The notes beneath the pieces were generated by a model. That model did no database searches. It was not told the DNA's origin and saw nothing but the letters and a program-made list of their open reading frames with translations. A DNA stretch of 64,000 bases from a virus, in IMG/VR virus record IMGVR_UViG_3300045253_000023, positions 1 to 64,000 of that record. One strand, written 5' to 3'. Within the stretch, counting starts at the first letter, position 1; each line of letters starts with the position of its first letter. A program made the translations under genes and the position numbers. Below, one piece after another: positions 1 through 64,000 of the stretch.

Positions 1-1172
1 TCAGATACTTCCGATCGCAATTTGTTAACAACTCCAATCCATCGGTTGATACAATCAATTGGAATCATCTCTCCTCGGACTCGGCTGCGAACTACACTCT
101 TATTCCTCCTGGAACCGTCTACAATTGGAGCGGAACAGCTCTCTACAATGAAGATACCTTTGCTGCGGATTCAGCAGGAGTAGTCTTCCAACCAAATTCA
201 TTCCGCCAGAACTACATGAGCAATATTCCTCCGTCGGACTCGGCCGTCGTGAATATCGCTTGGGTTCGAATTGGTTCAACGACCTCTGGTGGTTCCGACC
301 CAACATGGGCGACCAATTCAACCTACAATTTCGGGGATGTTGTTAAATTCAACGATGCGACTCTCGGTTGGGGTCGTTACCAGCTCGTCAAGCCTCTGGA
401 TTCCCCATTCCTTTCAACAACCAATCCAGACAATGATTCGTTGTACTGGTCTCTTGCGGCCTCTAATTACCAATTTGATCAAGAGACTTCCTACAATTCA
501 TTGAAGTGGAAGGCTCTTCCTTCCCCTTCTATCAATCCGGAACTAATCGGTATCTCCGACCCTGGCGACTTCCCTGGTTACTGGTTGAATCATGATGGCT
601 GGCTCGACTCTGAAAAGAAGATTCAGGACTCATTCTTCTATCAGGACTTCTCGTATCAAGTCACCTGCGATCTCGACCAAACCGCATTTCGTCAGCCATT
701 GATCAATATTGCACATCCTGCGGGCTATCAATTATTCAACGTCGTGTCTTCTGTCGGAAATTTGCCTCTATACAGTCTTGCTCTGGGTATGCCGCTGCCT
801 CTCTATCCTCCAAACTCGGCAAAACTTGATCTGAGAACCCCGAATTATCCAAATGTCATCTTCACTATTGAGTGGATGAATGATAGAAGCGCATTTCCAT
901 TCGATATTTCATTGGCAGACGCAAATACCAGTCGGATTTCTTCCTCTGTAGTTTCCACGTACTCCTTGCAGACGGATTATTCAACTTTCCAGCGATACAG
1001 AGAAGCCAATCTAGTGTTCGAGCAGGACATCGTTGATAACACGGATGTCGTCGACTTTGCGATCCTAGGAGGCGGCAACAACGTGCTTGTCTTTAACAAC
1101 GGACTCAAGCTCCCTTGCGTGCCGAAGAAGGAGTATGTTCTCTCTGGTAATCCACGATACATCCTTCCATAG
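1..1172 (+). CDS. Partial virion structural protein (baseplate/fibre region), 5' end outside window
   Basis: The reading frame is open from base 3 and ends in TAG at 1170-1172, so the gene begins upstream of the window. The first ATG inside the window (216) lies in the middle of continuous coding sequence and has no ribosome site, so it is not the true start. Visible are short Trp/Tyr/Gly-Asp modules (DPTWATNSTYNFGDVV, then a Tyr-Trp about 40 residues later) resembling carbohydrate-binding-like modules of phage fibres, and a motif SFFYQDFSYQV followed by IAHPAGYQLF that I associate with large T4-like baseplate and fibre proteins. It lies upstream of the gp8-type gene, so a baseplate-wedge or short-fibre role fits. 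The exact T4 counterpart cannot be given. Confidence 0.75.
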   Translation, partial: RYFRSQFVNNSNPSVDTINWNHLSSDSAANYTLIPPGTVYNWSGTALYNEDTFAADSAGVVFQPNSFRQNYMSNIPPSDSAVVNIAWVRIGSTTSGGSDPTWATNSTYNFGDVVKFNDATLGWGRYQLVKPLDSPFLSTTNPDNDSLYWSLAASNYQFDQETSYNSLKWKALPSPSINPELIGISDPGDFPGYWLNHDGWLDSEKKIQDSFFYQDFSYQVTCDLDQTAFRQPLINIAHPAGYQLFNVVSSVGNLPLYSLALGMPLPLYPPNSAKLDLRTPNYPNVIFTIEWMNDRSAFPFDISLADANTSRISSSVVSTYSLQTDYSTFQRYREANLVFEQDIVDNTDVVDFAILGGGNNVLVFNNGLKLPCVPKKEYVLSGNPRYILP

Positions 1173-1179
1173 CCTGACC

Positions 1180-1214
1180 AAACCTTCTAGAGCATCAAAC
1201 ACTTTAGAAGGTTT
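1180..1214 (+). other. Stem-loop after the first structural gene
   Basis: A perfect 10-base stem (AAACCTTCTA with TAGAAGGTTT) encloses a 15-base loop, 8 bases after the upstream stop codon. No T-run follows, so it is a weak terminator or a transcript-end stabiliser. The rest of the 194-base gap holds a 10-base direct repeat (ACAACGTCAT at 1311 and 1341) and a late-promoter-like motif. Confidence 0.55.
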
Positions 1215-1318
1215 CCAATCGAGCCACGTTCACATTTACTCCCTCACCAGGGCAAAAGTGATATCGCAGCCAATAGAGCCACAAGATTGTTCTTCGTCAA
1301 GTATCTCTGCACAACGTC

Positions 1319-1325
1319 ATAAGTA
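1319..1325 (+). promoter_or_regulatory. Late-promoter-like motif ATAAGTA
   Basis: ATAAGTA lies 41 bases before the ATG of the next structural gene. It matches the motif found upstream of many other structural genes in this window and resembles the T4 late promoter TATAAATA. Confidence 0.55.
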
Positions 1326-1366
1326 CATCATCTGCCCCATACAACGTCATTTTACAGGAATAACCA

Positions 1367-2452
1367 ATGTCAATCGTCATCACCAAAGACTTTGTTCAGA
1401 CAACGCTCGCAGCGCCTGCGGGATCATCTGATGTCACACTCACAGTCAACACTGCCACTACTCCATTCCTGAACATTCCTACTCCTACAGGCTCTCAGCT
1501 TGGCTACCTGGTGTTGTGTGATGACCTGAACAACCCGACCAAGTTCGAGATTGTTTCGTACACAGGATACTCTTCAGGAACTGTCAGTGGTGTGGTACGT
1601 GGACTCGGGGGAACCAGTGCTACAACTTGGCTTGCTGGACACTTTGTCTACATGGCTCCATTGTCATTGAGTACTGCTGTTCCTATCTGGTTGCAGAACA
1701 TCTCAAATGGTGCTGTGACATACATGGGTGGCAATGTTGGTATTGGGACTGTCACTCCTGCCAAGACATTGGATATCGTGGGAACATTGGGAGTGAGTGG
1801 AGATGTTGCTCTGGCGACTACTCTCCACGTGACTGGAACAACCACTGCTGCGCATGTGGATGCCACGACAATCAACACCTCTGGAGATATCACCTCTGCT
1901 GGGAACCTCGTTGGTGCGCATCTGGCTATCCCAGGAAGCGTGGCACTTGGCAGCTACAAGCTGGGAACATTCACTCCAACGCTAATTGGTGGCACATCTG
2001 CAGGAACTGCTGTCTATACAACTCAGACAGGAAACTATGTGATCATTGGACGCATGGCGATCTTGCAGTTCTCCATTGCTGTGAACTGGCCATCTGTCCC
2101 ACCATCTGGACAATTGATCATCTCTGGTTATCCAAGTGGCATTGGCTCTGTGGCTGGTTTCTCTGGCAGCTTCTCCAACTTGCTGGGATTTCTGCCATTC
2201 AAGGGATTCACCAACAACACAGTGCATTCCCCAACCATCATCCAGAACATGGTGAACATTGTGCCATTGACCATTGCAAATGCTGGTAATGCTGGCATTG
2301 TGATCTCTCGCAACCTGGCATCCAATGACCAGTCCCTGGGAACTCCTGACACTTCTCAGCATGACATCTTTGATGCGACATACATTGCATCCACAACAAC
2401 TGGTGTGACTCTCACAGGCACCATCTCATTCTTGACAGATGCAGAGGCATAA
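1367..2452 (+). CDS. Tail fibre / virion structural protein
   Basis: A 361-residue protein. The N-terminal ~100 residues (MSIVITKDFVQTTL, valine/threonine-rich, then SGVVRGLGGTSATTW and a GHFVYMAP segment) are of a type seen at the attachment end of phage fibre proteins. Residues ~120-190 are short Gly/Thr/Val repeats (GGNVGIGTVTPAKTLDIVG) typical of trimeric beta-structured fibre shafts, and the C-terminal part is a Gly/Ser/Pro-rich domain. The ribosome site ACAGGAA precedes the ATG and a late-promoter-like ATAAGTA lies upstream. The next gene starts 6 bases after the stop, so the two are probably co-translated. Receptor or baseplate attachment is inferred from composition and location only. 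Confidence 0.7.
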   Translation: MSIVITKDFVQTTLAAPAGSSDVTLTVNTATTPFLNIPTPTGSQLGYLVLCDDLNNPTKFEIVSYTGYSSGTVSGVVRGLGGTSATTWLAGHFVYMAPLSLSTAVPIWLQNISNGAVTYMGGNVGIGTVTPAKTLDIVGTLGVSGDVALATTLHVTGTTTAAHVDATTINTSGDITSAGNLVGAHLAIPGSVALGSYKLGTFTPTLIGGTSAGTAVYTTQTGNYVIIGRMAILQFSIAVNWPSVPPSGQLIISGYPSGIGSVAGFSGSFSNLLGFLPFKGFTNNTVHSPTIIQNMVNIVPLTIANAGNAGIVISRNLASNDQSLGTPDTSQHDIFDATYIASTTTGVTLTGTISFLTDAEA

Positions 2453-2458
2453 CAGACC

Positions 2459-3334
2459 ATGTTGAGAGGATTCGGTCAAGCACCATATGGACGCAGTGAC
2501 AAGCATGCGGTCATGAGCATGTTCAGTGATGTCAATGCTGAACTGTTCTATACTGTCATGGGCAATCGAATTGTCACAGCAAATCCTGTGTCTGGCAACC
2601 TCTCATACTCCATCCTCAAGTGCAACACTGTGCAGCCATATGGCATGATGTATGGACAGACAGATGGCTCATGGATTCTACCAGAGGATGTGGCCAATTC
2701 CTTCCATGATTACAGAATTGATTTCGCACGATTGCTTGTGTTCTACAATGGTGTGAAACTGACACCATCTCGTGTGCCTGGCATTCTCCCAACTGGCAGT
2801 GTCAACATCACCAACAGTGCTGGTGGAGATGGCTTGGCTGTGCCAATCGCCAATGTCAATGCATACACATTATTCTACAATGGCATCATCAACAAACTGA
2901 CAGTGTTCTTCACCAACAGCACTCGCACACATGTCAACAGTGATGTCATTGAGACCTTCTGGTTGTCTGATAATAACCTGTCTGCGACAGACATAGCTGA
3001 TGGCTCTTTCTATCTACAGTACTTCAATAGAACAGACCCATCGATCACTGGAGTCCTTGCGGCATCAGGCTATGTAAACAGTAACACATTTTACAACAAT
3101 GCTCTTGTCTTCAAGAATGGTCTGTCACAGCGTCCAGCTGTGGACTATTTCATCAATGCTTCTGGAGACATGTCATTCCACAGCGGAGCATTGGTTGCCA
3201 CAGACATTGTCGAATTGTATGTTTTGACTGTCTCCAACAAACAATCACGCATCGGAAATGCACAGCTATTCATGGATGACTACACTCAATGGATAATGCC
3301 CACATTTCCTGATCTTCGTCTCAAGGAAGTTTAA
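2459..3334 (+). CDS. Virion structural protein, unassigned
   Basis: A 291-residue protein with no recognised motif. Composition (Asn, Tyr, Phe, Ser, Thr; almost no Cys; beta-rich pattern) matches the surrounding baseplate and fibre proteins. The segments FYNGVKLTPSR and LVFKNGLSQRPAVDYF look like two copies of a short strand-turn-strand module (FxNGxxLxPxxDYxI) seen repeatedly in phage fibre proteins; the second leads into an ELYVLTVSN strand. It lies in a tight run with its neighbours, 6 bases after the upstream stop. Most likely a fibre or baseplate accessory protein. Confidence 0.6.
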   Translation: MLRGFGQAPYGRSDKHAVMSMFSDVNAELFYTVMGNRIVTANPVSGNLSYSILKCNTVQPYGMMYGQTDGSWILPEDVANSFHDYRIDFARLLVFYNGVKLTPSRVPGILPTGSVNITNSAGGDGLAVPIANVNAYTLFYNGIINKLTVFFTNSTRTHVNSDVIETFWLSDNNLSATDIADGSFYLQYFNRTDPSITGVLAASGYVNSNTFYNNALVFKNGLSQRPAVDYFINASGDMSFHSGALVATDIVELYVLTVSNKQSRIGNAQLFMDDYTQWIMPTFPDLRLKEV

Positions 3335-3338
3335 TCCC

Positions 3339-3515
3339 ATGAACTGGCAAGCTCTCACAGTATTCCCAATCCCACAGTTCGCACTGGTCGTTCTGATTCT
3401 CACACTCCTCGGATGGTGGTTTGCAGGATGGGTCGGTGCACTGTGCTGCTTTGTGATCCCAATTGTCTTGGGCATCGTCTTCATTGAGTGGCTCATGTCA
3501 CTCATGCCTCACTAA
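3339..3515 (+). CDS. Small two-segment membrane protein
   Basis: A 58-residue protein beginning MNWQALTVFPIPQF, with two hydrophobic segments: about residues 12-30 (ALVVLILTLLGWWFAGWVGA) and 34-53 (CCFVIPIVLGIVFIEWL). It starts 4 bases after the upstream stop and is followed 21 bases later by the gp8-type gene, whose ribosome site CAGGAA follows this stop. A small integral membrane protein inside a baseplate operon could be a holin or a superinfection/lysis factor, but there is no family match to support that. The inner-membrane location is inferred from hydrophobicity alone. Confidence 0.6.
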   Translation: MNWQALTVFPIPQFALVVLILTLLGWWFAGWVGALCCFVIPIVLGIVFIEWLMSLMPH

Positions 3516-3536
3516 CATCTACAGGAACATACAGCA

Positions 3537-4640
3537 ATGGCAAACGGCATTTTCAGATCAACCACTGTTCGTGTTGATGACGCAGCAAACTTCGTCACCC
3601 AATTCTATCCATCAGTGCCAACACCACTGGCATCTGACAACCATCTGTACTGCATGATTGGACGTGAAGACAATCCAATTGGCACCAACCCAGCAACATT
3701 GTCTGCATGGCCAGCTCAGGCGGGACTGTGGTCCAATGATGCCATTCCTCCTGTGCCTGCTGACACACTGGGAAATGACAATGTGTTCTGGGCAATGGCA
3801 ATTGGTGGACAGCTCATGGACCCACGCAACATTGCATTGGTGTGCCCATTCGGAAGCAACACACAATGGGCCACTGGCAACACCTATGACAAGTGGGACA
3901 TCAATGACACAGCATTGTACACCAATGCGAACTTCTACATTCTGAACTCTCAGAATGAAGTCCTCATGTGCGTCCAGCGTGGTGGATTGTCTCTCAATGG
4001 TCCATCCACAGTGGAACCAAAATGGTTTGTGACATACACATCTGGTGGAGCCACAACCATTGGCTTTGACACAACAACAGTGGGAAGTGCCAACCAGAAC
4101 GTCTTCAATGATGGCACCAAGAGCATCCTGAAGACCACTGATGGCTACATCTGGAAATACCTGTATACACTCACCAACAATGAAATCACCAACATTCTCC
4201 AGACCAACTGGTTGCCAGTCAACTTTGGATTGAATCGTTGGGGACAGAGCTTCGGCCTGTTGACTGATCCACAGTACACACAATCACAAGACAGTGTCAC
4301 AACATCTGGAACCAATGGCTATGCTTACAAGATTTTGGGGGCTAGATATGTCTTGATCACCACAACATTAAACAGTGGTGCGCCAGGAAGTGGTGTGTTG
4401 CCATATGGCTTGAACTATCGTCAGGTCACATTGGTCAAGAACCCACTGTCATCTGCTGGTGGCACTCCACGCGCAACCTTTGCTGTGGGCATCTTGCCAA
4501 ACAGCACTGAGCCATCTGGTGATGGTACTGCTGGACACTTTGTGGTGCCATCTGGTGATGTCATCTATATCGAAAACAAGAGCCCAATCGTTCGTGTGTC
4601 ATCGCAGACAGAACTGTTCAAGGCTGTTGTCAGCTTCTAA
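3537..4640 (+). CDS. 8: Baseplate wedge protein, T4 gp8-like
   Basis: A 367-residue protein (T4 gp8 is 334) whose pattern follows T4 gp8 along its length. It starts FRSTTVRVDDAANFVTQFYP. Next come a DNHLYCMIGREDNP segment (gp8: ITFGRSEPW), DGYIWKYLYTL (gp8: DGYVWEYLFEI), NRWG, and YRQVTLVKNPL (gp8: FRQISIITNPL). The end, GDVIYIENKSPIVR...QTE, matches gp8 GEMIYMENRPPI...QTE. In T4 gp8 forms a dimer in each of the six baseplate wedges and binds gp10, gp7 and gp6. The ribosome site ACAGGAA is 16 bases before the ATG. Identification is by remembered family pattern, not by alignment. Confidence 0.8.
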   Translation: MANGIFRSTTVRVDDAANFVTQFYPSVPTPLASDNHLYCMIGREDNPIGTNPATLSAWPAQAGLWSNDAIPPVPADTLGNDNVFWAMAIGGQLMDPRNIALVCPFGSNTQWATGNTYDKWDINDTALYTNANFYILNSQNEVLMCVQRGGLSLNGPSTVEPKWFVTYTSGGATTIGFDTTTVGSANQNVFNDGTKSILKTTDGYIWKYLYTLTNNEITNILQTNWLPVNFGLNRWGQSFGLLTDPQYTQSQDSVTTSGTNGYAYKILGARYVLITTTLNSGAPGSGVLPYGLNYRQVTLVKNPLSSAGGTPRATFAVGILPNSTEPSGDGTAGHFVVPSGDVIYIENKSPIVRVSSQTELFKAVVSF

Positions 4641-4670
4641 TCCCACATTATATACAGGAATACACTCCCA

Positions 4671-7600
4671 GTGAGCTATCAGAAATTCGGCAGCGCAGCA
4701 CCCTACTACGACGACTTCCTTGCGTCCAACAACCTGTTGCGTATCATGTTCAATCCTGCTCGTGCTGTCCAGGCTCGAGAGCTCACACAGCTTGCCACCA
4801 TCTTGCAGAACCAGGTTGCGCAGCTTGGCAACTTCATTTTCAAGGACAACAGCAATGTGTTCCAGGCACAGATCAATGTGTCTCAGAAGAAGCCAACATG
4901 CACCATCCAACAGTTCGCTGTGTTGTACAACAGTGGCACTCATACATGGGCACCAGATGGTTCCACACTGGTCAACATCCTGCCATCATGGATTGGCAAG
5001 ACATTTCAGAACACTGATCCCCATGGCTCCACTGCTGCATCCAAGACCATCACCATCACTGGCTTCCAATTGCCACCTGGTGCGCTTCCAATCCTGTTCT
5101 ATGAGTTCAGTGGTGCGGATGTTGCTGCAACAGATGTGTTCTTCGACAGTGACATCACTGGAACATCCGTTGGTGGCATCACCATTGCAACCAATGCAAC
5201 ACGTTCATTGACAGCAGAGTGCGGAGAAGGCATTATCTGGTGCCGTGGTCACTTTGTCACCATCCCTGCACAGTCCACAATCATCACTGTTGATGCACAG
5301 GATGGCAAGACATACCAAGTTGGCTTCACCATCACTGAGCGTGTGGTCACATCCACAACAGAAGGCATCGGTTTGTCATTGGATGATCCCGCCAATGGTT
5401 CTCCAAATGCGAATGCTCCTGGTGCAGATCGTTACCAAATCACTCCAACACTGACATCCTATGATGTCAATGACACCACAGTCACACAAGACTTCCTGAA
5501 CAACTTTGCACCATTCGTGTTGGTTGAGAATGCTGTTGTGACGGATGATGGCAAGAACCAACCACAGTTCGCAGCCATTCTCGACATCATGGCGAAGCGC
5601 ACCTATGACACCAATGGCGACTTCATTGTTGATCCATTCACAATGGTGTTGAAGGAAGTTGCTGCTTCTGTCACAGCCAAGCCAGGTCACACATTGGATG
5701 AGACCATTGCTGGATATCCTGGCTATGATGCGGCATTCTCCACTGCCCATGCTGACTATCTCGTCAGCGAGCTCAATCCTGGAACTGCCTTTGTTCGTGG
5801 CTATGAGATTCAGACATTCCTGACCACACGCATTCTCGTCAAGAAGGGTCGTGATGTGTTGGGCTTGCAGGATGTTGTTGTTCCAGTTAACAGCCCATTC
5901 TTCCTGGTGGCCAATCTCTCTCCACTGGGTTCATCGATCATTGGGTCTGCCGACCCAGACGGACAGGGCAACAATCTGGCTGGTTCTGGCGGCGCATGGT
6001 TGAACTTCAACCATATGGAAGAGATCAACATCACTTCTGCGCCAAATGGTCAGGGACGTGTGCTCTCACGTGCGCGTCTGCACTCCATTGATCGTTCTGG
6101 TGGTGTGATTCGATTGTACATCATCCCTGGAAACATCCCTGGCACCCCAGTCATCCCTGTTTGGGGCGGCTCGCATGGTGCATCATATTATTCGGAAGGC
6201 AGCCTGGTGTACTACACACTTGGCGGCATTGCCAAGGTCTATGAATGCTTGAACAACAGTGGCACATTCAATTCCACTATTGCTCCACCAGATGATTCCA
6301 CCAACTGGGAATACATCGAAGACATTGCTAAATTCCAGACACCTGGAGCAGTGGAGCCAATTCAGTTCCAGAATCTGTCTGCTGCACGTTCCATTGTGTC
6401 TGTCGCACAGAACAACAACTATGTCAACTTGGCATTGGATGCTTCTGATCCAAACAATGTGTTCCCAATCTATGGATCAAACCCAATCCCATTGATCTAT
6501 GGTGTTCCAGGAACGCAGGTGGTTGATGCGTTGCCAACAGAAATGTCTATCGGCACTGTCTATACCTACACAGGAACAGTCAGTGGTGGCAACATCTCAT
6601 TCACATCCAATGCTGTCTCTGGCGGCACATTCAATGCTGCGGAAACAGACCTGATTGTCTTTGCATATGTTGTGTCATCATCTGTCTCTGGCGCAACCAA
6701 CCAATTGCTTGACCCAAACCAGATCACTGTGTCTGGTGGACTCACATCCACTGTCACACTTGGTTTTGGTTCTGTCCATGTTGCTGGTCACACTGGCCTC
6801 AACAATGGTGACGTGGTCACTGTCGCATTGAAAGAAACTCGTTCCCAGATTGAAGCGCGCACCAAGACATTGTCATCAGTCACAGCGCAGAATATCTCCA
6901 TTGCTGACTCCTCCACCGATCTACTGATCCTGAGTGATGAAGACGTTGCACACATTGTTTCCGTGGTCCAGTTGTCGAACAACACGGACACCTCCTTCAA
7001 CACTGCTGCCTATGGTGGAACAGGTGCTGGACGAATTTTGTCGAATCTGGAATTGATCAAGCTGTCATTTGACAATGGTCAGCGTGACTTCTACTATGAC
7101 TATGGTTCTGTCTCTGGCTTCTCAAATCTGTATCACAGCCAATACAAGGCAACACTTGCTGGACCAACTGTCTATCAGGTCAACTATGTTGCATACCAGC
7201 ATGAGAGCAACTCCAACAAGTTGTTTTTCAACAAGAACTCATACTCAAACCTGATTGGTTCAGAAGCGAATCTGCCACAGTATCCAATCTATCGTTCACC
7301 TGTGTATGGCAACTTCGACTTGCAGAAGAGCATTGACTTCCGACGCAAGACATCGGAGATGGGCAACACACTGATCAACATCCTGATGCCTCAGCAGTTC
7401 ACAGTGCTTGAGCTTCCTGGAACCACCACGCACTATGTTTCGCGATACGATGTGTTGTGGGTTGACAAGACAGGTCAGTTTGGTATCACAAATGGTGTGC
7501 CATCAACCAATCCAGTTGAACCAGTGCCACCACCAAACACGATGACGCTGTATACACTGGGCATCTTCCCATATACATTCAACACAAGCAATGTCCAAAT

Positions 7601-10600
7601 CATTCCTCACAGGAATGCGCGCTACACCATGGCGGACATCTCCAAGCTGGAACAGCGCATTCAGAATCTTGAAGAGTATGTGTCATTGTCATTGCTTGAA
7701 CAGAATGCAAATGATCTTCAGATCACTGATCCAAACACTGGATTCGACTCATTCAAGAGCGGCATCTTCGCTGATCCATTTACAGACAACAGTCGCGCAA
7801 ATGTGTACGATCCACATTACCGCATCACTGGATACTCTGCGAACCAGTCTGCAACAACACCAGTTGAATTCTGGAACATGCCAATGACTGTTCGCACTGG
7901 TTTCGCTACCACTGCAAAAGTCTGGAAAGACCTGGTCACATTGCAGCCAACTGGCGTCACCATGTTGTGCTCTTCATTGTATGCAACAGAGACATTGAAT
8001 GTCAACCCATATCTCTTCTATGTTTGGAAGGGTGGCGTGACACTGAATCCTGCTGTTGACACATGGTATGACACTGTTTGGCTTCCAACCATCAACATCA
8101 CTGAAGGTTCATGGGACCCACCAGCTGGATTCAATCCAAACCCTGTCATCGACACCATTCAACAGAACTGGGTCGGCTTTGTTCCTGGTGCAGCTGTCAA
8201 TGTTTCGTCACTGACCAATGTTCCATCTGGCGCAACATCTGTGCCTATCGATGGCAGCCTGGGTTCTTCAATCACCCAGCAGCTCGAACAGACCATCGCG
8301 GCAATTGGCGGTCACTGGCAAGGTGGCACCATCATCCCAGCCACACCAATTTCAAACGGAGAGACATTCAGAGTGACGTCGCTGACAGGTGACGAGATAA
8401 GCCTGCCTCCTTCCTCGACAATGCCTAACCTGCCAGGAATTGGTCTCCTGTTCCAATCCAATGGAGCAGTGGCAAATGCTCCTCTCGGCAACAATGGTTG
8501 GAACACAGGACTCAACATTCCAATCAACATCTCATCCTCATCCACTGTTGGTGACATTGGTGGATTGGGCAGCCTGTTCCAGAACAGTTCTGGTGCAGCT
8601 GTGTTGTCTCCACTGTTCCGTGGTGTTAATGGTTTTGGTGACACATACTCCAAGCTGTCTGTCACTCAGACCACAACCACAACCACAACCTCTTCCCTTG
8701 TCAAACACACCCAGCAACTGACATCGAACCGTATTGTCTCGACTACACAAGAGCCATACATGCGTTCGCGTCAAGTCAACTTCATTGCTACTGGCTTCCG
8801 TCCAGGCATGAGTGTTGTGGGCACATTGGACAAGAAGCCAGTCACACTGGTTGTTGACAGTCGCTACAAGACATCTGATGGTCGTTTCGTGACTTCACCA
8901 GATGGAACCATCGAAGGTTCGTTCTTCATTCCACAAAACACATTCACCGCAGGAACCAAGTTGTTCCAGTTGAATGACAGCAATCTCGATGCCGCTGGTC
9001 AGTCTGCACCAACCTCTGGTGGTTCTGCGAACTACACTGCGTTCGGATACCTGATCACAGAACAACAGACAATCACAACGATTCGTTCTGTTGATGTCGT
9101 GACCACAACCGAAACCACACAGAATGTTGATGTCAACATCCAGGTCTACTTGGATCCACTGGCGCAATCATTCCTGGTCTCCATTCCAGGTGGCGTGTTC
9201 TTGAGCAGCTGCCAGTTGTTCTTTGCTACCAAGAGCGGCGACTTCTCTGGTGCGAATGATGGAGTCACCGTCAATGGTCAGCCATTGTCTGGATACCTGG
9301 CATCTGTCTATGGTTCATCGTATCCGAAGGATGTCAACAATTCAGCTCCAATGCTTGGACAAGGACAGTTGATTTTGGGACCACCTGGTTCGCAGAAGGT
9401 CAAGGGCGTTCCATTGTCCATCTACTTGGTCACAATGGTCAATGGTCAACCAACATCACACATTGTGCCATTCTCCAAGGTCACATTGTATCCAGATCAG
9501 ATCAATTCAAATCCTGTTGTTCCAAGATTTGGACGCACAACAATCACATGGGCAGACCCAATCTACCTGAATGAGAATCAGGAATATGCTCTTGTCATCT
9601 CGAGCTCATCCAAAGAATACAACGTTTGGACAGCAACACTCAGCAAGCAAGACATCTTCCAGCATGGTGCAGCAAATCCTGGTCAGGGTATTGCTCAGCA
9701 GGCATTCTTGGGCGAATTGTTTGAATCCAAGAACAGCAGCACATGGGTTCCAAATCCACTCACCAATCTCGCATTCGCTCTGTACTACTATCAGTTCGCA
9801 GCATCGAACACTGTGGGCTTGGCTGATTCCAAGAAGATCGATGACGTGTCATTTGCGGGCAAGAACTTCACTGTCTACAATCCAACATCGACATATGATC
9901 CATTGTCGATTGTCTTCTTCTCATGGTCCAATAGTGATGATGGTTCGCAGCCAGACAATACTGGATTCTTCCAGAATCTGAACAACACAACCAATCCAGC
10001 TGGACAAGCGCCTGCGTCATTCAGCGGCGGAACAACAACATACAACACCGCATTCTGGTCTCAACTTGACCCAACTGGCGGCGCGAATGCTTATGATCCA
10101 GTCAACATGCAGGCAGTTCGCTATGGTTCGGCAGTCACACCAATCATCGGGGAACTGTCTGTCAAGGGAACAAGCACACTTTACCAGCACGTGTTCTACC
10201 CAACAACTGGCGGCGCTGGATTCATCCCAACTGGCTTGACATACCATCCAGTCACGAACATGGACATCAATGATGTCTCTGCTTTGGACTTTGGATCATC
10301 GGGTTCAGTCAATGTTGAGAAGCTGGTTGACAATGCTTCCGGAACGACACACAACTATGCTATTCTGGCAACATTGTCGTCGACCAATCCAAACTTGACA
10401 CCAGTGCTCGATAAGCAACAGATGCGTGCTGTATTGACTCGCAACTTGGTCCATGGTATTGATCCAAATCTTCTGTGGGGCGGACAGAACTTCGGCGACA
10501 TCTTGTCGACCATGAGTGGTTCTGGTATCCAAGCCGCATTCGACTTGGCAAAACTCGCATCAGTTGTGTACTCACCAAATGCTGTCATCTTTGTTGGTGG

Positions 10601-11936
10601 CGCAACCAATGTGTACTACTACAACGCATCCGGAAGCAACATCGACTATTCCGCTGTTTCTGGTGGAACACTCGAAGCAACATGGCGTACAGACAAGGGT
10701 CTCGGTAAGTGGAAGGTTGCGAACGGATTCGTTCCACCATTCATTGATGGTATCCCAGGTGTCGGTGACGCAGGTGCATATGTCTCACAGACAGTCAATT
10801 TGTCAAACCCATCTGACAACCTGACAGTGATTCTCGATGTCATGAAGAATCACAACTCATACATCAATGTGTACTACCGTACTGGCGCAGCCAATGATGA
10901 CTTCTTGTTCTCTGGTGCATACAACCAGAGTTCTTTGGACCCATCAATGTTCGTCAACCAGCCAATGAAGCTGAAGTATTTCGGCAAGACAGGCGACGCC
11001 ATCTTCTTGACAGGTAAAGACCCAGCAACTGGCACTATCAATCCACAGATGTCTGTCTCTTCATTCGAGAGTTTGAATGATCAGGCACCATCTCCTGGCG
11101 CCAGCGGCAACCTGCGATACAAGATTCACATCTCTGCTGTCTCTGAGCTCAAGCAGTTCGCTGATGGTTTGACATATGACTCAACAGGCAACATCAACAA
11201 TATCCAAGGATATGGTTCTGATCCAGTTGTTGGATCATTCTACACCAACGTGCAGAATGTGTTCGCAATGTTGGCATCTGACAACTCATTGGAGAACTTG
11301 CCTTCGAACCATCTGCCAAATTGGAGCTCAACAGCGGCATACGCAGTTGGCGACATTGTCAACACTTCCTTTGTCTTCCCAGTATCTGGAAGCCCACAGG
11401 AATTGCAAGACTTCCGTGTTTGGAAGTCCAATGCTCTCATTGCTGATCAGTGGAGCGCAAGTCCAGGAACATACGCAACCAACGACATTGTTGTTGTGCC
11501 AAATGTTCAGGGTCTGCCATATGTTGCATACAAGGCAAATGCTTCGACAGTCGGCACAGATGTCCCAGGCACATCCAGCAAGTGGGATTTGCAGGTCAAC
11601 TCAACCACCAACAATCCAATCCCAGCATTCGGCAAGGGCACCAAGCCAACTGCACTTGGAACAGCATGGACAGAGATTCCAACAATCTCACTGCGTTCAT
11701 CGTTGAAGGTTGAATCTGACTCCAGCTGGAAGCCAATGTCTCACAAGACTCCTGTCACCAGCAATGCAAACTTGGCTGATGGTCAGTTCTATGAGTACAC
11801 CTATGTTCCTGCTGTTGCTCCATCAACTGCGTTCTCGCAATTTGCGGTTCGTGTTGACTTGAGAACATCGCAGACACAGATTTCTCGTTGCTATGTACCT
11901 CAGATCAAGAACTTGCGCGCAATCGCAACACTGTAA
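4671..11936 (+). CDS. Giant DUF4815-type virion structural protein
   Basis: A 2421-residue protein, by far the largest in the window, starting at GTG (4671) behind ATACAGGAATAC. Residues ~20-65 (FNPARAVQARELTQLATILQNQ, then FIFKDNSNVFQAQ) match the start of the DUF4815 family found in large tail proteins of marine T4-like phages. The middle carries a helical stretch near residue 990 (KLEQRIQNLEEYVSLSLLEQ) that may trimerise. Near residue 1340 is a threonine run (QTTTTTTTSS). Trp/Tyr/Gly-Asp modules occur near residues 500-550 and 2220-2300 (NWSSTAAYAVGDIV). It follows gp8, where T4 has gp9/gp10 wedge and fibre-anchor genes, so a baseplate-attached fibre or wedge-spanning role is likely. Confidence 0.8.
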   Translation: MSYQKFGSAAPYYDDFLASNNLLRIMFNPARAVQARELTQLATILQNQVAQLGNFIFKDNSNVFQAQINVSQKKPTCTIQQFAVLYNSGTHTWAPDGSTLVNILPSWIGKTFQNTDPHGSTAASKTITITGFQLPPGALPILFYEFSGADVAATDVFFDSDITGTSVGGITIATNATRSLTAECGEGIIWCRGHFVTIPAQSTIITVDAQDGKTYQVGFTITERVVTSTTEGIGLSLDDPANGSPNANAPGADRYQITPTLTSYDVNDTTVTQDFLNNFAPFVLVENAVVTDDGKNQPQFAAILDIMAKRTYDTNGDFIVDPFTMVLKEVAASVTAKPGHTLDETIAGYPGYDAAFSTAHADYLVSELNPGTAFVRGYEIQTFLTTRILVKKGRDVLGLQDVVVPVNSPFFLVANLSPLGSSIIGSADPDGQGNNLAGSGGAWLNFNHMEEINITSAPNGQGRVLSRARLHSIDRSGGVIRLYIIPGNIPGTPVIPVWGGSHGASYYSEGSLVYYTLGGIAKVYECLNNSGTFNSTIAPPDDSTNWEYIEDIAKFQTPGAVEPIQFQNLSAARSIVSVAQNNNYVNLALDASDPNNVFPIYGSNPIPLIYGVPGTQVVDALPTEMSIGTVYTYTGTVSGGNISFTSNAVSGGTFNAAETDLIVFAYVVSSSVSGATNQLLDPNQITVSGGLTSTVTLGFGSVHVAGHTGLNNGDVVTVALKETRSQIEARTKTLSSVTAQNISIADSSTDLLILSDEDVAHIVSVVQLSNNTDTSFNTAAYGGTGAGRILSNLELIKLSFDNGQRDFYYDYGSVSGFSNLYHSQYKATLAGPTVYQVNYVAYQHESNSNKLFFNKNSYSNLIGSEANLPQYPIYRSPVYGNFDLQKSIDFRRKTSEMGNTLINILMPQQFTVLELPGTTTHYVSRYDVLWVDKTGQFGITNGVPSTNPVEPVPPPNTMTLYTLGIFPYTFNTSNVQIIPHRNARYTMADISKLEQRIQNLEEYVSLSLLEQNANDLQITDPNTGFDSFKSGIFADPFTDNSRANVYDPHYRITGYSANQSATTPVEFWNMPMTVRTGFATTAKVWKDLVTLQPTGVTMLCSSLYATETLNVNPYLFYVWKGGVTLNPAVDTWYDTVWLPTINITEGSWDPPAGFNPNPVIDTIQQNWVGFVPGAAVNVSSLTNVPSGATSVPIDGSLGSSITQQLEQTIAAIGGHWQGGTIIPATPISNGETFRVTSLTGDEISLPPSSTMPNLPGIGLLFQSNGAVANAPLGNNGWNTGLNIPINISSSSTVGDIGGLGSLFQNSSGAAVLSPLFRGVNGFGDTYSKLSVTQTTTTTTTSSLVKHTQQLTSNRIVSTTQEPYMRSRQVNFIATGFRPGMSVVGTLDKKPVTLVVDSRYKTSDGRFVTSPDGTIEGSFFIPQNTFTAGTKLFQLNDSNLDAAGQSAPTSGGSANYTAFGYLITEQQTITTIRSVDVVTTTETTQNVDVNIQVYLDPLAQSFLVSIPGGVFLSSCQLFFATKSGDFSGANDGVTVNGQPLSGYLASVYGSSYPKDVNNSAPMLGQGQLILGPPGSQKVKGVPLSIYLVTMVNGQPTSHIVPFSKVTLYPDQINSNPVVPRFGRTTITWADPIYLNENQEYALVISSSSKEYNVWTATLSKQDIFQHGAANPGQGIAQQAFLGELFESKNSSTWVPNPLTNLAFALYYYQFAASNTVGLADSKKIDDVSFAGKNFTVYNPTSTYDPLSIVFFSWSNSDDGSQPDNTGFFQNLNNTTNPAGQAPASFSGGTTTYNTAFWSQLDPTGGANAYDPVNMQAVRYGSAVTPIIGELSVKGTSTLYQHVFYPTTGGAGFIPTGLTYHPVTNMDINDVSALDFGSSGSVNVEKLVDNASGTTHNYAILATLSSTNPNLTPVLDKQQMRAVLTRNLVHGIDPNLLWGGQNFGDILSTMSGSGIQAAFDLAKLASVVYSPNAVIFVGGATNVYYYNASGSNIDYSAVSGGTLEATWRTDKGLGKWKVANGFVPPFIDGIPGVGDAGAYVSQTVNLSNPSDNLTVILDVMKNHNSYINVYYRTGAANDDFLFSGAYNQSSLDPSMFVNQPMKLKYFGKTGDAIFLTGKDPATGTINPQMSVSSFESLNDQAPSPGASGNLRYKIHISAVSELKQFADGLTYDSTGNINNIQGYGSDPVVGSFYTNVQNVFAMLASDNSLENLPSNHLPNWSSTAAYAVGDIVNTSFVFPVSGSPQELQDFRVWKSNALIADQWSASPGTYATNDIVVVPNVQGLPYVAYKANASTVGTDVPGTSSKWDLQVNSTTNNPIPAFGKGTKPTALGTAWTEIPTISLRSSLKVESDSSWKPMSHKTPVTSNANLADGQFYEYTYVPAVAPSTAFSQFAVRVDLRTSQTQISRCYVPQIKNLRAIATL

Positions 11937-11951
11937 CACCAAGGAACCAAC

Positions 11952-12263
11952 ATGTCGAAGTTTGTCACAAAAGCCATCCGTGATCCATTTTCAAAGGCTG
12001 TCATCTTCACTGACAAGTCAGAGTATGCGCGCGCTCTGATTCGACGCAATCGCTCAATTGAAATTCGTCGCCAGAATGAGGAACATGAGGCCATGAAGAA
12101 GCGAGTCGAAAACCATGATATGTTGCTACGATCACATGGAGAGCTGGCTAATCAACACCAGGACTTGAAAACGCAACATCAGGAACTCAAGGCTCAGTTT
12201 GCAGAGTTGAGAGATATGCTAAGTAAGGTTGCTGCTGACGTCAAGTCAGCCCACAAAGCATAA
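11952..12263 (+). CDS. Coiled-coil protein, possible fibre accessory
   Basis: A 103-residue charged protein. Residues ~38-100 form a long predicted coiled coil (repeated NQHQDLKTQHQELKAQ-type heptads, then a terminal KKxxADVKSAHKA), preceded by a basic Arg-rich stretch (ARALIRRNRSIEIRRQ). It starts 15 bases after the giant structural gene and is followed by a repeat fibre gene. Small coiled-coil proteins at this place can be fibre chaperones or capping subunits, but nothing specific is recognised. A CTAAGTA near its 3' end (12219) lies 68 bases before the next ATG and might be a promoter for that gene. Confidence 0.6.
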   Translation: MSKFVTKAIRDPFSKAVIFTDKSEYARALIRRNRSIEIRRQNEEHEAMKKRVENHDMLLRSHGELANQHQDLKTQHQELKAQFAELRDMLSKVAADVKSAHKA

Positions 12264-12293
12264 CAAGTCGTTACAACCTAGGACACATCACGG

Positions 12294-13784
12294 ATGAGCA
12301 TTCCAAACAGCGCATACTATGCGTCGACAACCAAGACATGGACGAGTCTGGATTCCTATGCCGTCAACGACGTCGTGGTTTACAACCAGAAGCTGTATCA
12401 ATGTTCAGTTACCAGAACAGCAACAGCAACGACACCTGATGTTGACACCTCTCACTGGAATTTCCTGAACAACTATCTGCCTGCACAAGCAGTTGCGACA
12501 GATACATTCAAGACACTTCGCGAAGACATGGATTACCAGTTGCTTGGTACAGGCAACGTTGACTATCGTCTGACCAAAGCAGAGCTGGATGTTCTCAACA
12601 TCCTCAACAACAACTTCGGTGGATACTCTGCGCCACGCACAGGTTTGAATGCTCGCCTGACCACAGATGAAACTGCTATCACAGCCATCTTGGGATTGAC
12701 TGGCGCTCCATACACTGGTTCTGCGCTCAACACAGAAATCACTTCTCTGGAAACCAAGATTGCTAATGTCGTTGGTCAATCTGGTGCACCATACACTGGT
12801 TCTGCGCTTGCAACAACAATCACTTCTTTGCAGACACAGATCACCAATGTCGTTGGTCAATCTGGTGCACCATACACTGGTTCTGCGCTTGCAACAACAA
12901 TTGCTTCTGTTCTTTCGCGACTCACCACAGATGAAGGTGCAATCAATGCAATCTTGGCATTGAGTGGTTCTCCATACACTGGTTCTGCGTTGAAGACAGA
13001 GATTGATGGACTCGAAACCAAGATTGCAAATGTTGTTGCTCAGTCTGGCGCTCCATATACATCGAGCGCATTGGCAACAACACTGACATCATTGCAGACA
13101 CAGATCACCAACGTGGTTGCTCAGTCTGGTGCTCCATATGCTGGTTCCGCAATCGCAACAACACTGACTTCACTTCAGTCTCAATTGACTGCTATCTTGA
13201 GTCAAACTGGTTCGCCATACACTGGTTCTGCAATTGCCACCACGTTGACATCATTGCAGACACAGATCACAGCAATCAATGCCTATGGTTATGCGCGATT
13301 CAAGAATGCTTGGGTCACATCAACCGCATATGCTGTTGGTGATACTGTAACTCAAGGCACATTCTCTTCTGTCTATGTTTGCGCAACTGCACATACATCT
13401 GGAACCTTCGCAACTGATTTGGGCGCGGGCAAGTGGGTGCTGTTCCTTGATCTGACTGGAGCATTCAAGAAGTATCAGATCGTTGCTTCTTCAAGCACAC
13501 CAACATTGGCAGCAACTGCTGGTGGTTCATACTTCCTGGATTCGACTGGTGGTCCAATGACCATCAATCTGCCAACAACACCAACCATCGGCGACCCACC
13601 AATCAACTTCACGCATATTGATGGAGACTTGACTGATGTTGGTAATGCCTTCTCAATCACCATTGCGCATGGATCAAAGAACATCATGGGATTTGCTGAA
13701 GACCTGAAGCTCGACAAGAACAATGTATCATTCACTCTTGTCTATTCTGACACAACTCATGGTTGGAGGATAACCATCCTCTAA
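12294..13784 (+). CDS. Repeat-containing tail fibre protein
   Basis: A 496-residue protein. Residues ~10-52 are a carbohydrate-binding-like module ([20 protein letters not shown], Tyr-Gln-Cys, closing SHW), and a second such module is at ~340-385 ([14 protein letters not shown]...YVCATAH...KWVLF). Between them are seven copies of a ~27-residue unit, SG(A/S)[10 protein letters not shown] followed by a helical [12 protein letters not shown]; one copy is longer by exactly seven residues. The last ~100 residues ([20 protein letters not shown]) resemble the Gly/Ser beta domains of fibre tips. The units look like a shaft alternating short coiled coil with a turn. The stop overlaps the next gene's ATG (TAATG). 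Confidence 0.7.
12700..13290 (+). repeat. 81-bp coding repeat array in the fibre gene
   Basis: Seven in-frame copies of a unit centred on CCATACACTGGTTCTGC. Copies two and three, starting near 12769 and 12850, are almost identical over 81 bp, which indicates recent unequal duplication. The interval before the fourth copy is 21 bp longer. This is a protein-coding repeat, not a CRISPR array. Confidence 0.8.
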
Positions 13785-14560
13785 TGACTAAGCTCTATTC
13801 CTTCTTCCTTCCAATTGGTCCGCAAGGACCAACTGGTCCAGCAGGACCAACAGGTGCCCAGGGTTCAACTGGACCAACGGGTCCGAATGGACCAAATGGA
13901 CCAAATGGACCTCAAGGTGCTCAGGGAACAACTGGTCCTCAAGGCACTCAAGGTGCTACTGGTCCAAATGGTTTGCTTGGTCCGCAGGGCGCGGCTGGTG
14001 CGAATGGTCCGCAGGGCGCGGCTGGTCCAACAGGATCACAAGGAGCAACTGGTGGAACAGGAACAACTGGTCCACAGGGTGCTCAAGGTGCTCAGGGAGC
14101 AACTGGTCCAAATGGTCCAACAGGTGCTACTGGTCCAACAGGATCACAAGGTGCTCAAGGAAATCAAGGATCGATTGGTGCTCAAGGATCACCAGGAACA
14201 CTTGGTCCGCAAGGATTCCAGGGAGCAACTGGTCCTACTGGCGCAACTGGTCCAACAGGTGCTCAAGGTGCCGCTGGTCCAACAGGTGCTCAAGGTGCTC
14301 AAGGAGCAACTGGTCCTCAAGGATTCCAAGGAGTCGCTGGTCCAACAGGTGCTCAAGGTCCAACAGGAGCCGCTGGTCCAACAGGTGTTCAAGGTGCTCA
14401 AGGAGCAACTGGTCCAACAGGTGCTGCAGGCCCAACTGGTCCGCAAGGCTCGTCAGGCGGAACTGGTCCAACAGGCCCAACTGGCCCAACAGGCGGAACT
14501 GGTCCTCAAGGTGCTGTTGGTCCTCAAGGATTCCAAGGCCCAACTGGCCCAACAGGCTAA
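13784..14560 (+). CDS. Collagen-like fibre protein, no C-terminal head
   Basis: A 258-residue protein that is Gly-X-Y almost from residue 12 to its last residue (GPTG, GAQG, GPQG, GATG triplets). The ATG at 13784 is preferred over the in-frame TTG at 13763 for two reasons: it overlaps the upstream stop (TAATG), and the protein then begins [16 protein letters not shown], parallel to [17 protein letters not shown] of the next gene. Collagen triplets in phages form trimeric rods in tail fibres. This copy has no globular trimerisation or receptor domain after the collagen, which is odd. Many Gly-Pro-Thr triplets put Pro in the X position; whether these prolines are hydroxylated is unknown, but a 2OG-Fe(II) oxygenase lies two genes downstream. 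Confidence 0.85.
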
Positions 14561-14566
14561 TCTGCA

Positions 14567-15712
14567 ATGACAAAAACGGTGTCCTTCTTCAAGATTGGTA
14601 ACATTGGCCCAATGGGATCGACTGGGCCAACGGGCGCGATTGGGCCATTAGGCTCGGCTGGTCCTGCTGGAACTCAAGGCACTCAAGGCACTCAAGGTTC
14701 AACTGGTTTTGTTGGTTCAACAGGTCCAACAGGACATGCTGGACCAACGGGAACAACAGGTGCTCAAGGACCAACAGGAACTCCAAACGGAACTCAGGGC
14801 GCAGTTGGTCCAACAGGTCCAACTGGTCCTGTCGGTTCGATCGGCCCAACTGGAGCAACTGGCCCTCAGGGATTCGTTGGAAAAGTTGGTCCTCAATCTG
14901 GTGTCCAAGGTCCAACAGGAACTCAGGGTGCCCAAGGATCACAAGGTGCCCAAGGATCACAAGGTGTCAAGGGTGCTCCTGGAGCAACTGGCACTCAAGG
15001 TCCACAAGGAAATGTCGGAACTCAAGGTTCAAGCGGTGGAACGGGCGCTCAAGGACCAACAGGCGCAGCACCAGTCGGACCAGTCGGTTCAATTGGTCCT
15101 CGTGGTCCTCAAGGATTCGCAGGCACAGCACCAGTTGGTGCTCAAGGCCCAGCGTCAGCAGTTACTGGTCCGCAAGGACCAACAGGGTTTGCTGGTCCAA
15201 CAGGCCCAGCATCTGGCGTTCAAGGTGGAACAGGACCAACAGGTCATGCTGGACCAACTGGTTCGGCTGGTCCAACAGGAGCAACTGGTCCCCAAGGAGC
15301 TCAGGGTGCTCGTGGTCCTCAAGGTGCAACTGGCGCGCAAGGCCCAACCAACACATCTACCATCTTCCCTGGCCCAGCCGATGGTTCAACTTTGGTTTTT
15401 GGTTCACTCTCTCCTGGTACATTCTCGAAAGATTCTGGATCATATTCTGCTGTTGGTAGAGTTGGAGGCACAATCACTGGTTATTCATGGTCGTCGACCG
15501 TGATATCGTCAGATAGTGGTTTCTTGACTGCGTCTCCAAATTCTCCAAGCGCATCATCATCAACCATTCACGTTACAGATAAGGTCAAACCAGGAGCTGG
15601 TACAGATAATTTTGGTGTGTTGCATATTGCAGTCACAATCTCATATTCTGTTGGTCCGCCAGCTACAAGTGCGTTCCGTGTACTAAATACAGATTGGCAG
15701 AACCAAAACTAA
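14567..15712 (+). CDS. Collagen-like fibre protein with C-terminal domain
   Basis: A 381-residue protein starting 6 bases after the previous collagen gene and sharing its N-terminal signature (MTKxxSFF...GPxG). Residues ~14-262 are Gly-X-Y repeats with several short interruptions ([33 protein letters not shown]). Residues ~265-381 form a non-collagen domain ([20 protein letters not shown]...[13 protein letters not shown]...[12 protein letters not shown]), probably the receptor-binding or trimerising tip. The pair looks like a tandem duplication in which the first copy lost or never gained a tip. It lies immediately upstream of the prolyl-hydroxylase-like gene, with 19 bases between stop and ATG. 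Confidence 0.85.
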
Positions 15713-15731
15713 TCCAGAGGAATTCTATATC

Positions 15732-16355
15732 ATGTTGATGAAAGACCGTATATTCATGCCACCAGAAAGACCAGAATTCCCAAACTATGTCTTCACGAAA
15801 AACTTCTTGACAATATCAGAATGTGAACGATTGATTGGTGAGTGCGGAGAACATCCAGAACTGAAGTTCGCTGTTATTGGGAATGGAAGCGATGGAGTGT
15901 CTCAAGAAAACCTGGCATATCGAACAGTCAAAGTCAAACATCTTTGGGAAGACAGTTTTGATTGGGTGTATACCAAACTCCATGATGAGATTCTCAAAGT
16001 CAACAAGATTTTTGAATTTGATCTCTCTGGGATTGATGAGAACTTTCAGTTTCTGAGATATGATTCTCAGCCAGAAGGATCGGTCATTCCTCCTGGTCAC
16101 TATGGTTGGCATCAAGACTACGGTGGTGGCCCATACTCTAGGCGCAAGATTTCTGTAGTGGTGAACTTGTCGCCACCTGCAAATTACAAGGGTTGCTCTC
16201 TTGAAATCATGACACACAATGCGTTCACAGTTTCGCATACAGAACCAGGAACAATGATCACGTTTCCTTCATATCTACCACATCATGTGACGGATATCAC
16301 AGAAGGAACCAGATTTGCTTTGGTCACGTGGATATCTGGTCCGCGCTTCAAATGA
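15732..16355 (+). CDS. 2OG-Fe(II) oxygenase, prolyl-4-hydroxylase-like
   Basis: A 207-residue protein of the double-stranded beta-helix dioxygenase fold. The iron-binding triad is visible as H127-x-D129 (GWHQDYGGG) and H184 or H185 (PHHVTD), and the 2-oxoglutarate-binding basic residue as R194 (TRFALVTW), the spacing expected for P4H-type enzymes. An N-terminal PNYVFTKNFLTISECERLI matches the usual start of this family. Such enzymes hydroxylate proline or other residues using O2, Fe(II) and 2-oxoglutarate. Directly following two collagen-like genes in the same orientation, it is a strong candidate to modify them. The ribosome site is CAGAGG; an ATG two codons in (15738) is an alternative start. 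Confidence 0.8.
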   Translation: MLMKDRIFMPPERPEFPNYVFTKNFLTISECERLIGECGEHPELKFAVIGNGSDGVSQENLAYRTVKVKHLWEDSFDWVYTKLHDEILKVNKIFEFDLSGIDENFQFLRYDSQPEGSVIPPGHYGWHQDYGGGPYSRRKISVVVNLSPPANYKGCSLEIMTHNAFTVSHTEPGTMITFPSYLPHHVTDITEGTRFALVTWISGPRFK

Positions 16356-16362
16356 CTAAGTA
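16356..16362 (+). promoter_or_regulatory. Late-promoter-like motif CTAAGTA
   Basis: CTAAGTA begins immediately after the oxygenase stop codon and 44 bases before the ATG of the secreted protein. It has the same motif and spacing as other structural genes here. Confidence 0.55.
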
Positions 16363-16406
16363 GAATCACAATCGCGTATATTCCTAACACATGGACGTAT
16401 CTGAAT

Positions 16407-17024
16407 ATGAAAAATGTAATCCTTGGATTCCTACTCTTGACATTGGTGACTTTGTTTTCTCCAGTGGCTTTTGCAGATGACCAGCCAATCTTTGTTTCGC
16501 AAGCAACAAAAGACATGTCTGGCGACTACTATGCTGTCAGACAGTCAACACTGACTGGCGCAAGCACCGACTTGGCTTCACCAAACAGCGGAGTTGCTCT
16601 TGAAGTATTCCCTGCTGGAGACAGCATCTTCGGTGGCACATTCGTTGGCACCTTTGTTTTCGGTCAGGTGTATCTGGCTGGTTCTCCATGGTTCACATTC
16701 CAAACAGACCATGCTGATCAATTGAATGCTCAGTATCAAACAGCATTCTCCGTTGTCCTCGTAAGTACAACAATGACACCAGCTGGGACCGCAGTCAATG
16801 CGCAACTCGGTGAAGGTACGTTGACTTTTGATCCAGGATCAAATGGCGATGGACATACAGCGGATTTGTTGATGCATTTCGATGCACCATTCACTCTCTA
16901 CGGAACGTCAGTGAATAATGTGAGATTTCGTCTGCATCGCTTCTCAACATCTGCTGTTGATGCATGCTTGCCTGTTGATCAGTTCTCACCAGTTGCACCA
17001 TACGGAACGCTTCCTTGCCATTAA
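16407..17024 (+). CDS. Secreted protein of unknown function with signal peptide
   Basis: A 205-residue protein with a clear Sec signal peptide: MKN, hydrophobic core VILGFLLLTLVTLFSPVAF, and likely cleavage after AFA-D at about residue 24. The mature part is Gly/Thr/Phe-rich and beta-like, with two Cys in the last 20 residues (DACLPVD and the final PCH) that could form a disulphide in the periplasm. It resembles bacterial periplasmic or lipid-bound beta proteins rather than a virion component. Gene context (own late-type promoter, inside the fibre cluster, upstream of the longest fibre) suggests late expression. Possible roles are envelope modification, superinfection exclusion or receptor masking; none is proven. 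Confidence 0.7.
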   Translation: MKNVILGFLLLTLVTLFSPVAFADDQPIFVSQATKDMSGDYYAVRQSTLTGASTDLASPNSGVALEVFPAGDSIFGGTFVGTFVFGQVYLAGSPWFTFQTDHADQLNAQYQTAFSVVLVSTTMTPAGTAVNAQLGEGTLTFDPGSNGDGHTADLLMHFDAPFTLYGTSVNNVRFRLHRFSTSAVDACLPVDQFSPVAPYGTLPCH

Positions 17025-17029
17025 GATAA

Positions 17030-17051
17030 TGATGGGAAGCCCGTCCCATCA
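17030..17051 (+). other. Stem-loop upstream of the long fibre gene
   Basis: An 8-base stem (TGATGGGA with TCCCATCA) with a 6-base loop AGCCCG lies 6 bases after the secreted-protein stop and 16 bases before the long-fibre ATG. There is no T-run. It may slow read-through or shape access to the ribosome site AAGGAAG that follows it. Confidence 0.5.
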
Positions 17052-17067
17052 ACAAGGAAGTTGAAGA

Positions 17068-20000
17068 ATGTCGGGCATTCAGCCTCTATACATCAAGCCA
17101 AATGGCTCAGTTATCAAAAAGTCGGAGCTCACAGGCTCCGACTTGACTGATGTCAACAATGACGTTGGTGCGGCAGCTATTGCTGGCGGCGCGGGTGCAT
17201 CTCCGACTTCTCTGATTGTAACACATACACCAGTCAACTATTCAATTGGCGGAGCAATTCCGCCAGTGTCGAAATATGTCGACACACATCTTGCTGGTAT
17301 TGACACTGAGCTTGGAGTCATTCTTGGACTCATTGGCGGTGGTTCCTCTGGATGGAACACAGGAGCAGATTCACCAGTTCCAAGTGGCACAACCAATATT
17401 GATTGGACTGTGTACAATGCGTTCAAAGTAACGCTTCCAAGTCTACACTTCACACAACCAACAATCACAATAGCATTTACTGCGCCTCCTGCGTTGCCAT
17501 CAATGCTTGTGCTTGAACTTTTCCAACCAACACATTTGATTGGTTGGAGAGAAACAAATTTGGCTGGATCAACATTGCCATCTCTTCAGATTTCTGGTGG
17601 TGGCATCATTCCTGCTTCTTTGAATCAAAGTGAAACTTTGGTGCTGACTCTTTGGTGGGATGGCACCAATTACAACGTCACATCAATCAATTCCAGCGCA
17701 CAATATCCATATGGAGCACCAACATTTTCGACATTCAATGCTGGTCCTGGTTTGGTTTCTGATCCAGGGACAGATGGATTCATTCTGACGTCACATGGTT
17801 GGGATGTTCCAGCATTTGATGCTTCTGCTATCATCTCTGGTGTCTTTTCAACTGCACGCATTCCAAGTCTTGATGCCTCAATTATCACAACAGGTGTGAT
17901 CGCAACTGCGCGCCTGGGTTCTGGCACCGCTGCTGCAAACAGTTATCTTGCTGGCGATCAAACATACAAAAGTGCTCTTGTTCCTGCTTCTGTTGCAGCA
18001 ACAGGCACAGTTACTGGATCAAACATTTCTGGTTCAACATCCGGAACCAACACTGGTGACGTTACACTCGCAGCAGTGGGTTCAACTCCAAATGCGAATG
18101 CAGCAACATTGTCTGGTCAGGTTCTCAATCTACAACCAGCTAATGGCACAACACCTGGTGTATTGACTGCTCTTGCTCAAACAATTGGTGGTGTCAAAAC
18201 ATTCACATCCAATCCAATCATCACAGGAAGTCAACCACTTCTCGATATCACAGATACACATTCTGGTGGTAAGCATTGGCAGCTCCGTTCTGGTTTAGCT
18301 GGTGTTGATGTCCTTGACTTCTATAGTGTCAACAATTCCAAGACTCTCATCTCCTTCCAAGCAGATGGTAATGTCAACATCGGAGCTGGAAGCAACCCAG
18401 CCAACAACTCACGATTGTATGTGTTTGGCGGAGCAAATGGCGCTAACATCGATGTTCGTGGTGATGCCGCTGTTCAAGATCAAGCTGTCATTGAGCTAGA
18501 AGGCTCTGACTACGATACCAACTTCAACTCTGTTCGTGTTCAGAACTATGGTGTCGCCAATGTCTTCGGCAACACCATGGGTTACACCAACACCAATCTT
18601 CAAGGATTGATGTTCCAAGGCGTTGACACTGTCACCGCGATGGTTGTGGCACTGGGCAACTTCGACATCCACTTTGGAACCAACTTCAAAGAATGGATGG
18701 ACTTGACCAAGCTCGGCAATCTTGGTATTCACACAACATCACCAACTGCGAACTTCCAAGTCAACCAAGCAACATATGGTCCTGGCACAGTATCCAATGG
18801 AGCTGGCGGCACCACAGTGACTGGTGTCGGAACACAATTCACCAACACATTCAAAATTGGCGACACAATCACCATTGGTTCTGAAACCAAGGCAATTTCT
18901 GCAATTGCTTCAGACACATCGATGACCACTGCGTCATTCACCAGCGCACACAGTGGTCTTTCATATACACTTGTTGGCGGAACGCGATTCCAGGTCTTTG
19001 GTAATGGTGCAGCCACAATGGCTGGCACATTCACGGCTGGCAATTTCTCTGGAACATCTTCCGGAACAAACACTGGCGACGTGACGCTGACTGCTGTCGG
19101 TTCATCTCCATCGGCAAATGGCGCTACATTGTCTGGTCAAGCACTCACTCTTCAACCAGCTGATGGAACACATCCTGGATTGTTGACTTCTGGCGCACAA
19201 ACCATAGGCGGAGCGAAGACATTCTCTGCTGCTATTTCGGCATCAAATCTATCCGGAACCAATACTGGTGATCAGACAATCACCTTGACATCAGACGTCA
19301 CAGGCTCCGGAACAGGCTCGTTCGCTACGACAATCTCTGCGGCTGCCGTGACCCTTGCCAAGATGGCGAACCTCGCAGCAAACTCGATCATCGGTAACAA
19401 CACTGGATCGGCTGCTACACCTATTGCGTTGACTACAACTCAGACCAAGGCATTGTTGGCAATTGCTAACACCGATGTCAGTGGTTTGGGAACCATGTCG
19501 ACACAGAATTCAAACGCAGTCAGCATCAGCGGCGGAACCATTACAACCACTGGCTTGGCATCAGAGACATTCTCTACTGCTGCTGCGGTGTCTGCTGCTG
19601 GTTCAACTCAAGGCACAGCAACTGCCATCACAAATGATTTCAATGTGATCACCACAGTTGCTTCTTCAACTGGTGTTGTCTTGCCTACAGCAACCGTCGG
19701 AAGACGTATGGTTGTTGTTAACAAGGGTGCAAATCCTCTTGCTGTCTATCCTGCTTCTGGAGCATCAATTGATGCTCTCTCAGCCAATGCCGCAGTTACA
19801 ATTCCAGTTGCTGGTTGGGTTGAGTTTGACGCATCATCCACCACTCAATGGTATTCGACATTCAATGCCATCTCAACCTCGGCATTGACAGGTGATGTGA
19901 CAGCTTCTGGAACAACCAACACGATGGCAACCACCATCGCTGCTGGTGCAGTCACATTGACAAAGATGGCGAACCTTGCTGCCAATAGCATCATTGGAAA

Positions 20001-22416
20001 CAACACTGGTTCTCCTGCCACACCTATTGCGTTGACAGTTGCTCAGACATTGACATTGCTTGGCATCACCAGCGGAGCAAGTGTTTCTTCGGTGGCAATG
20101 ACTGTTCCATCAATCATGTCTGTTTCTGGTTCGCCAATCACAACATCTGGAACACTTGCTGTCACCCTGGCAACTCAATCTCAGAATCTATTTTTCACAG
20201 GACCTGCCTCTGGCTCAGCTGCGACACCAACATTCCGTGCCATTGTTCCTCTTGATCTCGGAACTGGTTCAGCTACAGCAAACAACGTGTTGCTTGGCAA
20301 CCAGACATGGGGTACTGTTCCAAATGCTGGATTGACCAATTCTTCGCTGACTATTGGAACAACAGCAATTTCTCTGGGAACCACAGCAGCAACATTGACA
20401 GCATTCGGAGCTGACCAAGAAACATTCTCGACAGCAGCAACTGTCTCAGCTGCTGGTTCAACTCAAGGTACAGCAACTGCGATCACCAAAGACTTCAACG
20501 TGGCAACAACTGTTGCTGCGTCGACAGGTGTTGTTTTGCCTACAGCTACAGTTGGTCGACGTATCATCGTCATCAACAAAGGCGCGAATGCCCTTGCTGT
20601 CTATCCAGCTTCTGGTGCAGCAATTGATGCTTTGTCTGCAAACGCATCTGTTTCTGTTCCAGTTGGTGGATGGATTGAATTCAATGCTTCAACCACCACT
20701 CAGTGGTATTCAACATTAAATGCAATGTCAACTTCAGCATTAACTGGAGATGTGACAGCTTCCGGAACAACCAACACAATGGCAACTACAATTGCCTCTG
20801 GTGTTGTCACTCTGGCGAAGATGGCAAATTTGGCTGCAAACTCATTCATTGGAAACAACACTGGATCACCAGCAACTCCAATCGCATTGACTGTCGCACA
20901 ATCATTGACACTGCTTGGTGTGACATCAGGCGCTTCTGTTTCTTCAGTTGCGATGACAGTCCCATCTATTCTGTCTGTTTCTGGTTCTCCAATCACAACA
21001 TCTGGAACACTTGCTGTCACACTTGCAACTCAGACACAGAACTTGGTCTTCACTGGTCCTGCTTCTGGTTCAGCTGCGACACCAACATTCCGCGCGCTCG
21101 TGGCGCTTGATCTTGGAACAGGTACAGCAAACAGTGGTGTATTCTTCCGTGGAGATATGACCTGGACCAACCAGCTCGCAGGCAATCTGATTTTGACTGC
21201 TGGCAACTCTGCGTTGATCGGAAACACAACAGCAACAACATTGAATTCGATTGCTCCAACTCTTCAAGTTGTAGGCACAACCAACGCCAAGGCATCTGGA
21301 ATTTTTGGACAATGGACTGCTGATGCTGTTGGTTCAACAATCCAGTTCTCCAAGAGTCGTGGTACTTCAATCGGAACTACAACCGCAACTGCCTCTGGCG
21401 ATGTGGTTGGTAAGCTAGATTTCTGGGCAGCCAATGCCAATGGTACATCTGCAATGGCAAATGCTGGATACTATCAAGTTGTAGTTGACGGTACACCAGG
21501 CACAACATTCTCTCCAGGTCGCCATGAATGGTACACAGCAACTGCTGCGGCTGGTCCAGCTGTCAAGATGACATTGACCAATGGTGGATTGCTTGGAATC
21601 GGTAATACACCACAATGTACGCTTGATGTTTCTGGATTCATTCGTCCTGTTTCTACTGCTGTTGTGGCTCCAACAGGCGGCAAGGGATTGGAGTTGTATT
21701 ACGACAGTGCTGGTGATACTGGTGGTGTTCTTGCATATGATCGTACAGGCGGAGCATATAAACCACTCTCACTCCGTGCTCTGAATTTCACATTTGATGT
21801 CAATGGCACAAATGCGATGGTGGTGACACTTCCAATAGCTGGTGTTGGTCAATTCCGAGCTGGCTCTGGTATATTGGCATGGGGTAGCAATCTCGGCACA
21901 ACTGCTGCCAACTACAATATTGGTGGTCAGGGATCATACACTGGTTGGAATGTAACTGGCGGCAACGGCGAAACAGATTTCATCAATCACAGAGGCGGTG
22001 GTGGCGGCGGATTCTATTTCTACAACACTGATGGATCAACATCAGTTACTGCCATTGCTAAGATCATTGGAAATGGTACTGCTCTCGGTCAATTCTTGGG
22101 AGCAAATTATGGATCAACCGAAATTGCCAAGGGCACAATTACATCAACTGTGACTCTTGACTTTACAGCTGGCATGTATCAATCATTCACATTGACAGCT
22201 TCAACAGCATACACAGTTACATTCACTGCTCCAACAAATCCATGTATGATCTATGTGAAGGTTACAGCACCATCTGGTACTGTGCCTGCTGGTACATGGC
22301 CAACCGTCAAAGGAACAGCATTGGCTTCTCCTATCACATCAAGCAAAGCCAACTTCTATGGATTGTTTTATGATGGCACAAACTATTGGAACATCAGTTC
22401 AGTCTTGAACCAATAA
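17068..22416 (+). CDS. Long tail fibre protein
   Basis: A 1782-residue Gly/Ser/Thr/Ala-rich protein. It begins MSGIQPLYIKPNGSVIKKSEL, an attachment-type N-terminus. The shaft consists of related modules: two copies of a GTNTGDVTLxAVGS...GQxLxLQPAxGT...GGxKTF unit (near residues 325-380 and 665-720), and two near-identical 285-residue blocks (residues ~834-1118 and ~1119-1400), each containing STQGTATAIT, DFNV, GVVLPTATVGRR and SALTGDVTASGTTNT. The C-terminal ~250 residues contain a Gly-rich GGGGGG stretch and end WNISSVLNQ, with no intramolecular chaperone motif that I recognise. A host-recognition fibre is the likely role, inferred from composition, length and neighbourhood. Confidence 0.8.
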   Translation: MSGIQPLYIKPNGSVIKKSELTGSDLTDVNNDVGAAAIAGGAGASPTSLIVTHTPVNYSIGGAIPPVSKYVDTHLAGIDTELGVILGLIGGGSSGWNTGADSPVPSGTTNIDWTVYNAFKVTLPSLHFTQPTITIAFTAPPALPSMLVLELFQPTHLIGWRETNLAGSTLPSLQISGGGIIPASLNQSETLVLTLWWDGTNYNVTSINSSAQYPYGAPTFSTFNAGPGLVSDPGTDGFILTSHGWDVPAFDASAIISGVFSTARIPSLDASIITTGVIATARLGSGTAAANSYLAGDQTYKSALVPASVAATGTVTGSNISGSTSGTNTGDVTLAAVGSTPNANAATLSGQVLNLQPANGTTPGVLTALAQTIGGVKTFTSNPIITGSQPLLDITDTHSGGKHWQLRSGLAGVDVLDFYSVNNSKTLISFQADGNVNIGAGSNPANNSRLYVFGGANGANIDVRGDAAVQDQAVIELEGSDYDTNFNSVRVQNYGVANVFGNTMGYTNTNLQGLMFQGVDTVTAMVVALGNFDIHFGTNFKEWMDLTKLGNLGIHTTSPTANFQVNQATYGPGTVSNGAGGTTVTGVGTQFTNTFKIGDTITIGSETKAISAIASDTSMTTASFTSAHSGLSYTLVGGTRFQVFGNGAATMAGTFTAGNFSGTSSGTNTGDVTLTAVGSSPSANGATLSGQALTLQPADGTHPGLLTSGAQTIGGAKTFSAAISASNLSGTNTGDQTITLTSDVTGSGTGSFATTISAAAVTLAKMANLAANSIIGNNTGSAATPIALTTTQTKALLAIANTDVSGLGTMSTQNSNAVSISGGTITTTGLASETFSTAAAVSAAGSTQGTATAITNDFNVITTVASSTGVVLPTATVGRRMVVVNKGANPLAVYPASGASIDALSANAAVTIPVAGWVEFDASSTTQWYSTFNAISTSALTGDVTASGTTNTMATTIAAGAVTLTKMANLAANSIIGNNTGSPATPIALTVAQTLTLLGITSGASVSSVAMTVPSIMSVSGSPITTSGTLAVTLATQSQNLFFTGPASGSAATPTFRAIVPLDLGTGSATANNVLLGNQTWGTVPNAGLTNSSLTIGTTAISLGTTAATLTAFGADQETFSTAATVSAAGSTQGTATAITKDFNVATTVAASTGVVLPTATVGRRIIVINKGANALAVYPASGAAIDALSANASVSVPVGGWIEFNASTTTQWYSTLNAMSTSALTGDVTASGTTNTMATTIASGVVTLAKMANLAANSFIGNNTGSPATPIALTVAQSLTLLGVTSGASVSSVAMTVPSILSVSGSPITTSGTLAVTLATQTQNLVFTGPASGSAATPTFRALVALDLGTGTANSGVFFRGDMTWTNQLAGNLILTAGNSALIGNTTATTLNSIAPTLQVVGTTNAKASGIFGQWTADAVGSTIQFSKSRGTSIGTTTATASGDVVGKLDFWAANANGTSAMANAGYYQVVVDGTPGTTFSPGRHEWYTATAAAGPAVKMTLTNGGLLGIGNTPQCTLDVSGFIRPVSTAVVAPTGGKGLELYYDSAGDTGGVLAYDRTGGAYKPLSLRALNFTFDVNGTNAMVVTLPIAGVGQFRAGSGILAWGSNLGTTAANYNIGGQGSYTGWNVTGGNGETDFINHRGGGGGGFYFYNTDGSTSVTAIAKIIGNGTALGQFLGANYGSTEIAKGTITSTVTLDFTAGMYQSFTLTASTAYTVTFTAPTNPCMIYVKVTAPSGTVPAGTWPTVKGTALASPITSSKANFYGLFYDGTNYWNISSVLNQ
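19567..21276 (+). repeat. 855-bp tandem in-frame duplication in the long fibre gene
   Basis: ACATTCTC(T/G)AC at 19567 recurs at 20422, exactly 855 bp (285 codons) later. Most residues over about 240 codons are the same in both blocks, while many third bases differ, so the duplication is not brand new. The last ~45 codons of each block diverge. Confidence 0.8.
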
Positions 22417-22438
22417 TCTCTGTCATCCTCTGGATGGC

Positions 22439-22445
22439 CTAAATA
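22439..22445 (+). promoter_or_regulatory. Late-promoter-like motif CTAAATA
   Basis: CTAAATA lies 44 bases before the ATG at 22490 and just after a small CATCC/GGATG hairpin that follows the long-fibre stop. CTAAATA is the closest match here to the T4-like late consensus and probably opens the lysis cassette transcript. Confidence 0.6.
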
Positions 22446-22489
22446 CAAATGATTGGTCTCGTCATACAATTTCACAAGGGAAACATATC

Positions 22490-22801
22490 ATGTCTAACAA
22501 AGAACAAACAAAGGCAGAACCACGTACAGGTATCATGTTCAACGCACAGTTTGTGCAGGTAATTGCCGACTATCTGACCACAAAGCCATACAAAGAAGTT
22601 GCTGGCATCATTTCTGGCCTTCAGACAGGTAATGTGATCGATGATCTCGGCATCGCGTTGATGGACACATATCTGAACAAGAATTATGCAGGTTTCCTGA
22701 ATTTGTCGGAAACTGTCGCGGCTGCTTTGAAGCCTACTGAGGCAACTCCGCCACAAGCGGAAGTCAAAAAAGGCGCAAAGAAAGGTTCAACAAAGGAGTA
22801 A
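22490..22801 (+). CDS. Hypothetical protein ahead of the lysis cassette
   Basis: A 103-residue protein. Residues ~15-80 look alpha-helical (FNAQFVQVIADYLTTKPYKEVAGIISGL...LNLSETVAAAL); the last ~20 residues are a Lys/Ala/Glu tail (KKGAKKGSTKE). There is no signal peptide or membrane segment and no recognised family. It starts behind AAGGGAAAC and is the first gene after a CTAAATA late-type promoter, with the small membrane protein gene starting 6 bases after its stop. Co-transcription with the lysis genes hints at a lysis-timing or structural role, but nothing in the sequence decides it. Confidence 0.6.
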   Translation: MSNKEQTKAEPRTGIMFNAQFVQVIADYLTTKPYKEVAGIISGLQTGNVIDDLGIALMDTYLNKNYAGFLNLSETVAAALKPTEATPPQAEVKKGAKKGSTKE

Positions 22802-22807
22802 TGTATC

Positions 22808-23032
22808 ATGGGTTCATATGAAGTCGTTCTGATGTCATTTTTGGTCAAGTGTGTCTTGGCCATGGGTGCTTGGCTCATGTTGCGCTTTGCTTTGGGCAAC
22901 CTCGACAACCTGGCTGGGTTCAGTTTCAAAACATGGATAAACAATGAAAATGGCAGTGATGTTGGCAAGGGCATTTATCTTGGTGCTCGTATTTTTGCCA
23001 TGGCTTACTTGTTCAGCTCAATCCTCTCCTAG
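22808..23032 (+). CDS. Small membrane protein, candidate holin
   Basis: A 74-residue protein with two hydrophobic segments, about residues 5-29 (EVVLMSFLVKCVLAMGAWLM...) and 57-73 (YLGARIFAMAYLFSSILS), separated by a polar loop (KTWINNENGSDVGKG). Two membrane helices, small size and position just before a secreted transglycosylase and a spanin pair fit a class II-type holin. The last 89 bases overlap the transglycosylase gene in another frame, so its second membrane segment and the enzyme's signal peptide are encoded by the same DNA. There is no family match; the holin call is from context. Confidence 0.55.
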   Translation: MGSYEVVLMSFLVKCVLAMGAWLMLRFALGNLDNLAGFSFKTWINNENGSDVGKGIYLGARIFAMAYLFSSILS

Positions 23033-23636
23033 TACAGAGAGTTCCCAGTTCACAGGGACGATCGTAGAAGGAATTGGAATTCCGAGCGAGATTGAGGCAC
23101 ATCGTGCCTCAATGCGAATTGGCATCACTTTCAAGAACAACAAGTATGATGAGTCATTCAAGAAATACGTTGGCATGTACAACCCAACTCTTGATTGGCG
23201 TTTGTTGAAGGCGCAATGCAACACAGAATCAAATCTGAATCCATTGGCTGAGTCGCCAGGAGTTGGAGCACAAGGTCTCTGTCAGTTTATGCCAGAAACA
23301 TGGGCAGAATATCAGTCTGATCTCCACACTGTCGGTTCCCCATTTGATCCCAAGACAAACATCATGTTTGCGGCATATTACATGCATGTCTTGCGTGATC
23401 AATGGACAGCCAAACGTCCAGAATTCGATCATCATTCGTTGGCTATGGCATCATTCAACGCAGGCACTGGGCATATCGAAAGAGCTCAGAGGAAATGCGG
23501 AAACAAGAGTCTTTGGTTTGAAATTTCGCCATGTTTGGTACAGATCACTGGAGTTGCGAACGCAAAGCAAACCACTGATTATGTCATCCGAAATTGGCTC
23601 ACATACGAGGACATAGTCCTCACACAAAAGAAGTAA
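22944..23636 (+). CDS. Secreted lytic transglycosylase (SLT domain)
   Basis: A 230-residue protein with an N-terminal signal peptide (MKMAVMLARA, then FILVLVFLPWL, likely cut near TCSA-Q). Residues ~85-200 form a lysozyme-like SLT domain: catalytic Glu95 in NTESNLNP, followed by GVGAQGLCQFMPETW and the late-domain motif MASFNAGTGHIERAQ. Such enzymes cut the MurNAc-GlcNAc bond of peptidoglycan with formation of 1,6-anhydro-MurNAc. With the spanin-like genes directly downstream it is most likely the endolysin, exported by Sec rather than waiting behind a holin lesion; a virion-associated role is the alternative. The start codon lies inside the upstream membrane-protein gene, behind GGATAA. Confidence 0.75.
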   Translation: MKMAVMLARAFILVLVFLPWLTCSAQSSPSTESSQFTGTIVEGIGIPSEIEAHRASMRIGITFKNNKYDESFKKYVGMYNPTLDWRLLKAQCNTESNLNPLAESPGVGAQGLCQFMPETWAEYQSDLHTVGSPFDPKTNIMFAAYYMHVLRDQWTAKRPEFDHHSLAMASFNAGTGHIERAQRKCGNKSLWFEISPCLVQITGVANAKQTTDYVIRNWLTYEDIVLTQKK

Positions 23637-23646
23637 CAGGTGCATT

Positions 23647-24129
23647 ATGGAAACAATTCTTGCTTTGGGTTTGAAATACTGGAAACAAATCATCGTTGTG
23701 ATGTTTCTTATCTCGATGGTTGGCAGTGTTGTCTATCTCTACAAGGACAATGAGTCCTTGAGTGGTCGTCTTGCGCTTGCGCAGGTTGACAAGAAAGTTG
23801 CGATCGATGATTACAATCGTTTGTCCAAAGCTCAAACAGCTCAGAACAAACAGATTGAAGACCTTCAGTCTCGCAATGCCGATCTTGAAAAGGCATTGAT
23901 GACTTCTCAAACAACCATCAACACAATGGCAGCTAATGCTTCTGTCTTGGTTGGAAAAATCAAGAATCAGGTGTTGCCTCTTGATTGTCAAGGAAAGATC
24001 AACTGGTTGAAGCAACAGGCTCTTCAGATTCAGAAAGACTTCCCAGAAGAAGAAGCTCCTTTGCCTCAGCCACCAGTCAAGTCTTCACTATTGAACCTGG
24101 TTCCATCCTACTTGAAGGGAGGACACTAA
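23647..24129 (+). CDS. Inner-membrane spanin (Rz-like)
   Basis: A 160-residue protein with one N-terminal membrane helix (residues ~14-32, QIIVVMFLISMVGSVVYLY), then a long periplasmic coiled coil (residues ~35-110, with SLSGRLALAQVDKK and LQSRNADLEKALMTSQ), and a Pro-rich end. This is the architecture of i-spanins, which fuse with the outer-membrane partner to disrupt the outer membrane at the last step of lysis in Gram-negative hosts. It lies 10 bases after the transglycosylase and ends 1 base before the lipoprotein gene, the classic Rz/Rz1 order. The call rests on topology and context, since spanins share little sequence. Confidence 0.7.
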   Translation: METILALGLKYWKQIIVVMFLISMVGSVVYLYKDNESLSGRLALAQVDKKVAIDDYNRLSKAQTAQNKQIEDLQSRNADLEKALMTSQTTINTMAANASVLVGKIKNQVLPLDCQGKINWLKQQALQIQKDFPEEEAPLPQPPVKSSLLNLVPSYLKGGH

Positions 24130-24130
24130 T

Positions 24131-24487
24131 ATGAGAAGCGTCGTCAAAATGCTAGTTGTCCTGTTGTTTACAGCAGTCATCGCTGGATGTGACTTAAATC
24201 CAACCAAACCAGTTGAACAACAGATTGTTTACATTGATCGTGTTGTTCATGCTGATCCACCAAAACCAAACGACGTTCAGAAGCCACAAATTCCTGTTAA
24301 ACAATTGACTGGAACAGAATCAGATGATGACACGTTGAAGGCATACGCAACATCAGTTGACTTGCTATTGAATTACAGTCAGCAACTTGAAGCATCTCTG
24401 AAACCATTCTGGGATGCTTACAATGCTGCGATGGCGGCAAAGGCTAAGGAAGCAGCTGCCGCAAAACCACCACAAGGAAAGAAGTAA
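24131..24487 (+). CDS. Outer-membrane lipoprotein spanin (Rz1-like)
   Basis: A 118-residue protein with a lipoprotein signal: MRSVVKMLVVLLFTAVIAGC, lipobox VIAGC with the modified Cys at residue 20. Mature residue +2 is Asp, the inner-membrane retention signal in enterics, which is unusual for an o-spanin, although the rule does not hold in all Gram-negative bacteria. The mature chain is Pro/Lys-rich (KPVEQQ, DPPKPNDVQKPQIPVKQ) and ends with an Ala/Lys tail. It starts 1 base after the i-spanin-like gene, so the two are translationally coupled. Together they would bridge inner and outer membranes. Confidence 0.65.
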   Translation: MRSVVKMLVVLLFTAVIAGCDLNPTKPVEQQIVYIDRVVHADPPKPNDVQKPQIPVKQLTGTESDDDTLKAYATSVDLLLNYSQQLEASLKPFWDAYNAAMAAKAKEAAAAKPPQGKK

Positions 24488-24488
24488 C

Positions 24489-24863
24489 ATGACCACAGCA
24501 ACCCTTGCAGATATTACACGCGGCGATACTCTCGCGTACAAATTGACGTTCACAACAGACGCCAATCCAGGAGTTGCTGTGGATGTTACTGGTTGGGAAT
24601 TCTGGATGACATTCAAAGTCAATCTGGGTGACCCAGATATCCTTGCTCCTCTCCAGATGTTCTACGACAATCCAACAGCTCCTTCAACTGGAATAGTCAC
24701 ACTTGAGATTCCTGGTGATTGTTGCGATGATCTTCCAATCGGTCTATTGTACTGGGATATTCAGGTTGTCATTCCAGCAAGTTCAACTCACGCCAAATTT
24801 GTTCAGACTGTTCTCTCAGGAACTGTCAACGTTGTTTCTGACGTCACAATCACTTCAGTCTAG
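24489..24863 (+). CDS. Small virion-type protein, paralogue of the 25241 gene
   Basis: A 124-residue protein read from the ATG at 24489, 1 base after the spanin stop; in-frame codons upstream (to 24414) overlap the spanin gene and are not needed. It shares a pattern with the protein at 25241: a GD(T/S)(L/I)xYxxxF start, xxWxT(F/L)K, a D..(D)AxLQ segment, and a xLYWD(I/L)(Q/K) strand near the end. Beta-rich and small, it resembles N-terminal domains of baseplate or fibre-anchor (BppU-type) proteins. Function unknown; a fibre adaptor or accessory is likely given the collagen-like fibre two genes downstream of this trio. Confidence 0.6.
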   Translation: MTTATLADITRGDTLAYKLTFTTDANPGVAVDVTGWEFWMTFKVNLGDPDILAPLQMFYDNPTAPSTGIVTLEIPGDCCDDLPIGLLYWDIQVVIPASSTHAKFVQTVLSGTVNVVSDVTITSV

Positions 24864-24871
24864 GATATCAA

Positions 24872-25228
24872 ATGAAGACCACTATCTCACAACTTGATGC
24901 TATTGCGGCGCAGGCCACATTGATTGCTAATGCGGGAACTCGTTTGGGAACTCCAAAGGTTTCTGGATTTTTCATCACGGGCGGCAGTATTCATTGGGAA
25001 GCTGATCGTCCTGGAAACATGAATTTCTTGATTCAAGCAGCAAACCTCATTCCACCTGCTCCAAATGCCGTTGCGTTGCTGAACACAGAAACAGGCTTCA
25101 CCGAAGATGTTTCTGGCAACACAATCGTGGTAACAGATACTGGCGCCTTGGTTTTGTATTATGTTGTTTCGGACATCCATGGAAACAATTCTCAATCTGT
25201 GATCAACAGTTTCGCATTTACACACTAA
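24872..25228 (+). CDS. Hypothetical protein, Ig-like candidate
   Basis: A 118-residue protein: a short N-terminal helix (MKTTISQLDAIAAQATLI) followed by alternating strands (VSGFFITGGSIHWEADRPGN, GNTIVVTDTGALVLYYVVSD) that could form an Ig-like sandwich. It is flanked by two paralogous genes (24489 and 25241). There is no recognised family, no signal peptide and no membrane segment. It is probably a small virion component assembled with its neighbours. Confidence 0.55.
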   Translation: MKTTISQLDAIAAQATLIANAGTRLGTPKVSGFFITGGSIHWEADRPGNMNFLIQAANLIPPAPNAVALLNTETGFTEDVSGNTIVVTDTGALVLYYVVSDIHGNNSQSVINSFAFTH

Positions 25229-25240
25229 GGATTACAGGTA

Positions 25241-25618
25241 ATGCTCAGAACTTTCCCTGATTTCTATGCGGGCGACTCAATCAACTATGCGTTTGATCTC
25301 AGAGATGACGCTGGTGCTCCGCTGGATTGTCAGAACGCCAAAATCTGGTTGACGCTCAAGCACAAGCCAGAAGATTTGGATACAGATGCTGTGCTTCAAA
25401 CCATGTTTAGAATGCCACAATATTCTGATCTGGCAAAATATGGTAAGGTCTCAATCTTTGTCCCTGGAACCATGACTTCTCCACTTGCAGCAACATTGTA
25501 TTGGTGGGATTTGAAGTTGTGTCTTTGGAATCAAACCACTTGTGCTATGGGCACAGTCAAAACAATCGGCCTTGGTGTCTTGCGAGTCAACCAAGAAATC
25601 ACACGTTCATATTCGTAG
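25241..25618 (+). CDS. Small virion-type protein, paralogue of the 24489 gene
   Basis: A 125-residue protein sharing the beta pattern of the 24489 product (GDSINYAFDL, AKIWLTLKHKPEDLDTDAVL, then ATLYWWDLKLCLW). In the product at 24489 the corresponding segments are GDTLAYKLTF, EFWMTFKVNLGDPDILAPLQ and GLLYWDIQVVI. The ribosome site ACAGGT precedes the ATG. Sixteen bases after its stop the third collagen-like gene begins. The paralogous pair around a third small gene suggests a duplicated adaptor module for the adjacent fibre. Confidence 0.6.
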   Translation: MLRTFPDFYAGDSINYAFDLRDDAGAPLDCQNAKIWLTLKHKPEDLDTDAVLQTMFRMPQYSDLAKYGKVSIFVPGTMTSPLAATLYWWDLKLCLWNQTTCAMGTVKTIGLGVLRVNQEITRSYS

Positions 25619-25634
25619 ACATGGGCGGTGATGC

Positions 25635-27356
25635 ATGGCTGACACAATTGTAGTTACATCTCCAGATAGCAGTGGAGTCAACACTGTTGGGCGAGTAAAT
25701 GTCAACACAAAAGATTCAGTCACCAACGCAACGTTGGTCAGAGGAGTAACTGCGCAAGGTGCGGAGATTCCTCCAGTTCAAATATCCACAATCAAAGGAG
25801 ATACTGGCTCAACAGGTCGAGTTGGTCCTAGCGGTGCGCAGGGTGCGCAAGGCGATCCAGGTCCAAGCGGTCCTCAAGGCTCAGTTGGCGCGCAGGGAGC
25901 GAGCGGCGGAGTTGGTCCTCAAGGAGCTCAAGGAACATCTGGTTCACCTGGTGCTGCAGGACCAACTGGATCACCAGGCGCTCAAGGTGCTCCTGGAACT
26001 ATCGGTCCTCAAGGATCAACTGGTCCAACAGGTTCAACTGGAATTGCTGGTCCGACTGGTCCAACAGGAAGCACTGGTGCGCAAGGAGCCACAGGAGCTG
26101 GAGTACCAGGAGCAGCTGGTCCAACGGGCGCAAATGGTCCGACTGGCCCACAAGGATTCCAAGGAGCAACTGGTGCAGGAACACCAGGAATTGCTGGTCC
26201 GACTGGTCTTCAAGGAGCTGTTGGTGGAACAGGCCCAACAGGTTCAACTGGTCCTCAGGGATTTCAAGGAAACACAGGCGGCATTGGACCAACTGGTCTC
26301 CAAGGAGCTGTCGGAACTACTGGTCCGACTGGCGGAAATGGTCCCCAGGGATTTCAGGGTGCTGTTGGAACAACAGGCCCAACAGGAAGCACTGGACCAC
26401 AAGGATTGACAGGAATAACTGGTCCGACTGGACCAACAGGCGGAACTGGACCACAAGGATTCCAGGGCGCTGTCGGAACTACAGGTTCGCAAGGAGCAAC
26501 TGGTGGTTCTGGACCAACAGGACCAACAGGAAATACTGGACCAACAGGATCACAAGGTGCTCAAGGATCACAAGGAGCTTCTGGTCCGACAGGAGCTAAT
26601 GGTCCAACAGGTGCTCAAGGATTCCAAGGTGCCGCTGGTCCAACAGGTGGCACAGGACCAACTGGTCTTCAAGGAGCAGTCGGAACGACAGGACCAACTG
26701 GACCAACGGGTGCTCAAGGTGCCGTTGGTCCTACAGGCGGAACTGGACCACAAGGACTACAAGGAAACACTGGTCCAGCAGGTTCAACTGGTCCGCAAGG
26801 ATTCCAAGGAAACACAGGCGTCACAGGGCCAACTGGTCTTCAAGGTGCGGTTGGAACGACAGGAGGAGCTGGACCAACTGGACCAACAGGCGGCACTGGT
26901 CCGCAAGGCGCGCAAGGTTCAGCAGGAACCACAGGTCCAACAGGACCAAATGGTCCACAAGGATCACAAGGAGCTGCTGGAGGAATAGGACCAACTGGTG
27001 GTAATGGTCCAACAGGCCCACAAGGTTCGCAAGGTGCAGCTGGTGGTGTCGGACCAACTGGACCACAAGGACCAACTGCCACCTTAAATAAGGTCACAGG
27101 ACTTGTTGATTTTGGTTCTGGCGCAAGTGAAGAGAATTCTGCTACAGTATCTGTTTCTGCTGCATGGGTGACACCATCAATGATGTTGATTCCTGTTGTC
27201 ACAGCGTATAGCGCAGATCATGACGATGAAGATGTCAATCTTGATTGTGTGTCTGCTATCACAACGAATATCAACAATGGCGTTGGTTTCGATATTATCG
27301 CATCTGCTCCAGAAGGAACTTGGGGCCGATACAACGTCACTGTCACTGGAGTATAA
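25635..27356 (+). CDS. Collagen-like fibre protein with C-terminal domain (third copy)
   Basis: A 573-residue protein. Residues 1-55 are a non-collagen N-terminus ([20 protein letters not shown]...[14 protein letters not shown]). Residues ~55-480 are nearly unbroken Gly-X-Y triplets, and the last ~90 residues are a beta-type tip ([32 protein letters not shown], ending [10 protein letters not shown]). That tip pattern, a W followed by hydrophobic strands, acidic DHDDED and a closing GxYxVxV, recurs at ends of phage fibres. It differs from the tip of the 14567 protein, so the phage carries at least two collagen rods with different ends. It lies downstream of the lysis genes and small paralogues. 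Confidence 0.85.
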
Positions 27357-27362
27357 AACAAC

Positions 27363-28808
27363 ATGAGCACAAGAATCAAAGGCGTCTCAAATCTTGCTGA
27401 TGTGGATAGCAACAGCAATCTCAAAACCAATTTGCCGACTGTTATTTCTCAGGCAGGATATGTGATTCCTGTTTCGGAAGTTGATCCAGGTACAATCACA
27501 GGATCATCTCTTCGCAGAGCAATCAACGTGTCGCAAGGTCGAAGAATGGCTGTTGGTCTTGACACTCCGATCTTTGATTTCACATTCAATGCTACAGCTC
27601 AAGACACAAGTACATGGAAATGTGTATTCACAACCATGACTATCACTCAAGGTTCTGGATCAGCATTGTTCAATGCTGGTTCTGCAACTGTTTCTGGCAA
27701 CATTGCTGGACTTCAATCTTGGCGCATGTTCAACTTGCTTGAAGGCGGTCCACTCAAAATCGAACTCTCACTTCTTGCGACAGCTGTTCCACTGACCAAC
27801 CAGGTTGGTGAATGGGGATTGTTCCAGACTGCTGCTACTATTGCTGATGGTGTGTACTTCCGCTACAGCTCAGCTGGTCTGTATGGTGTCATCAACTATG
27901 GTGGCGTCGAAACAGTTAGCAGCTTGCTTCTTGCTTCAATAACAGCAGGAACAACATACAACTTCACTATCATCATCGGTGAAGGTTCTACCGAATTCTG
28001 GTATGATCTTGGTGCTGGCGCAGTTCTCATGGGCACAATCACTACACCAGCAGCCCAATCAGAGCCATTTGCTTTTGGTGCATTGCCTGTCTGCGTTCAG
28101 CAGCGCAACTCCGGAACAGTGTCTGGTTCTCCTCAGATGCAACTGAAATGGTCAGACGTTTCCGTGATGCAGAAGTCATTGAACTTGACTATGCCATTCT
28201 CTGAACAAGTTGCTCTTTGCCGAGGCAATCACCAAGGTATGTCTGGTGGCACCATGGGTATGCTGGCATTGCTGACAAACAGCTTGGCAGCGGGCGCGGG
28301 CGCAGCAATGACAAACACAACCGCTGCCCTTGGTACAGGTTTGGGTGGACAATTTTCAGCTCAGCCAACTTTGGCAGCTGGAACAGATGGAATTGTTTGC
28401 TCATATCAGAATCCAGCTGGTTCTGTCAACCAAACTCCAAGAACATTGGTGATCACAGGTATCCATGTCTCATCAATGGTCAACACTGCCTTGACTGGCG
28501 GACCATGCCAATTCATGTATTCACTTGCTTGGGGTCATACCGCTGTTTCGGCGGCCACTGCTGAATCTGCTTCATTCGCAACCAACACCACAAAGGCTCC
28601 TCGCCGCATGGGAGTTGGACTCGAAACCATCGCTGCAACAGCAGCTGTTGGTGTCACTGGCACTCCTGGCGGCATCCATGTTCTGTTGAATTCGCCTATC
28701 ATTGTCAACCCAGGTGAATTCGTTGCATTGCTGGCAAAGAACTTCGGTACAGTCACCTCTGCTGGTGTTGTTACCTTCCTCGTCACTTTCGATCATCACT
28801 GGATTTAA
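27363..28808 (+). CDS. Virion structural protein, probable fibre or tip protein
   Basis: A 481-residue protein starting MSTRIKGVSNLADVDSNSNL 6 bases after the collagen-like gene. Gly/Ala/Ser/Thr-rich with many short strands, it includes a segment like phage head-fibre and tip proteins (FDFTFNATAQDTSTWKCVFT) and a second half rich in hydrophobic Ala/Gly (SLAAGAGAAMTNTTAALGTG). The C-terminus (NPGEFVALLAKNFGTVTSAG...FLVTFDHHWI) is a typical end of marine phage structural proteins. No enzymatic motif is seen. The neck gene gp13 starts 2 bases after its stop. Confidence 0.6.
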   Translation: MSTRIKGVSNLADVDSNSNLKTNLPTVISQAGYVIPVSEVDPGTITGSSLRRAINVSQGRRMAVGLDTPIFDFTFNATAQDTSTWKCVFTTMTITQGSGSALFNAGSATVSGNIAGLQSWRMFNLLEGGPLKIELSLLATAVPLTNQVGEWGLFQTAATIADGVYFRYSSAGLYGVINYGGVETVSSLLLASITAGTTYNFTIIIGEGSTEFWYDLGAGAVLMGTITTPAAQSEPFAFGALPVCVQQRNSGTVSGSPQMQLKWSDVSVMQKSLNLTMPFSEQVALCRGNHQGMSGGTMGMLALLTNSLAAGAGAAMTNTTAALGTGLGGQFSAQPTLAAGTDGIVCSYQNPAGSVNQTPRTLVITGIHVSSMVNTALTGGPCQFMYSLAWGHTAVSAATAESASFATNTTKAPRRMGVGLETIAATAAVGVTGTPGGIHVLLNSPIIVNPGEFVALLAKNFGTVTSAGVVTFLVTFDHHWI

Positions 28809-28810
28809 TC

Positions 28811-29575
28811 ATGGGTGCTATCACCAATCTACAATCACCAGAAGACCTTCGCAATTATGCGATGAAGGCACTAGGTTCGCCAGTCATCAATATCGAAATT
28901 GATGAAGAGCAAATCTTTGACCGCATTTCTGATGCCATTCAGAAGTACATCCTCAAGCACTACAATGGCACCAATGAAGTTTGGGACTTCTACAAAGTCA
29001 CGGATGCAGACATCAAAAATGGATTCATCACTGTCCCTGCGAAGTACATCGCAATCCTGGATATGGTCGATCCAATCAAGGATTCATTCGGAACTGGTGA
29101 TGAATTTGATCAGCTGAGTTATCGTCTGGCGAATTCTGACTTCTTTGATTACACTTGGACATTGGCATCGGACATGTTCACGTCATGGTTGGCGTTCCAA
29201 GAGAAACTGGAGCTGATCAAGCAGTTCTTCCAGCCACAGCGTCGCTTCCGTTACAACTCCATGACTGGACAGATGCAGCTCTTTGGAAGTGATTGGCAAC
29301 GTCCAGGCTATTTCTTCATTTGGCATGCATACACATCCATTGATCCAACAGAAAACACCAACATCTACAACGATGAATGGCTGAAGCGATATGCAACAGC
29401 TCTAATTGGACAGCAATGGGGTCGCAACGTGTTCAAGTACAATGGCATTCAACTGCCAGGTGGCGTCACGATGAATGGTATCGAGATTCGCAACTACTAT
29501 GATGCTCAAGTTGCCAAGCTCGATGAAGAATTCCAGAAGTCATATATGCTTCCTATTGACTTCATGGTGGCATAA
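28811..29575 (+). CDS. 13: Neck protein, T4 gp13-like
   Basis: A 254-residue protein (T4 gp13 is 309). The N-terminal pattern (LRNYAMKALGSPVINIEI, then EEQIFDRISDAIQKYILKHY and a following NGT) is the signature I associate with gp13-type neck proteins. In T4 gp13 and gp14 form the neck connecting the portal end of the head to the tail terminator. The next gene is gp14-like, then gp15-like, which keeps the T4 order 13-14-15. The upstream gene ends 2 bases earlier, so expression is probably coupled. Confidence 0.75.
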   Translation: MGAITNLQSPEDLRNYAMKALGSPVINIEIDEEQIFDRISDAIQKYILKHYNGTNEVWDFYKVTDADIKNGFITVPAKYIAILDMVDPIKDSFGTGDEFDQLSYRLANSDFFDYTWTLASDMFTSWLAFQEKLELIKQFFQPQRRFRYNSMTGQMQLFGSDWQRPGYFFIWHAYTSIDPTENTNIYNDEWLKRYATALIGQQWGRNVFKYNGIQLPGGVTMNGIEIRNYYDAQVAKLDEEFQKSYMLPIDFMVA

Positions 29576-29583
29576 GTACCAAC

Positions 29584-30237
29584 ATGACGATCAATCGCTA
29601 TTTCAATCTGCTTGGCCAGAAGGTGCCGAATCAGGAAACTGATTTGGTGCGCGGCTGGGTCAAAGAGGCCATCCAAATCAATGGATTCGACCTCTATTAC
29701 ATCGTGCGCGACACAGTAAAATTGGACAAATTGTTTGGTGAAGATGTTTTGTCAAACTTCAAGACCAACTACAAGATCGAAGCATATCTGGAAACCAGTG
29801 GTGGGTTTGAAGGTCCAGGTGATGTATTGAAGCAGATGGGATCAATTGTTTCCGACCAATGCACCATCCAAGTACAGCGCGAGAGATTCCAAGAACAGAC
29901 CACAATGGAGTATCCAAAGGAAGGAGACTTGATCTTCTTCCCAGAGATGTTCAATCGCGGCGTTTGGGAAATCAAATTTGTTGAGGATGAACAACAGTTC
30001 TATCCAACAGGCAGTCGTATCTCATTCAAGATGAAGTTGGAGTTGTTTGATCTCAGCGGAGAAACATTCAACACTGGTATCGCCAATCTGGATAAGCGCA
30101 TGGGTGACTTTGCTCCAGTGAAACTCCAAACACTGACTGAATTGGAAGATGTCTTGAAATCAGACAACAAGCAGATTCAGACAGAAAGCGATGCGATCGT
30201 GGACACAACACAATCATCAATCTTCGGTAAATTCTAA
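29584..30237 (+). CDS. 14: Neck protein, T4 gp14-like
   Basis: A 217-residue protein (T4 gp14 is 256). Recognisable points are TDLVRGWVKEAIQINGFDLYY (T4: [20 protein letters not shown], then VPRE), LFGEDVLSNF (T4: IFGEDLKNKF), YLETSGGFEGPGD (T4: YLNSFEGYEGQKS) and PKEGDLIFFPE...WEIKFVE (T4: PKEGDLIYFP...FEINWVE). It completes the head-tail neck with gp13. The ATG follows the gp13 stop by 8 bases. An ATAAGTA overlaps the gp13 stop but is only 5 bases from the ATG, too close for a normal promoter leader. Confidence 0.85.
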   Translation: MTINRYFNLLGQKVPNQETDLVRGWVKEAIQINGFDLYYIVRDTVKLDKLFGEDVLSNFKTNYKIEAYLETSGGFEGPGDVLKQMGSIVSDQCTIQVQRERFQEQTTMEYPKEGDLIFFPEMFNRGVWEIKFVEDEQQFYPTGSRISFKMKLELFDLSGETFNTGIANLDKRMGDFAPVKLQTLTELEDVLKSDNKQIQTESDAIVDTTQSSIFGKF

Positions 30238-30240
30238 ACC

Positions 30241-32196
30241 ATGTCATATCTTGATGGCGCACAAGACGAAGTCTACTATCAAACCATTCGCCGCAATGCG
30301 ATTGTGTTTGCGACTGTCTTTAACAACATGAATCTGATTCGCTTTGATGCGAACAACGTTGCTGTGACCAAGCAAAAGGTGCCACTTGTCTATGGTCCAA
30401 AGCAGCACTGGTATCAGAAGATCATCGAAAAGGCTTCGATGACATCTGACCAAGGTCGAACAGTTGAGCTCCAGACAACGACTCCACGCATGTCCTTTTA
30501 CATGCCAACGCTGAGCTATGATTCAACGCGCCAAATGAATCCACTCAATCAAGTGCGTCAGCGCAATGGGTCTGCAAATGAATTGAGCCAGTTGGCCCCA
30601 GCTCCATACAATCTCGACTTCAAACTGTCCATCTATTCCAAGAACACAGATGATGGTTTGAATGTGCTTGAGCAGATTCTTCCAATGTTCACCCCAACAC
30701 TCAATGTGCGTGTGCGTGAGGTGGACAAGATGGAAGAATTTCGCACAGTCAAGATCACATTGAAGCATGTTGAATGCGATGACAACTATGCGAGTGGATA
30801 TGAAAAGAATCGACTGATCACATGGGACTTGGATTTTGTTCAAGAAGCTGTGATCTATCCACCAATCCAGAATACTCCATTGATCTTGCAGACCATTGTG
30901 GACTTCAAGAATGACTATCTCAACCCTCCTCAAGAACTTGAGAAAATCACAGTAACCGCATTGGGTCAGAATCCACCAGATTACAACAAAGAGAATGCTT
31001 CAATTGATATTGAAGACTTCGGTGAATCCACTCTTGAGATGTCAGGTCATATTCCAGGCGGCAACGCAGGAACCGCAGCATCAGGTAGCTATACAGGATT
31101 GTTTGGCTATCCACCATACACATTCGCTCTGGCTTCCGGAACATTCCCTTCGACTGGCGGTCTCAGTTCCACAGGTGTCGCATTGGGTAATTGGAAGGCA
31201 GCTGCCTCGTTTTCATGGGTCGTTCAAGTCACTGACTCGCGCGATGAAACATTCTTGCTCAACGATTCATGCACAACCACCACGCTATATCCAACATTGA
31301 CATTGACTGGAACATACCCAAGTGGCGATGTCGGCGTGCCATACTCGCAGAATCTCGCCATCTCTGGTGGCAACGGAGTTTACTCTCTGACTGGCGGAAC
31401 TGGTCTAGCATCAGGCACATTGCCTGCTGGATTGTCATTGTCTATCGTTGGAACCAATTTGGTTCTTTCTGGAACACCAACAACCATTCACGCAGACTAT
31501 ACATTCACTGTTTCTGTTGATTCTAGTGATGTACAAACTGCAACATCAGCTCAAGATTTGTCAATCACACCAGACCCAGCTGAGGCTCTTGATCCAGGTC
31601 ACACATCAACATTCATTGATCTGACAAATTCCAATCGCACATCACGCAGTCATGCTGATATTTTCAGCGGCGATCCAAATTGGCAGTCTGCTCGTTCTGT
31701 CACACCTCATTCTTCTGGTAAGTATTGGGTTGAATTGACAATTGACGCATCCAACACAGGATTCAATGACGCCTTTGGTGTGATTGATTCCGCATACAAT
31801 ATCTCGAACAATGCTCTCAGCATCGTCGTTGGCACCGTTGGTTATTCCTTCGGATCATTGCTTGGCAATAGCAACAATGTCCATGGCGGAATGGTTCTCA
31901 ATCTGACTCCATCTGAACCAGGATTGAGTTCAGGTCAAACCTTCATGCTTTGCGTTGACTTTGATGCAGGTAATGGTTGGTTGCAAGGCACCAACACTGG
32001 AGGATTCTTGGGTGGCGGCAATCCAGCAATTGGTTCACTTCCATTGTTCTCATTCACTCCAAATACGCAGTTGTTCTTTGCGGTTTCAGTAGCAGCAAAT
32101 GCTGGTTCATCTGGACCAAATGGACTCAACACAATCAACAGCGGTCAGGCGTCGCCTGTTAATACCGCACCAGCAGGTTTCGATCCGTGGGGTTAA
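30241..32196 (+). CDS. 15: Tail sheath stabiliser gp15 with Ig-like and SPRY-like C-terminal extension
   Basis: A 651-residue protein; T4 gp15 is 272. Residues ~1-235 follow gp15: a YYxxxIRRxAIVFATVFNN start, KVPLVYGPKQHWYQK, PRMSFYMPTLSYDSTRQ, and YNLDFKLSIYSKNTDDGLNVLEQILPxF with TPTLNV. After a linker, residues ~275-440 contain Ig-like putative modules with the LPAGLSLS...LVLSGTPT signature. Residues ~455-651 look like a SPRY domain: SGKYWVELTI, GYSFG, MLCVDFDAGNGWLQGT, and the ending PAGFDPWG. gp15 caps the tail tube and contracts with the sheath at the neck, so the extra domains would be displayed at the head-tail joint. No stop or frameshift separates the parts. Confidence 0.8.
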   Translation: MSYLDGAQDEVYYQTIRRNAIVFATVFNNMNLIRFDANNVAVTKQKVPLVYGPKQHWYQKIIEKASMTSDQGRTVELQTTTPRMSFYMPTLSYDSTRQMNPLNQVRQRNGSANELSQLAPAPYNLDFKLSIYSKNTDDGLNVLEQILPMFTPTLNVRVREVDKMEEFRTVKITLKHVECDDNYASGYEKNRLITWDLDFVQEAVIYPPIQNTPLILQTIVDFKNDYLNPPQELEKITVTALGQNPPDYNKENASIDIEDFGESTLEMSGHIPGGNAGTAASGSYTGLFGYPPYTFALASGTFPSTGGLSSTGVALGNWKAAASFSWVVQVTDSRDETFLLNDSCTTTTLYPTLTLTGTYPSGDVGVPYSQNLAISGGNGVYSLTGGTGLASGTLPAGLSLSIVGTNLVLSGTPTTIHADYTFTVSVDSSDVQTATSAQDLSITPDPAEALDPGHTSTFIDLTNSNRTSRSHADIFSGDPNWQSARSVTPHSSGKYWVELTIDASNTGFNDAFGVIDSAYNISNNALSIVVGTVGYSFGSLLGNSNNVHGGMVLNLTPSEPGLSSGQTFMLCVDFDAGNGWLQGTNTGGFLGGGNPAIGSLPLFSFTPNTQLFFAVSVAANAGSSGPNGLNTINSGQASPVNTAPAGFDPWG

Positions 32197-32201
32197 GTGT
32201 T

Positions 32202-32735
32202 ATGACAAAAGTTGATGATACATTTTCATCATTGAATGAACTTCTTGGCATCAATGCCGAAGAAAAACAAGAGATGATCTCTGTCGACGATGACAAAAAT
32301 GTCCAGAGTCTTGTGCCTCAAGACAATACTGTCATTGCTTTCAGAGAGAATACGAATGCGCCAGATAAAGGCCAGAGTGCCACGGATGATTTCAACTTCG
32401 CGCGGGAAGTCATTCATGACGCGCTCCAGCGCGCGCAGGACTTGGTTGCTGTCACGATCCGTGAAGCAAAGATCACTGGACATCCTATGGTCATGCAGGC
32501 TGCTAACCAAGCAATCAAGAACATTTCGGAGCTGGGCAAAGACTTGCTCGAAATACATAATAAAATCAAGGAGTTAAAGGCTGACGACAAACCTCAGCAG
32601 CCTGGCAAGACAATTATTGTTGAGAAGTCGACCCTTGAACTCTTGAGAGAACTCAAGAAAGATATGGCCATTATTGATGGTGAAGCAACAAGGATAGAGC
32701 ATAATGGATCTGAATCTCGAACCACCAGTTCCTGA
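32202..32735 (+). CDS. 16: Small terminase subunit, T4 gp16-like
   Basis: A 177-residue protein from the ATG at 32202; the in-frame GTG at 32187 lies inside the gp15 gene. The central helical region (DFNFAREVIHDALQRAQDLV, then HPMVMQAANQAIKNISELGK and LLEIHNKIKEL) matches gp16 in pattern and length (T4: 164 residues), ending in a Lys/Glu-rich tail. The small terminase recognises the concatemer and stimulates gp17. Its last 32 bases overlap the large terminase gene, an arrangement also seen in T4 16/17. Confidence 0.7.
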   Translation: MTKVDDTFSSLNELLGINAEEKQEMISVDDDKNVQSLVPQDNTVIAFRENTNAPDKGQSATDDFNFAREVIHDALQRAQDLVAVTIREAKITGHPMVMQAANQAIKNISELGKDLLEIHNKIKELKADDKPQQPGKTIIVEKSTLELLRELKKDMAIIDGEATRIEHNGSESRTTSS

Positions 32736-34386
32736 TTTCAAGTTGAAACGCTCCCAGGGATATCTGGGAAACAAAGAAATTAAGCGAGCAGGAGTTACGT
32801 TGCCTCTGACACCAGAGCATATCAAGGAATATGCCAAATGTGCCATGGACATCAACTACTTCTGCGAAATGTACATGAAAATTGTCTCTGTGGACGATGG
32901 TTTGATTCCATTGAAGCCATTTCCATTCCAGAAGAAGATCATTGCAGCATCCATCGAGAACAGATTCAACATCGTGGTTTGCGCACGTCAATCTGGTAAG
33001 ACAACAACCAACACAGCAATCATCCTTCACTATATTCTGTTCAATGAGCAGAAGAACGTGGCCATCATTGCTAACAAAGCGCAAACTGCTCGAAGCATCC
33101 TCGATCGTATCCAGTTGGCATACAGACATCTACCAAAGTGGCTGCAACAAGGTGTTGTGGAGTGGAACAAAGGTTCTTCATCCTTTGAGAATGGTTGCAA
33201 GATTTTCGTTGGTTCAACGACATCATCATCGATTCGTGGTGAAACAATCGCCATGCTGTTCATCGACGAAGTTGCCTTCATTGAGCCAAACCTGTATGAA
33301 GAGTTCTTCCGCTCAGTCTACCCAACCATCTCATCTGGTAAGACAACCAAGATTTTCATGGTGTCAACTCCAAATGGAATGAATCACTTCTACACACTGG
33401 TCAAAGCTGCCAGAGAGAACAAGAGCGGATTTAAGCTGCTTGAGTTCACGTGGCGCGATGTTCCAGGTAGAACTGAGGAATGGAAAGAACAAGAAATTGC
33501 CAACACTTCTCCTGAGGCGTTCAATCAGGAACAAGAATGTGTGTTCATGGGTTCCACCAAGACGCTGTTGTCTTCGAAGTGCCTCAAAGATTTGTCCTTC
33601 AACAATCCGCTGGACATCAATGATGAGAAGACACTCAAGCTCTATGAGAAGCCAATCAAGAGAAACCCAGATATTGAGGATGACGTCAACAACGTTGATC
33701 ATCAATACTTTTTGTCTGTGGACGTTTCGGAAGGTTTGAATCAAGACTACTCCACAATCTCTGTGATTGACATCACATCAATCCCATACAAGCAAGTCGC
33801 TACATACAGAAGCAATCGCATTTCGCCACTGTTGTTCCCTATGATCATCTACAAGATGGCCACTGCGTACAACAATGCGTATGTCCTTGTTGAGAACAAC
33901 TCCATTGGTCACTCTGTGGTCAACGATTTGAACTTTGACTTGGGTTATGAGAATGTGTTGTTCATCAAGACCACAGAAGAAGAAAAGATTCGTCTGGGTA
34001 TGAAGACAACCGTTCGAACCAAGAAGCTGGGTTGCTTGCGTATCAAGGATTTGCTGGAATCTGGAATCCTCGAACTGAATGATGAGCAAACCATTCTTGA
34101 GTTGTACAACTTTGTTGAGAAAGGACCAACTTATGCGGCTGAGGAAGGATATCAAGACGACATGGTCATGGGCCTTGTCAACTTCGCATACTACTCATCG
34201 CTTGAGCAGTTCCGCAATCTGACAGAGAACGTTTTCAAGGTTCATTTCCAGGAAATGAAGAAGAAACACCTTGAGGATTCCATGCCAACGATGCCTTATA
34301 TGAACATGGATGCTGCCAAGGAAGTCCATTATGACCCGACGGACGAAGAGAACCAAAAGCTGTTTGATCAAGGGTTCTATTTGTAA
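32704..34386 (+). CDS. 17: Large terminase subunit, T4 gp17-like
   Basis: A 560-residue packaging motor and nuclease (T4 gp17: 610). ATPase domain: Q-motif region FPFQKKI, Walker A ARQSGKTT at residues ~94-101, Walker B MLFIDE at ~184-189 followed by VAF, and coupling motif MVSTPNG near 220. The RNase H-like nuclease domain starts at SVDVSEGLNQDYS (~338) and has further acidic residues at VENN and YQDDMV (~480). It cuts and translocates concatemeric DNA through the portal. All catalytic residues appear intact. There is no intein or intron. Confidence 0.93.
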   Translation: MDLNLEPPVPDFKLKRSQGYLGNKEIKRAGVTLPLTPEHIKEYAKCAMDINYFCEMYMKIVSVDDGLIPLKPFPFQKKIIAASIENRFNIVVCARQSGKTTTNTAIILHYILFNEQKNVAIIANKAQTARSILDRIQLAYRHLPKWLQQGVVEWNKGSSSFENGCKIFVGSTTSSSIRGETIAMLFIDEVAFIEPNLYEEFFRSVYPTISSGKTTKIFMVSTPNGMNHFYTLVKAARENKSGFKLLEFTWRDVPGRTEEWKEQEIANTSPEAFNQEQECVFMGSTKTLLSSKCLKDLSFNNPLDINDEKTLKLYEKPIKRNPDIEDDVNNVDHQYFLSVDVSEGLNQDYSTISVIDITSIPYKQVATYRSNRISPLLFPMIIYKMATAYNNAYVLVENNSIGHSVVNDLNFDLGYENVLFIKTTEEEKIRLGMKTTVRTKKLGCLRIKDLLESGILELNDEQTILELYNFVEKGPTYAAEEGYQDDMVMGLVNFAYYSSLEQFRNLTENVFKVHFQEMKKKHLEDSMPTMPYMNMDAAKEVHYDPTDEENQKLFDQGFYL

Positions 34387-34399
34387 GATTCTGTAGGGA

Positions 34400-34406
34400 A
34401 TAAGTA
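34400..34406 (+). promoter_or_regulatory. Late-promoter-like motif ATAAGTA
   Basis: ATAAGTA lies 14 bases after the gp17 stop and 85 bases before the sheath ATG. The 105-base gap has no other gene; a ribosome site AAGGAGA precedes the ATG. Confidence 0.55.
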
Positions 34407-34491
34407 ATCTGTGATGAACATCTATTGGGAAGAAGCTGGAAGCAATCTTCTCTGACGCAGGAAGCACAACAATATATCAAGGAGAAACATA

Positions 34492-36309
34492 ATGGCTGGT
34501 TCCTTCCTCATTTCACCAGGAGTACTTGTCAAGGAACAGGATTTCTCCCTCATTGTCCCAACAGTTCCAGTTAACATCGGAGCGGTCGTCGGTGACTTTA
34601 ACTGGGGACCTGTTGAGGAAATCACACTGATTTCTGACGAGCCAACGCTGGCGCAAGTTTTCGATCCACCTGTCAATCGCAATGCGAAGGACTGGTTCAC
34701 CGCGCGTAACTTCTTGACTTACTCCAAGAATTTGTATGCTGTGCGTATGATCGACGACGTTCTTACCAACTACGTTTCGTCAAATGGTAGCTCGGCAGTT
34801 GGCAACGCTGTTGACCTGACATACACCCCAACACACACTTATTGGAATGCTCCAGCCTCTGGAACACCTTCCAAGATCATCGTCAAGAATCATCAGGATT
34901 TCTTGAATCAGTATGACACTCTGAAGCAGTACACCAACGGCACCAACAAGATCAACTTCATTGCTCGTTACCCAGGCAGCAAGGGTAACAACATTCAGGT
35001 TGCATTCACAGGTACTGCTGGCTTCGGTGCATGGACATATGCTGATCGTTTCTCCTTCACCCCAACATTGAATGAATTGGCAATGGTTGTTCTGTTGAAC
35101 GGCCAGGTCGTCGAAACATTCTTTGTTTCCCTGATTCCAGGAACAGTTGACGGCAATGGCCAGCCAATGTACATCGGCAACGTCTTGAATGACGAGTCGC
35201 AGTACGTCTATGTCCTTCCAGCCAACTTTGTCACATACACTGGCGGACACAACGGCGACACATATGTTGCTGGCGATGCTCCAACCGTTTACCCAACAAC
35301 AGTGGTTTCATTGATCCATGGTGGCGACACCACAGCAAATTCATCCACAGCGATGGAAGCTGGATATTTCGCAGGCTGGGCATTGTTTGCCGCAGCTTCC
35401 GACATCTCAATCAACTACTGCATGCAGGGTGGTGCTGACCCAGTCGTTGGTAACTACATCATCGAGAATGTGGCAATGGTCCGTAAGGACTGCGTTGCGT
35501 TCGTTTCCCCACGTCAGCAAGACGTCGTGAACAACGCAACTCCATCAACCACAATGGTCAACTTCCGTCAGGGTGGCTTGACAGACCTGTCATACAACAT
35601 CGACTCGTCATATGCCTTCCTCGATGGCAACTACAAGTACCAGTTCGACAACTACAACCTCGTCTATCGTTGGGTTCCATTCAACGGCGACATGGCTGGT
35701 CTGTTGGCTCAAACAGCTTACACAAACGATCCTTGGTGGTCGCCAGCTGGTTTGAATCGTGGCCAGATCAAGGATGTGGTCAAGTTGGCATTCAATCCAA
35801 CTCAGGCAATGCGAGACCAGATGTACTCGGCAAACATCAACCCAATCGTGTCCTTCCCAGGACAAGGTGTGGTTTTGTATGGCGACAAAACAATGCAGGC
35901 TCGCCCATCAGCATTCGACCGCATCAACGTGCGTATGCTGTTCATCGTCATCGAAGTCGCTATCGCAAAGGCAGCTCAGTATTTGCTGTTCGAGTTCAAC
36001 GACGTCTTCACACAGAATCGTTTCGTCCAGATGGTCGAACCTTACCTGCGTGATGTTCAGGCTCGTCGTGGTATTGAAAAGGTCAAGGGTCAAGATGGAT
36101 TCTACATCATCGCAGACTCTCGCGTCAATACTCCACAGGTCATCGACTCCAACCAGTTCGTGGCAACAATCCTGATCAAGCCTGCGCGTTCGATCAACTT
36201 CATCACCTTGACATTTGCAGCAACGTCAACTGGTGTTGAGTTCGCAGAACTTGCAGCCGAGATCACAGGTTCGTCGCCAACCACTGGCACAATCAACCTC
36301 AGCGCGTAA
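34492..36309 (+). CDS. 18: Tail sheath protein, T4 gp18-like
   Basis: A 605-residue protein (T4 gp18: 659). It begins SFLISPGVLVKEQDFS, the typical sheath start, followed by GAVVGDFNWGPVEEITLI and FTARNFLTYSKNLYAVRMID. The C-terminal domain contains FDRINVRMLFIVIEVAIAKA with a preceding QARPSA, and LEFNDVFTQNRF-like residues, the conserved sheath core that links neighbouring subunits. This contractile sheath surrounds the tube encoded by the next gene. Its late-type promoter and strong AAGGAG site fit high expression. Confidence 0.92.
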   Translation: MAGSFLISPGVLVKEQDFSLIVPTVPVNIGAVVGDFNWGPVEEITLISDEPTLAQVFDPPVNRNAKDWFTARNFLTYSKNLYAVRMIDDVLTNYVSSNGSSAVGNAVDLTYTPTHTYWNAPASGTPSKIIVKNHQDFLNQYDTLKQYTNGTNKINFIARYPGSKGNNIQVAFTGTAGFGAWTYADRFSFTPTLNELAMVVLLNGQVVETFFVSLIPGTVDGNGQPMYIGNVLNDESQYVYVLPANFVTYTGGHNGDTYVAGDAPTVYPTTVVSLIHGGDTTANSSTAMEAGYFAGWALFAAASDISINYCMQGGADPVVGNYIIENVAMVRKDCVAFVSPRQQDVVNNATPSTTMVNFRQGGLTDLSYNIDSSYAFLDGNYKYQFDNYNLVYRWVPFNGDMAGLLAQTAYTNDPWWSPAGLNRGQIKDVVKLAFNPTQAMRDQMYSANINPIVSFPGQGVVLYGDKTMQARPSAFDRINVRMLFIVIEVAIAKAAQYLLFEFNDVFTQNRFVQMVEPYLRDVQARRGIEKVKGQDGFYIIADSRVNTPQVIDSNQFVATILIKPARSINFITLTFAATSTGVEFAELAAEITGSSPTTGTINLSA

Positions 36310-36336
36310 CAATCAACAGGAAAGGAATCTTCGAAT

Positions 36337-36819
36337 ATGGATATTGAACAGTTCAAGGGTGCGTTTAGCGACCTCGCTCGCCCAAATCGCTTCCAAGTGA
36401 TTCTGTCGCGCGCTGGCAACTTGCAGTTCTTCTGTAAGGCAACCACTGTGCCTGGCAATCACGTCGCGGCAGCAGACGTCAACTATCAAGGACGTATTGT
36501 CAAACTTCCTGGTGATCGTGAGAATCCAGATTGGACTGTTACAGTCTATTCGGATACCACATATGCGGTCTATCAGGCATTCCAGGCTTGGCTCAAGGAT
36601 ATCAATGATCCTGAAGGCAATACTGGCAATACACCTGCGGGAGTGAAGGCCGATGGAATTATCAACCATCTTGGTCGTGACGATGCGGTCATCAACAGCT
36701 GGCAGATTGTTGGATGCTTGCCAACCGAACTCGGCTCTGTCGAGTTGGATTGGGGTACCAACAACACTGTCTCCAGCTTCACTGTGACGCTGGCGAACGA
36801 CTACGTCTTGCCAAACTAA
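36337..36819 (+). CDS. 19: Tail tube protein, T4 gp19-like
   Basis: A 160-residue protein matching T4 gp19 (163) in length and position after the sheath gene. The pattern includes DLARPNRFQVILSRAGNLQF, FFCKATTVPGNH and YQGRIVKLPGDRENPDWTVT, then YSDTTYAVYQAFQAWLKDIN and ELGSVELDWGTNNTVSSFTV. These are gp19-family hallmarks. It stacks as hexameric rings forming the inner tail tube. The gene is followed by a strong terminator. Confidence 0.9.
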   Translation: MDIEQFKGAFSDLARPNRFQVILSRAGNLQFFCKATTVPGNHVAAADVNYQGRIVKLPGDRENPDWTVTVYSDTTYAVYQAFQAWLKDINDPEGNTGNTPAGVKADGIINHLGRDDAVINSWQIVGCLPTELGSVELDWGTNNTVSSFTVTLANDYVLPN

Positions 36820-36844
36820 GCAGGCAGTAGAACGAGACCCACAG

Positions 36845-36876
36845 AAGGGAAGGAGTGATATCCTTCCCTTTTTAAT
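36845..36876 (+). terminator. Intrinsic terminator after gp19
   Basis: A perfect 10-base stem AAGGGAAGGA / TCCTTCCCTT with a 6-base loop GTGATA is followed by TTTAATTTC. It ends the sheath-tube transcript; the portal gene then has its own late-type promoter 20 bases further on. Confidence 0.85.
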
Positions 36877-36895
36877 TTCTGGCTCTACCAACAAC

Positions 36896-36902
36896 CTAAG
36901 TA
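36896..36902 (+). promoter_or_regulatory. Late-promoter-like motif CTAAGTA
   Basis: CTAAGTA sits 20 bases after the gp19 terminator and 35 bases before the portal ATG. Its position between a strong terminator and a gene with no other visible promoter is good evidence for promoter function. Confidence 0.65.
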
Positions 36903-36937
36903 CCACTGTTGAGATAGATTCCATATAAGGGAAATTC

Positions 36938-38656
36938 ATGTTTAAGGTATTCGGACTCGAATTTGGCAAAGAAAAGCAAGCCAATGAAGAGGAACGCAAG
37001 CTACAGTCCATTGTCCCTCGTTCAGACCAGGGCGCAGTTGTCATTGACGACAACTATGTCGGGCGTTCTGCGGAATTCTTCATCTATGGCAACACTGCTG
37101 AATTCACCTTCCGCAGCCAGAAGGATCGCATCGAGCTGTATCGCAGGATGTGTGAGAATCCATATGTCGACACAGCAATTGATGACATTGTCAATGAAGC
37201 AATCACCTTCGATGTAGAGAAAGGCATTGTCTTCTTGAAGCTGGACAAGACCACATTCTCAGAGAGTATCAAGAAAAAGATCATTGATGAATTCAATGGC
37301 GTGCTTGAGCTCATGGAGTTTGATTTCAATGGTCCTGACGTATTCCGTCAATGGTATGTTGATGGTCAAACATATATTCATGTGGTTGTTGATCCAGAAG
37401 ACCTCAAGAGCGGTATCCATGAGATTCGCTTTGTTGATCCCCGCGCAATCCAGAAGATTGTTGAGATTCAGACAGACCCAGCAACTGGTGTCGAAGTATC
37501 TCGCAATGAGTTCTACCTGTATATGCCTAACATGGCATTGGATAAGAACAATCTGTCCACCAAGACCAAGATGGCTCAAGAATTCAAGGCTGTCAAGCTG
37601 ACTGCTGATTCTGTGGCGTATATCTGGTCTGGCAGAACCAACATCGATGGTTTCCCAATTTCCTACATGGACAGAGCCATCAAGGCTTGGAACCAAATCA
37701 ATTCATTGGAAGACGCATTCATCGTTTTCCATCTTTCTCGTGCCCCATCCAAGCGTGCTTTCTACATTGACGTTGGCGATTTGCCAAAGCCAGCTGCTGA
37801 AAAGTACATGAAAGGCATGATTGAGAAGTACAAGAACAAAGCCATCTACGACATGAAGACTGGTCAGGTCGACAATGCTGCCCAGATCAATTCCATGTTC
37901 CATGACTACTGGCTGCCTCGTCAGAACGGCAAAAACAGCACAGAAATTGGAGTCATTGAAGGCACCGCACAGAATTTTGCTGGTCCAAATGAGTTGGAAT
38001 ACTGGCTCAAGAAGCTATGGCGCGCATTCAAGATTCCAATCACTCGACTCAATTCAGAGTCTGTAACTCCATTTGGACGTGGTTCAGAAATCACACGCGA
38101 TGAACTGAAATTCCAGAAGTTCATCAACAAGTTGCGTGGCCGATTCTCACAGCTATTCTCAGAAATTCTGCGTCGTCAGTTGTTGCTCAAGAACATCATC
38201 ACCCAGGATGATTGGGAAGAGAACAAATACAACGTGCGTTTTGAGTATGCCCAAGATTCCATGTTCTTTGAGATGAAGAGCACAGAAATTCTTGAGATGC
38301 GTCTCCAAACATTGAACACAATCACACCATACATCGGCAAATACTACACACAAGACTGGGTTGAGAAGAACGTGCTCATGTTGTCTGATGAACAGATTGA
38401 TGAGATGCACAACAAGTTGGGTGAGGAAATTGGTTCTGGTATCCATGACAGTGACTTCACAGACAAGGAAGGCAACCCAATGCAGCCTTCACAAGCTGCG
38501 AAGAAGGGTTTGGGTGCGGGCGCTGCGTTCGGTCAAAGCACCAACGCGACTTCTACTGATGCCAACAAAAATTCAGCATACTCTTCACCAAAGAGCAAAT
38601 CAAATCCAGGCAAAAGCCTGATTTCAACCAGAGACAAAGCACCAAAGGGAGCATAA
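36938..38656 (+). CDS. 20: Portal protein, T4 gp20-like
   Basis: A 572-residue protein (T4 gp20: 524). Family features include YRRMCENPYVDTAIDDIVNEAI near residue 65, RQWYVDGQTYIHVVVD near 130, IHEIRFVDPRAI and YMDRAIKAWNQI. Others are LEDAFIVFHLSRAPSKRAFY, YDMKTGQVDN and DYWLPRQNGKNSTEI, with the LPxxEGRxGTExxTLPG-like site represented by this last stretch and EYWLKKLWRAFKIPITRLN. Twelve copies form the packaging ring at one capsid vertex. The C-terminus is a Ser/Lys/Asn-rich tail. Confidence 0.92.
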   Translation: MFKVFGLEFGKEKQANEEERKLQSIVPRSDQGAVVIDDNYVGRSAEFFIYGNTAEFTFRSQKDRIELYRRMCENPYVDTAIDDIVNEAITFDVEKGIVFLKLDKTTFSESIKKKIIDEFNGVLELMEFDFNGPDVFRQWYVDGQTYIHVVVDPEDLKSGIHEIRFVDPRAIQKIVEIQTDPATGVEVSRNEFYLYMPNMALDKNNLSTKTKMAQEFKAVKLTADSVAYIWSGRTNIDGFPISYMDRAIKAWNQINSLEDAFIVFHLSRAPSKRAFYIDVGDLPKPAAEKYMKGMIEKYKNKAIYDMKTGQVDNAAQINSMFHDYWLPRQNGKNSTEIGVIEGTAQNFAGPNELEYWLKKLWRAFKIPITRLNSESVTPFGRGSEITRDELKFQKFINKLRGRFSQLFSEILRRQLLLKNIITQDDWEENKYNVRFEYAQDSMFFEMKSTEILEMRLQTLNTITPYIGKYYTQDWVEKNVLMLSDEQIDEMHNKLGEEIGSGIHDSDFTDKEGNPMQPSQAAKKGLGAGAAFGQSTNATSTDANKNSAYSSPKSKSNPGKSLISTRDKAPKGA

Positions 38657-38660
38657 TATC

Positions 38661-38837
38661 ATGGCAAATTTGAAGGAAAGAATTGAAAATCTGTTGAGAG
38701 AGAAGGTCGCCAATCGCGTCCGCTTTGAAGGCAAGTCTTTGATCAAGAAAGACATGAATGCCTACACCAAATTGGATTCTACTGGCATTTCAAACTCAAC
38801 TGGCATTGCCACAGAAGGCAAGAAAGACAAGAAGTAG
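38661..38837 (+). CDS. Small charged protein between portal and protease genes
   Basis: A 58-residue protein (MANLKERIENLLREKVANRV, then a Lys/Asp/Ser/Thr-rich end KKDKK) starting 4 bases after the portal stop. In T4 this place holds genes 67 and 68, small prohead core proteins processed by gp21, so this may be a counterpart by position. No sequence identity to gp67 is recognised. The first ~20 residues are an amphipathic helix. Confidence 0.65.
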   Translation: MANLKERIENLLREKVANRVRFEGKSLIKKDMNAYTKLDSTGISNSTGIATEGKKDKK

Positions 38838-38841
38838 CCAT

Positions 38842-38890
38842 TGGTTTGGAGAAATATGCTTGGCAAACCACAGCCAAAATTCTCCAACCA
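38842..38890 (+). other. Long stem-loop preceding the gp21 promoter
   Basis: Outer stem TGGTTTGGAGAA pairs with TTCTCCAACCA, leaving one bulged T; inner stem TTGGC pairs with GCCAA. It ends at the base directly before CTAAGTA. There is no T-run, so it may slow transcription or stabilise the 3' end of the portal transcript. Confidence 0.55.
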
Positions 38891-38897
38891 CTAAGTA
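38891..38897 (+). promoter_or_regulatory. Late-promoter-like motif CTAAGTA
   Basis: CTAAGTA lies 54 bases before the prohead protease ATG and directly after a long stem-loop. Confidence 0.6.
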
Positions 38898-38951
38898 ATT
38901 GATAGGAAATGGAATTTCTTCAGGGTTGAAAAGGACTTCAGGGATAATACA

Positions 38952-39620
38952 ATGAGACTGCTTGTCGAAGACATCACAGAGACCAAGCTGGTCCATGAAA
39001 TTAGTGAGGCCATCTCAGAGAATGGTGGCACTCCTATGAAGCAATATTGGCTGACAGGAATTTTCCTGCAAGCGGATATGAGGAATGGCAACAACCGCAT
39101 CTATCCAAAAGCAATTTTGGATGAAGCAGTTGATGTGTATCGTCAGAAGTACATCGCGCTTGGGCGCGGATATGGCGAACTTGGACACCCTGATCCAAAT
39201 GATCCTGGTATCCACTTGAACAACGTTGCAATCTTGACGCAAGACATCAAAGAAGATGGAAACAATTTCATTGGCAAGGCCAAGGTCATTGATACTCCAG
39301 CTGGTCGCATTGTGAAAGCCTTCATTGATGAGGGTGTAACATTGGGCGTTTCTTCGCGTGGTCGTGGCGATGTCAAGAATGGTATTGTCCAGAAGGGATT
39401 CCGACTGGTCACCGCTGTGGACGTGGTTGCTGATCCTTCTGCTCCTGACGCATTTGCATCTGCATTGGTTGAAGGCAAGGATTGGGTTGTTGAGAATGGC
39501 ATCATGCTGGATGAGGAAGTTTCAAGTCTTCGTCTGGAATTGCTGGCTACAAACCGCAAGAATTTGGTTGCCAAGAAGATGGAATTGCTTCAAAAGTTCC
39601 TTGGAAAAATCTCAACTTAA
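38952..39620 (+). CDS. 21: Prohead core protease, T4 gp21-like
   Basis: A 222-residue protease (T4 gp21: 212). Catalytic His is in GELGHPDPND (about residue 79) and catalytic Ser in GVSSRGRG (about residue 133). NNRIYPKAILDEAV, KVIDTPAGRIVKAFIDEG and VDVVADPSAPDA are further family marks. It cuts the scaffold, core and capsid proteins during head maturation and then destroys itself. Gene order portal, small core gene, protease, scaffold, capsid is as in T4. A paralogue lacking both catalytic residues occurs at 50216-50668. Confidence 0.93.
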   Translation: MRLLVEDITETKLVHEISEAISENGGTPMKQYWLTGIFLQADMRNGNNRIYPKAILDEAVDVYRQKYIALGRGYGELGHPDPNDPGIHLNNVAILTQDIKEDGNNFIGKAKVIDTPAGRIVKAFIDEGVTLGVSSRGRGDVKNGIVQKGFRLVTAVDVVADPSAPDAFASALVEGKDWVVENGIMLDEEVSSLRLELLATNRKNLVAKKMELLQKFLGKIST

Positions 39621-39626
39621 TAAGTA
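39620..39626 (+). promoter_or_regulatory. Late-promoter-like motif ATAAGTA
   Basis: ATAAGTA overlaps the final base of the gp21 stop codon and lies 48 bases before the scaffold start. Confidence 0.55.
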
Positions 39627-39674
39627 ACTGTTGTACATGGAATTTCAACCGATTCGCGAGAAAGGAATCCAAAC

Positions 39675-40511
39675 GTGAAAAAGAACAAAATTACAGTTGC
39701 TCTCGATGTGAAAGCATTGAACACAAATTACAAGGTCGAAAAGGAACTCAAGGAAGAGCTGCGCAAGATTTTGGGCGCAGAACTGACAGAGTCCGATGGC
39801 GACAAGGTTTCCGTCCTCTTTGAATCCGCAGTGAATGCAAAGTTGAACAAGCTGTTGCCAGCAGTGGCAAAGCAGTTCAACACACAAGTTGCAGCACGTG
39901 TGGTTGAAATCAAGGAAGAACTCACAGACAACATTTCTGACTATCTGTCATATGTCGTTGAGCAGTGGTTTGATGAAAACAAGCAAGCCATCACCACAGG
40001 CCTCAAGGCAGCACGCGACAATACTCTGATTGAAGAACTTCAGAAGGTGTTCGCAACCCATCTGGTTTCCGTTCCAAACAAGGGCGAGAACCTGGTTGAG
40101 AGCCTGGAAAAGAAGCTCAAGAAAGCAGAGCGTCAGTTGTCAGAATCACAAGACAACAACATTGCTCTCAAGAACCGCGTCGCTGGTCTCAAGTGCGAGC
40201 GCGTTTTTGAAGACTTGTCGGAAGGCCTCGCAGCAACCGAAGCAGAGAAGTTCATGACTCTGGTTGAGGACCTCGAAGTCAACGATCCAAAAGATTTTGA
40301 AACCAAGGCAAAGATCATCCGTGATGCCCACTTCCCAAAGGCCAAGACATTGGCTGAGTCGAAGGTGGACGCCAAAGCAGCAGCTGGCAAGGTGCTGACG
40401 GAATCCAAGCAGGTGGGTTCAAAGGCGGCATCAACTGCCAAGACCAATGATGGTAATGGAAATGTCATCGACATGTCCCGTGCTCTCAAGAAGTCGCGAT
40501 TTGCTTCTTAA
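39675..40511 (+). CDS. 22: Prohead scaffold (core) protein, T4 gp22-like
   Basis: A 278-residue, highly charged, mostly helical protein (T4 gp22: 269) located between protease and major capsid genes. It starts at GTG (39675) behind GAAAGGAA. Marks are the acidic N-terminus with KVEKELKEELRKILGAELTE, the central ISDYLSYVVEQWFDENKQAI typical of gp22, a long coiled-coil segment (LEKKLKKAERQLSESQ), and a late segment MTLVEDLEVND. It forms the internal core around which gp23 assembles and is degraded by gp21. Confidence 0.88.
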   Translation: MKKNKITVALDVKALNTNYKVEKELKEELRKILGAELTESDGDKVSVLFESAVNAKLNKLLPAVAKQFNTQVAARVVEIKEELTDNISDYLSYVVEQWFDENKQAITTGLKAARDNTLIEELQKVFATHLVSVPNKGENLVESLEKKLKKAERQLSESQDNNIALKNRVAGLKCERVFEDLSEGLAATEAEKFMTLVEDLEVNDPKDFETKAKIIRDAHFPKAKTLAESKVDAKAAAGKVLTESKQVGSKAASTAKTNDGNGNVIDMSRALKKSRFAS

Positions 40512-40542
40512 TTTTTAACCAACATTTCAAGGAAGAATACAA

Positions 40543-41766
40543 ATGAACATGAAAGTCGAACTCACAGAAGAGATCGTCGGCAAGTGGCATGATGTCATCG
40601 AGGCAGAAGGCGCTGTCGCGATCAAGGACCCAACGGTCAAGAAGAACCTCATCCGCACACTCGAAGTCTCCGAGCGTACCCTTCAGGAAGAAACCACAAC
40701 TGGCGCAGTCGCAAACTGGGACCCAGTACTTGTTTCCCTGATTCGTCGTACACAGCCATCACTGGTTGCCAACCAACTCGTCGGCGTTCAGCCAATGACT
40801 GGTCCAACTGGCCTGATCTTCATCATGCGCGCGTTCTATTTCAACTCTGTCACATCAACACAGACAGAAACTTGGAATCAGGTTGCTCCTGATCCAAACC
40901 AGTCCGGAAACGGTTCTGGCGTGTCGATGACCACATCTGCTGCTGAGCAGCTGGGTACTGCGTTGGTGACCAACACTGGTTCCAACCCACAGCCAGTTCT
41001 GCCAACCGCACCATGGACAGAAATGAACTTCTCCATCGAAAAGAGCTCAGTCACTGCTGGCTCCCGCGCGATGAAGGCAAAGTACACTCGTGAACTTGAG
41101 CAAGACCTGCGCAACATTCACGGCTTGGACGCTGAGCAAGAATTGTCCACGATCCTTTCCGCAGAAATCACTGCTGAAATCGACCGCGAAATTCTCGCCC
41201 TGATCTTGTCCCAGGCTGTCAATGCTGGCAACTTCGACCTCAACACCGACACAGACGGTCGTTGGGAAGTTGAAAAGTACAAGGCTCTCGTCGTCAAGAT
41301 CGAGAAGGAAGGCAACAAGGTTGCACGCGGTACACGTCGTGGCAAGGCCAACTTCATCATCACCTCGGCAAACGTCGCTGGTGCGTTGAACATGGCAGGC
41401 AAGATTGACGCGTTGACCAACTTCGGTTCGTTCGCACCAAACACAGTCGGAATGTCTTACGTCGGTGTCTTGGCTGGAACATACCAGGTGTATGTCGATC
41501 CATATGCTACCACAGACTATGTCGTGGTTGGATACAAGGGACCAAACGTGTATGATGCTGGTATCTTCTACAGCCCATACGTTCCTCTTGAGTTCCTCCG
41601 CGCAACTGGTCAGGATGACTTCCAGCCACGTATCGGTTTCAAGACACGTTATGGTATCATCGCCAACCCATTCGGTGCTTACACAGACCCATCCTCGAGC
41701 TCTGCTCCAGGATACCTGGGATCAGGCAACCAGTACTACCGTCTGTTCACAGTTTCCTCGATCTAA
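40543..41766 (+). CDS. 23: Major capsid protein, T4 gp23-like
   Basis: A 407-residue HK97-fold protein, shorter than T4 gp23 (521). Motifs are WDPVLVSLIRRTQPSLVANQ, VGVQPMTGPTGLIFIMRAFY, MNFSIEKSSVTAGSRAMKAK followed by YTRELEQDLRNIHGLDAEQE, and TRRGKANFIITSANVAGAL. The C-terminus has FYSPYVPLEFLRATGQDDFQ and KTRYGIIANPF, strongly conserved across T4-like capsids. No separate vertex protein (gp24) is visible in the window. Cleavage by gp21 probably occurs in the N-terminal ~60 residues. A strong terminator follows. Confidence 0.95.
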   Translation: MNMKVELTEEIVGKWHDVIEAEGAVAIKDPTVKKNLIRTLEVSERTLQEETTTGAVANWDPVLVSLIRRTQPSLVANQLVGVQPMTGPTGLIFIMRAFYFNSVTSTQTETWNQVAPDPNQSGNGSGVSMTTSAAEQLGTALVTNTGSNPQPVLPTAPWTEMNFSIEKSSVTAGSRAMKAKYTRELEQDLRNIHGLDAEQELSTILSAEITAEIDREILALILSQAVNAGNFDLNTDTDGRWEVEKYKALVVKIEKEGNKVARGTRRGKANFIITSANVAGALNMAGKIDALTNFGSFAPNTVGMSYVGVLAGTYQVYVDPYATTDYVVVGYKGPNVYDAGIFYSPYVPLEFLRATGQDDFQPRIGFKTRYGIIANPFGAYTDPSSSSAPGYLGSGNQYYRLFTVSSI

Positions 41767-41796
41767 TCATCGAGCAACTGAGTCACAAACACTTGG

Positions 41797-41820
41797 AAAC
41801 CCGCGCAAGCGGGTTTTCTT
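41797..41820 (+). terminator. Intrinsic terminator after gp23
   Basis: An 8-base stem AAACCCGC / GCGGGTTT with GCAA tetraloop is followed by TCTTG. A wider GGAAAC...GTTTCC pairing extends it. It ends the capsid transcript. Confidence 0.85.
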
Positions 41821-41834
41821 GTTTCCGGAAACCG

Positions 41835-41842
41835 TATAAGTA
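41835..41842 (+). promoter_or_regulatory. Late-promoter-like motif TATAAGTA
   Basis: TATAAGTA lies 31 bases before the next ATG and just after the gp23 terminator. It is one base from the T4 late promoter TATAAATA. Confidence 0.7.
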
Positions 41843-41873
41843 GAGGCATGATTGAGCACTTGGATAACACATA

Positions 41874-42497
41874 ATGATTCCTGAGAATGTATTCAACGAT
41901 ACCACCATCTGGCACGATGACAATCCACATCGTTCTTTGATTGTTGTAGACAACTTCTATCGACATCCAGATGCGGTGCGTGAACTTGCGTTGAGGCAAG
42001 ATTATGTGGAAGACCTTCGATATTACAAAGGTCTGCGTACAAGAGAACAGTTCTTGTTCCCTCGCGTCAGGGAAACTTTTCAAGACCTTCTACAGTCCAA
42101 CATAACTGATTGGACAGATCAATCATTCAATGGTGTCTTTCAACAAACCAATTGCAATGATCCATTGGTATATCACTCTGATCTTCAGAGCTATGCCGCA
42201 GCCATCTATCTGAATCCTGCGTACCACCTTGAAGGTGGCACATCATTTTGGGCTCATACTCTGACTGGTCAAATGGACAGCAGAACAGACGATCCAGACA
42301 ACACCATATTCACCGCTGAATCTGTGCTTGACTCCAAACAATGGAGACTCGTTGACAAGGTGGCCCCAGTATACAACAGATTGGTGATTTGGGATGCGAA
42401 GCGTATTCATTCTGCTTCCTCATATCAAGCATCCACGAAATATGATCCTCGATTGGTGCAGTTGTTCTTCTTCAACACTTTCGACACCAAGTCTTAA
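41874..42497 (+). CDS. 2OG-Fe(II) oxygenase-like protein (DUF6445-type)
   Basis: A 207-residue protein with an apparent dioxygenase triad: H101-x-D103 (YHSDLQSYAA), H179 (AKRIHSAS) and R193 (DPRLVQLFFF), with strands between them (AAIYLNPAYHLEGGTSFWAH). It starts SLIVVDNFYRHPDAVRELAL, an N-terminus shared by a family of small phage and bacterial proteins annotated as DUF6445 or 2OG-Fe(II) oxygenases. The substrate is unknown. It has its own late-type promoter downstream of the capsid gene, so it may act late, for example on a virion protein or on nucleotides. It is not closely similar to the P4H-like protein at 15732. Confidence 0.65.
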   Translation: MIPENVFNDTTIWHDDNPHRSLIVVDNFYRHPDAVRELALRQDYVEDLRYYKGLRTREQFLFPRVRETFQDLLQSNITDWTDQSFNGVFQQTNCNDPLVYHSDLQSYAAAIYLNPAYHLEGGTSFWAHTLTGQMDSRTDDPDNTIFTAESVLDSKQWRLVDKVAPVYNRLVIWDAKRIHSASSYQASTKYDPRLVQLFFFNTFDTKS

Positions 42498-42520
42498 CCC
42501 AATTTTAACCTTTCTTGACG

Positions 42521-42528
42521 TATAAGTA
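42521..42528 (+). promoter_or_regulatory. Late-promoter-like motif TATAAGTA
   Basis: TATAAGTA lies 34 bases before the ATG at 42563. A TTGACG ends directly before it but is too close to act as a -35 for it. Confidence 0.65.
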
Positions 42529-42562
42529 CAGTGTGCTGACACATCAAGAGACATGAAGAGAG

Positions 42563-43099
42563 ATGATTTGTATGATACTCAACAACAGAATATTTCGGAT
42601 TCTCCGAGAGATCAAAGAGGATATCGCACAGGTCATTTGTCTTCTGAAGAAGCTCGTCAGGAATCACGTCCCAGCTCCAACAGCCCTGTATGAGCTGAGA
42701 TTTTCAGTCCCTTCCATCCATCAAATGTTTTTCCAAGGAGTTACACTCATGAATCTTACCACAGAACAGAAAGTCTCTGTAACCGTTACTGGCGCCAAGA
42801 CAGCTCTGGGCAATCCAGCTCAGATTTTTGGTGCGGCAACATTTACTTCCGACACCCCAAGCGTTGCAACAGTTTCCCCAAATGCTGATGGCCTTTCGGC
42901 TGAAGTGTTTGCGGTTGGCGTTGGTGCAGCTCAGATCAATGTTTCTTTTGAAGGCGATCCAACCCCAGGCGTTGACACAGTTCATCTGTCAGGCGCTGTG
43001 AACGTTGTCGCAGCAGAAGCAGCAGTTGGTGAACTGACATTCGGTACACCAGAACTGAATACACCACCAGCTCCAGCACCAGTTCTCGGCGCAGGCTAA
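42563..43099 (+). CDS. Ig-like (Big_2-type) virion surface protein, possible second internal start
   Basis: Up to 178 residues. Residues ~1-45 are a basic helical segment (FRILREIKEDIAQVICLLKK). Residues ~63-150 form a bacterial Ig-like domain: EQKVSVTVTGA, then FTSDTPSVATVSPNADGL and VGVGAAQINVSFEGD, ending in a Pro/Ala tail. The start may be ATG 42563 or 42572. A third in-frame ATG at 42749 has a much better ribosome site (AAGGAG, 8 bases away) and would give a 116-residue protein that is just the Ig domain. Ig-like proteins in phages decorate capsids or tails. Location after gp23 and a late promoter, plus the terminator behind it, make an outer capsid decoration plausible. Confidence 0.7.
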   Translation: MICMILNNRIFRILREIKEDIAQVICLLKKLVRNHVPAPTALYELRFSVPSIHQMFFQGVTLMNLTTEQKVSVTVTGAKTALGNPAQIFGAATFTSDTPSVATVSPNADGLSAEVFAVGVGAAQINVSFEGDPTPGVDTVHLSGAVNVVAAEAAVGELTFGTPELNTPPAPAPVLGAG

Positions 43100-43125
43100 G
43101 AACCACTGTAGCACGCAACATTCGC

Positions 43126-43156
43126 AAAAGACCCCAGCAATGGGGTCTTTTTCTTT
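43126..43156 (+). terminator. Intrinsic terminator after the Ig-like gene
   Basis: An 11-base stem AAAAGACCCCA / TGGGGTCTTTT with a GCAA tetraloop runs into TTC. It is the strongest terminator in the window. Confidence 0.9.
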
Positions 43157-43170
43157 GTGGGATTGTGGCC

Positions 43171-43177
43171 CTAAGTA
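43171..43177 (+). promoter_or_regulatory. Late-promoter-like motif CTAAGTA
   Basis: CTAAGTA lies 14 bases after the terminator and 33 bases before the next ATG. Confidence 0.65.
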
Positions 43178-43210
43178 CATTCATGTTTACCAGACACGTG
43201 CTCTAACATC

Positions 43211-43744
43211 ATGGCAAATCAAGCAAACAGCGGCCAAATTGACTACACCTATGCCAATGAAAACAACTTCAGGGTCATCATCAACAAGATGCCCAAGGTG
43301 TCGTTCTTCGCACTGAACACCTTCCTGCCAGAAGTTTCTTCTCCAGGAGCAGGGGTCGCGTTCCCAACCCAAGACATCAATATCCCTGATGACAAGCTCA
43401 TCTGGGCTCCGCTTGATGTTGGGTTTGTGGTTGATGAGGGCTGGTTCAACTATGAAGAAGTGTTTCGTTGGATGGAAGCAACTGTCATGCCGCGTAACAC
43501 AGAAGCATCATACATTCAATACAGCGATGCCCTGATCATGATTCTGGACAATCTGAAGAGTCCAGTGCTCAATGTCAAATTCGCATCGTGTTTCCCTGTG
43601 ACTCTATCACAGGTTGCTGTCAAGACGACAGACTCCACCACATTGTTCGGAAGTGTGTCTCTCAGATATTCATACTACACGATCGATCGTGTTTCTGAAC
43701 TCACTCCGCCAATAGGCGATCCTCCTCCGATCCTGACACTCTAG
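43211..43744 (+). CDS. Probable tail completion / sheath stabiliser protein, T4 gp3-like
   Basis: A 177-residue protein (T4 gp3: 176). The pattern NNFRVIINKMPKVSFFALNT, then LPEVSSPG, INIPDDKLIWAPLDVGFVVD and EEVFRWMEATV is that of tube-like or tail-terminator folds (a beta barrel with a VDE-xxNYxE turn). In T4-like cyanophages, as I recall, gene 3 lies between gp23 and uvsY, which is exactly this place. gp3 closes the top of the tail tube. A second tube protein of gp19 type is the alternative. The gene has its own late-type promoter and is the last structural gene of the module. Confidence 0.6.
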   Translation: MANQANSGQIDYTYANENNFRVIINKMPKVSFFALNTFLPEVSSPGAGVAFPTQDINIPDDKLIWAPLDVGFVVDEGWFNYEEVFRWMEATVMPRNTEASYIQYSDALIMILDNLKSPVLNVKFASCFPVTLSQVAVKTTDSTTLFGSVSLRYSYYTIDRVSELTPPIGDPPPILTL

Positions 43745-43766
43745 AATGCCGAGAGTGCTTGTCTGA

Positions 43767-43786
43767 GAAGGTTTCTCATAACCTTC
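43767..43786 (+). terminator. Weak hairpin between structural and recombination modules
   Basis: A 7-base stem GAAGGTT / AACCTTC with a 6-base loop is followed by CTTGCC, not a T-run. It lies at the boundary where late structural genes end and promoter-driven recombination genes begin. Confidence 0.45.
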
Positions 43787-43830
43787 CTTGCCAACATCAC
43801 TGAGATGCTCTCTCGTGCGGAGATTTGCGC

Positions 43831-43860
43831 TTGACTTTTAACCCAGTTTCATCATATAAT
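43831..43860 (+). promoter_or_regulatory. Host-type promoter for uvsY
   Basis: -35 TTGACT and -10 TATAAT are separated by 18 bases, 34 bases before the uvsY ATG. This is nearly the full sigma-70 consensus. Confidence 0.8.
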
Positions 43861-43894
43861 AGTCAATCTGACATTGAATTCAACAAGGTTTATT

Positions 43895-44317
43895 ATGACC
43901 AAACAGACAGTCGCCCCACAATCTCTTGATGCACTGATGGAAGAAGCCAAGGCTGATCTGGCTTTCGACATGACCACCGCAGAACATGTTTCTGTTAAGG
44001 TGCCTTTCCTCACAGAGAAATATGCCAGGAAGCTGGTGTTTGCCAAAGCATCTCTGCGCAAAGCTGAGATGGACATGAATGAAGTGTATGCGGAACGACT
44101 GCAGCACTACATAACATCCCACAATATCCGCATCGACAGACGCGATCTCGACACATATGTCAAGGGCGACAAGGAATACAATCAAGCAGTCGCGCGCATG
44201 GAGACAAAGAAACTTGAGGTGGAATATCTTCAAGCTATCATGAGCGCACTTGACAAGTTGAGCTGGAATGTGGGTAACGCCATCAAACTGTGGATTTGGA
44301 AACAAGGTGGCAGATGA
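43895..44317 (+). CDS. uvsY: Recombination mediator UvsY-like
   Basis: A 140-residue helical, charged protein (T4 UvsY: 137). It starts at ATG 43895 behind AAGG; the upstream in-frame TTG at 43874 has no ribosome site. The central VSVKVPFLTEKYARKLVFAK and LRKAEMDMNEVYAERLQHYI segments follow the UvsY pattern (T4: KWLNKHSSIKKEMLRIEAQ...KARLDYYSG). UvsY loads the recombinase UvsX onto single-stranded DNA covered by gp32. uvsW follows directly, as in T4. The host-type promoter implies expression before the late phase. Confidence 0.75.
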   Translation: MTKQTVAPQSLDALMEEAKADLAFDMTTAEHVSVKVPFLTEKYARKLVFAKASLRKAEMDMNEVYAERLQHYITSHNIRIDRRDLDTYVKGDKEYNQAVARMETKKLEVEYLQAIMSALDKLSWNVGNAIKLWIWKQGGR

Positions 44318-44331
44318 AATTCTGTTATCGC

Positions 44332-44353
44332 GGCCCAGATAATTAACTGGGCC
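44332..44353 (+). other. Stem-loop between uvsY and uvsW
   Basis: GGCCCAG pairs with CTGGGCC around an 8-base AT loop; the 3' arm is followed by CAGATA, so GGCCCAGATA also occurs as a direct repeat. There is no T-run. The stem ends 31 bases before the GTG start of uvsW. Confidence 0.55.
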
Positions 44354-44384
44354 CAGATAGCAATCATGACTATAGGATACACAA

Positions 44385-45893
44385 GTGAGTGATGTAACCA
44401 TCCAAAAACTGAATGACACTTTCCTGCTGGTCGACGCTGACATGTCGATTGCGGCAGAGATAAGTGATTTCTTCACATTCGAACCACCGAATGCCTTTTG
44501 GATGCGCAAGAAGCGCCCAATGTGGGATGGCAAGATTCGCCTCTACCACATGGACAAACGATTACTGTATGTCGGCCTGCTGACCCATCTTTTGGAGTTC
44601 TGCGACAAGTGGGGCTACAGTGTTGAACTAGACCAATCTCTCGTGCCAGAGATTGCCTCGGTGGATGACATTGAGGCGTTCATTGACAATCTGGACGTGC
44701 GCAACGAGGATGGTGACGAGATTGCTTGCTATGACCATCAGGCTGAGGCTGTTCAGCAGTGCATCCGCTTCGGCCGTCGAACCATTGTCTCCCCAACAGC
44801 ATCAGGCAAGAGCCTGATCATCTATATTTTGCTGCGCTGGTATGAAGCCAAGTTGCGTGCAGAAAACAAGAAAACACTCATTGTCGTGCCAACCATTGGA
44901 CTTGTTTCTCAGATGGCATCTGATATCTGGGATTACAGCAGTCAAGATGCAGAATTCGATGCTGAATATGATATCCTCAAGATTGCTGAAGGCTCTGACA
45001 AAAACTCAGAAACAGCTTGTGTCTATATCAGCACCTGGCAGTCCATCTATCAGGAATCACCTGAATACTTTGAACAATTTGGCATGATCATTGCAGATGA
45101 ATGCCATCAATACAAGGCGGATGCCATCAAAGGCATTCTTGAGAAGAGCATCAACACGCCATTGCGTTTTGGTCTCACTGGCACGCTGACTGCTGATGGA
45201 TCCAAATGCAACAAGCTCATCATCCAGGGATTGTTTGGTCCACAGATCAAGATTGCTTCAACGCGCGAGCTCATGGACAAGGGTATCATTGCTGGTATTG
45301 ACATCAACATCATCAACACGTACTACTCAGAAGAAACAGCTGAGTTTGCACGCCACATGGACTATCACCAAGAGATTGACTTCATCACCAAGAGTCAATC
45401 GCGCAATGAGTTTCTGACGAGAATTGTTTCCGCAGAAAAGAAGAACACGTTGCTGTTGTTCCTCAAGCAAGATCATGGTGAGAGGCTTTTTGAGATGGTG
45501 GTTGATGCCAATCCTGGTCGCCCAATCTATTTGATCTATGGCAAGCATCCTGCTGATGAGCGCGAAGAAGTCAGACGCCTGATGGAGACCCATACTGACG
45601 CAATTGCCATTTGTTCATTTGGAACGTTCTCAACAGGCGTCAATATCAAGAATATCCACACTGTCATCTTTGCCAGCCCATCCAAGAGCGCAATCCGCGT
45701 GTTGCAGTCTATTGGTCGTGGTCTACGAAAGCTGGCTGGCAAGACAGTGCTCAAACTGATTGATATCGTGGACATATTCCAAATTGGTAATCGCAGACCA
45801 AACAACTACTGCGTCCAACACTCTGTCGAGCGCATGAAGCTATATGCAGCTGAGGAGTTCGACTATAAATTGATTGATGTGGAGATAGAATAA
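44385..45893 (+). CDS. uvsW: RNA/DNA and DNA helicase UvsW-like
   Basis: A 502-residue superfamily 2 helicase (T4 UvsW: 503). An N-terminal arm-like domain contains FEPPNAFWMRKKRPMWDGKI; Walker A is PTASGKS at ~138, the DExH box ADECH at ~237, motif III LTGT at ~260, and motif VI QSIGRGLRK near 445. UvsW unwinds R-loops and branched DNA and shuts off origin-dependent initiation. It starts at GTG behind TAGGATAC. The following gene begins 1 base after its stop. Confidence 0.92.
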   Translation: MSDVTIQKLNDTFLLVDADMSIAAEISDFFTFEPPNAFWMRKKRPMWDGKIRLYHMDKRLLYVGLLTHLLEFCDKWGYSVELDQSLVPEIASVDDIEAFIDNLDVRNEDGDEIACYDHQAEAVQQCIRFGRRTIVSPTASGKSLIIYILLRWYEAKLRAENKKTLIVVPTIGLVSQMASDIWDYSSQDAEFDAEYDILKIAEGSDKNSETACVYISTWQSIYQESPEYFEQFGMIIADECHQYKADAIKGILEKSINTPLRFGLTGTLTADGSKCNKLIIQGLFGPQIKIASTRELMDKGIIAGIDINIINTYYSEETAEFARHMDYHQEIDFITKSQSRNEFLTRIVSAEKKNTLLLFLKQDHGERLFEMVVDANPGRPIYLIYGKHPADEREEVRRLMETHTDAIAICSFGTFSTGVNIKNIHTVIFASPSKSAIRVLQSIGRGLRKLAGKTVLKLIDIVDIFQIGNRRPNNYCVQHSVERMKLYAAEEFDYKLIDVEIE

Positions 45894-45894
45894 C

Positions 45895-46377
45895 ATGGCC
45901 ACCAAAAAGAAAGCACCAGTGAAAACCAAGAAGCCAGTCACTCGCGGCACAACTGTCGCAAAATCAGTGAAGGCTGTCGCCAAGAAACTTTTGGACAAGC
46001 GCATCAATGGCCCCAATCGAAACACCAAGGTGTTTGCATTGCAAAGTGGGTTTGAATTGATTGGAACAATCGTCCATTCGGATGCCGAGAGCGTGTATCT
46101 ACATCGCCCTGGTGCTATTTTGAGAATGAATCAGTCGTTGGAAGGTGGCGGGATTCAGCAGATTTACTTCTTGATTCCCTCATATGCATTTGCAGTGAAT
46201 GATATGATTCAGGTGATCAAGTCCAGCATCGCAATCGTTTGCATTCCTGATGAGTACATGATGAAGACGTATGATGCCTTCATCGCGGGAGAGTATGATG
46301 CGATGATAGAGAAACCAACGAAAGAGAAGAAGTCAACCAAGAAGGTTGTTGATGGACAGAAGCTGAGTGATCTCTAG
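45895..46377 (+). CDS. Basic-tailed small beta protein, possibly Sm-like
   Basis: A 160-residue protein. Residues 1-45 are strongly basic (MATKKKAPVKTKKPVTRGTT, then KSVKAVAKKLLDKRI). Residues ~52-125 look like a small barrel (FALQSGFELIGTIVHSDAES, VYLHRPGAILRM, SIAIVCIPDEYM), a pattern like Sm/LSm or SH3-type nucleic-acid-binding domains. The end is again Lys-rich. It starts 1 base after UvsW, so coupled translation is likely, and a nucleic-acid role fits. No family is recognised with certainty. Confidence 0.55.
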   Translation: MATKKKAPVKTKKPVTRGTTVAKSVKAVAKKLLDKRINGPNRNTKVFALQSGFELIGTIVHSDAESVYLHRPGAILRMNQSLEGGGIQQIYFLIPSYAFAVNDMIQVIKSSIAIVCIPDEYMMKTYDAFIAGEYDAMIEKPTKEKKSTKKVVDGQKLSDL

Positions 46378-46632
46378 TTCTGTCGAATCAAGAAGTTAAT
46401 TGAAAATTGCGATACCACTATATGGGTCACCCTTCGGGTGACGCTACGCTAACCCCATTAGATCAAAAACAATCATATCATTTTCTTCTTCAGGTGTCAT
46501 CTCTTAAGTATACGAGCCGAACTTGAAAATCGACCTCAAAATGAGCATGAAATTTTAACCAATTGATTCGTTGCAAAATATACTTTCTGGTATCGAAAAG
46601 TTGTTAAGCTCTCGTTTACAAATGGTTGTCCC
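46378..46632 (+). other. Non-coding stretch with stem-loop ahead of the gp55 promoter
   Basis: The 317-base gap 46378-46694 has no gene. A hairpin GTCACCC / GGGTGAC with a 3-base TTC loop starts at about 46427, and TGGG and CCCA flank it, so a longer pairing is possible. A TTAAGTA at 46504 is nearly 190 bases from the next gene. The rest is AT-rich. The gp55 promoter occupies the 3' end of the gap. Confidence 0.5.
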
Positions 46633-46661
46633 TTGACTTTGTAGACCATATCATCTATGAT
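46633..46661 (+). promoter_or_regulatory. Host-type promoter for gp55
   Basis: -35 TTGACT, 17-base spacer, -10 TATGAT; 33 bases before the ATG of the late sigma factor. It makes the late sigma gene independent of late promoters. Confidence 0.8.
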
Positions 46662-46694
46662 AGAGCAATACACCACTCCTATTGAGGATATTTC

Positions 46695-47402
46695 ATGATT
46701 CGATCAAAGACTGCCAAGAAGCCAGCTCCTGCTAAGAAAAAGGCTTCATTCGCGAAGAAGGCACCTGTCAAGAAGATCGCAGCAACAAAGAAAGCTGCTC
46801 CAGTGAAGAAACAACCAACTCTGTTGAAGAGAGCACTGGGTCTGGATGTTACAATGGGCGTCGAGAAACCTGCCGTTTCTGCCACAAACAAGAACCACTA
46901 CGTTAACAACGTTGAATTCTATCAAGAGATGATTCAGTTCCGCATTGACAATGCGGATCGCATAAAACAGGGACTTCGTCCCAACATCTCAAACTCCATC
47001 GGCAAGAAAATTCTTGAAATCTGCACCAGGTTGTCATTCAAGTTCAACTTCATCAAGTACTCCTTCCGCGAAGACATGATCTCTGATGCAATCCAGAATT
47101 GCATCAACTACATCTGGAATTTCAACCCTGAGAAGGGTAAGAATCCATTCTCATATTTCACCTTGATTGCATACCGCGCATTTGTGCGTCGTATTCAACG
47201 AGAGAAGAAGATCATGGCTGATCGTCAGAAGTACATGAACCAAATCCTGATTGAGCTGGAAACAGAAAGCAACGGATTGTCGGATGAAGAGAAGTCCATT
47301 GCCAAAGAGATTGAAGCATCCATCTTTGGTGATCGTCATGCGGTTGCGAAGGACCCAGGCTATGACATGGAGTTCAACAGTCAGGATGGCGCATATGACT
47401 GA
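46695..47402 (+). CDS. 55: Late-transcription sigma factor, T4 gp55-like, with basic N-terminal tail
   Basis: A 235-residue protein; T4 gp55 is 185. Residues ~66-180 follow gp55: NHYVNNVEFYQEMIQFR, LSFKFNFIKYSFREDMISDA, IQNCINYIWNFNPEKGKNPF, then SYFTLIAYRAFVRRIQREKK (T4: [20 protein letters not shown] and AFVQRIKKERK). This sigma-2-like region recognises the late -10 box. Residues 1-50 are an added Lys/Ala/Pro-rich tail (KKPAPAKKKA, KKAPVKKIAATKKAAPVKKQ) like histone H1 tails, absent from T4 gp55. Translation starts at ATG 46695 behind GAGGAT. The last 8 bases overlap the gp47 gene. Confidence 0.88.
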   Translation: MIRSKTAKKPAPAKKKASFAKKAPVKKIAATKKAAPVKKQPTLLKRALGLDVTMGVEKPAVSATNKNHYVNNVEFYQEMIQFRIDNADRIKQGLRPNISNSIGKKILEICTRLSFKFNFIKYSFREDMISDAIQNCINYIWNFNPEKGKNPFSYFTLIAYRAFVRRIQREKKIMADRQKYMNQILIELETESNGLSDEEKSIAKEIEASIFGDRHAVAKDPGYDMEFNSQDGAYD

Positions 47403-48459
47403 CAAGAAGTTTGCTATTCTGGGCGACACCCATTTTGGTGCTCGTTCAGATTCCCTGACGCACATGTCATACATGGCGAAGTTCTATGATGAGGTGTTCT
47501 TTCCTCGACTCGAGAAAGACGGCATCAAGAAAATCTTCCAGCTGGGTGACTTCCTTGATCGTCGCAAGTTTGTCAACTTCAACACGCTGAATCAGACAAA
47601 GGAAATCTTCCTTGATCGCGCTGAGGCTGCTGGATGTGAGGTCTACATTCTGGTTGGCAATCACGACATCTACTGGCGCGACACCATCAAGCTGAACTCC
47701 ATTTCACAGTTGTACAAGTCATACAGCAACGTTCATTGCGTTGATGAACCTATGACTGTGACTGTTGGAAAGGATTTGGAGATAGACATCATCCCATGGA
47801 TATGCAAAGAGAATGAAGCTGACATCATGTCCTTCATTGAGCACACATCCTCTTCCATCCTGATGGGTCATCTTGAGTTGTCTGGCTTCCCAATGTACAA
47901 GGGAATCACCTCAGAGCATGGCATGGGTTCAGGCCCATTCGCAAAGTATGACCAGGTGTTCACTGGGCACTATCACACCCACAGCGTCAAAGACAACATT
48001 GAGTATCTCGGTACACCATATGAGATCACTTGGTCTGATTGTAATGACAGCAAAGGGTTTGGCATCTATGATGTGAAGTTGCGCGCAATGGAGTTTGTCT
48101 ACAATCCATTCCGTATCTTCCACAAGATCGTGTATAATGACAGCCAACACAACTACAAGAAGTTTGATTTTGCTGCTGTCAAGAACTCATACATCAAGAT
48201 ATTCATTGAGCACCGCAAGAGTGAAGAGGACTTTGACAAGTTCCTTGAGACACTCTACAACAAGTCGGAGCCACTTGATGTCACTATCACTGATCTCACC
48301 TCATCATACACTGATTCAGAATTGGATTCAATCCAAAGTCAAGACCCACTGAGCGTTTTGATTCAATCTGTTTCCGATGATGTGAAAGACGCAAAGGACA
48401 TCCGAATGCTTATCCAGGAAATTCATGCGCAGGTGTTACAAGACGGAGCAAGTGAATGA
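47395..48459 (+). CDS. 47: Recombination nuclease subunit, T4 gp47-like (Mre11/SbcD)
   Basis: A 354-residue metallophosphoesterase (T4 gp47: 339) from the ATG at 47395, overlapping the gp55 stop. Phosphoesterase motifs are FAILGDTHFG, FQLGDFLDRR, LVGNHDIYW, SSILMGHLELSG and FTGHYHTHS, all with intact metal ligands. With gp46 it resects double-strand ends for recombination-dependent replication and degrades host DNA. Upstream in-frame codons to 47251 lie inside gp55 and are not used. Its stop overlaps gp46 (ATGA). Confidence 0.92.
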   Translation: MTDKKFAILGDTHFGARSDSLTHMSYMAKFYDEVFFPRLEKDGIKKIFQLGDFLDRRKFVNFNTLNQTKEIFLDRAEAAGCEVYILVGNHDIYWRDTIKLNSISQLYKSYSNVHCVDEPMTVTVGKDLEIDIIPWICKENEADIMSFIEHTSSSILMGHLELSGFPMYKGITSEHGMGSGPFAKYDQVFTGHYHTHSVKDNIEYLGTPYEITWSDCNDSKGFGIYDVKLRAMEFVYNPFRIFHKIVYNDSQHNYKKFDFAAVKNSYIKIFIEHRKSEEDFDKFLETLYNKSEPLDVTITDLTSSYTDSELDSIQSQDPLSVLIQSVSDDVKDAKDIRMLIQEIHAQVLQDGASE

Positions 48460-50219
48460 TTCGGTTTACAAATATCAAGGTTCGCAACTTCATGTCGGTG
48501 GGCAACAAGTGGATGGGTTATGACTTTGCTGAGGGTCAAAGCTATCTGGTGACGGGCAAGAATGGAGTAGGCAAGAGCATCATCCTGTTAGATGGTCTCA
48601 TGTTTGCTTTGTTCAACAAAGCCTTTCGCAACATCAATCTGGGTCAGCTGGTCAATTCAATCAACAACAAAGAGTGTCAAGCTGAAGTTGAGTTTGAGAT
48701 TGGCAAAACCACATACAAGATTGAGCGTGGCATCAAGCCCACTTATCTGAACATCTACATCAATGGCAAACTCAAGACGAAAGATGGCGACTTGCCATCG
48801 TATCAGAAGTTCCTTGAGTCCCAAATCTTGCGCATGAATGAAAAGACATTCAAGCAGATTGTGGTGTTGGGTTCCAAAGAATACACTCCCTTCATGAAGC
48901 TGTTCAAAGCAGACAGACGCATTGTTGTGGAAGACCTATTGTCTCTGACCATCTTCCAACAGATGGCAACAGTAGTCCAAGCACGCCAGAAATCACTGAT
49001 GCAAGAGTCGCAAACACTGGCCACTGAGCTTCGGTTTGTTCAGAAGAGCATTGATGAAACAAAAGATTTCATCAACACCTTGCGCTCATCTGGGGATGAA
49101 TACGTCAGCAACAAGCAGAAAGATATTGAGAAGCACCGTCTCAAGATGGATGAGCTCAAAGATCGTGTTGCTGAGAAGGAAGAACTGGTTGAAAAGGAAC
49201 GCAAGGGCGAAGACCTTGATGCGTTGTTTGATTCTGTGCAAGAGTCAAAGATGAAGTTGCTTGAGATGTCTTCTGTTGTCGAATCATCAATCAAACGCAT
49301 CAACGATGAACTGAACTTCTTTGCCAAGAATGATGTCTGTCCAAAGTGCCATCAAGATATCTCGCAAGAATTCAAAGACCATTTGAAGTGTGAGAATGAT
49401 GACAAGCTGCGAGACTTCCACAAGTGCATCGAGACTTCCAAAACACACACCATCAAACTCAATGATGACATTGATCAGATTCAGGCACGCATGGGCACGA
49501 TTCGCGATGCTCTGGATCAAGTACGCACACTGTATGCTGAGATACGTTCGCATGAGAACATCATCAACGTACTCAACACTGACATCAAGACGCATTCATC
49601 TCATTCTGATTCTGACTTGGCCACATTTGAACGCAAGCTGGCTGATCTGAATGATGACATGACTGCGAAGCGTCAGCGTGACATGGAGATCGTAGTTGAA
49701 GGTCGTCGCCTAAACTACATCTATGATATGGTGCGCGATGGTGGTATCCGTTCCAAAATCATTGATCAGTACCTGCCTGTCATCAACAAGTTGATTCGCA
49801 AGTATCTGGAGATCATGGAAAGCGATATTGACTTCTCATTTGATAGTGACTTCAAGGAGTCCATCAAGAGTCGTCATCGTGATGCCTTCACTTATGCCTC
49901 ATTTTCTGAAGGTCAGAAGCTGCGAATTGACCTTTGTTTGCTATTCACATGGCGTGAAATCTCTCGCATGCGCAACTCCTCAGCCACCAACCTGATTGTG
50001 TTTGATGAGATTGGTGACTCTTCACTTGATGCTGAAGGCTTTGAATGCTTCATGCGTATTTTGAAGGAAGAAAGTGAGAAACAATGCGTGATTATCATCT
50101 CACATACACCTGAGAAGATTGCTGGCAAAGTGGATCGCATCTATGAGTATGATCTGCATCGAGGCTTCACCAATTTGAAGAAACTGACAAACAACGCAAA
50201 TGAGGTATCACTGACATGA
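48456..50219 (+). CDS. 46: Recombination nuclease subunit, T4 gp46-like (Rad50/SbcC)
   Basis: A 587-residue SMC-type ATPase (T4 gp46: 560). Walker A is GKNGVGKS at residues ~34-41, and a coiled coil of ~170-420 is interrupted by the zinc-hook CPKC at ~294-297. The signature FSEGQKLRIDL is at ~482 and Walker B LIVFDEIGDSSLD at ~512; a final His is in IISHTPE. It pairs with gp47. Start and stop codons overlap both neighbours by ATGA, so gp47, gp46 and the next small gene are translationally coupled. Confidence 0.92.
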   Translation: MIRFTNIKVRNFMSVGNKWMGYDFAEGQSYLVTGKNGVGKSIILLDGLMFALFNKAFRNINLGQLVNSINNKECQAEVEFEIGKTTYKIERGIKPTYLNIYINGKLKTKDGDLPSYQKFLESQILRMNEKTFKQIVVLGSKEYTPFMKLFKADRRIVVEDLLSLTIFQQMATVVQARQKSLMQESQTLATELRFVQKSIDETKDFINTLRSSGDEYVSNKQKDIEKHRLKMDELKDRVAEKEELVEKERKGEDLDALFDSVQESKMKLLEMSSVVESSIKRINDELNFFAKNDVCPKCHQDISQEFKDHLKCENDDKLRDFHKCIETSKTHTIKLNDDIDQIQARMGTIRDALDQVRTLYAEIRSHENIINVLNTDIKTHSSHSDSDLATFERKLADLNDDMTAKRQRDMEIVVEGRRLNYIYDMVRDGGIRSKIIDQYLPVINKLIRKYLEIMESDIDFSFDSDFKESIKSRHRDAFTYASFSEGQKLRIDLCLLFTWREISRMRNSSATNLIVFDEIGDSSLDAEGFECFMRILKEESEKQCVIIISHTPEKIAGKVDRIYEYDLHRGFTNLKKLTNNANEVSLT

Positions 50220-50668
50220 GTGGATTCATCACATTGAAATGTAATTTCATGGTGGATCAACCCACCATCAACAACCGCATCTATCCTCGCGCAATGATGG
50301 AATCTGCCATCAAAGAGTACCTGACCAACGGTAGTCGCGCGGGTGAGCTCCTTGCTTATTCAAATGGAAAGGAGTTTGGAGCATCTACCAACTTGAGAGC
50401 AGCTAGTCATGTTGTTCAAGATGTTCATCTTGAAGAAAATGGAGAAATCAAAGTTGATTTCAAGATACTCGACACAGCTGCTGGGAGAATGGTCGAAGCT
50501 CTTTTAATTGAGGTGCCTGGTTCACTTATGCCAAACATGATCATGGCTGGTAAGCTCAAACAGCACAAGAATGGTATGGGTGAATTGACTTCCTATTCTG
50601 AAGTCGAAGACCTCAAGGTGGCTTCGATTGATCTGTATTGTAAGCCATTGAATGAACAGAAAAGTTAA
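50216..50668 (+). CDS. Prohead-protease-fold protein lacking catalytic residues
   Basis: A 150-residue protein with clear pattern similarity to gp21 in this genome. MVDQPTINNRIYPRAMMESA corresponds to MRNGNNRIYPKAILDEA of gp21. GELLAYSNG stands where gp21 has GELGHPDPN. FKILDTAAGRMVEALLIEVP corresponds to AKVIDTPAGRIVKAFIDEG, and VEDLKVASIDLYC to VTAVDVVADPS. The catalytic His is replaced and no SSRG Ser is present (PNMIMAGKLK instead), so it should not be a protease. It is translated with gp46 (ATGA overlap) in the recombination operon, far from the head genes. It may have been recruited for a new role. No frameshift is visible. Confidence 0.65.
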   Translation: MSGFITLKCNFMVDQPTINNRIYPRAMMESAIKEYLTNGSRAGELLAYSNGKEFGASTNLRAASHVVQDVHLEENGEIKVDFKILDTAAGRMVEALLIEVPGSLMPNMIMAGKLKQHKNGMGELTSYSEVEDLKVASIDLYCKPLNEQKS

Positions 50669-50674
50669 GAAGGC

Positions 50675-50703
50675 TTGACTTTTGTTTTCGTTCAAGGTAG
50701 ACT
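50675..50703 (+). promoter_or_regulatory. Host-type promoter for small early genes
   Basis: -35 TTGACT, 17-base spacer, -10 TAGACT; 35 bases before the ATG at 50739. Confidence 0.75.
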
Positions 50704-50738
50704 AACTCTGTCATCTATATTTGTTGAGGCTATGCATC

Positions 50739-50987
50739 ATGAGTACAACATTCCACGTCGACTTCATCGCTGACTGTGCGCAGAAAGTTCTTACGCGGTT
50801 CCCTGGAAATGATTCTGTAGAAAAGGCTCTCATTCTTCTGATGGTTGGTTTGTATGGTGTTACCTACAGCGATGAACAACTGGCATTGGCACTTCAGTTA
50901 GTTCATGATGAGAGTTTGACACCCGAGGAAAGCTATCAGAAAGCAAAGGCTGCTGGTCTTACTCATCAACACTTAACAGGAGCATAA
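50739..50987 (+). CDS. Small hypothetical early protein
   Basis: An 82-residue, all-helical-looking protein (STTFHVDFIADCAQKVLTRF...LALALQLVHDESLTPEESYQ). The ATG at 50739 is chosen over upstream in-frame codons because those overlap the promoter region. No family is recognised. It is the first gene behind a host-type promoter and is followed 3 bases later by another small gene, the usual form of phage early genes that act on host functions. Confidence 0.6.
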   Translation: MSTTFHVDFIADCAQKVLTRFPGNDSVEKALILLMVGLYGVTYSDEQLALALQLVHDESLTPEESYQKAKAAGLTHQHLTGA

Positions 50988-50990
50988 TTC

Positions 50991-51209
50991 ATGGATTCAG
51001 CAGCAATCAAGATTCTGGAAGATGATACCAGACCAATTGAACAACTCAACAAGTTGTTCAATCCAACATTCGATGCATTTTCGAGATTCAGGTTCCGTGG
51101 TCGTCCATTGCGGACCATGCGCAAGCCTGAGTTGATTGAAGAACTCAAAACAGAAGCTGAGGCAAAGCGCGCTCGCCGCCGTGCCCGCAATCTGAGGATC
51201 GTAGCATGA
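50991..51209 (+). CDS. Small basic early protein
   Basis: A 72-residue protein with an acidic N-terminal third (KILEDDTRPIEQLNKLF) and a very basic C-terminal half (FRFRGRPLRTMRKPELIEEL, then KRARRRARNLRI), compatible with nucleic-acid or polymerase binding. Its ATG is 3 bases after the previous stop and its stop overlaps the next ATG (ATGA). Function unknown. Confidence 0.6.
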   Translation: MDSAAIKILEDDTRPIEQLNKLFNPTFDAFSRFRFRGRPLRTMRKPELIEELKTEAEAKRARRRARNLRIVA

Positions 51210-51412
51210 AAGCAAAATTCTTCCTTGCCAACTTTGCATTAACTTGCATCACCATGTCATTCATTGCTCTTCTCTTCAAGATGCAAGGTCTTGATCAGTT
51301 GACGTGGCCCATGGTGTTGGGTCCAGTGATGCTTTGTGGCACAGTGTTCATCAGCCTGTTTGCTGTCATTGGGTTCTTGTTCTCATTTGGGTTCTTGACA
51401 GACGAAACGTAA
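51206..51412 (+). CDS. Small two-helix membrane protein
   Basis: A 68-residue protein with two membrane segments, about residues 5-25 (FFLANFALTCITMSFIALLF) and 35-62 (PMVLGPVMLCGTVFISLFAV and on). The loop between is short and polar. It is translated by ATGA overlap with the preceding basic protein. No family is recognised; candidates are superinfection exclusion or membrane anchoring of replication. Confidence 0.6.
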   Translation: MKAKFFLANFALTCITMSFIALLFKMQGLDQLTWPMVLGPVMLCGTVFISLFAVIGFLFSFGFLTDET

Positions 51413-51440
51413 GTCAATGATCAATTGGAAAATTTAGTGC

Positions 51441-51469
51441 TTGACTTTTGCCTTCAAAGAGAGTAAGAT
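51441..51469 (+). promoter_or_regulatory. Host-type promoter ahead of the clamp region
   Basis: -35 TTGACT, 17-base spacer, -10 TAAGAT; 41 bases before the ATG at 51511. Confidence 0.75.
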
Positions 51470-51510
51470 AGCTCGTTGAGATAGACTTTTGTTGTTCACT
51501 GAGAGAGCAC

Positions 51511-51684
51511 ATGGCAACCACCCAGCAAACTGAAGCCAAGACCATAGCCAAGCGTATGGTTGAATTGAGCAAACGGTACGTGGCAAATCCGAATGACAAA
51601 AACTATGCGGAGTTTCATGCCTACATGAGCATCAAGAATGTCATGTTGGTCGCATTGCTGGCGCTAAATGAACTGGCTGAGTAA
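51511..51684 (+). CDS. Small hypothetical early protein
   Basis: A 57-residue protein, helical, with MATTQQTEAKTIAKRMVELS at the start and a hydrophobic end (IKNVMLVALLALNELAE). It lies between a host-type promoter and a hairpin with a short T-run, and could be regulated independently of the clamp gene. No family is recognised. Confidence 0.55.
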   Translation: MATTQQTEAKTIAKRMVELSKRYVANPNDKNYAEFHAYMSIKNVMLVALLALNELAE

Positions 51685-51708
51685 GCCTTAATCTATCACC
51701 ACCCAAAC

Positions 51709-51735
51709 CAAGGGAGTTTCAGTTCCCTTGATTTT
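51709..51735 (+). terminator. Candidate terminator ahead of gp45
   Basis: A 7-base stem CAAGGGA / TCCCTTG with an 8-base loop is followed by ATTTTCG. It would partly stop transcripts between the small early gene and the sliding clamp. Confidence 0.6.
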
Positions 51736-51762
51736 CGTCATATTCCATACAGGAGTTTCATC

Positions 51763-52431
51763 ATGCAGTTATCTGAAAAGACCCTCACCGTTCTCAAGAA
51801 CTTTGCGAAGTTCAATGAAAACATCCTCATTGAGGAAGGTTCTGTCCTCAAGACAATGACAAACCAGAAGAACGTGTTTGCCACTGCCACCATTGAGGAA
51901 GAGTTTCCTCGTGAAGTGCCAATCTACAACCTGACTGAATTCCTCAATGCGCTTTCGTTGTTCAAGGCACCTGAACTTGAATTCGAAGATGCCTACATCG
52001 AGATCAAGGACACATCTGGACAGGGCATCAAGTATTTCTATGCTGACAAGAGTGTGTTGGCATATCCTGAGAAGGACATCGCCTTCAAGAAGAAGGACTT
52101 GGAGTTCAAGTTGACTGCGGTCAAACTTGAGAAGGTTCTGTTGGCAGCCCGTACATTGAACTTGCCAAATGTCACATTGGTCAATGATGGTGAGAAGTTG
52201 TTCCTTCGTGCCCATGATGCGGCCAATGCCACATCCAACAAGTTTGACGTCACCATCGATGACTTCGATGTTTCCGATGTCAAGGAATTCCAGGCTCACT
52301 TCAAGATGGAAAACCTGCGCTTGCTTGAACTGGATTATGATGTCGCTGTCAATCTTCAAGGCATTGCTTCTTTCAGCAATGAGAACTACAATCTGGTGTA
52401 TCTGATCGGATTGGCCACTGCCAAGAAGTAA
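51763..52431 (+). CDS. 45: DNA polymerase sliding clamp, T4 gp45-like
   Basis: A 222-residue protein (T4 gp45: 228). The start MQLSEKTLTVLKNFAKFNEN parallels T4 MKLSKDTTALLKNFATINSG. Other points are FPREVPIYNLTEFLNALSLF (T4: DFDVAIYDLNGFLGILSLV) and the final NLVYLIGLATAKK. It forms the trimeric ring tethering gp43 to DNA and, in T4, also activates late transcription through gp55/gp33. The ribosome site is ACAGGAG. Gene order 45-44-62-regA-43 is as in T4, apart from small genes 53455, 54585 and 54840. Confidence 0.9.
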   Translation: MQLSEKTLTVLKNFAKFNENILIEEGSVLKTMTNQKNVFATATIEEEFPREVPIYNLTEFLNALSLFKAPELEFEDAYIEIKDTSGQGIKYFYADKSVLAYPEKDIAFKKKDLEFKLTAVKLEKVLLAARTLNLPNVTLVNDGEKLFLRAHDAANATSNKFDVTIDDFDVSDVKEFQAHFKMENLRLLELDYDVAVNLQGIASFSNENYNLVYLIGLATAKK

Positions 52432-52451
52432 TCATTGCATCGGCACATAAC

Positions 52452-52482
52452 TGGATCGCGCCGATTGTGATGGCGCGATCCA
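52452..52482 (+). other. Strong stem-loop between clamp and clamp-loader genes
   Basis: An 11-base stem TGGATCGCGCC / GGCGCGATCCA with a 9-base loop GATTGTGAT has no T-run. It ends 19 bases before the gp44 ATG, just ahead of the ribosome site AGAAGGAAG. It may be a processing or translational-control element. Confidence 0.7.
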
Positions 52483-52501
52483 TCACCAGAAGGAAGTCAT
52501 T

Positions 52502-53458
52502 ATGAGCAAGTTTGAAAAGAAACTTTGGGTTGAGAACTATCGTCCACAAACACTCAACGATGTGATTCTTCCGGAAACATTGAAGGCTGAGTTCCGAAAG
52601 TTTATCGAAGAGAAACAGGTGCCTCATTTGCTCCTTTCTGGACAAGCAGGCACTGGCAAGACCACTATGGCGCGTGTACTCGCAAACGAGATTGGCGCCG
52701 ACTTTTACATGATCAACGGCTCCAAGGAGTCAGGCATCGACACACTGCGCACGAAGGTCGTGTCGTATGCATCAACCACTTCTCTTGAACACCCAGGCCA
52801 GCCCAAGATTCTATTGATCGACGAGGCTGACTATCTGAACGCAAACTCATTCCAACCCGCATTGCGCGGCATCATGGAAGAAGTTTGGGAGAACTGTCGT
52901 TTCATCTTCACATGCAACTACAAGAACAGGCTGATTCCAGCCTTGCATTCTCGATGCACTGTGATTGACTTCTCATTCTCTGCCAATGACAAGATTGAGA
53001 TGATGGGCGCATTCATGTCTCGTTGCATGAAGATTCTGAAGGAAAACAATGTCAAATTCGATCCAAAGGTCTTGGCAGCATTCATCAAGAATCACTTCCC
53101 AGACATGCGTCGTACACTGAATGAGCTTCAACGCTATTCAACCTGTGGCACCATCGATGAAGGCATCCTGAAGGCATCAGGGCAAGACCTGATTGATCAG
53201 ATCGTGGTTTTCTTGAAGAACAAAAACTTCAAACAGATGCGCGATTGGGTTGACATGAATGAATCCATCGATGCTTCGGTGTTGTTCGACAAGCTGTATG
53301 ATGAACTCACTCCGTTCCTCGCTCCGCAATCTGTTCCAGACCTCATCCTGGTGTTGGATGACTATCAGAACAAGGCAGCCATTGTTGTGAATCAACGCAT
53401 CAATCTGGCTGCCTGTCTGACAACTCTGATGTCGACACTGGAGTTCAAAGCATCATGA
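52502..53458 (+). CDS. 44: Clamp loader large subunit, T4 gp44-like
   Basis: A 318-residue AAA+ ATPase (T4 gp44: 319). It starts KLWVENYRPQTLNDVILP; Walker A is SGQAGTGKTT at ~46-55, Walker B LLIDEADYL at ~103, sensor 1 FIFTCNYKNR, and the arginine-finger SRC motif LHSRCTVIDF at ~149. Four gp44 with one gp62 open and load the gp45 clamp. Its stop overlaps the next gene by ATGA. Confidence 0.93.
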   Translation: MSKFEKKLWVENYRPQTLNDVILPETLKAEFRKFIEEKQVPHLLLSGQAGTGKTTMARVLANEIGADFYMINGSKESGIDTLRTKVVSYASTTSLEHPGQPKILLIDEADYLNANSFQPALRGIMEEVWENCRFIFTCNYKNRLIPALHSRCTVIDFSFSANDKIEMMGAFMSRCMKILKENNVKFDPKVLAAFIKNHFPDMRRTLNELQRYSTCGTIDEGILKASGQDLIDQIVVFLKNKNFKQMRDWVDMNESIDASVLFDKLYDELTPFLAPQSVPDLILVLDDYQNKAAIVVNQRINLAACLTTLMSTLEFKAS

Positions 53459-53697
53459 AATCTGTCAAGAAAACTCCCAAAGTTGGCGACTTGAGGATAC
53501 GCAGAATATTCCTTTTCAAATCAAGGAATCTGCGTCGTTTTGAGGGCGGCATGGAAAAACGTTGGTTAGAATTTGCTGATGTGATTCAAGAATGGCAAGA
53601 GTGGACTGAGTGGGAATACACACCAGAAGGCGGCGAAACAGGCTACTATTCTGGATGGAAAGATATCGGATGGTGGGATGAGGAGCGAAACTTATGA
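53455..53697 (+). CDS. Tryptophan-rich small protein inserted between clamp-loader genes
   Basis: An 80-residue protein with a basic start (MKSVKKTPKVGDLRIRRIFL) and an aromatic, acidic rest with eight Trp (RWLEFADVIQEWQEWTEWEY; YYSGWKDIGWWDEERNL). Its start and stop overlap both neighbours by ATGA, so it is translated with gp44 and gp62. T4 has nothing between 44 and 62. The WQEWTEWEY and GYYSGWKDIGWW pattern looks like a small single-domain protein often found on its own in phages; function unknown. Confidence 0.65.
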   Translation: MKSVKKTPKVGDLRIRRIFLFKSRNLRRFEGGMEKRWLEFADVIQEWQEWTEWEYTPEGGETGYYSGWKDIGWWDEERNL

Positions 53698-54104
53698 GTG
53701 AAATCAAACCAGCAACCATTTGGGAGCTGTTGAATGATATCACATCAGAGAAACGTGGCTTGTTTCACGAAGATGAAATGCACCAAAAGGCATACAACAT
53801 CTTCATCTTCAATCTGATGCTATCACAGCATCCTGATTGCATTCTCATCATCAATCAACTCAATGCCCATGGATCATTGTCCAAGAAGTGGCATCATGAT
53901 TTTCTGTTCCACAAGCTGCCACGTCGCAAGCGATTCGCGAAACTGGCAAAGCCTGAAGAAGATCAGAATCTTGACAATGTGATGGAAGTATTGAACCTGT
54001 CCCGAGAAAAGGCATCAGAAATGATGTTTGCTTTTTCCGCAGAAGATTTTGCGGAGATGGCAGCCTCGTTGGACAAAGGAGGAAGGCATCGTGGCACTAA
54101 GTAA
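53694..54104 (+). CDS. 62: Clamp loader small subunit, T4 gp62-like
   Basis: A 136-residue protein (T4 gp62: 187). The central NLMLSQHPDCILIINQLNAH, LSKKW, and FHKLPRRKRFAKLAKPEED parallel T4 ALSQFPECMPAVYAMNLIGS, LSDEA and AVPRGKRYGKWAK. The C-terminus is shorter than in T4. It has no ATPase site, as expected for gp62, which bridges gp44 and the clamp. The ATG overlaps the previous stop, and the start of regA lies in its 3' end. Confidence 0.75.
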   Translation: MSEIKPATIWELLNDITSEKRGLFHEDEMHQKAYNIFIFNLMLSQHPDCILIINQLNAHGSLSKKWHHDFLFHKLPRRKRFAKLAKPEEDQNLDNVMEVLNLSREKASEMMFAFSAEDFAEMAASLDKGGRHRGTK

Positions 54105-54588
54105 CTCTGATATCTACCTTCTCGATGACATAGGATGTAACATCATGGATGATGTGTTTGAACGTTTTGGAATTCTTGAGGTTTCATTGGCCTCGCCTGA
54201 CGACTTCTTGAAGATCAAGGAGACGCTCACGCGCATTGGCATCCCATCCTTCAAGACAAAGACCCTCTATCAGTCCTGCCATATCTTTCACAAGCAGGGA
54301 CGCTATGGTATTGTCCATTTCAAAGAACTGTTTGCCCTTGATGGCAAGCCTTCGGAGATGACGGCTGATGATACTGAGCGCCGCAACCTGGTTGCCAAGC
54401 TGATTGTTGAATGGGGTCTCTGCAAGCCAGTGAACTTCGACATCGCCACATTTAATGTTGGCAATGCGTTCAACAAAACCAAGATCATCAAGTTCGGCGA
54501 GAAGCATGAATGGAAACTGGAGTCGAAGCATTCGCTCGGCAAGGTTTCATTGCGCGAAGAACCAAACCAAACAGGAAGACTGGCATGA
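54091..54588 (+). CDS. regA: Translational repressor RegA
   Basis: A 165-residue reading from GTG 54091; T4 RegA is 122. The core follows RegA very closely: EVSLASPDDFLKIKETLTRI (T4: ITLKKPEDFLKVKETLTRM), LYQSCHIFHKQGRYGIVHFK (T4: LYQSCHILQKKGLYYIVHFK), and KIIKFGEKHEWKLESKHSLG (T4: RVISFKQKHEWKLVPKYTIG). RegA binds early mRNA start sites. GTG 54091 has a strong AGGAGG 8 bases upstream and overlaps gp62; ATG 54145 (147 residues, weaker AGGA site) gives a length nearer T4 and may be the true start. The stop overlaps the next ATG. Confidence 0.88.
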   Translation: MALSNSDIYLLDDIGCNIMDDVFERFGILEVSLASPDDFLKIKETLTRIGIPSFKTKTLYQSCHIFHKQGRYGIVHFKELFALDGKPSEMTADDTERRNLVAKLIVEWGLCKPVNFDIATFNVGNAFNKTKIIKFGEKHEWKLESKHSLGKVSLREEPNQTGRLA

Positions 54589-54824
54589 AGTTCAAACAAT
54601 CTGTAGAGCTCACAGAAAGCAGAAGCATCACGTTCTATGTCGAAGGCGCTGCTGAGGGTATCGACAAGAAATACAACGATCACGGACCAACCGTCAATTG
54701 GTCTGCTCTGGGCAGCGTTGAACTTCCTCAGGCAATAGCATTTGTCAAGTATCTTCAGAAGGCTATTGACACAGCCAAGTCACTCAAACCAGGTCAGCGA
54801 GAGAATTTGAATTTCAGCATTTAA
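54585..54824 (+). CDS. Small hypothetical protein after RegA
   Basis: A 79-residue protein from the ATG overlapping the RegA stop (ATGA). It has a mixed strand/helix pattern (KQSVELTESRSITFYVEGAA; PQAIAFVKYLQKAIDTAKSL). No family is recognised. Upstream in-frame codons to 54510 lie inside RegA. Confidence 0.6.
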   Translation: MKFKQSVELTESRSITFYVEGAAEGIDKKYNDHGPTVNWSALGSVELPQAIAFVKYLQKAIDTAKSLKPGQRENLNFSI

Positions 54825-54839
54825 TATGGGGTATTCATT

Positions 54840-55508
54840 ATGGCAGTTGGAAACATTGAATCTGAGGACAAAGGCACAGCAGCACGTTACAATGACAACA
54901 AGATTGAATATGAGTTGATCCCAACTCATCTTCTTGAGTCCACTGCGCGCGTGTTCATGCATGGCAAGAAGAAATACAAAGCATGGAATTGGGCCAAGGG
55001 CATGCCATGGTCTGTTGTCATTGGTTGTATGAAACGTCATCTGGCAGCCATTGAGCGCGGCGAAGACTTTGACGTTGGCAAGAAGGGTTCAGGATTGCGC
55101 CACATTGGGCACATCATGTGCAACGCAATCATGCTTGAACATTACATGAACACCTTCCCCGAAGGTGATGATCGTCCAAAGTGGTTCAATGGCAAAGCGG
55201 AAGGATCGCTTGGTCAGAACGTTCCACTTGAGTCTGAAGATGAACCATCAGTGTTGGGTGGTGCTCTTGCAGAACATCCAGCACCAATGCCAGAAGAAGT
55301 TCAGAATCCAAAGATTTTGCGTTTGGATATTGGAACAATGACTGAGCAAGAAGCCACCAAGGCAATAGCCAAAATCCAAGGTGAATTGGATGACAGGCTT
55401 CTCAACAAATTGTTGGTCTCAACGAGCATTAAACCAACATTCCCATGTAACTCTGGAATCCCAGGGAACTACGAACATCCAACAGTTTCTGGTGGTGATT
55501 TAACCTGA
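54840..55508 (+). CDS. dATP/dGTP diphosphohydrolase-like protein (DUF5664-type)
   Basis: A 222-residue protein. Residues ~10-110 match the family: RYNDNKIEYELIPTHLLEST, FMHGKKKYKAWNWAKGMPWS, MKRHLAAIERGEDFD and GLRHIGHIMCNAIML, an all-helical fold of MazG/HD-like nucleotide hydrolases with conserved His, Glu and Asp. This family has been described as acting on dATP/dGTP in phages that alter their nucleotide pools. The C-terminal ~110 residues are acidic and Pro-rich with no match. It lies directly upstream of the DNA polymerase promoter, so nucleotide-pool control fits. Catalytic specificity is not shown here. Confidence 0.65.
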   Translation: MAVGNIESEDKGTAARYNDNKIEYELIPTHLLESTARVFMHGKKKYKAWNWAKGMPWSVVIGCMKRHLAAIERGEDFDVGKKGSGLRHIGHIMCNAIMLEHYMNTFPEGDDRPKWFNGKAEGSLGQNVPLESEDEPSVLGGALAEHPAPMPEEVQNPKILRLDIGTMTEQEATKAIAKIQGELDDRLLNKLLVSTSIKPTFPCNSGIPGNYEHPTVSGGDLT

Positions 55509-55511
55509 CCA

Positions 55512-55540
55512 TTGACTTTCCTCAACTATCCAGCTACACT
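55512..55540 (+). promoter_or_regulatory. Host-type promoter for DNA polymerase
   Basis: -35 TTGACT, 17-base spacer, -10 TACACT; 31 bases before the gp43 ATG, with ribosome site AGGAG. Confidence 0.75.
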
Positions 55541-55571
55541 AGCAGAGGCTGGAAGCAAATAGGAGTTCCTC

Positions 55572-58148
55572 ATGTATACATCTGTCGTTCCCTATGGGAA
55601 CTCACTACTCATACGCGAACGTGATGCCAAAGGTCGTTTGAAGGCATGGCGTGAGCGTGAGTTTCAGCCATCTGTCTATATCCATTCAGAGAAAGGCAGC
55701 TTCACCAATCTACGTGGTGATCAGAAACTTGCTCGTGTCGAAACTGGTGACATCGCAGCAACCAAAGACTTCATGGAGTCTTATGTCGAAAACAGCAACG
55801 TCTCAATCTATGGGATGGATAACATTGCTCTGCAATACATTCAAGCCATGTATGACCGCAAGCAACCCATTCCCAAAAGCGCCATTCGAACTGGAACGCT
55901 CGACATTGAAGTTGGTTCAGATCAAGGTTTTCCAGACCCCATGGAAGCCAAATATCCCGTCACAGCAATCACTTATTTCGACTCATTCGATAACATATTC
56001 CACGTTTGGAGTACATGTGCTTGGGAAAGTTCCAAGAGTGAACTGAAGCCTGATGTTCTTCACAGAGTCAAGTATACGCAATGTGATACTGAAGAAGACA
56101 TCCTGCGCGGATTCATGGAATACTGGACAAGCAACTATCCAGACATCATCACTGGTTGGAACACAGATGGATTCGACTTGATCTATCTCTACAACCGCAT
56201 GGTTGGTATTTGGGATGAAACGGAAGCCAACACCATGTCTCCATGGAATGTTGTGCGCACCAAGAAGTTCACCAAGTTCAACAAAGACCAGCATGAAGTC
56301 AATCTGCTGGGCATCAATCAACTGGACTACCTGAAGCTGTATCGCAAGCATACATTCAAGATGCAGGAGTCTTATTCGCTTGACCATATTGCTTCCATTG
56401 AGCTCAAGGGTCATCGCAAACTGTCTTATGAAGAAGTCGGTTCTCTTCATGAACTCTACAAAACCAATCCCCAAAAGTACGTTGATTACAACATCACCGA
56501 CGTTGATTTGGTGTTGCGTATTGACTTCAAGAAGAAGCTGCTGGCTCTGGTGATTGACGTTGCATACTTCGCTGGTGTCAACTACGACGACACGTTCTCT
56601 CCAGTGAAGATTTGGGAAGCCAAAATCTATGACTATCTCATGAGCAATGGCATCATTGTTCCATGGAAGTCCAATCAAGGAGACAATGACTCTGGCGGTG
56701 AATTGCTTGGAGCATTTGTCAAAGAGGCTCCAACTGGCAAGATATGGAAATGGGTGATGTCTTTTGACTTGACCTCATTGTATCCATCCATCATGCGCCA
56801 ATGGAATCTGGGTCCAGACACACTCACATTGCCTCGCAATTATGAATTGCAGCAAATCCATAATCTGAACATTGTCAACAAAATTCTCAAGATGGAATTG
56901 ACAGAAGGTCAATTGGAAGCATTGCGCATGGAGAATTTGTGCCTTGCTGGCAATGGAACATTCTACACCAACAGCAAAAAGTCCTTCATGAATGTGCTCA
57001 TGGAAGAATTGTTCACTGAGCGCAAACGTTGTAAGGACTTGTCGATTGCGGCAAAGAAAGCCAAGACGCATTTGGAAGAAGGCTCTGATGAATGGAAGAA
57101 ACAAGATGCCATCGTCAGTGAGAACTTTGTTCGCGAACAAGCACTCAAGGTGTTGCTGAACTCAGCATATGGCGCTTTGGGCAACGCATACTTCATGTTC
57201 TATGATTTGGATGTGGCAGGTGCTGTGACGTATTCAGGTCAGGCCATCACACAATGGATTGAGATTCGTCTCAACAAATATCTGAATGATCTGTTCAAAA
57301 CCCAAAACGTGGATTACATTTTGTACATCGACACTGACTCAGTGTACATCAACTGCGAACAGTTTGTCAAACGTTTCATTCCAAAGGGAACACCAGAGAA
57401 TGACATCGTTGATTTCCTGGACAAGGTGGGTCAGAAGTTCCGCGATGATGTGATTGATCCAGGCTATGAGCATTTGCAGAAACACCTGAATTGCATGGAA
57501 CAGCTGATGATCATGAAGCGCGAAGCCATCGCCTCGGCCGCATTCTGGAAGGCCAAGAAGAAGTATGCCATGCGCGTACTTGATTCTGAAGGTGTCCGTG
57601 AGGAAGACTACAAGATCATGGGCTTGGAAGCAATTTCAACCAAGACCCCAATTTTCTCACGCAAGGCGCTCAAGGAAGCATACAAGATCATTCTCACCAA
57701 AGAGAATGAAGCACTGCTTGACTTCATTGATGAGTTCCGAACAAAGGTCGATGGCCTGTCCATTGAAGACCTGGCACTTGGCACATCTGTCTCTGGTCTG
57801 AAGAAGTATTCAGATGATGAAGGCTATCCAATCCAAGGCACCCCACAGCATGTAGCAGCCGCGTTGCTCTACAATCGTCTGATCAAGCAATATGGTGTGG
57901 ATGGCACCTATGAGTCCATCAAGGAAGGCGAGAAGATGAAGATGGTCTATCTTAAACAACGCAATCCATTGAAGACCTTCACTGTAGTTGGTTTCTCCAG
58001 CTTCTGGCCTCGTCAATTTGAGCTTGACAAGTTCATTGATCGCAACCGCATGTTTGAGCGTGGATTCTTGTCACCACTCGCTGAGATGTGCGACACATTC
58101 AATTGGCAAACTGAACGTGTTGCCGATTTGACACAATTTTTCACATAA
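55572..58148 (+). CDS. 43: DNA polymerase, family B, T4 gp43-like
   Basis: An 858-residue polymerase (T4 gp43: 898). 3'-5' exonuclease: Exo I TLDIE at ~109, Exo II GWNTDGFDL at ~195, Exo III YNITDVDLV at ~306. Polymerase: motif A SFDLTSLYPSI at ~397, motif B KVLLNSAYGALGN at ~526, motif C YIDTDSVYI at ~585. All catalytic acids are present. The C-terminus (ERVADLTQFFT) ends with a clamp-binding-like LTQFFT peptide. A single uninterrupted gene without intron or intein. Confidence 0.95.
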   Translation: MYTSVVPYGNSLLIRERDAKGRLKAWREREFQPSVYIHSEKGSFTNLRGDQKLARVETGDIAATKDFMESYVENSNVSIYGMDNIALQYIQAMYDRKQPIPKSAIRTGTLDIEVGSDQGFPDPMEAKYPVTAITYFDSFDNIFHVWSTCAWESSKSELKPDVLHRVKYTQCDTEEDILRGFMEYWTSNYPDIITGWNTDGFDLIYLYNRMVGIWDETEANTMSPWNVVRTKKFTKFNKDQHEVNLLGINQLDYLKLYRKHTFKMQESYSLDHIASIELKGHRKLSYEEVGSLHELYKTNPQKYVDYNITDVDLVLRIDFKKKLLALVIDVAYFAGVNYDDTFSPVKIWEAKIYDYLMSNGIIVPWKSNQGDNDSGGELLGAFVKEAPTGKIWKWVMSFDLTSLYPSIMRQWNLGPDTLTLPRNYELQQIHNLNIVNKILKMELTEGQLEALRMENLCLAGNGTFYTNSKKSFMNVLMEELFTERKRCKDLSIAAKKAKTHLEEGSDEWKKQDAIVSENFVREQALKVLLNSAYGALGNAYFMFYDLDVAGAVTYSGQAITQWIEIRLNKYLNDLFKTQNVDYILYIDTDSVYINCEQFVKRFIPKGTPENDIVDFLDKVGQKFRDDVIDPGYEHLQKHLNCMEQLMIMKREAIASAAFWKAKKKYAMRVLDSEGVREEDYKIMGLEAISTKTPIFSRKALKEAYKIILTKENEALLDFIDEFRTKVDGLSIEDLALGTSVSGLKKYSDDEGYPIQGTPQHVAAALLYNRLIKQYGVDGTYESIKEGEKMKMVYLKQRNPLKTFTVVGFSSFWPRQFELDKFIDRNRMFERGFLSPLAEMCDTFNWQTERVADLTQFFT

Positions 58149-58157
58149 GGAAACCCC

Positions 58158-59270
58158 ATGTCCAAAGTATCCGAACTTGCTAAGAAACTCCTGGCGTCAT
58201 CGAAGTCTGAATATGCCTCGATGATTGAAGAATCAGAAGTGTTCAAGAAGACCTTTGTCCAAACTGAAATTCCAATCATCAATGCTGCTCTGTCTGGACA
58301 TCTTGATGGTGGTTTGACTTCAGGTCACACAGTGCTTGCTGGTGAATCGCGTTCATTCAAGACCTTGATTGGTTTGTTCTTGATGCGCGCCTATCTCAAC
58401 AAGTTTCCAGACGCAGTTGCCGTCATGTACGACAATGAGTTTGGTTCTCCTCCGATCTATTTGGAAGGCATGGGCATTGACACCAAGCGCCTGATCCATG
58501 TTCCATTCACCAATGTTGAGCAATTGAAGTTCTCACTGGTGTCCCAGTTGGACTCAGTAAAGCGTGGCGACAAGGTGTACTTCTTCATTGATTCCATTGG
58601 CGCAGCAGCATCCAAGAAGGAATTGGAAGATGCGCAGAAGGAATCCAGTGCAGCAGACATGACGCGCGCAAAGCAGATCAAGTCGTTGTTCCGCATGATC
58701 ACTCCATACTTCTCATTGCTGGATATTCCGTTGGTGACCATCAACCATATCTACATGACGCAAGAATTGTATGCACAGGCTGTCGTGTCTGGTGGTACTG
58801 GTGTCATGTTGTCAGCAGACACCTGCTTGATCATCACCAAGTCGAAGTTGAAAGAAACCATTGGTGGCAAAGAAAAACACAGTGGATTCCAATTCAACAT
58901 CAATGTTGAAAAGAGTCGTTTTGTGAAAGAAAAGTCGCGCTTGCCGTTGACTGTTCGATTCGATCGTGGTATTGATCCATGGTCAGGCTTGTTTGAACTT
59001 GGTCTTGAATTGGGCTACATCGTCCAACCAAAGAACGCATGGTATGCGCGCACCTTCCTCGACAAGAAGACAGGTGAGTTGGTTCCAGAAGCAAAGAACT
59101 GGCGCAAGGAAGATACCAAGTCCACTGAGTTCTGGACTGAATTGATTGAGAAGTCTGACTTCGCAAAGTCAGTTTCCCGTCACTATGCTCTCAAGAGCGA
59201 AAACCTTGTATCGGAGGATTCCAATGCGATTCTGGCAATGTTTGAAAACGCTCCTGAGTCGGAAGACTAA
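58158..59270 (+). CDS. uvsX: RecA-like recombinase UvsX
   Basis: A 370-residue protein (T4 UvsX: 391). The Walker A is the UvsX-type GESRSFKT at ~62-69 (T4: GPSKSFKS), Walker B VYFFIDSIGA near 140, and L2 region TINHIYMTQELYAQAVVSGG near 195, followed by GVMLSADTCLII. It catalyses strand exchange for recombination-dependent replication, with UvsY (43895) as loader. The gene starts 9 bases after the polymerase stop, and its last 47 bases overlap the next gene in another frame. Confidence 0.93.
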   Translation: MSKVSELAKKLLASSKSEYASMIEESEVFKKTFVQTEIPIINAALSGHLDGGLTSGHTVLAGESRSFKTLIGLFLMRAYLNKFPDAVAVMYDNEFGSPPIYLEGMGIDTKRLIHVPFTNVEQLKFSLVSQLDSVKRGDKVYFFIDSIGAAASKKELEDAQKESSAADMTRAKQIKSLFRMITPYFSLLDIPLVTINHIYMTQELYAQAVVSGGTGVMLSADTCLIITKSKLKETIGGKEKHSGFQFNINVEKSRFVKEKSRLPLTVRFDRGIDPWSGLFELGLELGYIVQPKNAWYARTFLDKKTGELVPEAKNWRKEDTKSTEFWTELIEKSDFAKSVSRHYALKSENLVSEDSNAILAMFENAPESED

Positions 59271-59559
59271 GGAAGCAGACATCATCCGCAGGAACGTGAC
59301 CATCGATGGGCGCAAATGGCCCATCATGATCACAGACATCAGACCCTGTTTTGAGATTGATGGCAAAGTTGGTATTCAAGTTGATTGGCAGCTTGATTTG
59401 ACTAATCCTCGTCTTTCAGGTATGATAAAGTCTCTACAGCTTCCTGATGGTGAAGTTGTACCGCACTCCGCGATCAAACCAAAAGAACTCGATGAAGTGA
59501 TGACCAAGATTGGAGACTATCTCCAAGCTGAACTCGCTGAGGGTTTCAAACAAGGATAA
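59224..59559 (+). CDS. Small protein between uvsX and helicase genes
   Basis: A 111-residue protein from ATG 59224, which has a strong GGAGG 7 bases upstream inside uvsX; further upstream codons (to 59146) are not needed. It is mixed strand/helix (DIIRRNVTIDGRKWPIMITD; PHSAIKPKELDEVMTKIGDY). T4 gene 40 occupies this position, but this product lacks a membrane segment and shows no identity that I can see. It is probably co-translated with uvsX and gp41. Confidence 0.65.
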   Translation: MRFWQCLKTLLSRKTKEADIIRRNVTIDGRKWPIMITDIRPCFEIDGKVGIQVDWQLDLTNPRLSGMIKSLQLPDGEVVPHSAIKPKELDEVMTKIGDYLQAELAEGFKQG

Positions 59560-59562
59560 CAC

Positions 59563-61032
59563 ATGAGCGATGAATCACAACAGAAGAGCATCAAATCGCT
59601 GTCTTCTGTTCCTGATCTTGTTCTCCATGGCCTGTTGTTCAATGAAGAGTATTTCCGACATGTAATTCCATACCTGAAGAAAGAGTACTTCGAAGATGAG
59701 TCATCAAAGATCATCTTCGATACTATTCAAGACTTCGAGAAGGAATACAGCAGCCGCGCAACGCCTGCTTCATTGTTCATCTCAATTGAGAAGCGCAAGG
59801 GCATCTCAGAAACAACGCTCAACGATTGTGTTCAAAAGATCGAAGACATTGTTTCTCATGAAGAATCTGGACTAACAACAGACAATCAATGGCTCACCAA
59901 CTCCACCGAGAGTTGGGTCAAGGACCGCGCGTTCTTCTCTGTGTTGTTGAAGGCAGCTGATGCTGTCAATGGCAAGAAAGAGATGTCGCAACTTGGCATC
60001 CCTGATGAGATGAATGAGGCCATGTCCATCTCATTCAACACTACGATCGGTCATGACTATCTGGTGGACGCTGAGAAGCGATATGAGTTCTACCACAAGA
60101 AAGAGAACAAGATTCCATTCAAGATTGAGATGTTCAATCGTATTACCAAGGGTGGATTGGTTCCGAAGACACTGACATGTTTCATGTCGAACACGACAGG
60201 TGGATTCAAGTCAGGTACGATGTGCGATTATGCGGCATTCTTGTTGACACAAGGCTATGATGTGTTGTACATCACCTTAGAAATGTCTGAAGAGAAGATT
60301 GCTCATCGTATTGACGGCAATCTGATGAACCTGGAGTTGGATTATGTTGAGACCATTGGGCGCGAGAACTACATGTCCAAGGTTGAAAAGATGCGCAAGG
60401 ATTACACTGGCAAGCTCATCATCAAGGAATTCCCAACATCAGGCGCGCATGCTGGACACTTCCGCTATCTGTTGAAGGAACTCAAGCAGAAGAAGAAATT
60501 CAAACCAAAGGTTGTGTTCATTGACTATCTGAATATCTGCTCTTCCTCGCGTCTCTCTGCTGCCACATCAAACAGCTACAGCTATGTCAAGTCGATTGCC
60601 GAGGAGTTGCGCGGACTTGCGATCGAGATGGACTTTGCCTGTGTCACTGGTACACAAGGTGGTCGCGATGCGATTGAGTCCACTGATGTGGGTCTGGGTG
60701 ATGTTTCTGAATCCATCGGCCTTCCAAACACCTGCGATCTGTTTCTTGCTATCATCACCACTGAACAATTGGACAGCATGAATCAGCTGATGTTCAAACA
60801 GCTGAAGAATCGCTATGGTGATTTGGCAAAGTATCGAACCTTTGCAGTGGGTGTCAACAAGGCCAAGATGCAATTATATGACATCAGCAACCAGCAACAG
60901 CCTGGAGTAGTCGCGCCCAAAGGTCGTACAGTGACGACAGGAAATGGTTCTGAGGAGATCAATCTGGAGACAGGCGAAGTAACCAAGATTGCGCAAAGCA
61001 AGAAAGGCAACTTCGATGGATTCAAGTTCTGA
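59563..61032 (+). CDS. 41: Replicative helicase, T4 gp41-like (DnaB family)
   Basis: A 489-residue protein (T4 gp41: 475). The N-terminal domain (SVPDLVLHGLLFNEEYFRHV) is followed by a RecA-like ATPase: the Walker A is an altered NTTGGFKSGT at ~209-218, motif H1a YITLEMSEE near 240, Walker B VVFIDYLN at ~317, and H3 GTQGGRDAI near 365. Hexameric, it unwinds the lagging-strand template and works with primase gp61. Phe in the P-loop (GGFKS instead of GxGKS) parallels UvsX-like loops and is worth noting but probably functional. The C-terminus ends NFDGFKF. Confidence 0.9.
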   Translation: MSDESQQKSIKSLSSVPDLVLHGLLFNEEYFRHVIPYLKKEYFEDESSKIIFDTIQDFEKEYSSRATPASLFISIEKRKGISETTLNDCVQKIEDIVSHEESGLTTDNQWLTNSTESWVKDRAFFSVLLKAADAVNGKKEMSQLGIPDEMNEAMSISFNTTIGHDYLVDAEKRYEFYHKKENKIPFKIEMFNRITKGGLVPKTLTCFMSNTTGGFKSGTMCDYAAFLLTQGYDVLYITLEMSEEKIAHRIDGNLMNLELDYVETIGRENYMSKVEKMRKDYTGKLIIKEFPTSGAHAGHFRYLLKELKQKKKFKPKVVFIDYLNICSSSRLSAATSNSYSYVKSIAEELRGLAIEMDFACVTGTQGGRDAIESTDVGLGDVSESIGLPNTCDLFLAIITTEQLDSMNQLMFKQLKNRYGDLAKYRTFAVGVNKAKMQLYDISNQQQPGVVAPKGRTVTTGNGSEEINLETGEVTKIAQSKKGNFDGFKF

Positions 61033-61038
61033 TTGTTG

Positions 61039-61539
61039 TTACTTCTCGAGTTTCTGAATGCCTTGCGATGTTTCTTGGGCAGGCCACAGGTGTCTGTCAA
61101 CATATGGAGCAAGGAAGCTCATGATGGCAAGAGCACCAATCAACAACCAACGCGCAATCTCAAGTTTGCGGATGCGCTCATCTCTGATTTTGTTGTCTTC
61201 CTTTCTGTCAAGTTCGCGCTGATCAGCTTCCTTGCGAAGCTGTACAACTTCAGCATCGTTGTCCTTCTCCATTCGCTCAAGGTTCTTTGTAAGAACATCA
61301 TCTTTGGAATTCAGCAACTTTTCCATGGTGAGCATGGTTCGTTCCTGAATGCTGATGACAGCTTCAAGTTTGGATGTGACGCCATCGATCTTGCTGACTG
61401 TGTTGTCAATTTTTCCATACAAGAACTGGAGTGATTGAATGTCACGTTTGACAATTTGGATGTCAGTCTTGGCGTTTGCTAGGTCGCGTGCGATTTCGCC
61501 TTCGAAGAAAGATGAGTTATCTTGTGGTCTAGGCGACAT
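61039..61539 (-). CDS. Coiled-coil protein with C-terminal membrane anchor
   Basis: A 166-residue protein on the minus strand, from the ATG at 61539 (ribosome site AAGGGA). Residues ~20-125 are coiled coil (AKTDIQIVKRDIQSLQFLYG; NLERMEKDNDAEVVQLRKEA), then a basic stretch and one membrane helix at ~137-155 (RWLLIGALAIMSFLAPYV). Tail-anchored topology would put the coiled coil in the cytoplasm. It starts 5 bases beyond the end of the gene at 61544, so both are one minus-strand unit, convergent with gp41 (6 bases between stop codons). Function unknown. Confidence 0.65.
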   Translation of the reverse strand: MSPRPQDNSSFFEGEIARDLANAKTDIQIVKRDIQSLQFLYGKIDNTVSKIDGVTSKLEAVISIQERTMLTMEKLLNSKDDVLTKNLERMEKDNDAEVVQLRKEADQRELDRKEDNKIRDERIRKLEIARWLLIGALAIMSFLAPYVDRHLWPAQETSQGIQKLEK

Positions 61540-61543
61540 TGTT

Positions 61544-61921
61544 TTACAATCCCTTGAGAAATTTGTCAATTGATGAATCGCACTTTACTCCACCATCATT
61601 CTCAGGTAGAATAGAAAGAAACCGCAAGAATGAATTCAGCTGAGGCTGAAATTCCTTGGGGACGTAAAAGTGCAACAGTTTGTTTGTGGCTTCTGCACCA
61701 AACAAATTGTTCAGTGTTATAATGTGGTTCAACGTCAGATGATGGTTGTCTGATTCACCTTTCTTATATCTGGTCATCAACTTTTTGATGTAGAAGAAGA
61801 TTCGCATGTCCTCATCGAATTCATCTCCATTGAACATCTGGTCATTTTTGTAGTGCCGCCAGGCATATTTTCTCACGCTGTCTTTGTTCAATACTTCATC
61901 TTGGTCGTTCATATAGTCCAT
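61544..61921 (-). CDS. Conserved T4-like protein (DUF7207-type), divergent from primase
   Basis: A 125-residue protein from ATG 61921. The core (ALEDEFDEDMRIFFYIKKL-like: FDEDMRIFFYIKKLMTRYKK, then LTLNHIITLNNLFGAEATNK and LLHFYVPKEFQPQLNSFLRF) matches a small family I associate with T4-like phages, lately called DUF7207. Function is unknown. Its ATG and the primase ATG on the other strand share the same CATG (61919-61922), so there is no intergenic region between them. An in-frame ATG at 61912 is an alternative start. Confidence 0.75.
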   Translation of the reverse strand: MDYMNDQDEVLNKDSVRKYAWRHYKNDQMFNGDEFDEDMRIFFYIKKLMTRYKKGESDNHHLTLNHIITLNNLFGAEATNKLLHFYVPKEFQPQLNSFLRFLSILPENDGGVKCDSSIDKFLKGL

Positions 61922-62954
61922 GTCGTTAATCTCAGATACCAAATTCCTGCTGATGATCTCTCATAAACTTGAGGGATTTCATCAGACATCCTCAACGACA
62001 TGGAACTGTCGCTGTCCATTGTGTGGTGACTCCGAGAAGAAGAAGTCCAAGATGCGTGGCTACTTCTACCCATCAAAGAATGGAGACTCAATCTCATTCA
62101 AGTGTCACAATTGCGGTGAAAGCCACTCGTTGTCTTATATCATAAAACTGGCAGCCAAAGACTACTATCAACAATACTTATATGAGAGGCTTGTGGGAAG
62201 GCAGGGCCAACGCAGAATGCGTGCACTAGACCCTGTTCCTCAAGAACGAAAGCCAAACAGAGCAGTTGCTGTTGACAACTTCAACAAGCTCATATATCGC
62301 ATTGATATGCTGCCAAAAGATCACGACGCACCACAGTATCTAGCTTCTCGATCTATACCAGAAACAGCTTGGAAAACCATGATGTGGACGCCTACATTCA
62401 TGGCATTTGTCAACAGTGTTGTCCCAGACAAATTCAACGAGCGATCCCTAAGTAACGATTATCCAGCATTGATTCTTCCCATGATCGACAAAGACAACGT
62501 TGTCTTTGGCTTTCAAGGTCGATCTCTTGTTGATGATCCATACATTCCAAGATACATCAGCATCATGCTGGATGAGAACAAGGAACGTTTGTTTGGGCTC
62601 AACAGAGTTGACATGAACAAGAAGTTCTATGTCGTTGAAGGACCACTGGATTCTCTCTTCCTTGATAACTCTATTGCCGTTTGTGGGTCAGACATGCAAC
62701 GAGTCGAAGGCACCAACGCGGTGTTTGTGACTGATTGCGAACCACGAAACAAACAAATCGTCGGGAAGATACAGAAGCTCATCGAAGCAAACCGCAAAGT
62801 CTGTCTGTTGCCGCCAGAAGTTTTCTCTGGTGAGGACATCAATGACATGATCGATGCTGGTTACACCCAAGAAGAAATACACGACCTGCTTGATATGCAC
62901 ACATATCAAGGAGCAGTCGCATTCATTCAATTCCAGAAATGGCGCAGAGTTTAA
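61920..62954 (+). CDS. 61: DNA primase, T4 gp61-like
   Basis: A 344-residue protein (T4 gp61: 342). The zinc-binding domain is CRCPLCGDSEKKKSKMRGYF and FKCHNCGESH with four Cys at ~31, 34, 62 and 65 (T4: CPVCGDS...CYNC). The TOPRIM part includes FGLNRVDMNKKFYVVEGPLD (T4: YGVERVKDGDVYVLEGPID), FVTDCEPRN (T4: VLDNEPRH) and GEDINDMIDAGYT (T4: SKDVNDMIRKEGAT). It makes RNA primers with gp41. There is no good ribosome site upstream of 61920, which lies in the start of the opposite-strand gene, but the length matches T4. A CTAAGTA inside (62448) is coding and probably not a promoter. Confidence 0.9.
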   Translation: MSLISDTKFLLMISHKLEGFHQTSSTTWNCRCPLCGDSEKKKSKMRGYFYPSKNGDSISFKCHNCGESHSLSYIIKLAAKDYYQQYLYERLVGRQGQRRMRALDPVPQERKPNRAVAVDNFNKLIYRIDMLPKDHDAPQYLASRSIPETAWKTMMWTPTFMAFVNSVVPDKFNERSLSNDYPALILPMIDKDNVVFGFQGRSLVDDPYIPRYISIMLDENKERLFGLNRVDMNKKFYVVEGPLDSLFLDNSIAVCGSDMQRVEGTNAVFVTDCEPRNKQIVGKIQKLIEANRKVCLLPPEVFSGEDINDMIDAGYTQEEIHDLLDMHTYQGAVAFIQFQKWRRV

Positions 62955-62968
62955 TACAGGAGCAACAC

Positions 62969-64000
62969 ATGTCTGATACGCAGGAACTCATTGACTATTC
63001 CACACCTGGAGTCATTCCACCTTGGTCCACCATTGGTTTGATCACAGCAAAACGAACATATTGCCGCAGACTGGATGAGAACAATGAGGATGGTCCAAAA
63101 GAGGAATGGGATGACGTTTGCAATCGCGTTGTAAACTCTGCAAGAACACAATTGAAGGTTCCATTTGAACCTGGTGAGGCTGAGTCCTTGTTTCATATTC
63201 TCCATGAGCTCAAGGGAAGTGTTGCTGGACGTTTCTTGTGGCAGCTTGGAACATCGACTGTTGACAAGTTGGGAATGGCTTCGCTTCAGAACTGCGCAGC
63301 TGTCGTTGTTGATGAGCCTGTGCGTCCATTCACTTGGGCCATGGACATGCTCATGCTTGGTTCTGGAATTGGTTACAATATCCAGCGCGAGTATGTGTAC
63401 AAGTTGCCGAAAGTGAAGGAAGATTACATCAAGCCTGTGCGACAGGACAATGCTTCTGCTGACTTCATCGTGCCTGATACTCGCGAAGGATGGGTCAAGT
63501 TGCTTGAATACACACTCAAGAGCGCATTTGAGGATGGTCACAAACCAGGCTTCAAGTATTCATCTCAGTTGATTCGTGGTAAGGGCACCCCAATCAAGGG
63601 ATTCGGTGGAGTTGCCTCTGGTCCAGAAGAACTTTGCCTTGGCATTGGTCAGATTGGTGAAGTGATTGAGAACCGTGCTGGCAAACAGCTGCGTCCGATC
63701 GACTGCCTTGACATCATGAACATCATTGGTCAGATTGTTGTTTCTGGTAATGTTCGTCGCAGTGCCCAGATTGCTATTGGCGATGCGGATGACTTCCAGT
63801 TTCTGCGTGCTAAGAATTGGGCATCGGGCAACATTCCCAACTGGCGCTCCAATTCAAACAACTCTGTGGTCTGCAACAACATTGATGATCTGCCAGATGA
63901 ATTCTGGAAGAACTACAATGGCAACAGCGAACCATATGGCTTGATCAATCTCAAGCTGGCGCGCTCGATGGGTCGCACTGGCGAAACCCAGTACAAAGAC
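62969..64000 (+). CDS. nrdJ: Class II (B12-dependent) ribonucleotide reductase, 3' end outside window
   Basis: The frame is open for 344 codons from ATG 62969 (ribosome site ACAGGAG) to the window end. Features fit the monomeric adenosylcobalamin-dependent type: RFLWQLGTSTVDKLG (the RxLWxxGT motif), MASLQNCAAVVVDEP with the first active-site Cys, MLMLGSGIGYNIQ, and VSGNVRRSAQIAIGD. Class I enzymes lack this combination. It supplies deoxynucleotides without O2 but needs cobalamin from the host. The C-terminal catalytic Cys pair and radical site lie outside. Phages of marine and other aquatic hosts often carry such genes. Confidence 0.85.
   Translation, partial: MSDTQELIDYSTPGVIPPWSTIGLITAKRTYCRRLDENNEDGPKEEWDDVCNRVVNSARTQLKVPFEPGEAESLFHILHELKGSVAGRFLWQLGTSTVDKLGMASLQNCAAVVVDEPVRPFTWAMDMLMLGSGIGYNIQREYVYKLPKVKEDYIKPVRQDNASADFIVPDTREGWVKLLEYTLKSAFEDGHKPGFKYSSQLIRGKGTPIKGFGGVASGPEELCLGIGQIGEVIENRAGKQLRPIDCLDIMNIIGQIVVSGNVRRSAQIAIGDADDFQFLRAKNWASGNIPNWRSNSNNSVVCNNIDDLPDEFWKNYNGNSEPYGLINLKLARSMGRTGETQYKD

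Follow-up and report, generated by a model that had tools for sequence, protein, structure and literature searches.

The window analyzed here, the first 64,000 nucleotides (positions 1 to 64,000) of the IMG/VR virus record IMGVR_UViG_3300045253_000023, encodes on its plus strand a cluster of collagen-like genes that leads directly into a gene for an oxygenase. The cluster begins with a 496-residue CBM_5_12 protein containing tandem repeats (12294..13784; PF02839, 7.6e-9), and the stop codon of this gene overlaps the ATG of the next, at position 13784, as TAATG. Collagen-like protein 1 (13784..14560; 258 aa; Pfam Collagen, 2.7e-37) has 82 uninterrupted Gly-X-Y triplets and is followed by collagen-like protein 2 (14567..15712; 381 aa; 4.7e-30), in which the Gly-X-Y tract is interrupted (67 triplets, with runs of at least 8 counted) and the C terminus consists of 120 residues of non-collagen sequence. 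Collagen-like protein 3 (25635..27356; 573 aa; 1.7e-51; 143 triplets counted) is encoded approximately 9 kb downstream, also on the plus strand, and is possibly a further substrate of the enzyme. A preliminary description of this DNA had recognized the three genes as Gly-X-Y proteins, and the Pfam matches agree. Given their long uninterrupted Gly-X-Y tract and their location in a structural region, with sheath, portal, and major capsid genes downstream in the same window, they belong to the collagen-like phage fiber proteins. Scans for promoters and terminators returned matches at chance level only.

Nineteen base pairs after collagen-like protein 2, on the same strand, begins the gene for a 207-residue 2OG-Fe(II) oxygenase (15732..16355; PF13640, 4.7e-11; phrog_61, 1.1e-19). 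The predicted Fe(II) ligands are H127 and D129 in an H-x-D motif (codons at 16110..16118) and, distally, H184 (16281..16283), and the predicted 2OG anchor is R194 (16311..16313); all four residues are invariant in an alignment of 64 sequences. The active site is therefore as complete as first described, except that H184 and H185 had been offered as a pair of candidates for the distal histidine; H184 is invariant, and H185 is not the invariant one. The triad, R194, and an AlphaFold model with a pLDDT of 90.8 place the protein in the 2OG-Fe(II) oxygenase superfamily (PF13640).

When the model was compared with the PDB using Foldseek, the best fold match was the prolyl 4-hydroxylase (P4H) of P. 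putida (TM 0.74), and PHD2 matched with a TM of about 0.6-0.65. A profile search matched the P4H of B. anthracis over nearly its full length (1.8e-6, profile positions 18-198). The window enzyme thus resembles P4Hs in overall fold and full-length profile, but not in the residue that anchors 2OG: Arg194 is invariant, while the corresponding residue of B. anthracis P4H is Lys. An Arg anchor is also found in PKHD/PiuC-type hydroxylases, which, of all solved structures, scored best in the sequence-profile search (1.3e-15 to 8.8e-14, mainly in the C-terminal half), so the enzyme has the profile similarity and the anchor of that type as well. In a phylogenetic tree that does not resolve its nearest kin, it sits on a long branch (0.95).

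Likeness to nucleic-acid demethylases had been named at the outset as one of the observations that would speak against collagen modification, and a role in nucleic-acid modification has been proposed for other phage 2OG oxygenases (PMC7029224). However, the best 50 PDB fold matches of the model consist of prolyl hydroxylases, PKHD/PiuC, and other 2OG-oxygenase family structures, with no AlkB or TET structure among them, and the profile matches are to peptide hydroxylases, PKHD/PiuC, and EctD. An AlkB- or TET-like function is accordingly the least probable of the explanations considered here, to the point of being hard to credit. The predicted fold and the profiles support grouping the window enzyme with the peptide hydroxylases rather than with the nucleic-acid demethylases.

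The preliminary description had also proposed a search for phage collagen genes adjacent to 2OG-Fe(II) oxygenases, and this search revealed a recurrent pairing. In 19 of 33 non-redundant viral homologue loci, the 5 kb upstream of the oxygenase include a same-strand collagen tract, compared to 1 of 50 with collagen downstream; bacterial homologues (0/47) and a neighboring phage oxygenase family (0/30 at 5 kb) have none. The controls were random loci, downstream flanks, and bacterial homologues, and glycine-rich polyglycine-II-like tracts were left out of the final collagen counts. Across 51 random viral loci (509 kb) the oxygenase family was absent, and a low-Gly G-X-Y run of at least 8 occurred in two. 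Reciprocally, 12 of 114 loci chosen by a collagen DNA pattern contain the oxygenase family, 11 of them with the collagen upstream. The pairing in the window is not a chance association. Loci of the neighboring oxygenase family, annotated "ferrochelatase", mostly hold the query family too and were therefore used as a within-family contrast, not as an independent control. The searches were based on a 6-sequence oxygenase alignment; no part of a 14-sequence alignment was sufficiently conserved for searching, and a scan of viral contigs with the window enzyme alone found no close relative. In phage NCTB, a "DNA polymerase I" beside the oxygenase was considered as a misannotated collagen and rejected, as it lacks Gly-X-Y and is genuinely of the polymerase type.

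At 12 loci (10 distinct), not counting the window, the oxygenase gene directly follows a collagen gene, with a gap of 8-67 bp. Among these directly paired fibers there are at least five mutually unrelated non-collagen C termini, and the element that the fibers share is therefore the collagen tract. In Stenotrophomonas phage DLP_6, the gene of a relative overlaps that of a fiber. These observations bear on the possibility that the oxygenase is a passenger, its adjacency reflecting location and not substrate. Phage fiber loci are hypervariable and gather unrelated accessory genes; moreover, some phages, such as Xanthomonas PhiXhv-12, carry a family member among baseplate genes without collagen, and the record analyzed here has a second oxygenase-like gene (66627-67277) outside the fiber region. 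Passenger status would not, however, account for so strong an asymmetry between upstream and downstream collagen or for operon-like gaps that recur with unrelated fiber tails, and we consider it unlikely.

Collagen is missing from the neighborhood of many family members. A strong family member is present in 73 of 80 pelagiphage- and cyanophage-type control loci, where collagen is essentially absent. Since the family is broad and its bacterial homologues lack the collagen link, not all members act on collagen. This breadth, together with the fact that the closest fold match, P. putida P4H, was solved in complex with EF-Tu, is consistent with hydroxylation of another host or phage protein, such as EF-Tu or a ribosomal protein, in place of the fibers. 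We give this interpretation a low probability, similar to that of a passenger gene, because it leaves unexplained both the linkage to upstream, same-strand collagen across unrelated fibers and the link to collagen-type glycosyltransferases described below.

The composition of the collagen tracts gives a less definite picture of the residue that might be modified. As noted previously, proline in the window is mostly in the X position: X-Pro accounts for 44, 33, and 34% in collagens 1, 2, and 3, compared to 9 Y-Pro in 292 triplets, which departs from the vertebrate rule that P4H substrates carry Y-Pro. In collagen 1, Y is chiefly Thr or Gln. Lysine in the Y position, as expected in substrates of lysyl hydroxylase (PLOD/LH), occurs in 1 of the 67 triplets of collagen 2, and the whole proteins 1, 2, and 3 contain 1, 7, and 3 Lys. 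Because Lys is nearly absent from the Gly-X-Y tracts, X-Pro is the window's commonest residue of a classically hydroxylated kind. In other phages, the X-Pro content of direct partner collagens varies between 0 and 52% and their Y-Lys content between 0 and 34%, with no Pro or Lys position common to all of them; the Gly-X-Y tract of one relative of the window, L060, has no Pro, and X-Pro is no different in collagens that have a nearby oxygenase than in those that lack one. The target residue cannot be deduced from the X/Y composition of the partners, and these sequences do not support proline as the target. Of the original proposal that an enzyme able to hydroxylate proline modifies the phage's collagen, then, collagen as the substrate is favored by the fold and the recurrent fiber link, while the choice of proline is not.

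Glycosyltransferases are often present at collagen-linked oxygenase loci. One rare GT2 family directly follows the oxygenase in 7 of 80 family loci and is nearby in an eighth, and a profile search found it at none of 331 other loci. The window phage has a homologue at positions 113340-114572 of the record, 97 kb from the collagen-oxygenase pair, with 32-38% identity; the GT2 profile includes this protein, and the pairwise scores are independent of the profile. Among 50,697 phage records, this protein has a single near-full-length relative, encoded by a 735-kb phage whose genome likewise includes many collagens and an oxygenase of the family. The presence of a specific GT2 in phages with the pair, also where it is not linked, argues further against a passenger gene. 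In cyanophage loci, a family member occurs with a Lys-rich collagen fiber and a fusion protein with matches to COLGALT1 (4e-22), the LH3 glucosyltransferase domain (4e-33), and mimivirus lysyl hydroxylase (1e-9). The model of this protein was poor (pLDDT 51) and was not used; the domain calls come from sequence matches. An LH3-like version is present in the cultured Synechococcus phages S-PRM1 and S-CAM9 and in Roseobacter phage CRP-6.

Sugar-enzyme neighbors, including WavE and the GDP-sugar enzymes beside the S-SCSM1 homologue, could also point to hydroxylation of a small molecule or a surface glycan or lipid, by a PiuC-like or LPS-modifying enzyme that aids host takeover or superinfection exclusion. 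The PKHD/PiuC profile match would fit such a role. Nevertheless, it predicts neither the collagen linkage nor collagen-specific GT25/PLOD partners, and we regard it as quite improbable.

Taken together, the peptide-hydroxylase fold, the recurrent link to collagen fibers, and the collagen glycosyltransferases of some phages favor modification of phage collagen over the other readings. We propose, with a probability of roughly 60%, that the enzyme is a phage 2OG-Fe(II) peptidyl hydroxylase acting on the phage's own collagen-like fibers, and that glycosylation by the GT2 may follow. The enzyme would be made together with the fiber proteins encoded just upstream and would hydroxylate residues in their Gly-X-Y chains. 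The simplest timing would be before closure of the triple helix, and the GT2 may then add a sugar to the new hydroxyl. The modified fiber would presumably be present in the virion. A more ambitious and decidedly more speculative version is that complete mobile phage modules of collagen-like fiber, peptidyl hydroxylase, and glycosyltransferase finish virion adhesin rods by hydroxylating and then glycosylating them. The window phage could carry a split version, in which an Arg-anchored hydroxylase acts at a site outside the canonical ones, for example X-Pro, and a dedicated GT2 follows. If true, collagen modification would explain a widespread group of phage oxygenases, show how Gly-Thr/Gln-rich fibers acquire stability or receptor properties, and provide new bacterial-expressed enzymes for the production of modified collagen.

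Reports of collagen hydroxylation and glycosylation usually concern animals and giant viruses, and prolyl hydroxylation is described in a few bacteria. Our literature search found no report of collagen hydroxylation or glycosylation by phages. The closest solved folds, P. putida P4H and PHD2, have less than 20% identity to the window enzyme, and their substrates, EF-Tu and HIF, are not collagens; PHD2 resembles the window enzyme in having Arg as its 2OG anchor. PiuC shares the Arg anchor but has no collagen link. Among phage proteins, the phrog_61 oxygenases (cyanophage T4-GC 412 and kin) match the window protein, but many lie beside an oxygenase annotated "ferrochelatase", without nearby collagen. 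B. anthracis P4H, which forms hydroxyproline at both the X and the Y position of (PPG)n peptides (PMC8968730), shares the bacterial PF13640-type fold but is not part of a phage operon. The P4H of Paramecium bursaria Chlorella virus 1, which according to a secondary account acts on proline-rich peptides (Eriksson 1999, cited in PMC9301287), is likewise virus encoded; it belongs to a eukaryotic virus, whereas the window gene adjoins its presumed collagen substrate. Mimivirus L230 and R699 and human LH3 and COLGALT1 provide examples of collagen hydroxylation and glycosylation, and domains homologous to LH3 and COLGALT1 are joined in one protein in cyanophage relatives of the window locus. The window phage differs from these systems in its nearly Lys-free Gly-X-Y tracts and in having no GT25/PLOD match, in a search whose positive controls were equally silent. 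The collagen-oxygenase pair recurs in many unrelated phages, some of them with glycosyltransferases, a pattern suggesting that phages, like animals, carry out the chemical finishing of the collagen they make.

We propose that the 207-aa 2OG-Fe(II) oxygenase encoded in the fibre region of this phage most likely hydroxylates collagen-like chains, and that a sugar may be attached to the resulting hydroxyl. The virus record (161,561 bp, with the window as its first 64 kb) belongs to a T4-like myovirus with genes for a gp23-type major capsid protein, portal, sheath and terminase downstream of the fibre region, and the nearest capsids among phage records are only ~45% identical. Four plus-strand genes of the fibre region are nearly contiguous: a CBM_5_12 gene (12294-13784), collagen 1 (13784-14560), whose start overlaps the preceding stop, collagen 2 (14567-15712), 6 bp further on, and the oxygenase (15732-16355), 19 bp past collagen 2. 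The preliminary description had the coordinates of the collagen-like and oxygenase genes, the enzyme's motif set and the placing of Pro in the X position of the window collagens right. The first of these four products combines the carbohydrate-binding CBM_5_12 domain with long tandem repeats and is start-coupled with collagen 1. Directly 3' of the oxygenase, 16407-17024 encodes a 205-aa protein with a signal-peptide-like N-terminus and without a Pfam match. A second PF13640-like oxygenase ORF (26-28 bits; 66627-67277 of the full record, outside the window) is not detected by the family profile. Directly 3' of the gp23 capsid gene lies a DUF6445/phrog_1644 'minor coat' gene (41874-42497); DUF6445 genes adjoin the family oxygenase in loci L042 and L095 and lie near it in L110.

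The oxygenase matches PF13640 (4.7e-11) and phrog_61 (1.1e-19), and H127, D129, H184 and R194 are invariant across a 64-member alignment. In fold, its AlphaFold model (pLDDT 90.8) resembles peptide hydroxylases and not nucleic-acid demethylases: it comes nearest to the Pseudomonas putida P4H, to PHD-type prolyl hydroxylases of Dictyostelium and human, and to PKHD/PiuC, with no AlkB entry among the 50 best matches. Family profile matches are to PKHD/PiuC (1e-15 to 1e-13), Bacillus anthracis P4H (2e-6) and algal P4H. Whereas B. anthracis P4H anchors 2OG with Lys, the window enzyme has Arg in that place. The enzyme is therefore peptide-hydroxylase-like, and not a canonical collagen P4H.

The suggested co-occurrence of phage collagen genes with adjacent oxygenases was borne out. 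When viral contigs were searched by enzyme alone, with a six-sequence query of which two members, cyanophage homologues, are themselves located near collagen, and after exclusion of oxygenases at least 80% alike and of glycine-rich polyglycine tracts, same-strand collagen lay within 5 kb upstream of the oxygenase in 19 of 33 viral loci, compared to 1 of 50 downstream. None of 47 bacterial homologues had collagen by the same upstream 5-kb criterion. On contig L246 of a Chromatiales endosymbiont (8001-9324), a 39-triplet collagen tract was observed ~540 bp downstream of the match to a bacterial homologue. In the reciprocal search, from a collagen DNA pattern, the family was present in 12 of 114 loci (11 with collagen upstream), compared to 0 of 51 random loci. 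Besides the window, 12 loci (10 distinct) have a collagen gene immediately 5' of the oxygenase, with gaps of 8-67 bp. The non-collagen C-termini of these directly upstream collagens can be sorted into at least five mutually dissimilar groups, which points to the collagen tract as the element common to the paired fibres.

The oxygenase family extends beyond its collagen-linked members. Of 80 loci of the neighbouring 'ferrochelatase' oxygenase family, where collagen is practically absent, 73 contain a strong member of it. On the tree, the collagen label is clustered, requiring 11 changes (at least four forced), and 19 collagen-linked members fall within a single clade of 29 rows supported at 98%. 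The window protein sits on a long branch and is poorly placed. Among its nearest named relatives, L060 has a collagen gene one gene away, and in phage DLP_6 the oxygenase overlaps a fibre gene containing short runs of Gly-X-Y.

Glycosyltransferases are frequent in collagen-linked loci. S-PRM1, S-8S5x and S-CAM9 share the order collagen fibre with Y-position Lys (39-44% in S-PRM1 and S-8S5x), small ORF, two oxygenases, the second being the family member, and a ~614-aa protein. Parts of this protein match COLGALT1 (4e-22), LH3 in its glucosyltransferase domain (4e-33), mimivirus R699 (2.5e-31) and, at 1e-9, the lysyl-hydroxylase domain of mimivirus. Such GT25 (COLGALT1-like), PLOD glucosyltransferase and lysyl-hydroxylase-like fusions follow Lys-containing collagen fibres in the cultured phages S-PRM1 (L021:6531-8375), S-8S56 (L020:2964-4829), S-CAM9 (L457:5001-6845) and Roseobacter phage CRP-6 (L456:4926-6695), in the last case 3' of a 99-triplet fibre. 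In the records examined, these fusion proteins are labelled 'hypothetical protein'. Further loci carry GT4-GT25-OGFOD2 fusions, or GT2 plus GT4-OGFOD2; a GT4-GT25 fusion separates a collagen fibre gene from the family oxygenase at L110:7524-9815, with an OGFOD2-like oxygenase domain, and at L102:7222-9582.

One GT2 family lies directly 3' of the oxygenase in seven family loci and nearby in an eighth, whereas none of 331 control, collagen-only, random and bacterial loci contains it. The window phage encodes a member outside the window (113340-114572 of the full record; 32-38% identity), whose only near-full-length relative among 50,697 phage records comes from a 735-kb phage with two database deposits, which further encodes numerous collagen proteins as well as a family oxygenase. 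Collagen, oxygenase and GT2 therefore co-occur even when unlinked. This uncultured 735-kb phage (LR756501.1) has, beside its family oxygenase and GT2, a very large number of collagen tracts, and the open frames that hold them reach ~3,500 aa.

The window collagens are nearly devoid of Lys, and their Pro is common in X but rare in Y. X-Pro is accepted by B. anthracis P4H (PMC8968730). Given that X-Pro varies from 4 to 39% in the collagen partners of close homologues and does not differ between oxygenase-linked and unlinked collagens, specificity may vary, or the enzyme may act on a different residue.

Viral collagen hydroxylation is already known from a chlorella virus and mimivirus, as are phage collagen fibres (PMC3368898). 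Phage P4HA genes have been mentioned, their use being called cryptic (PMC9301287), and genes of uncultured phages have received automatically assigned names such as 'procollagen-lysine 5-dioxygenase'. No description of a phage collagen-modification module was found in the papers searched.
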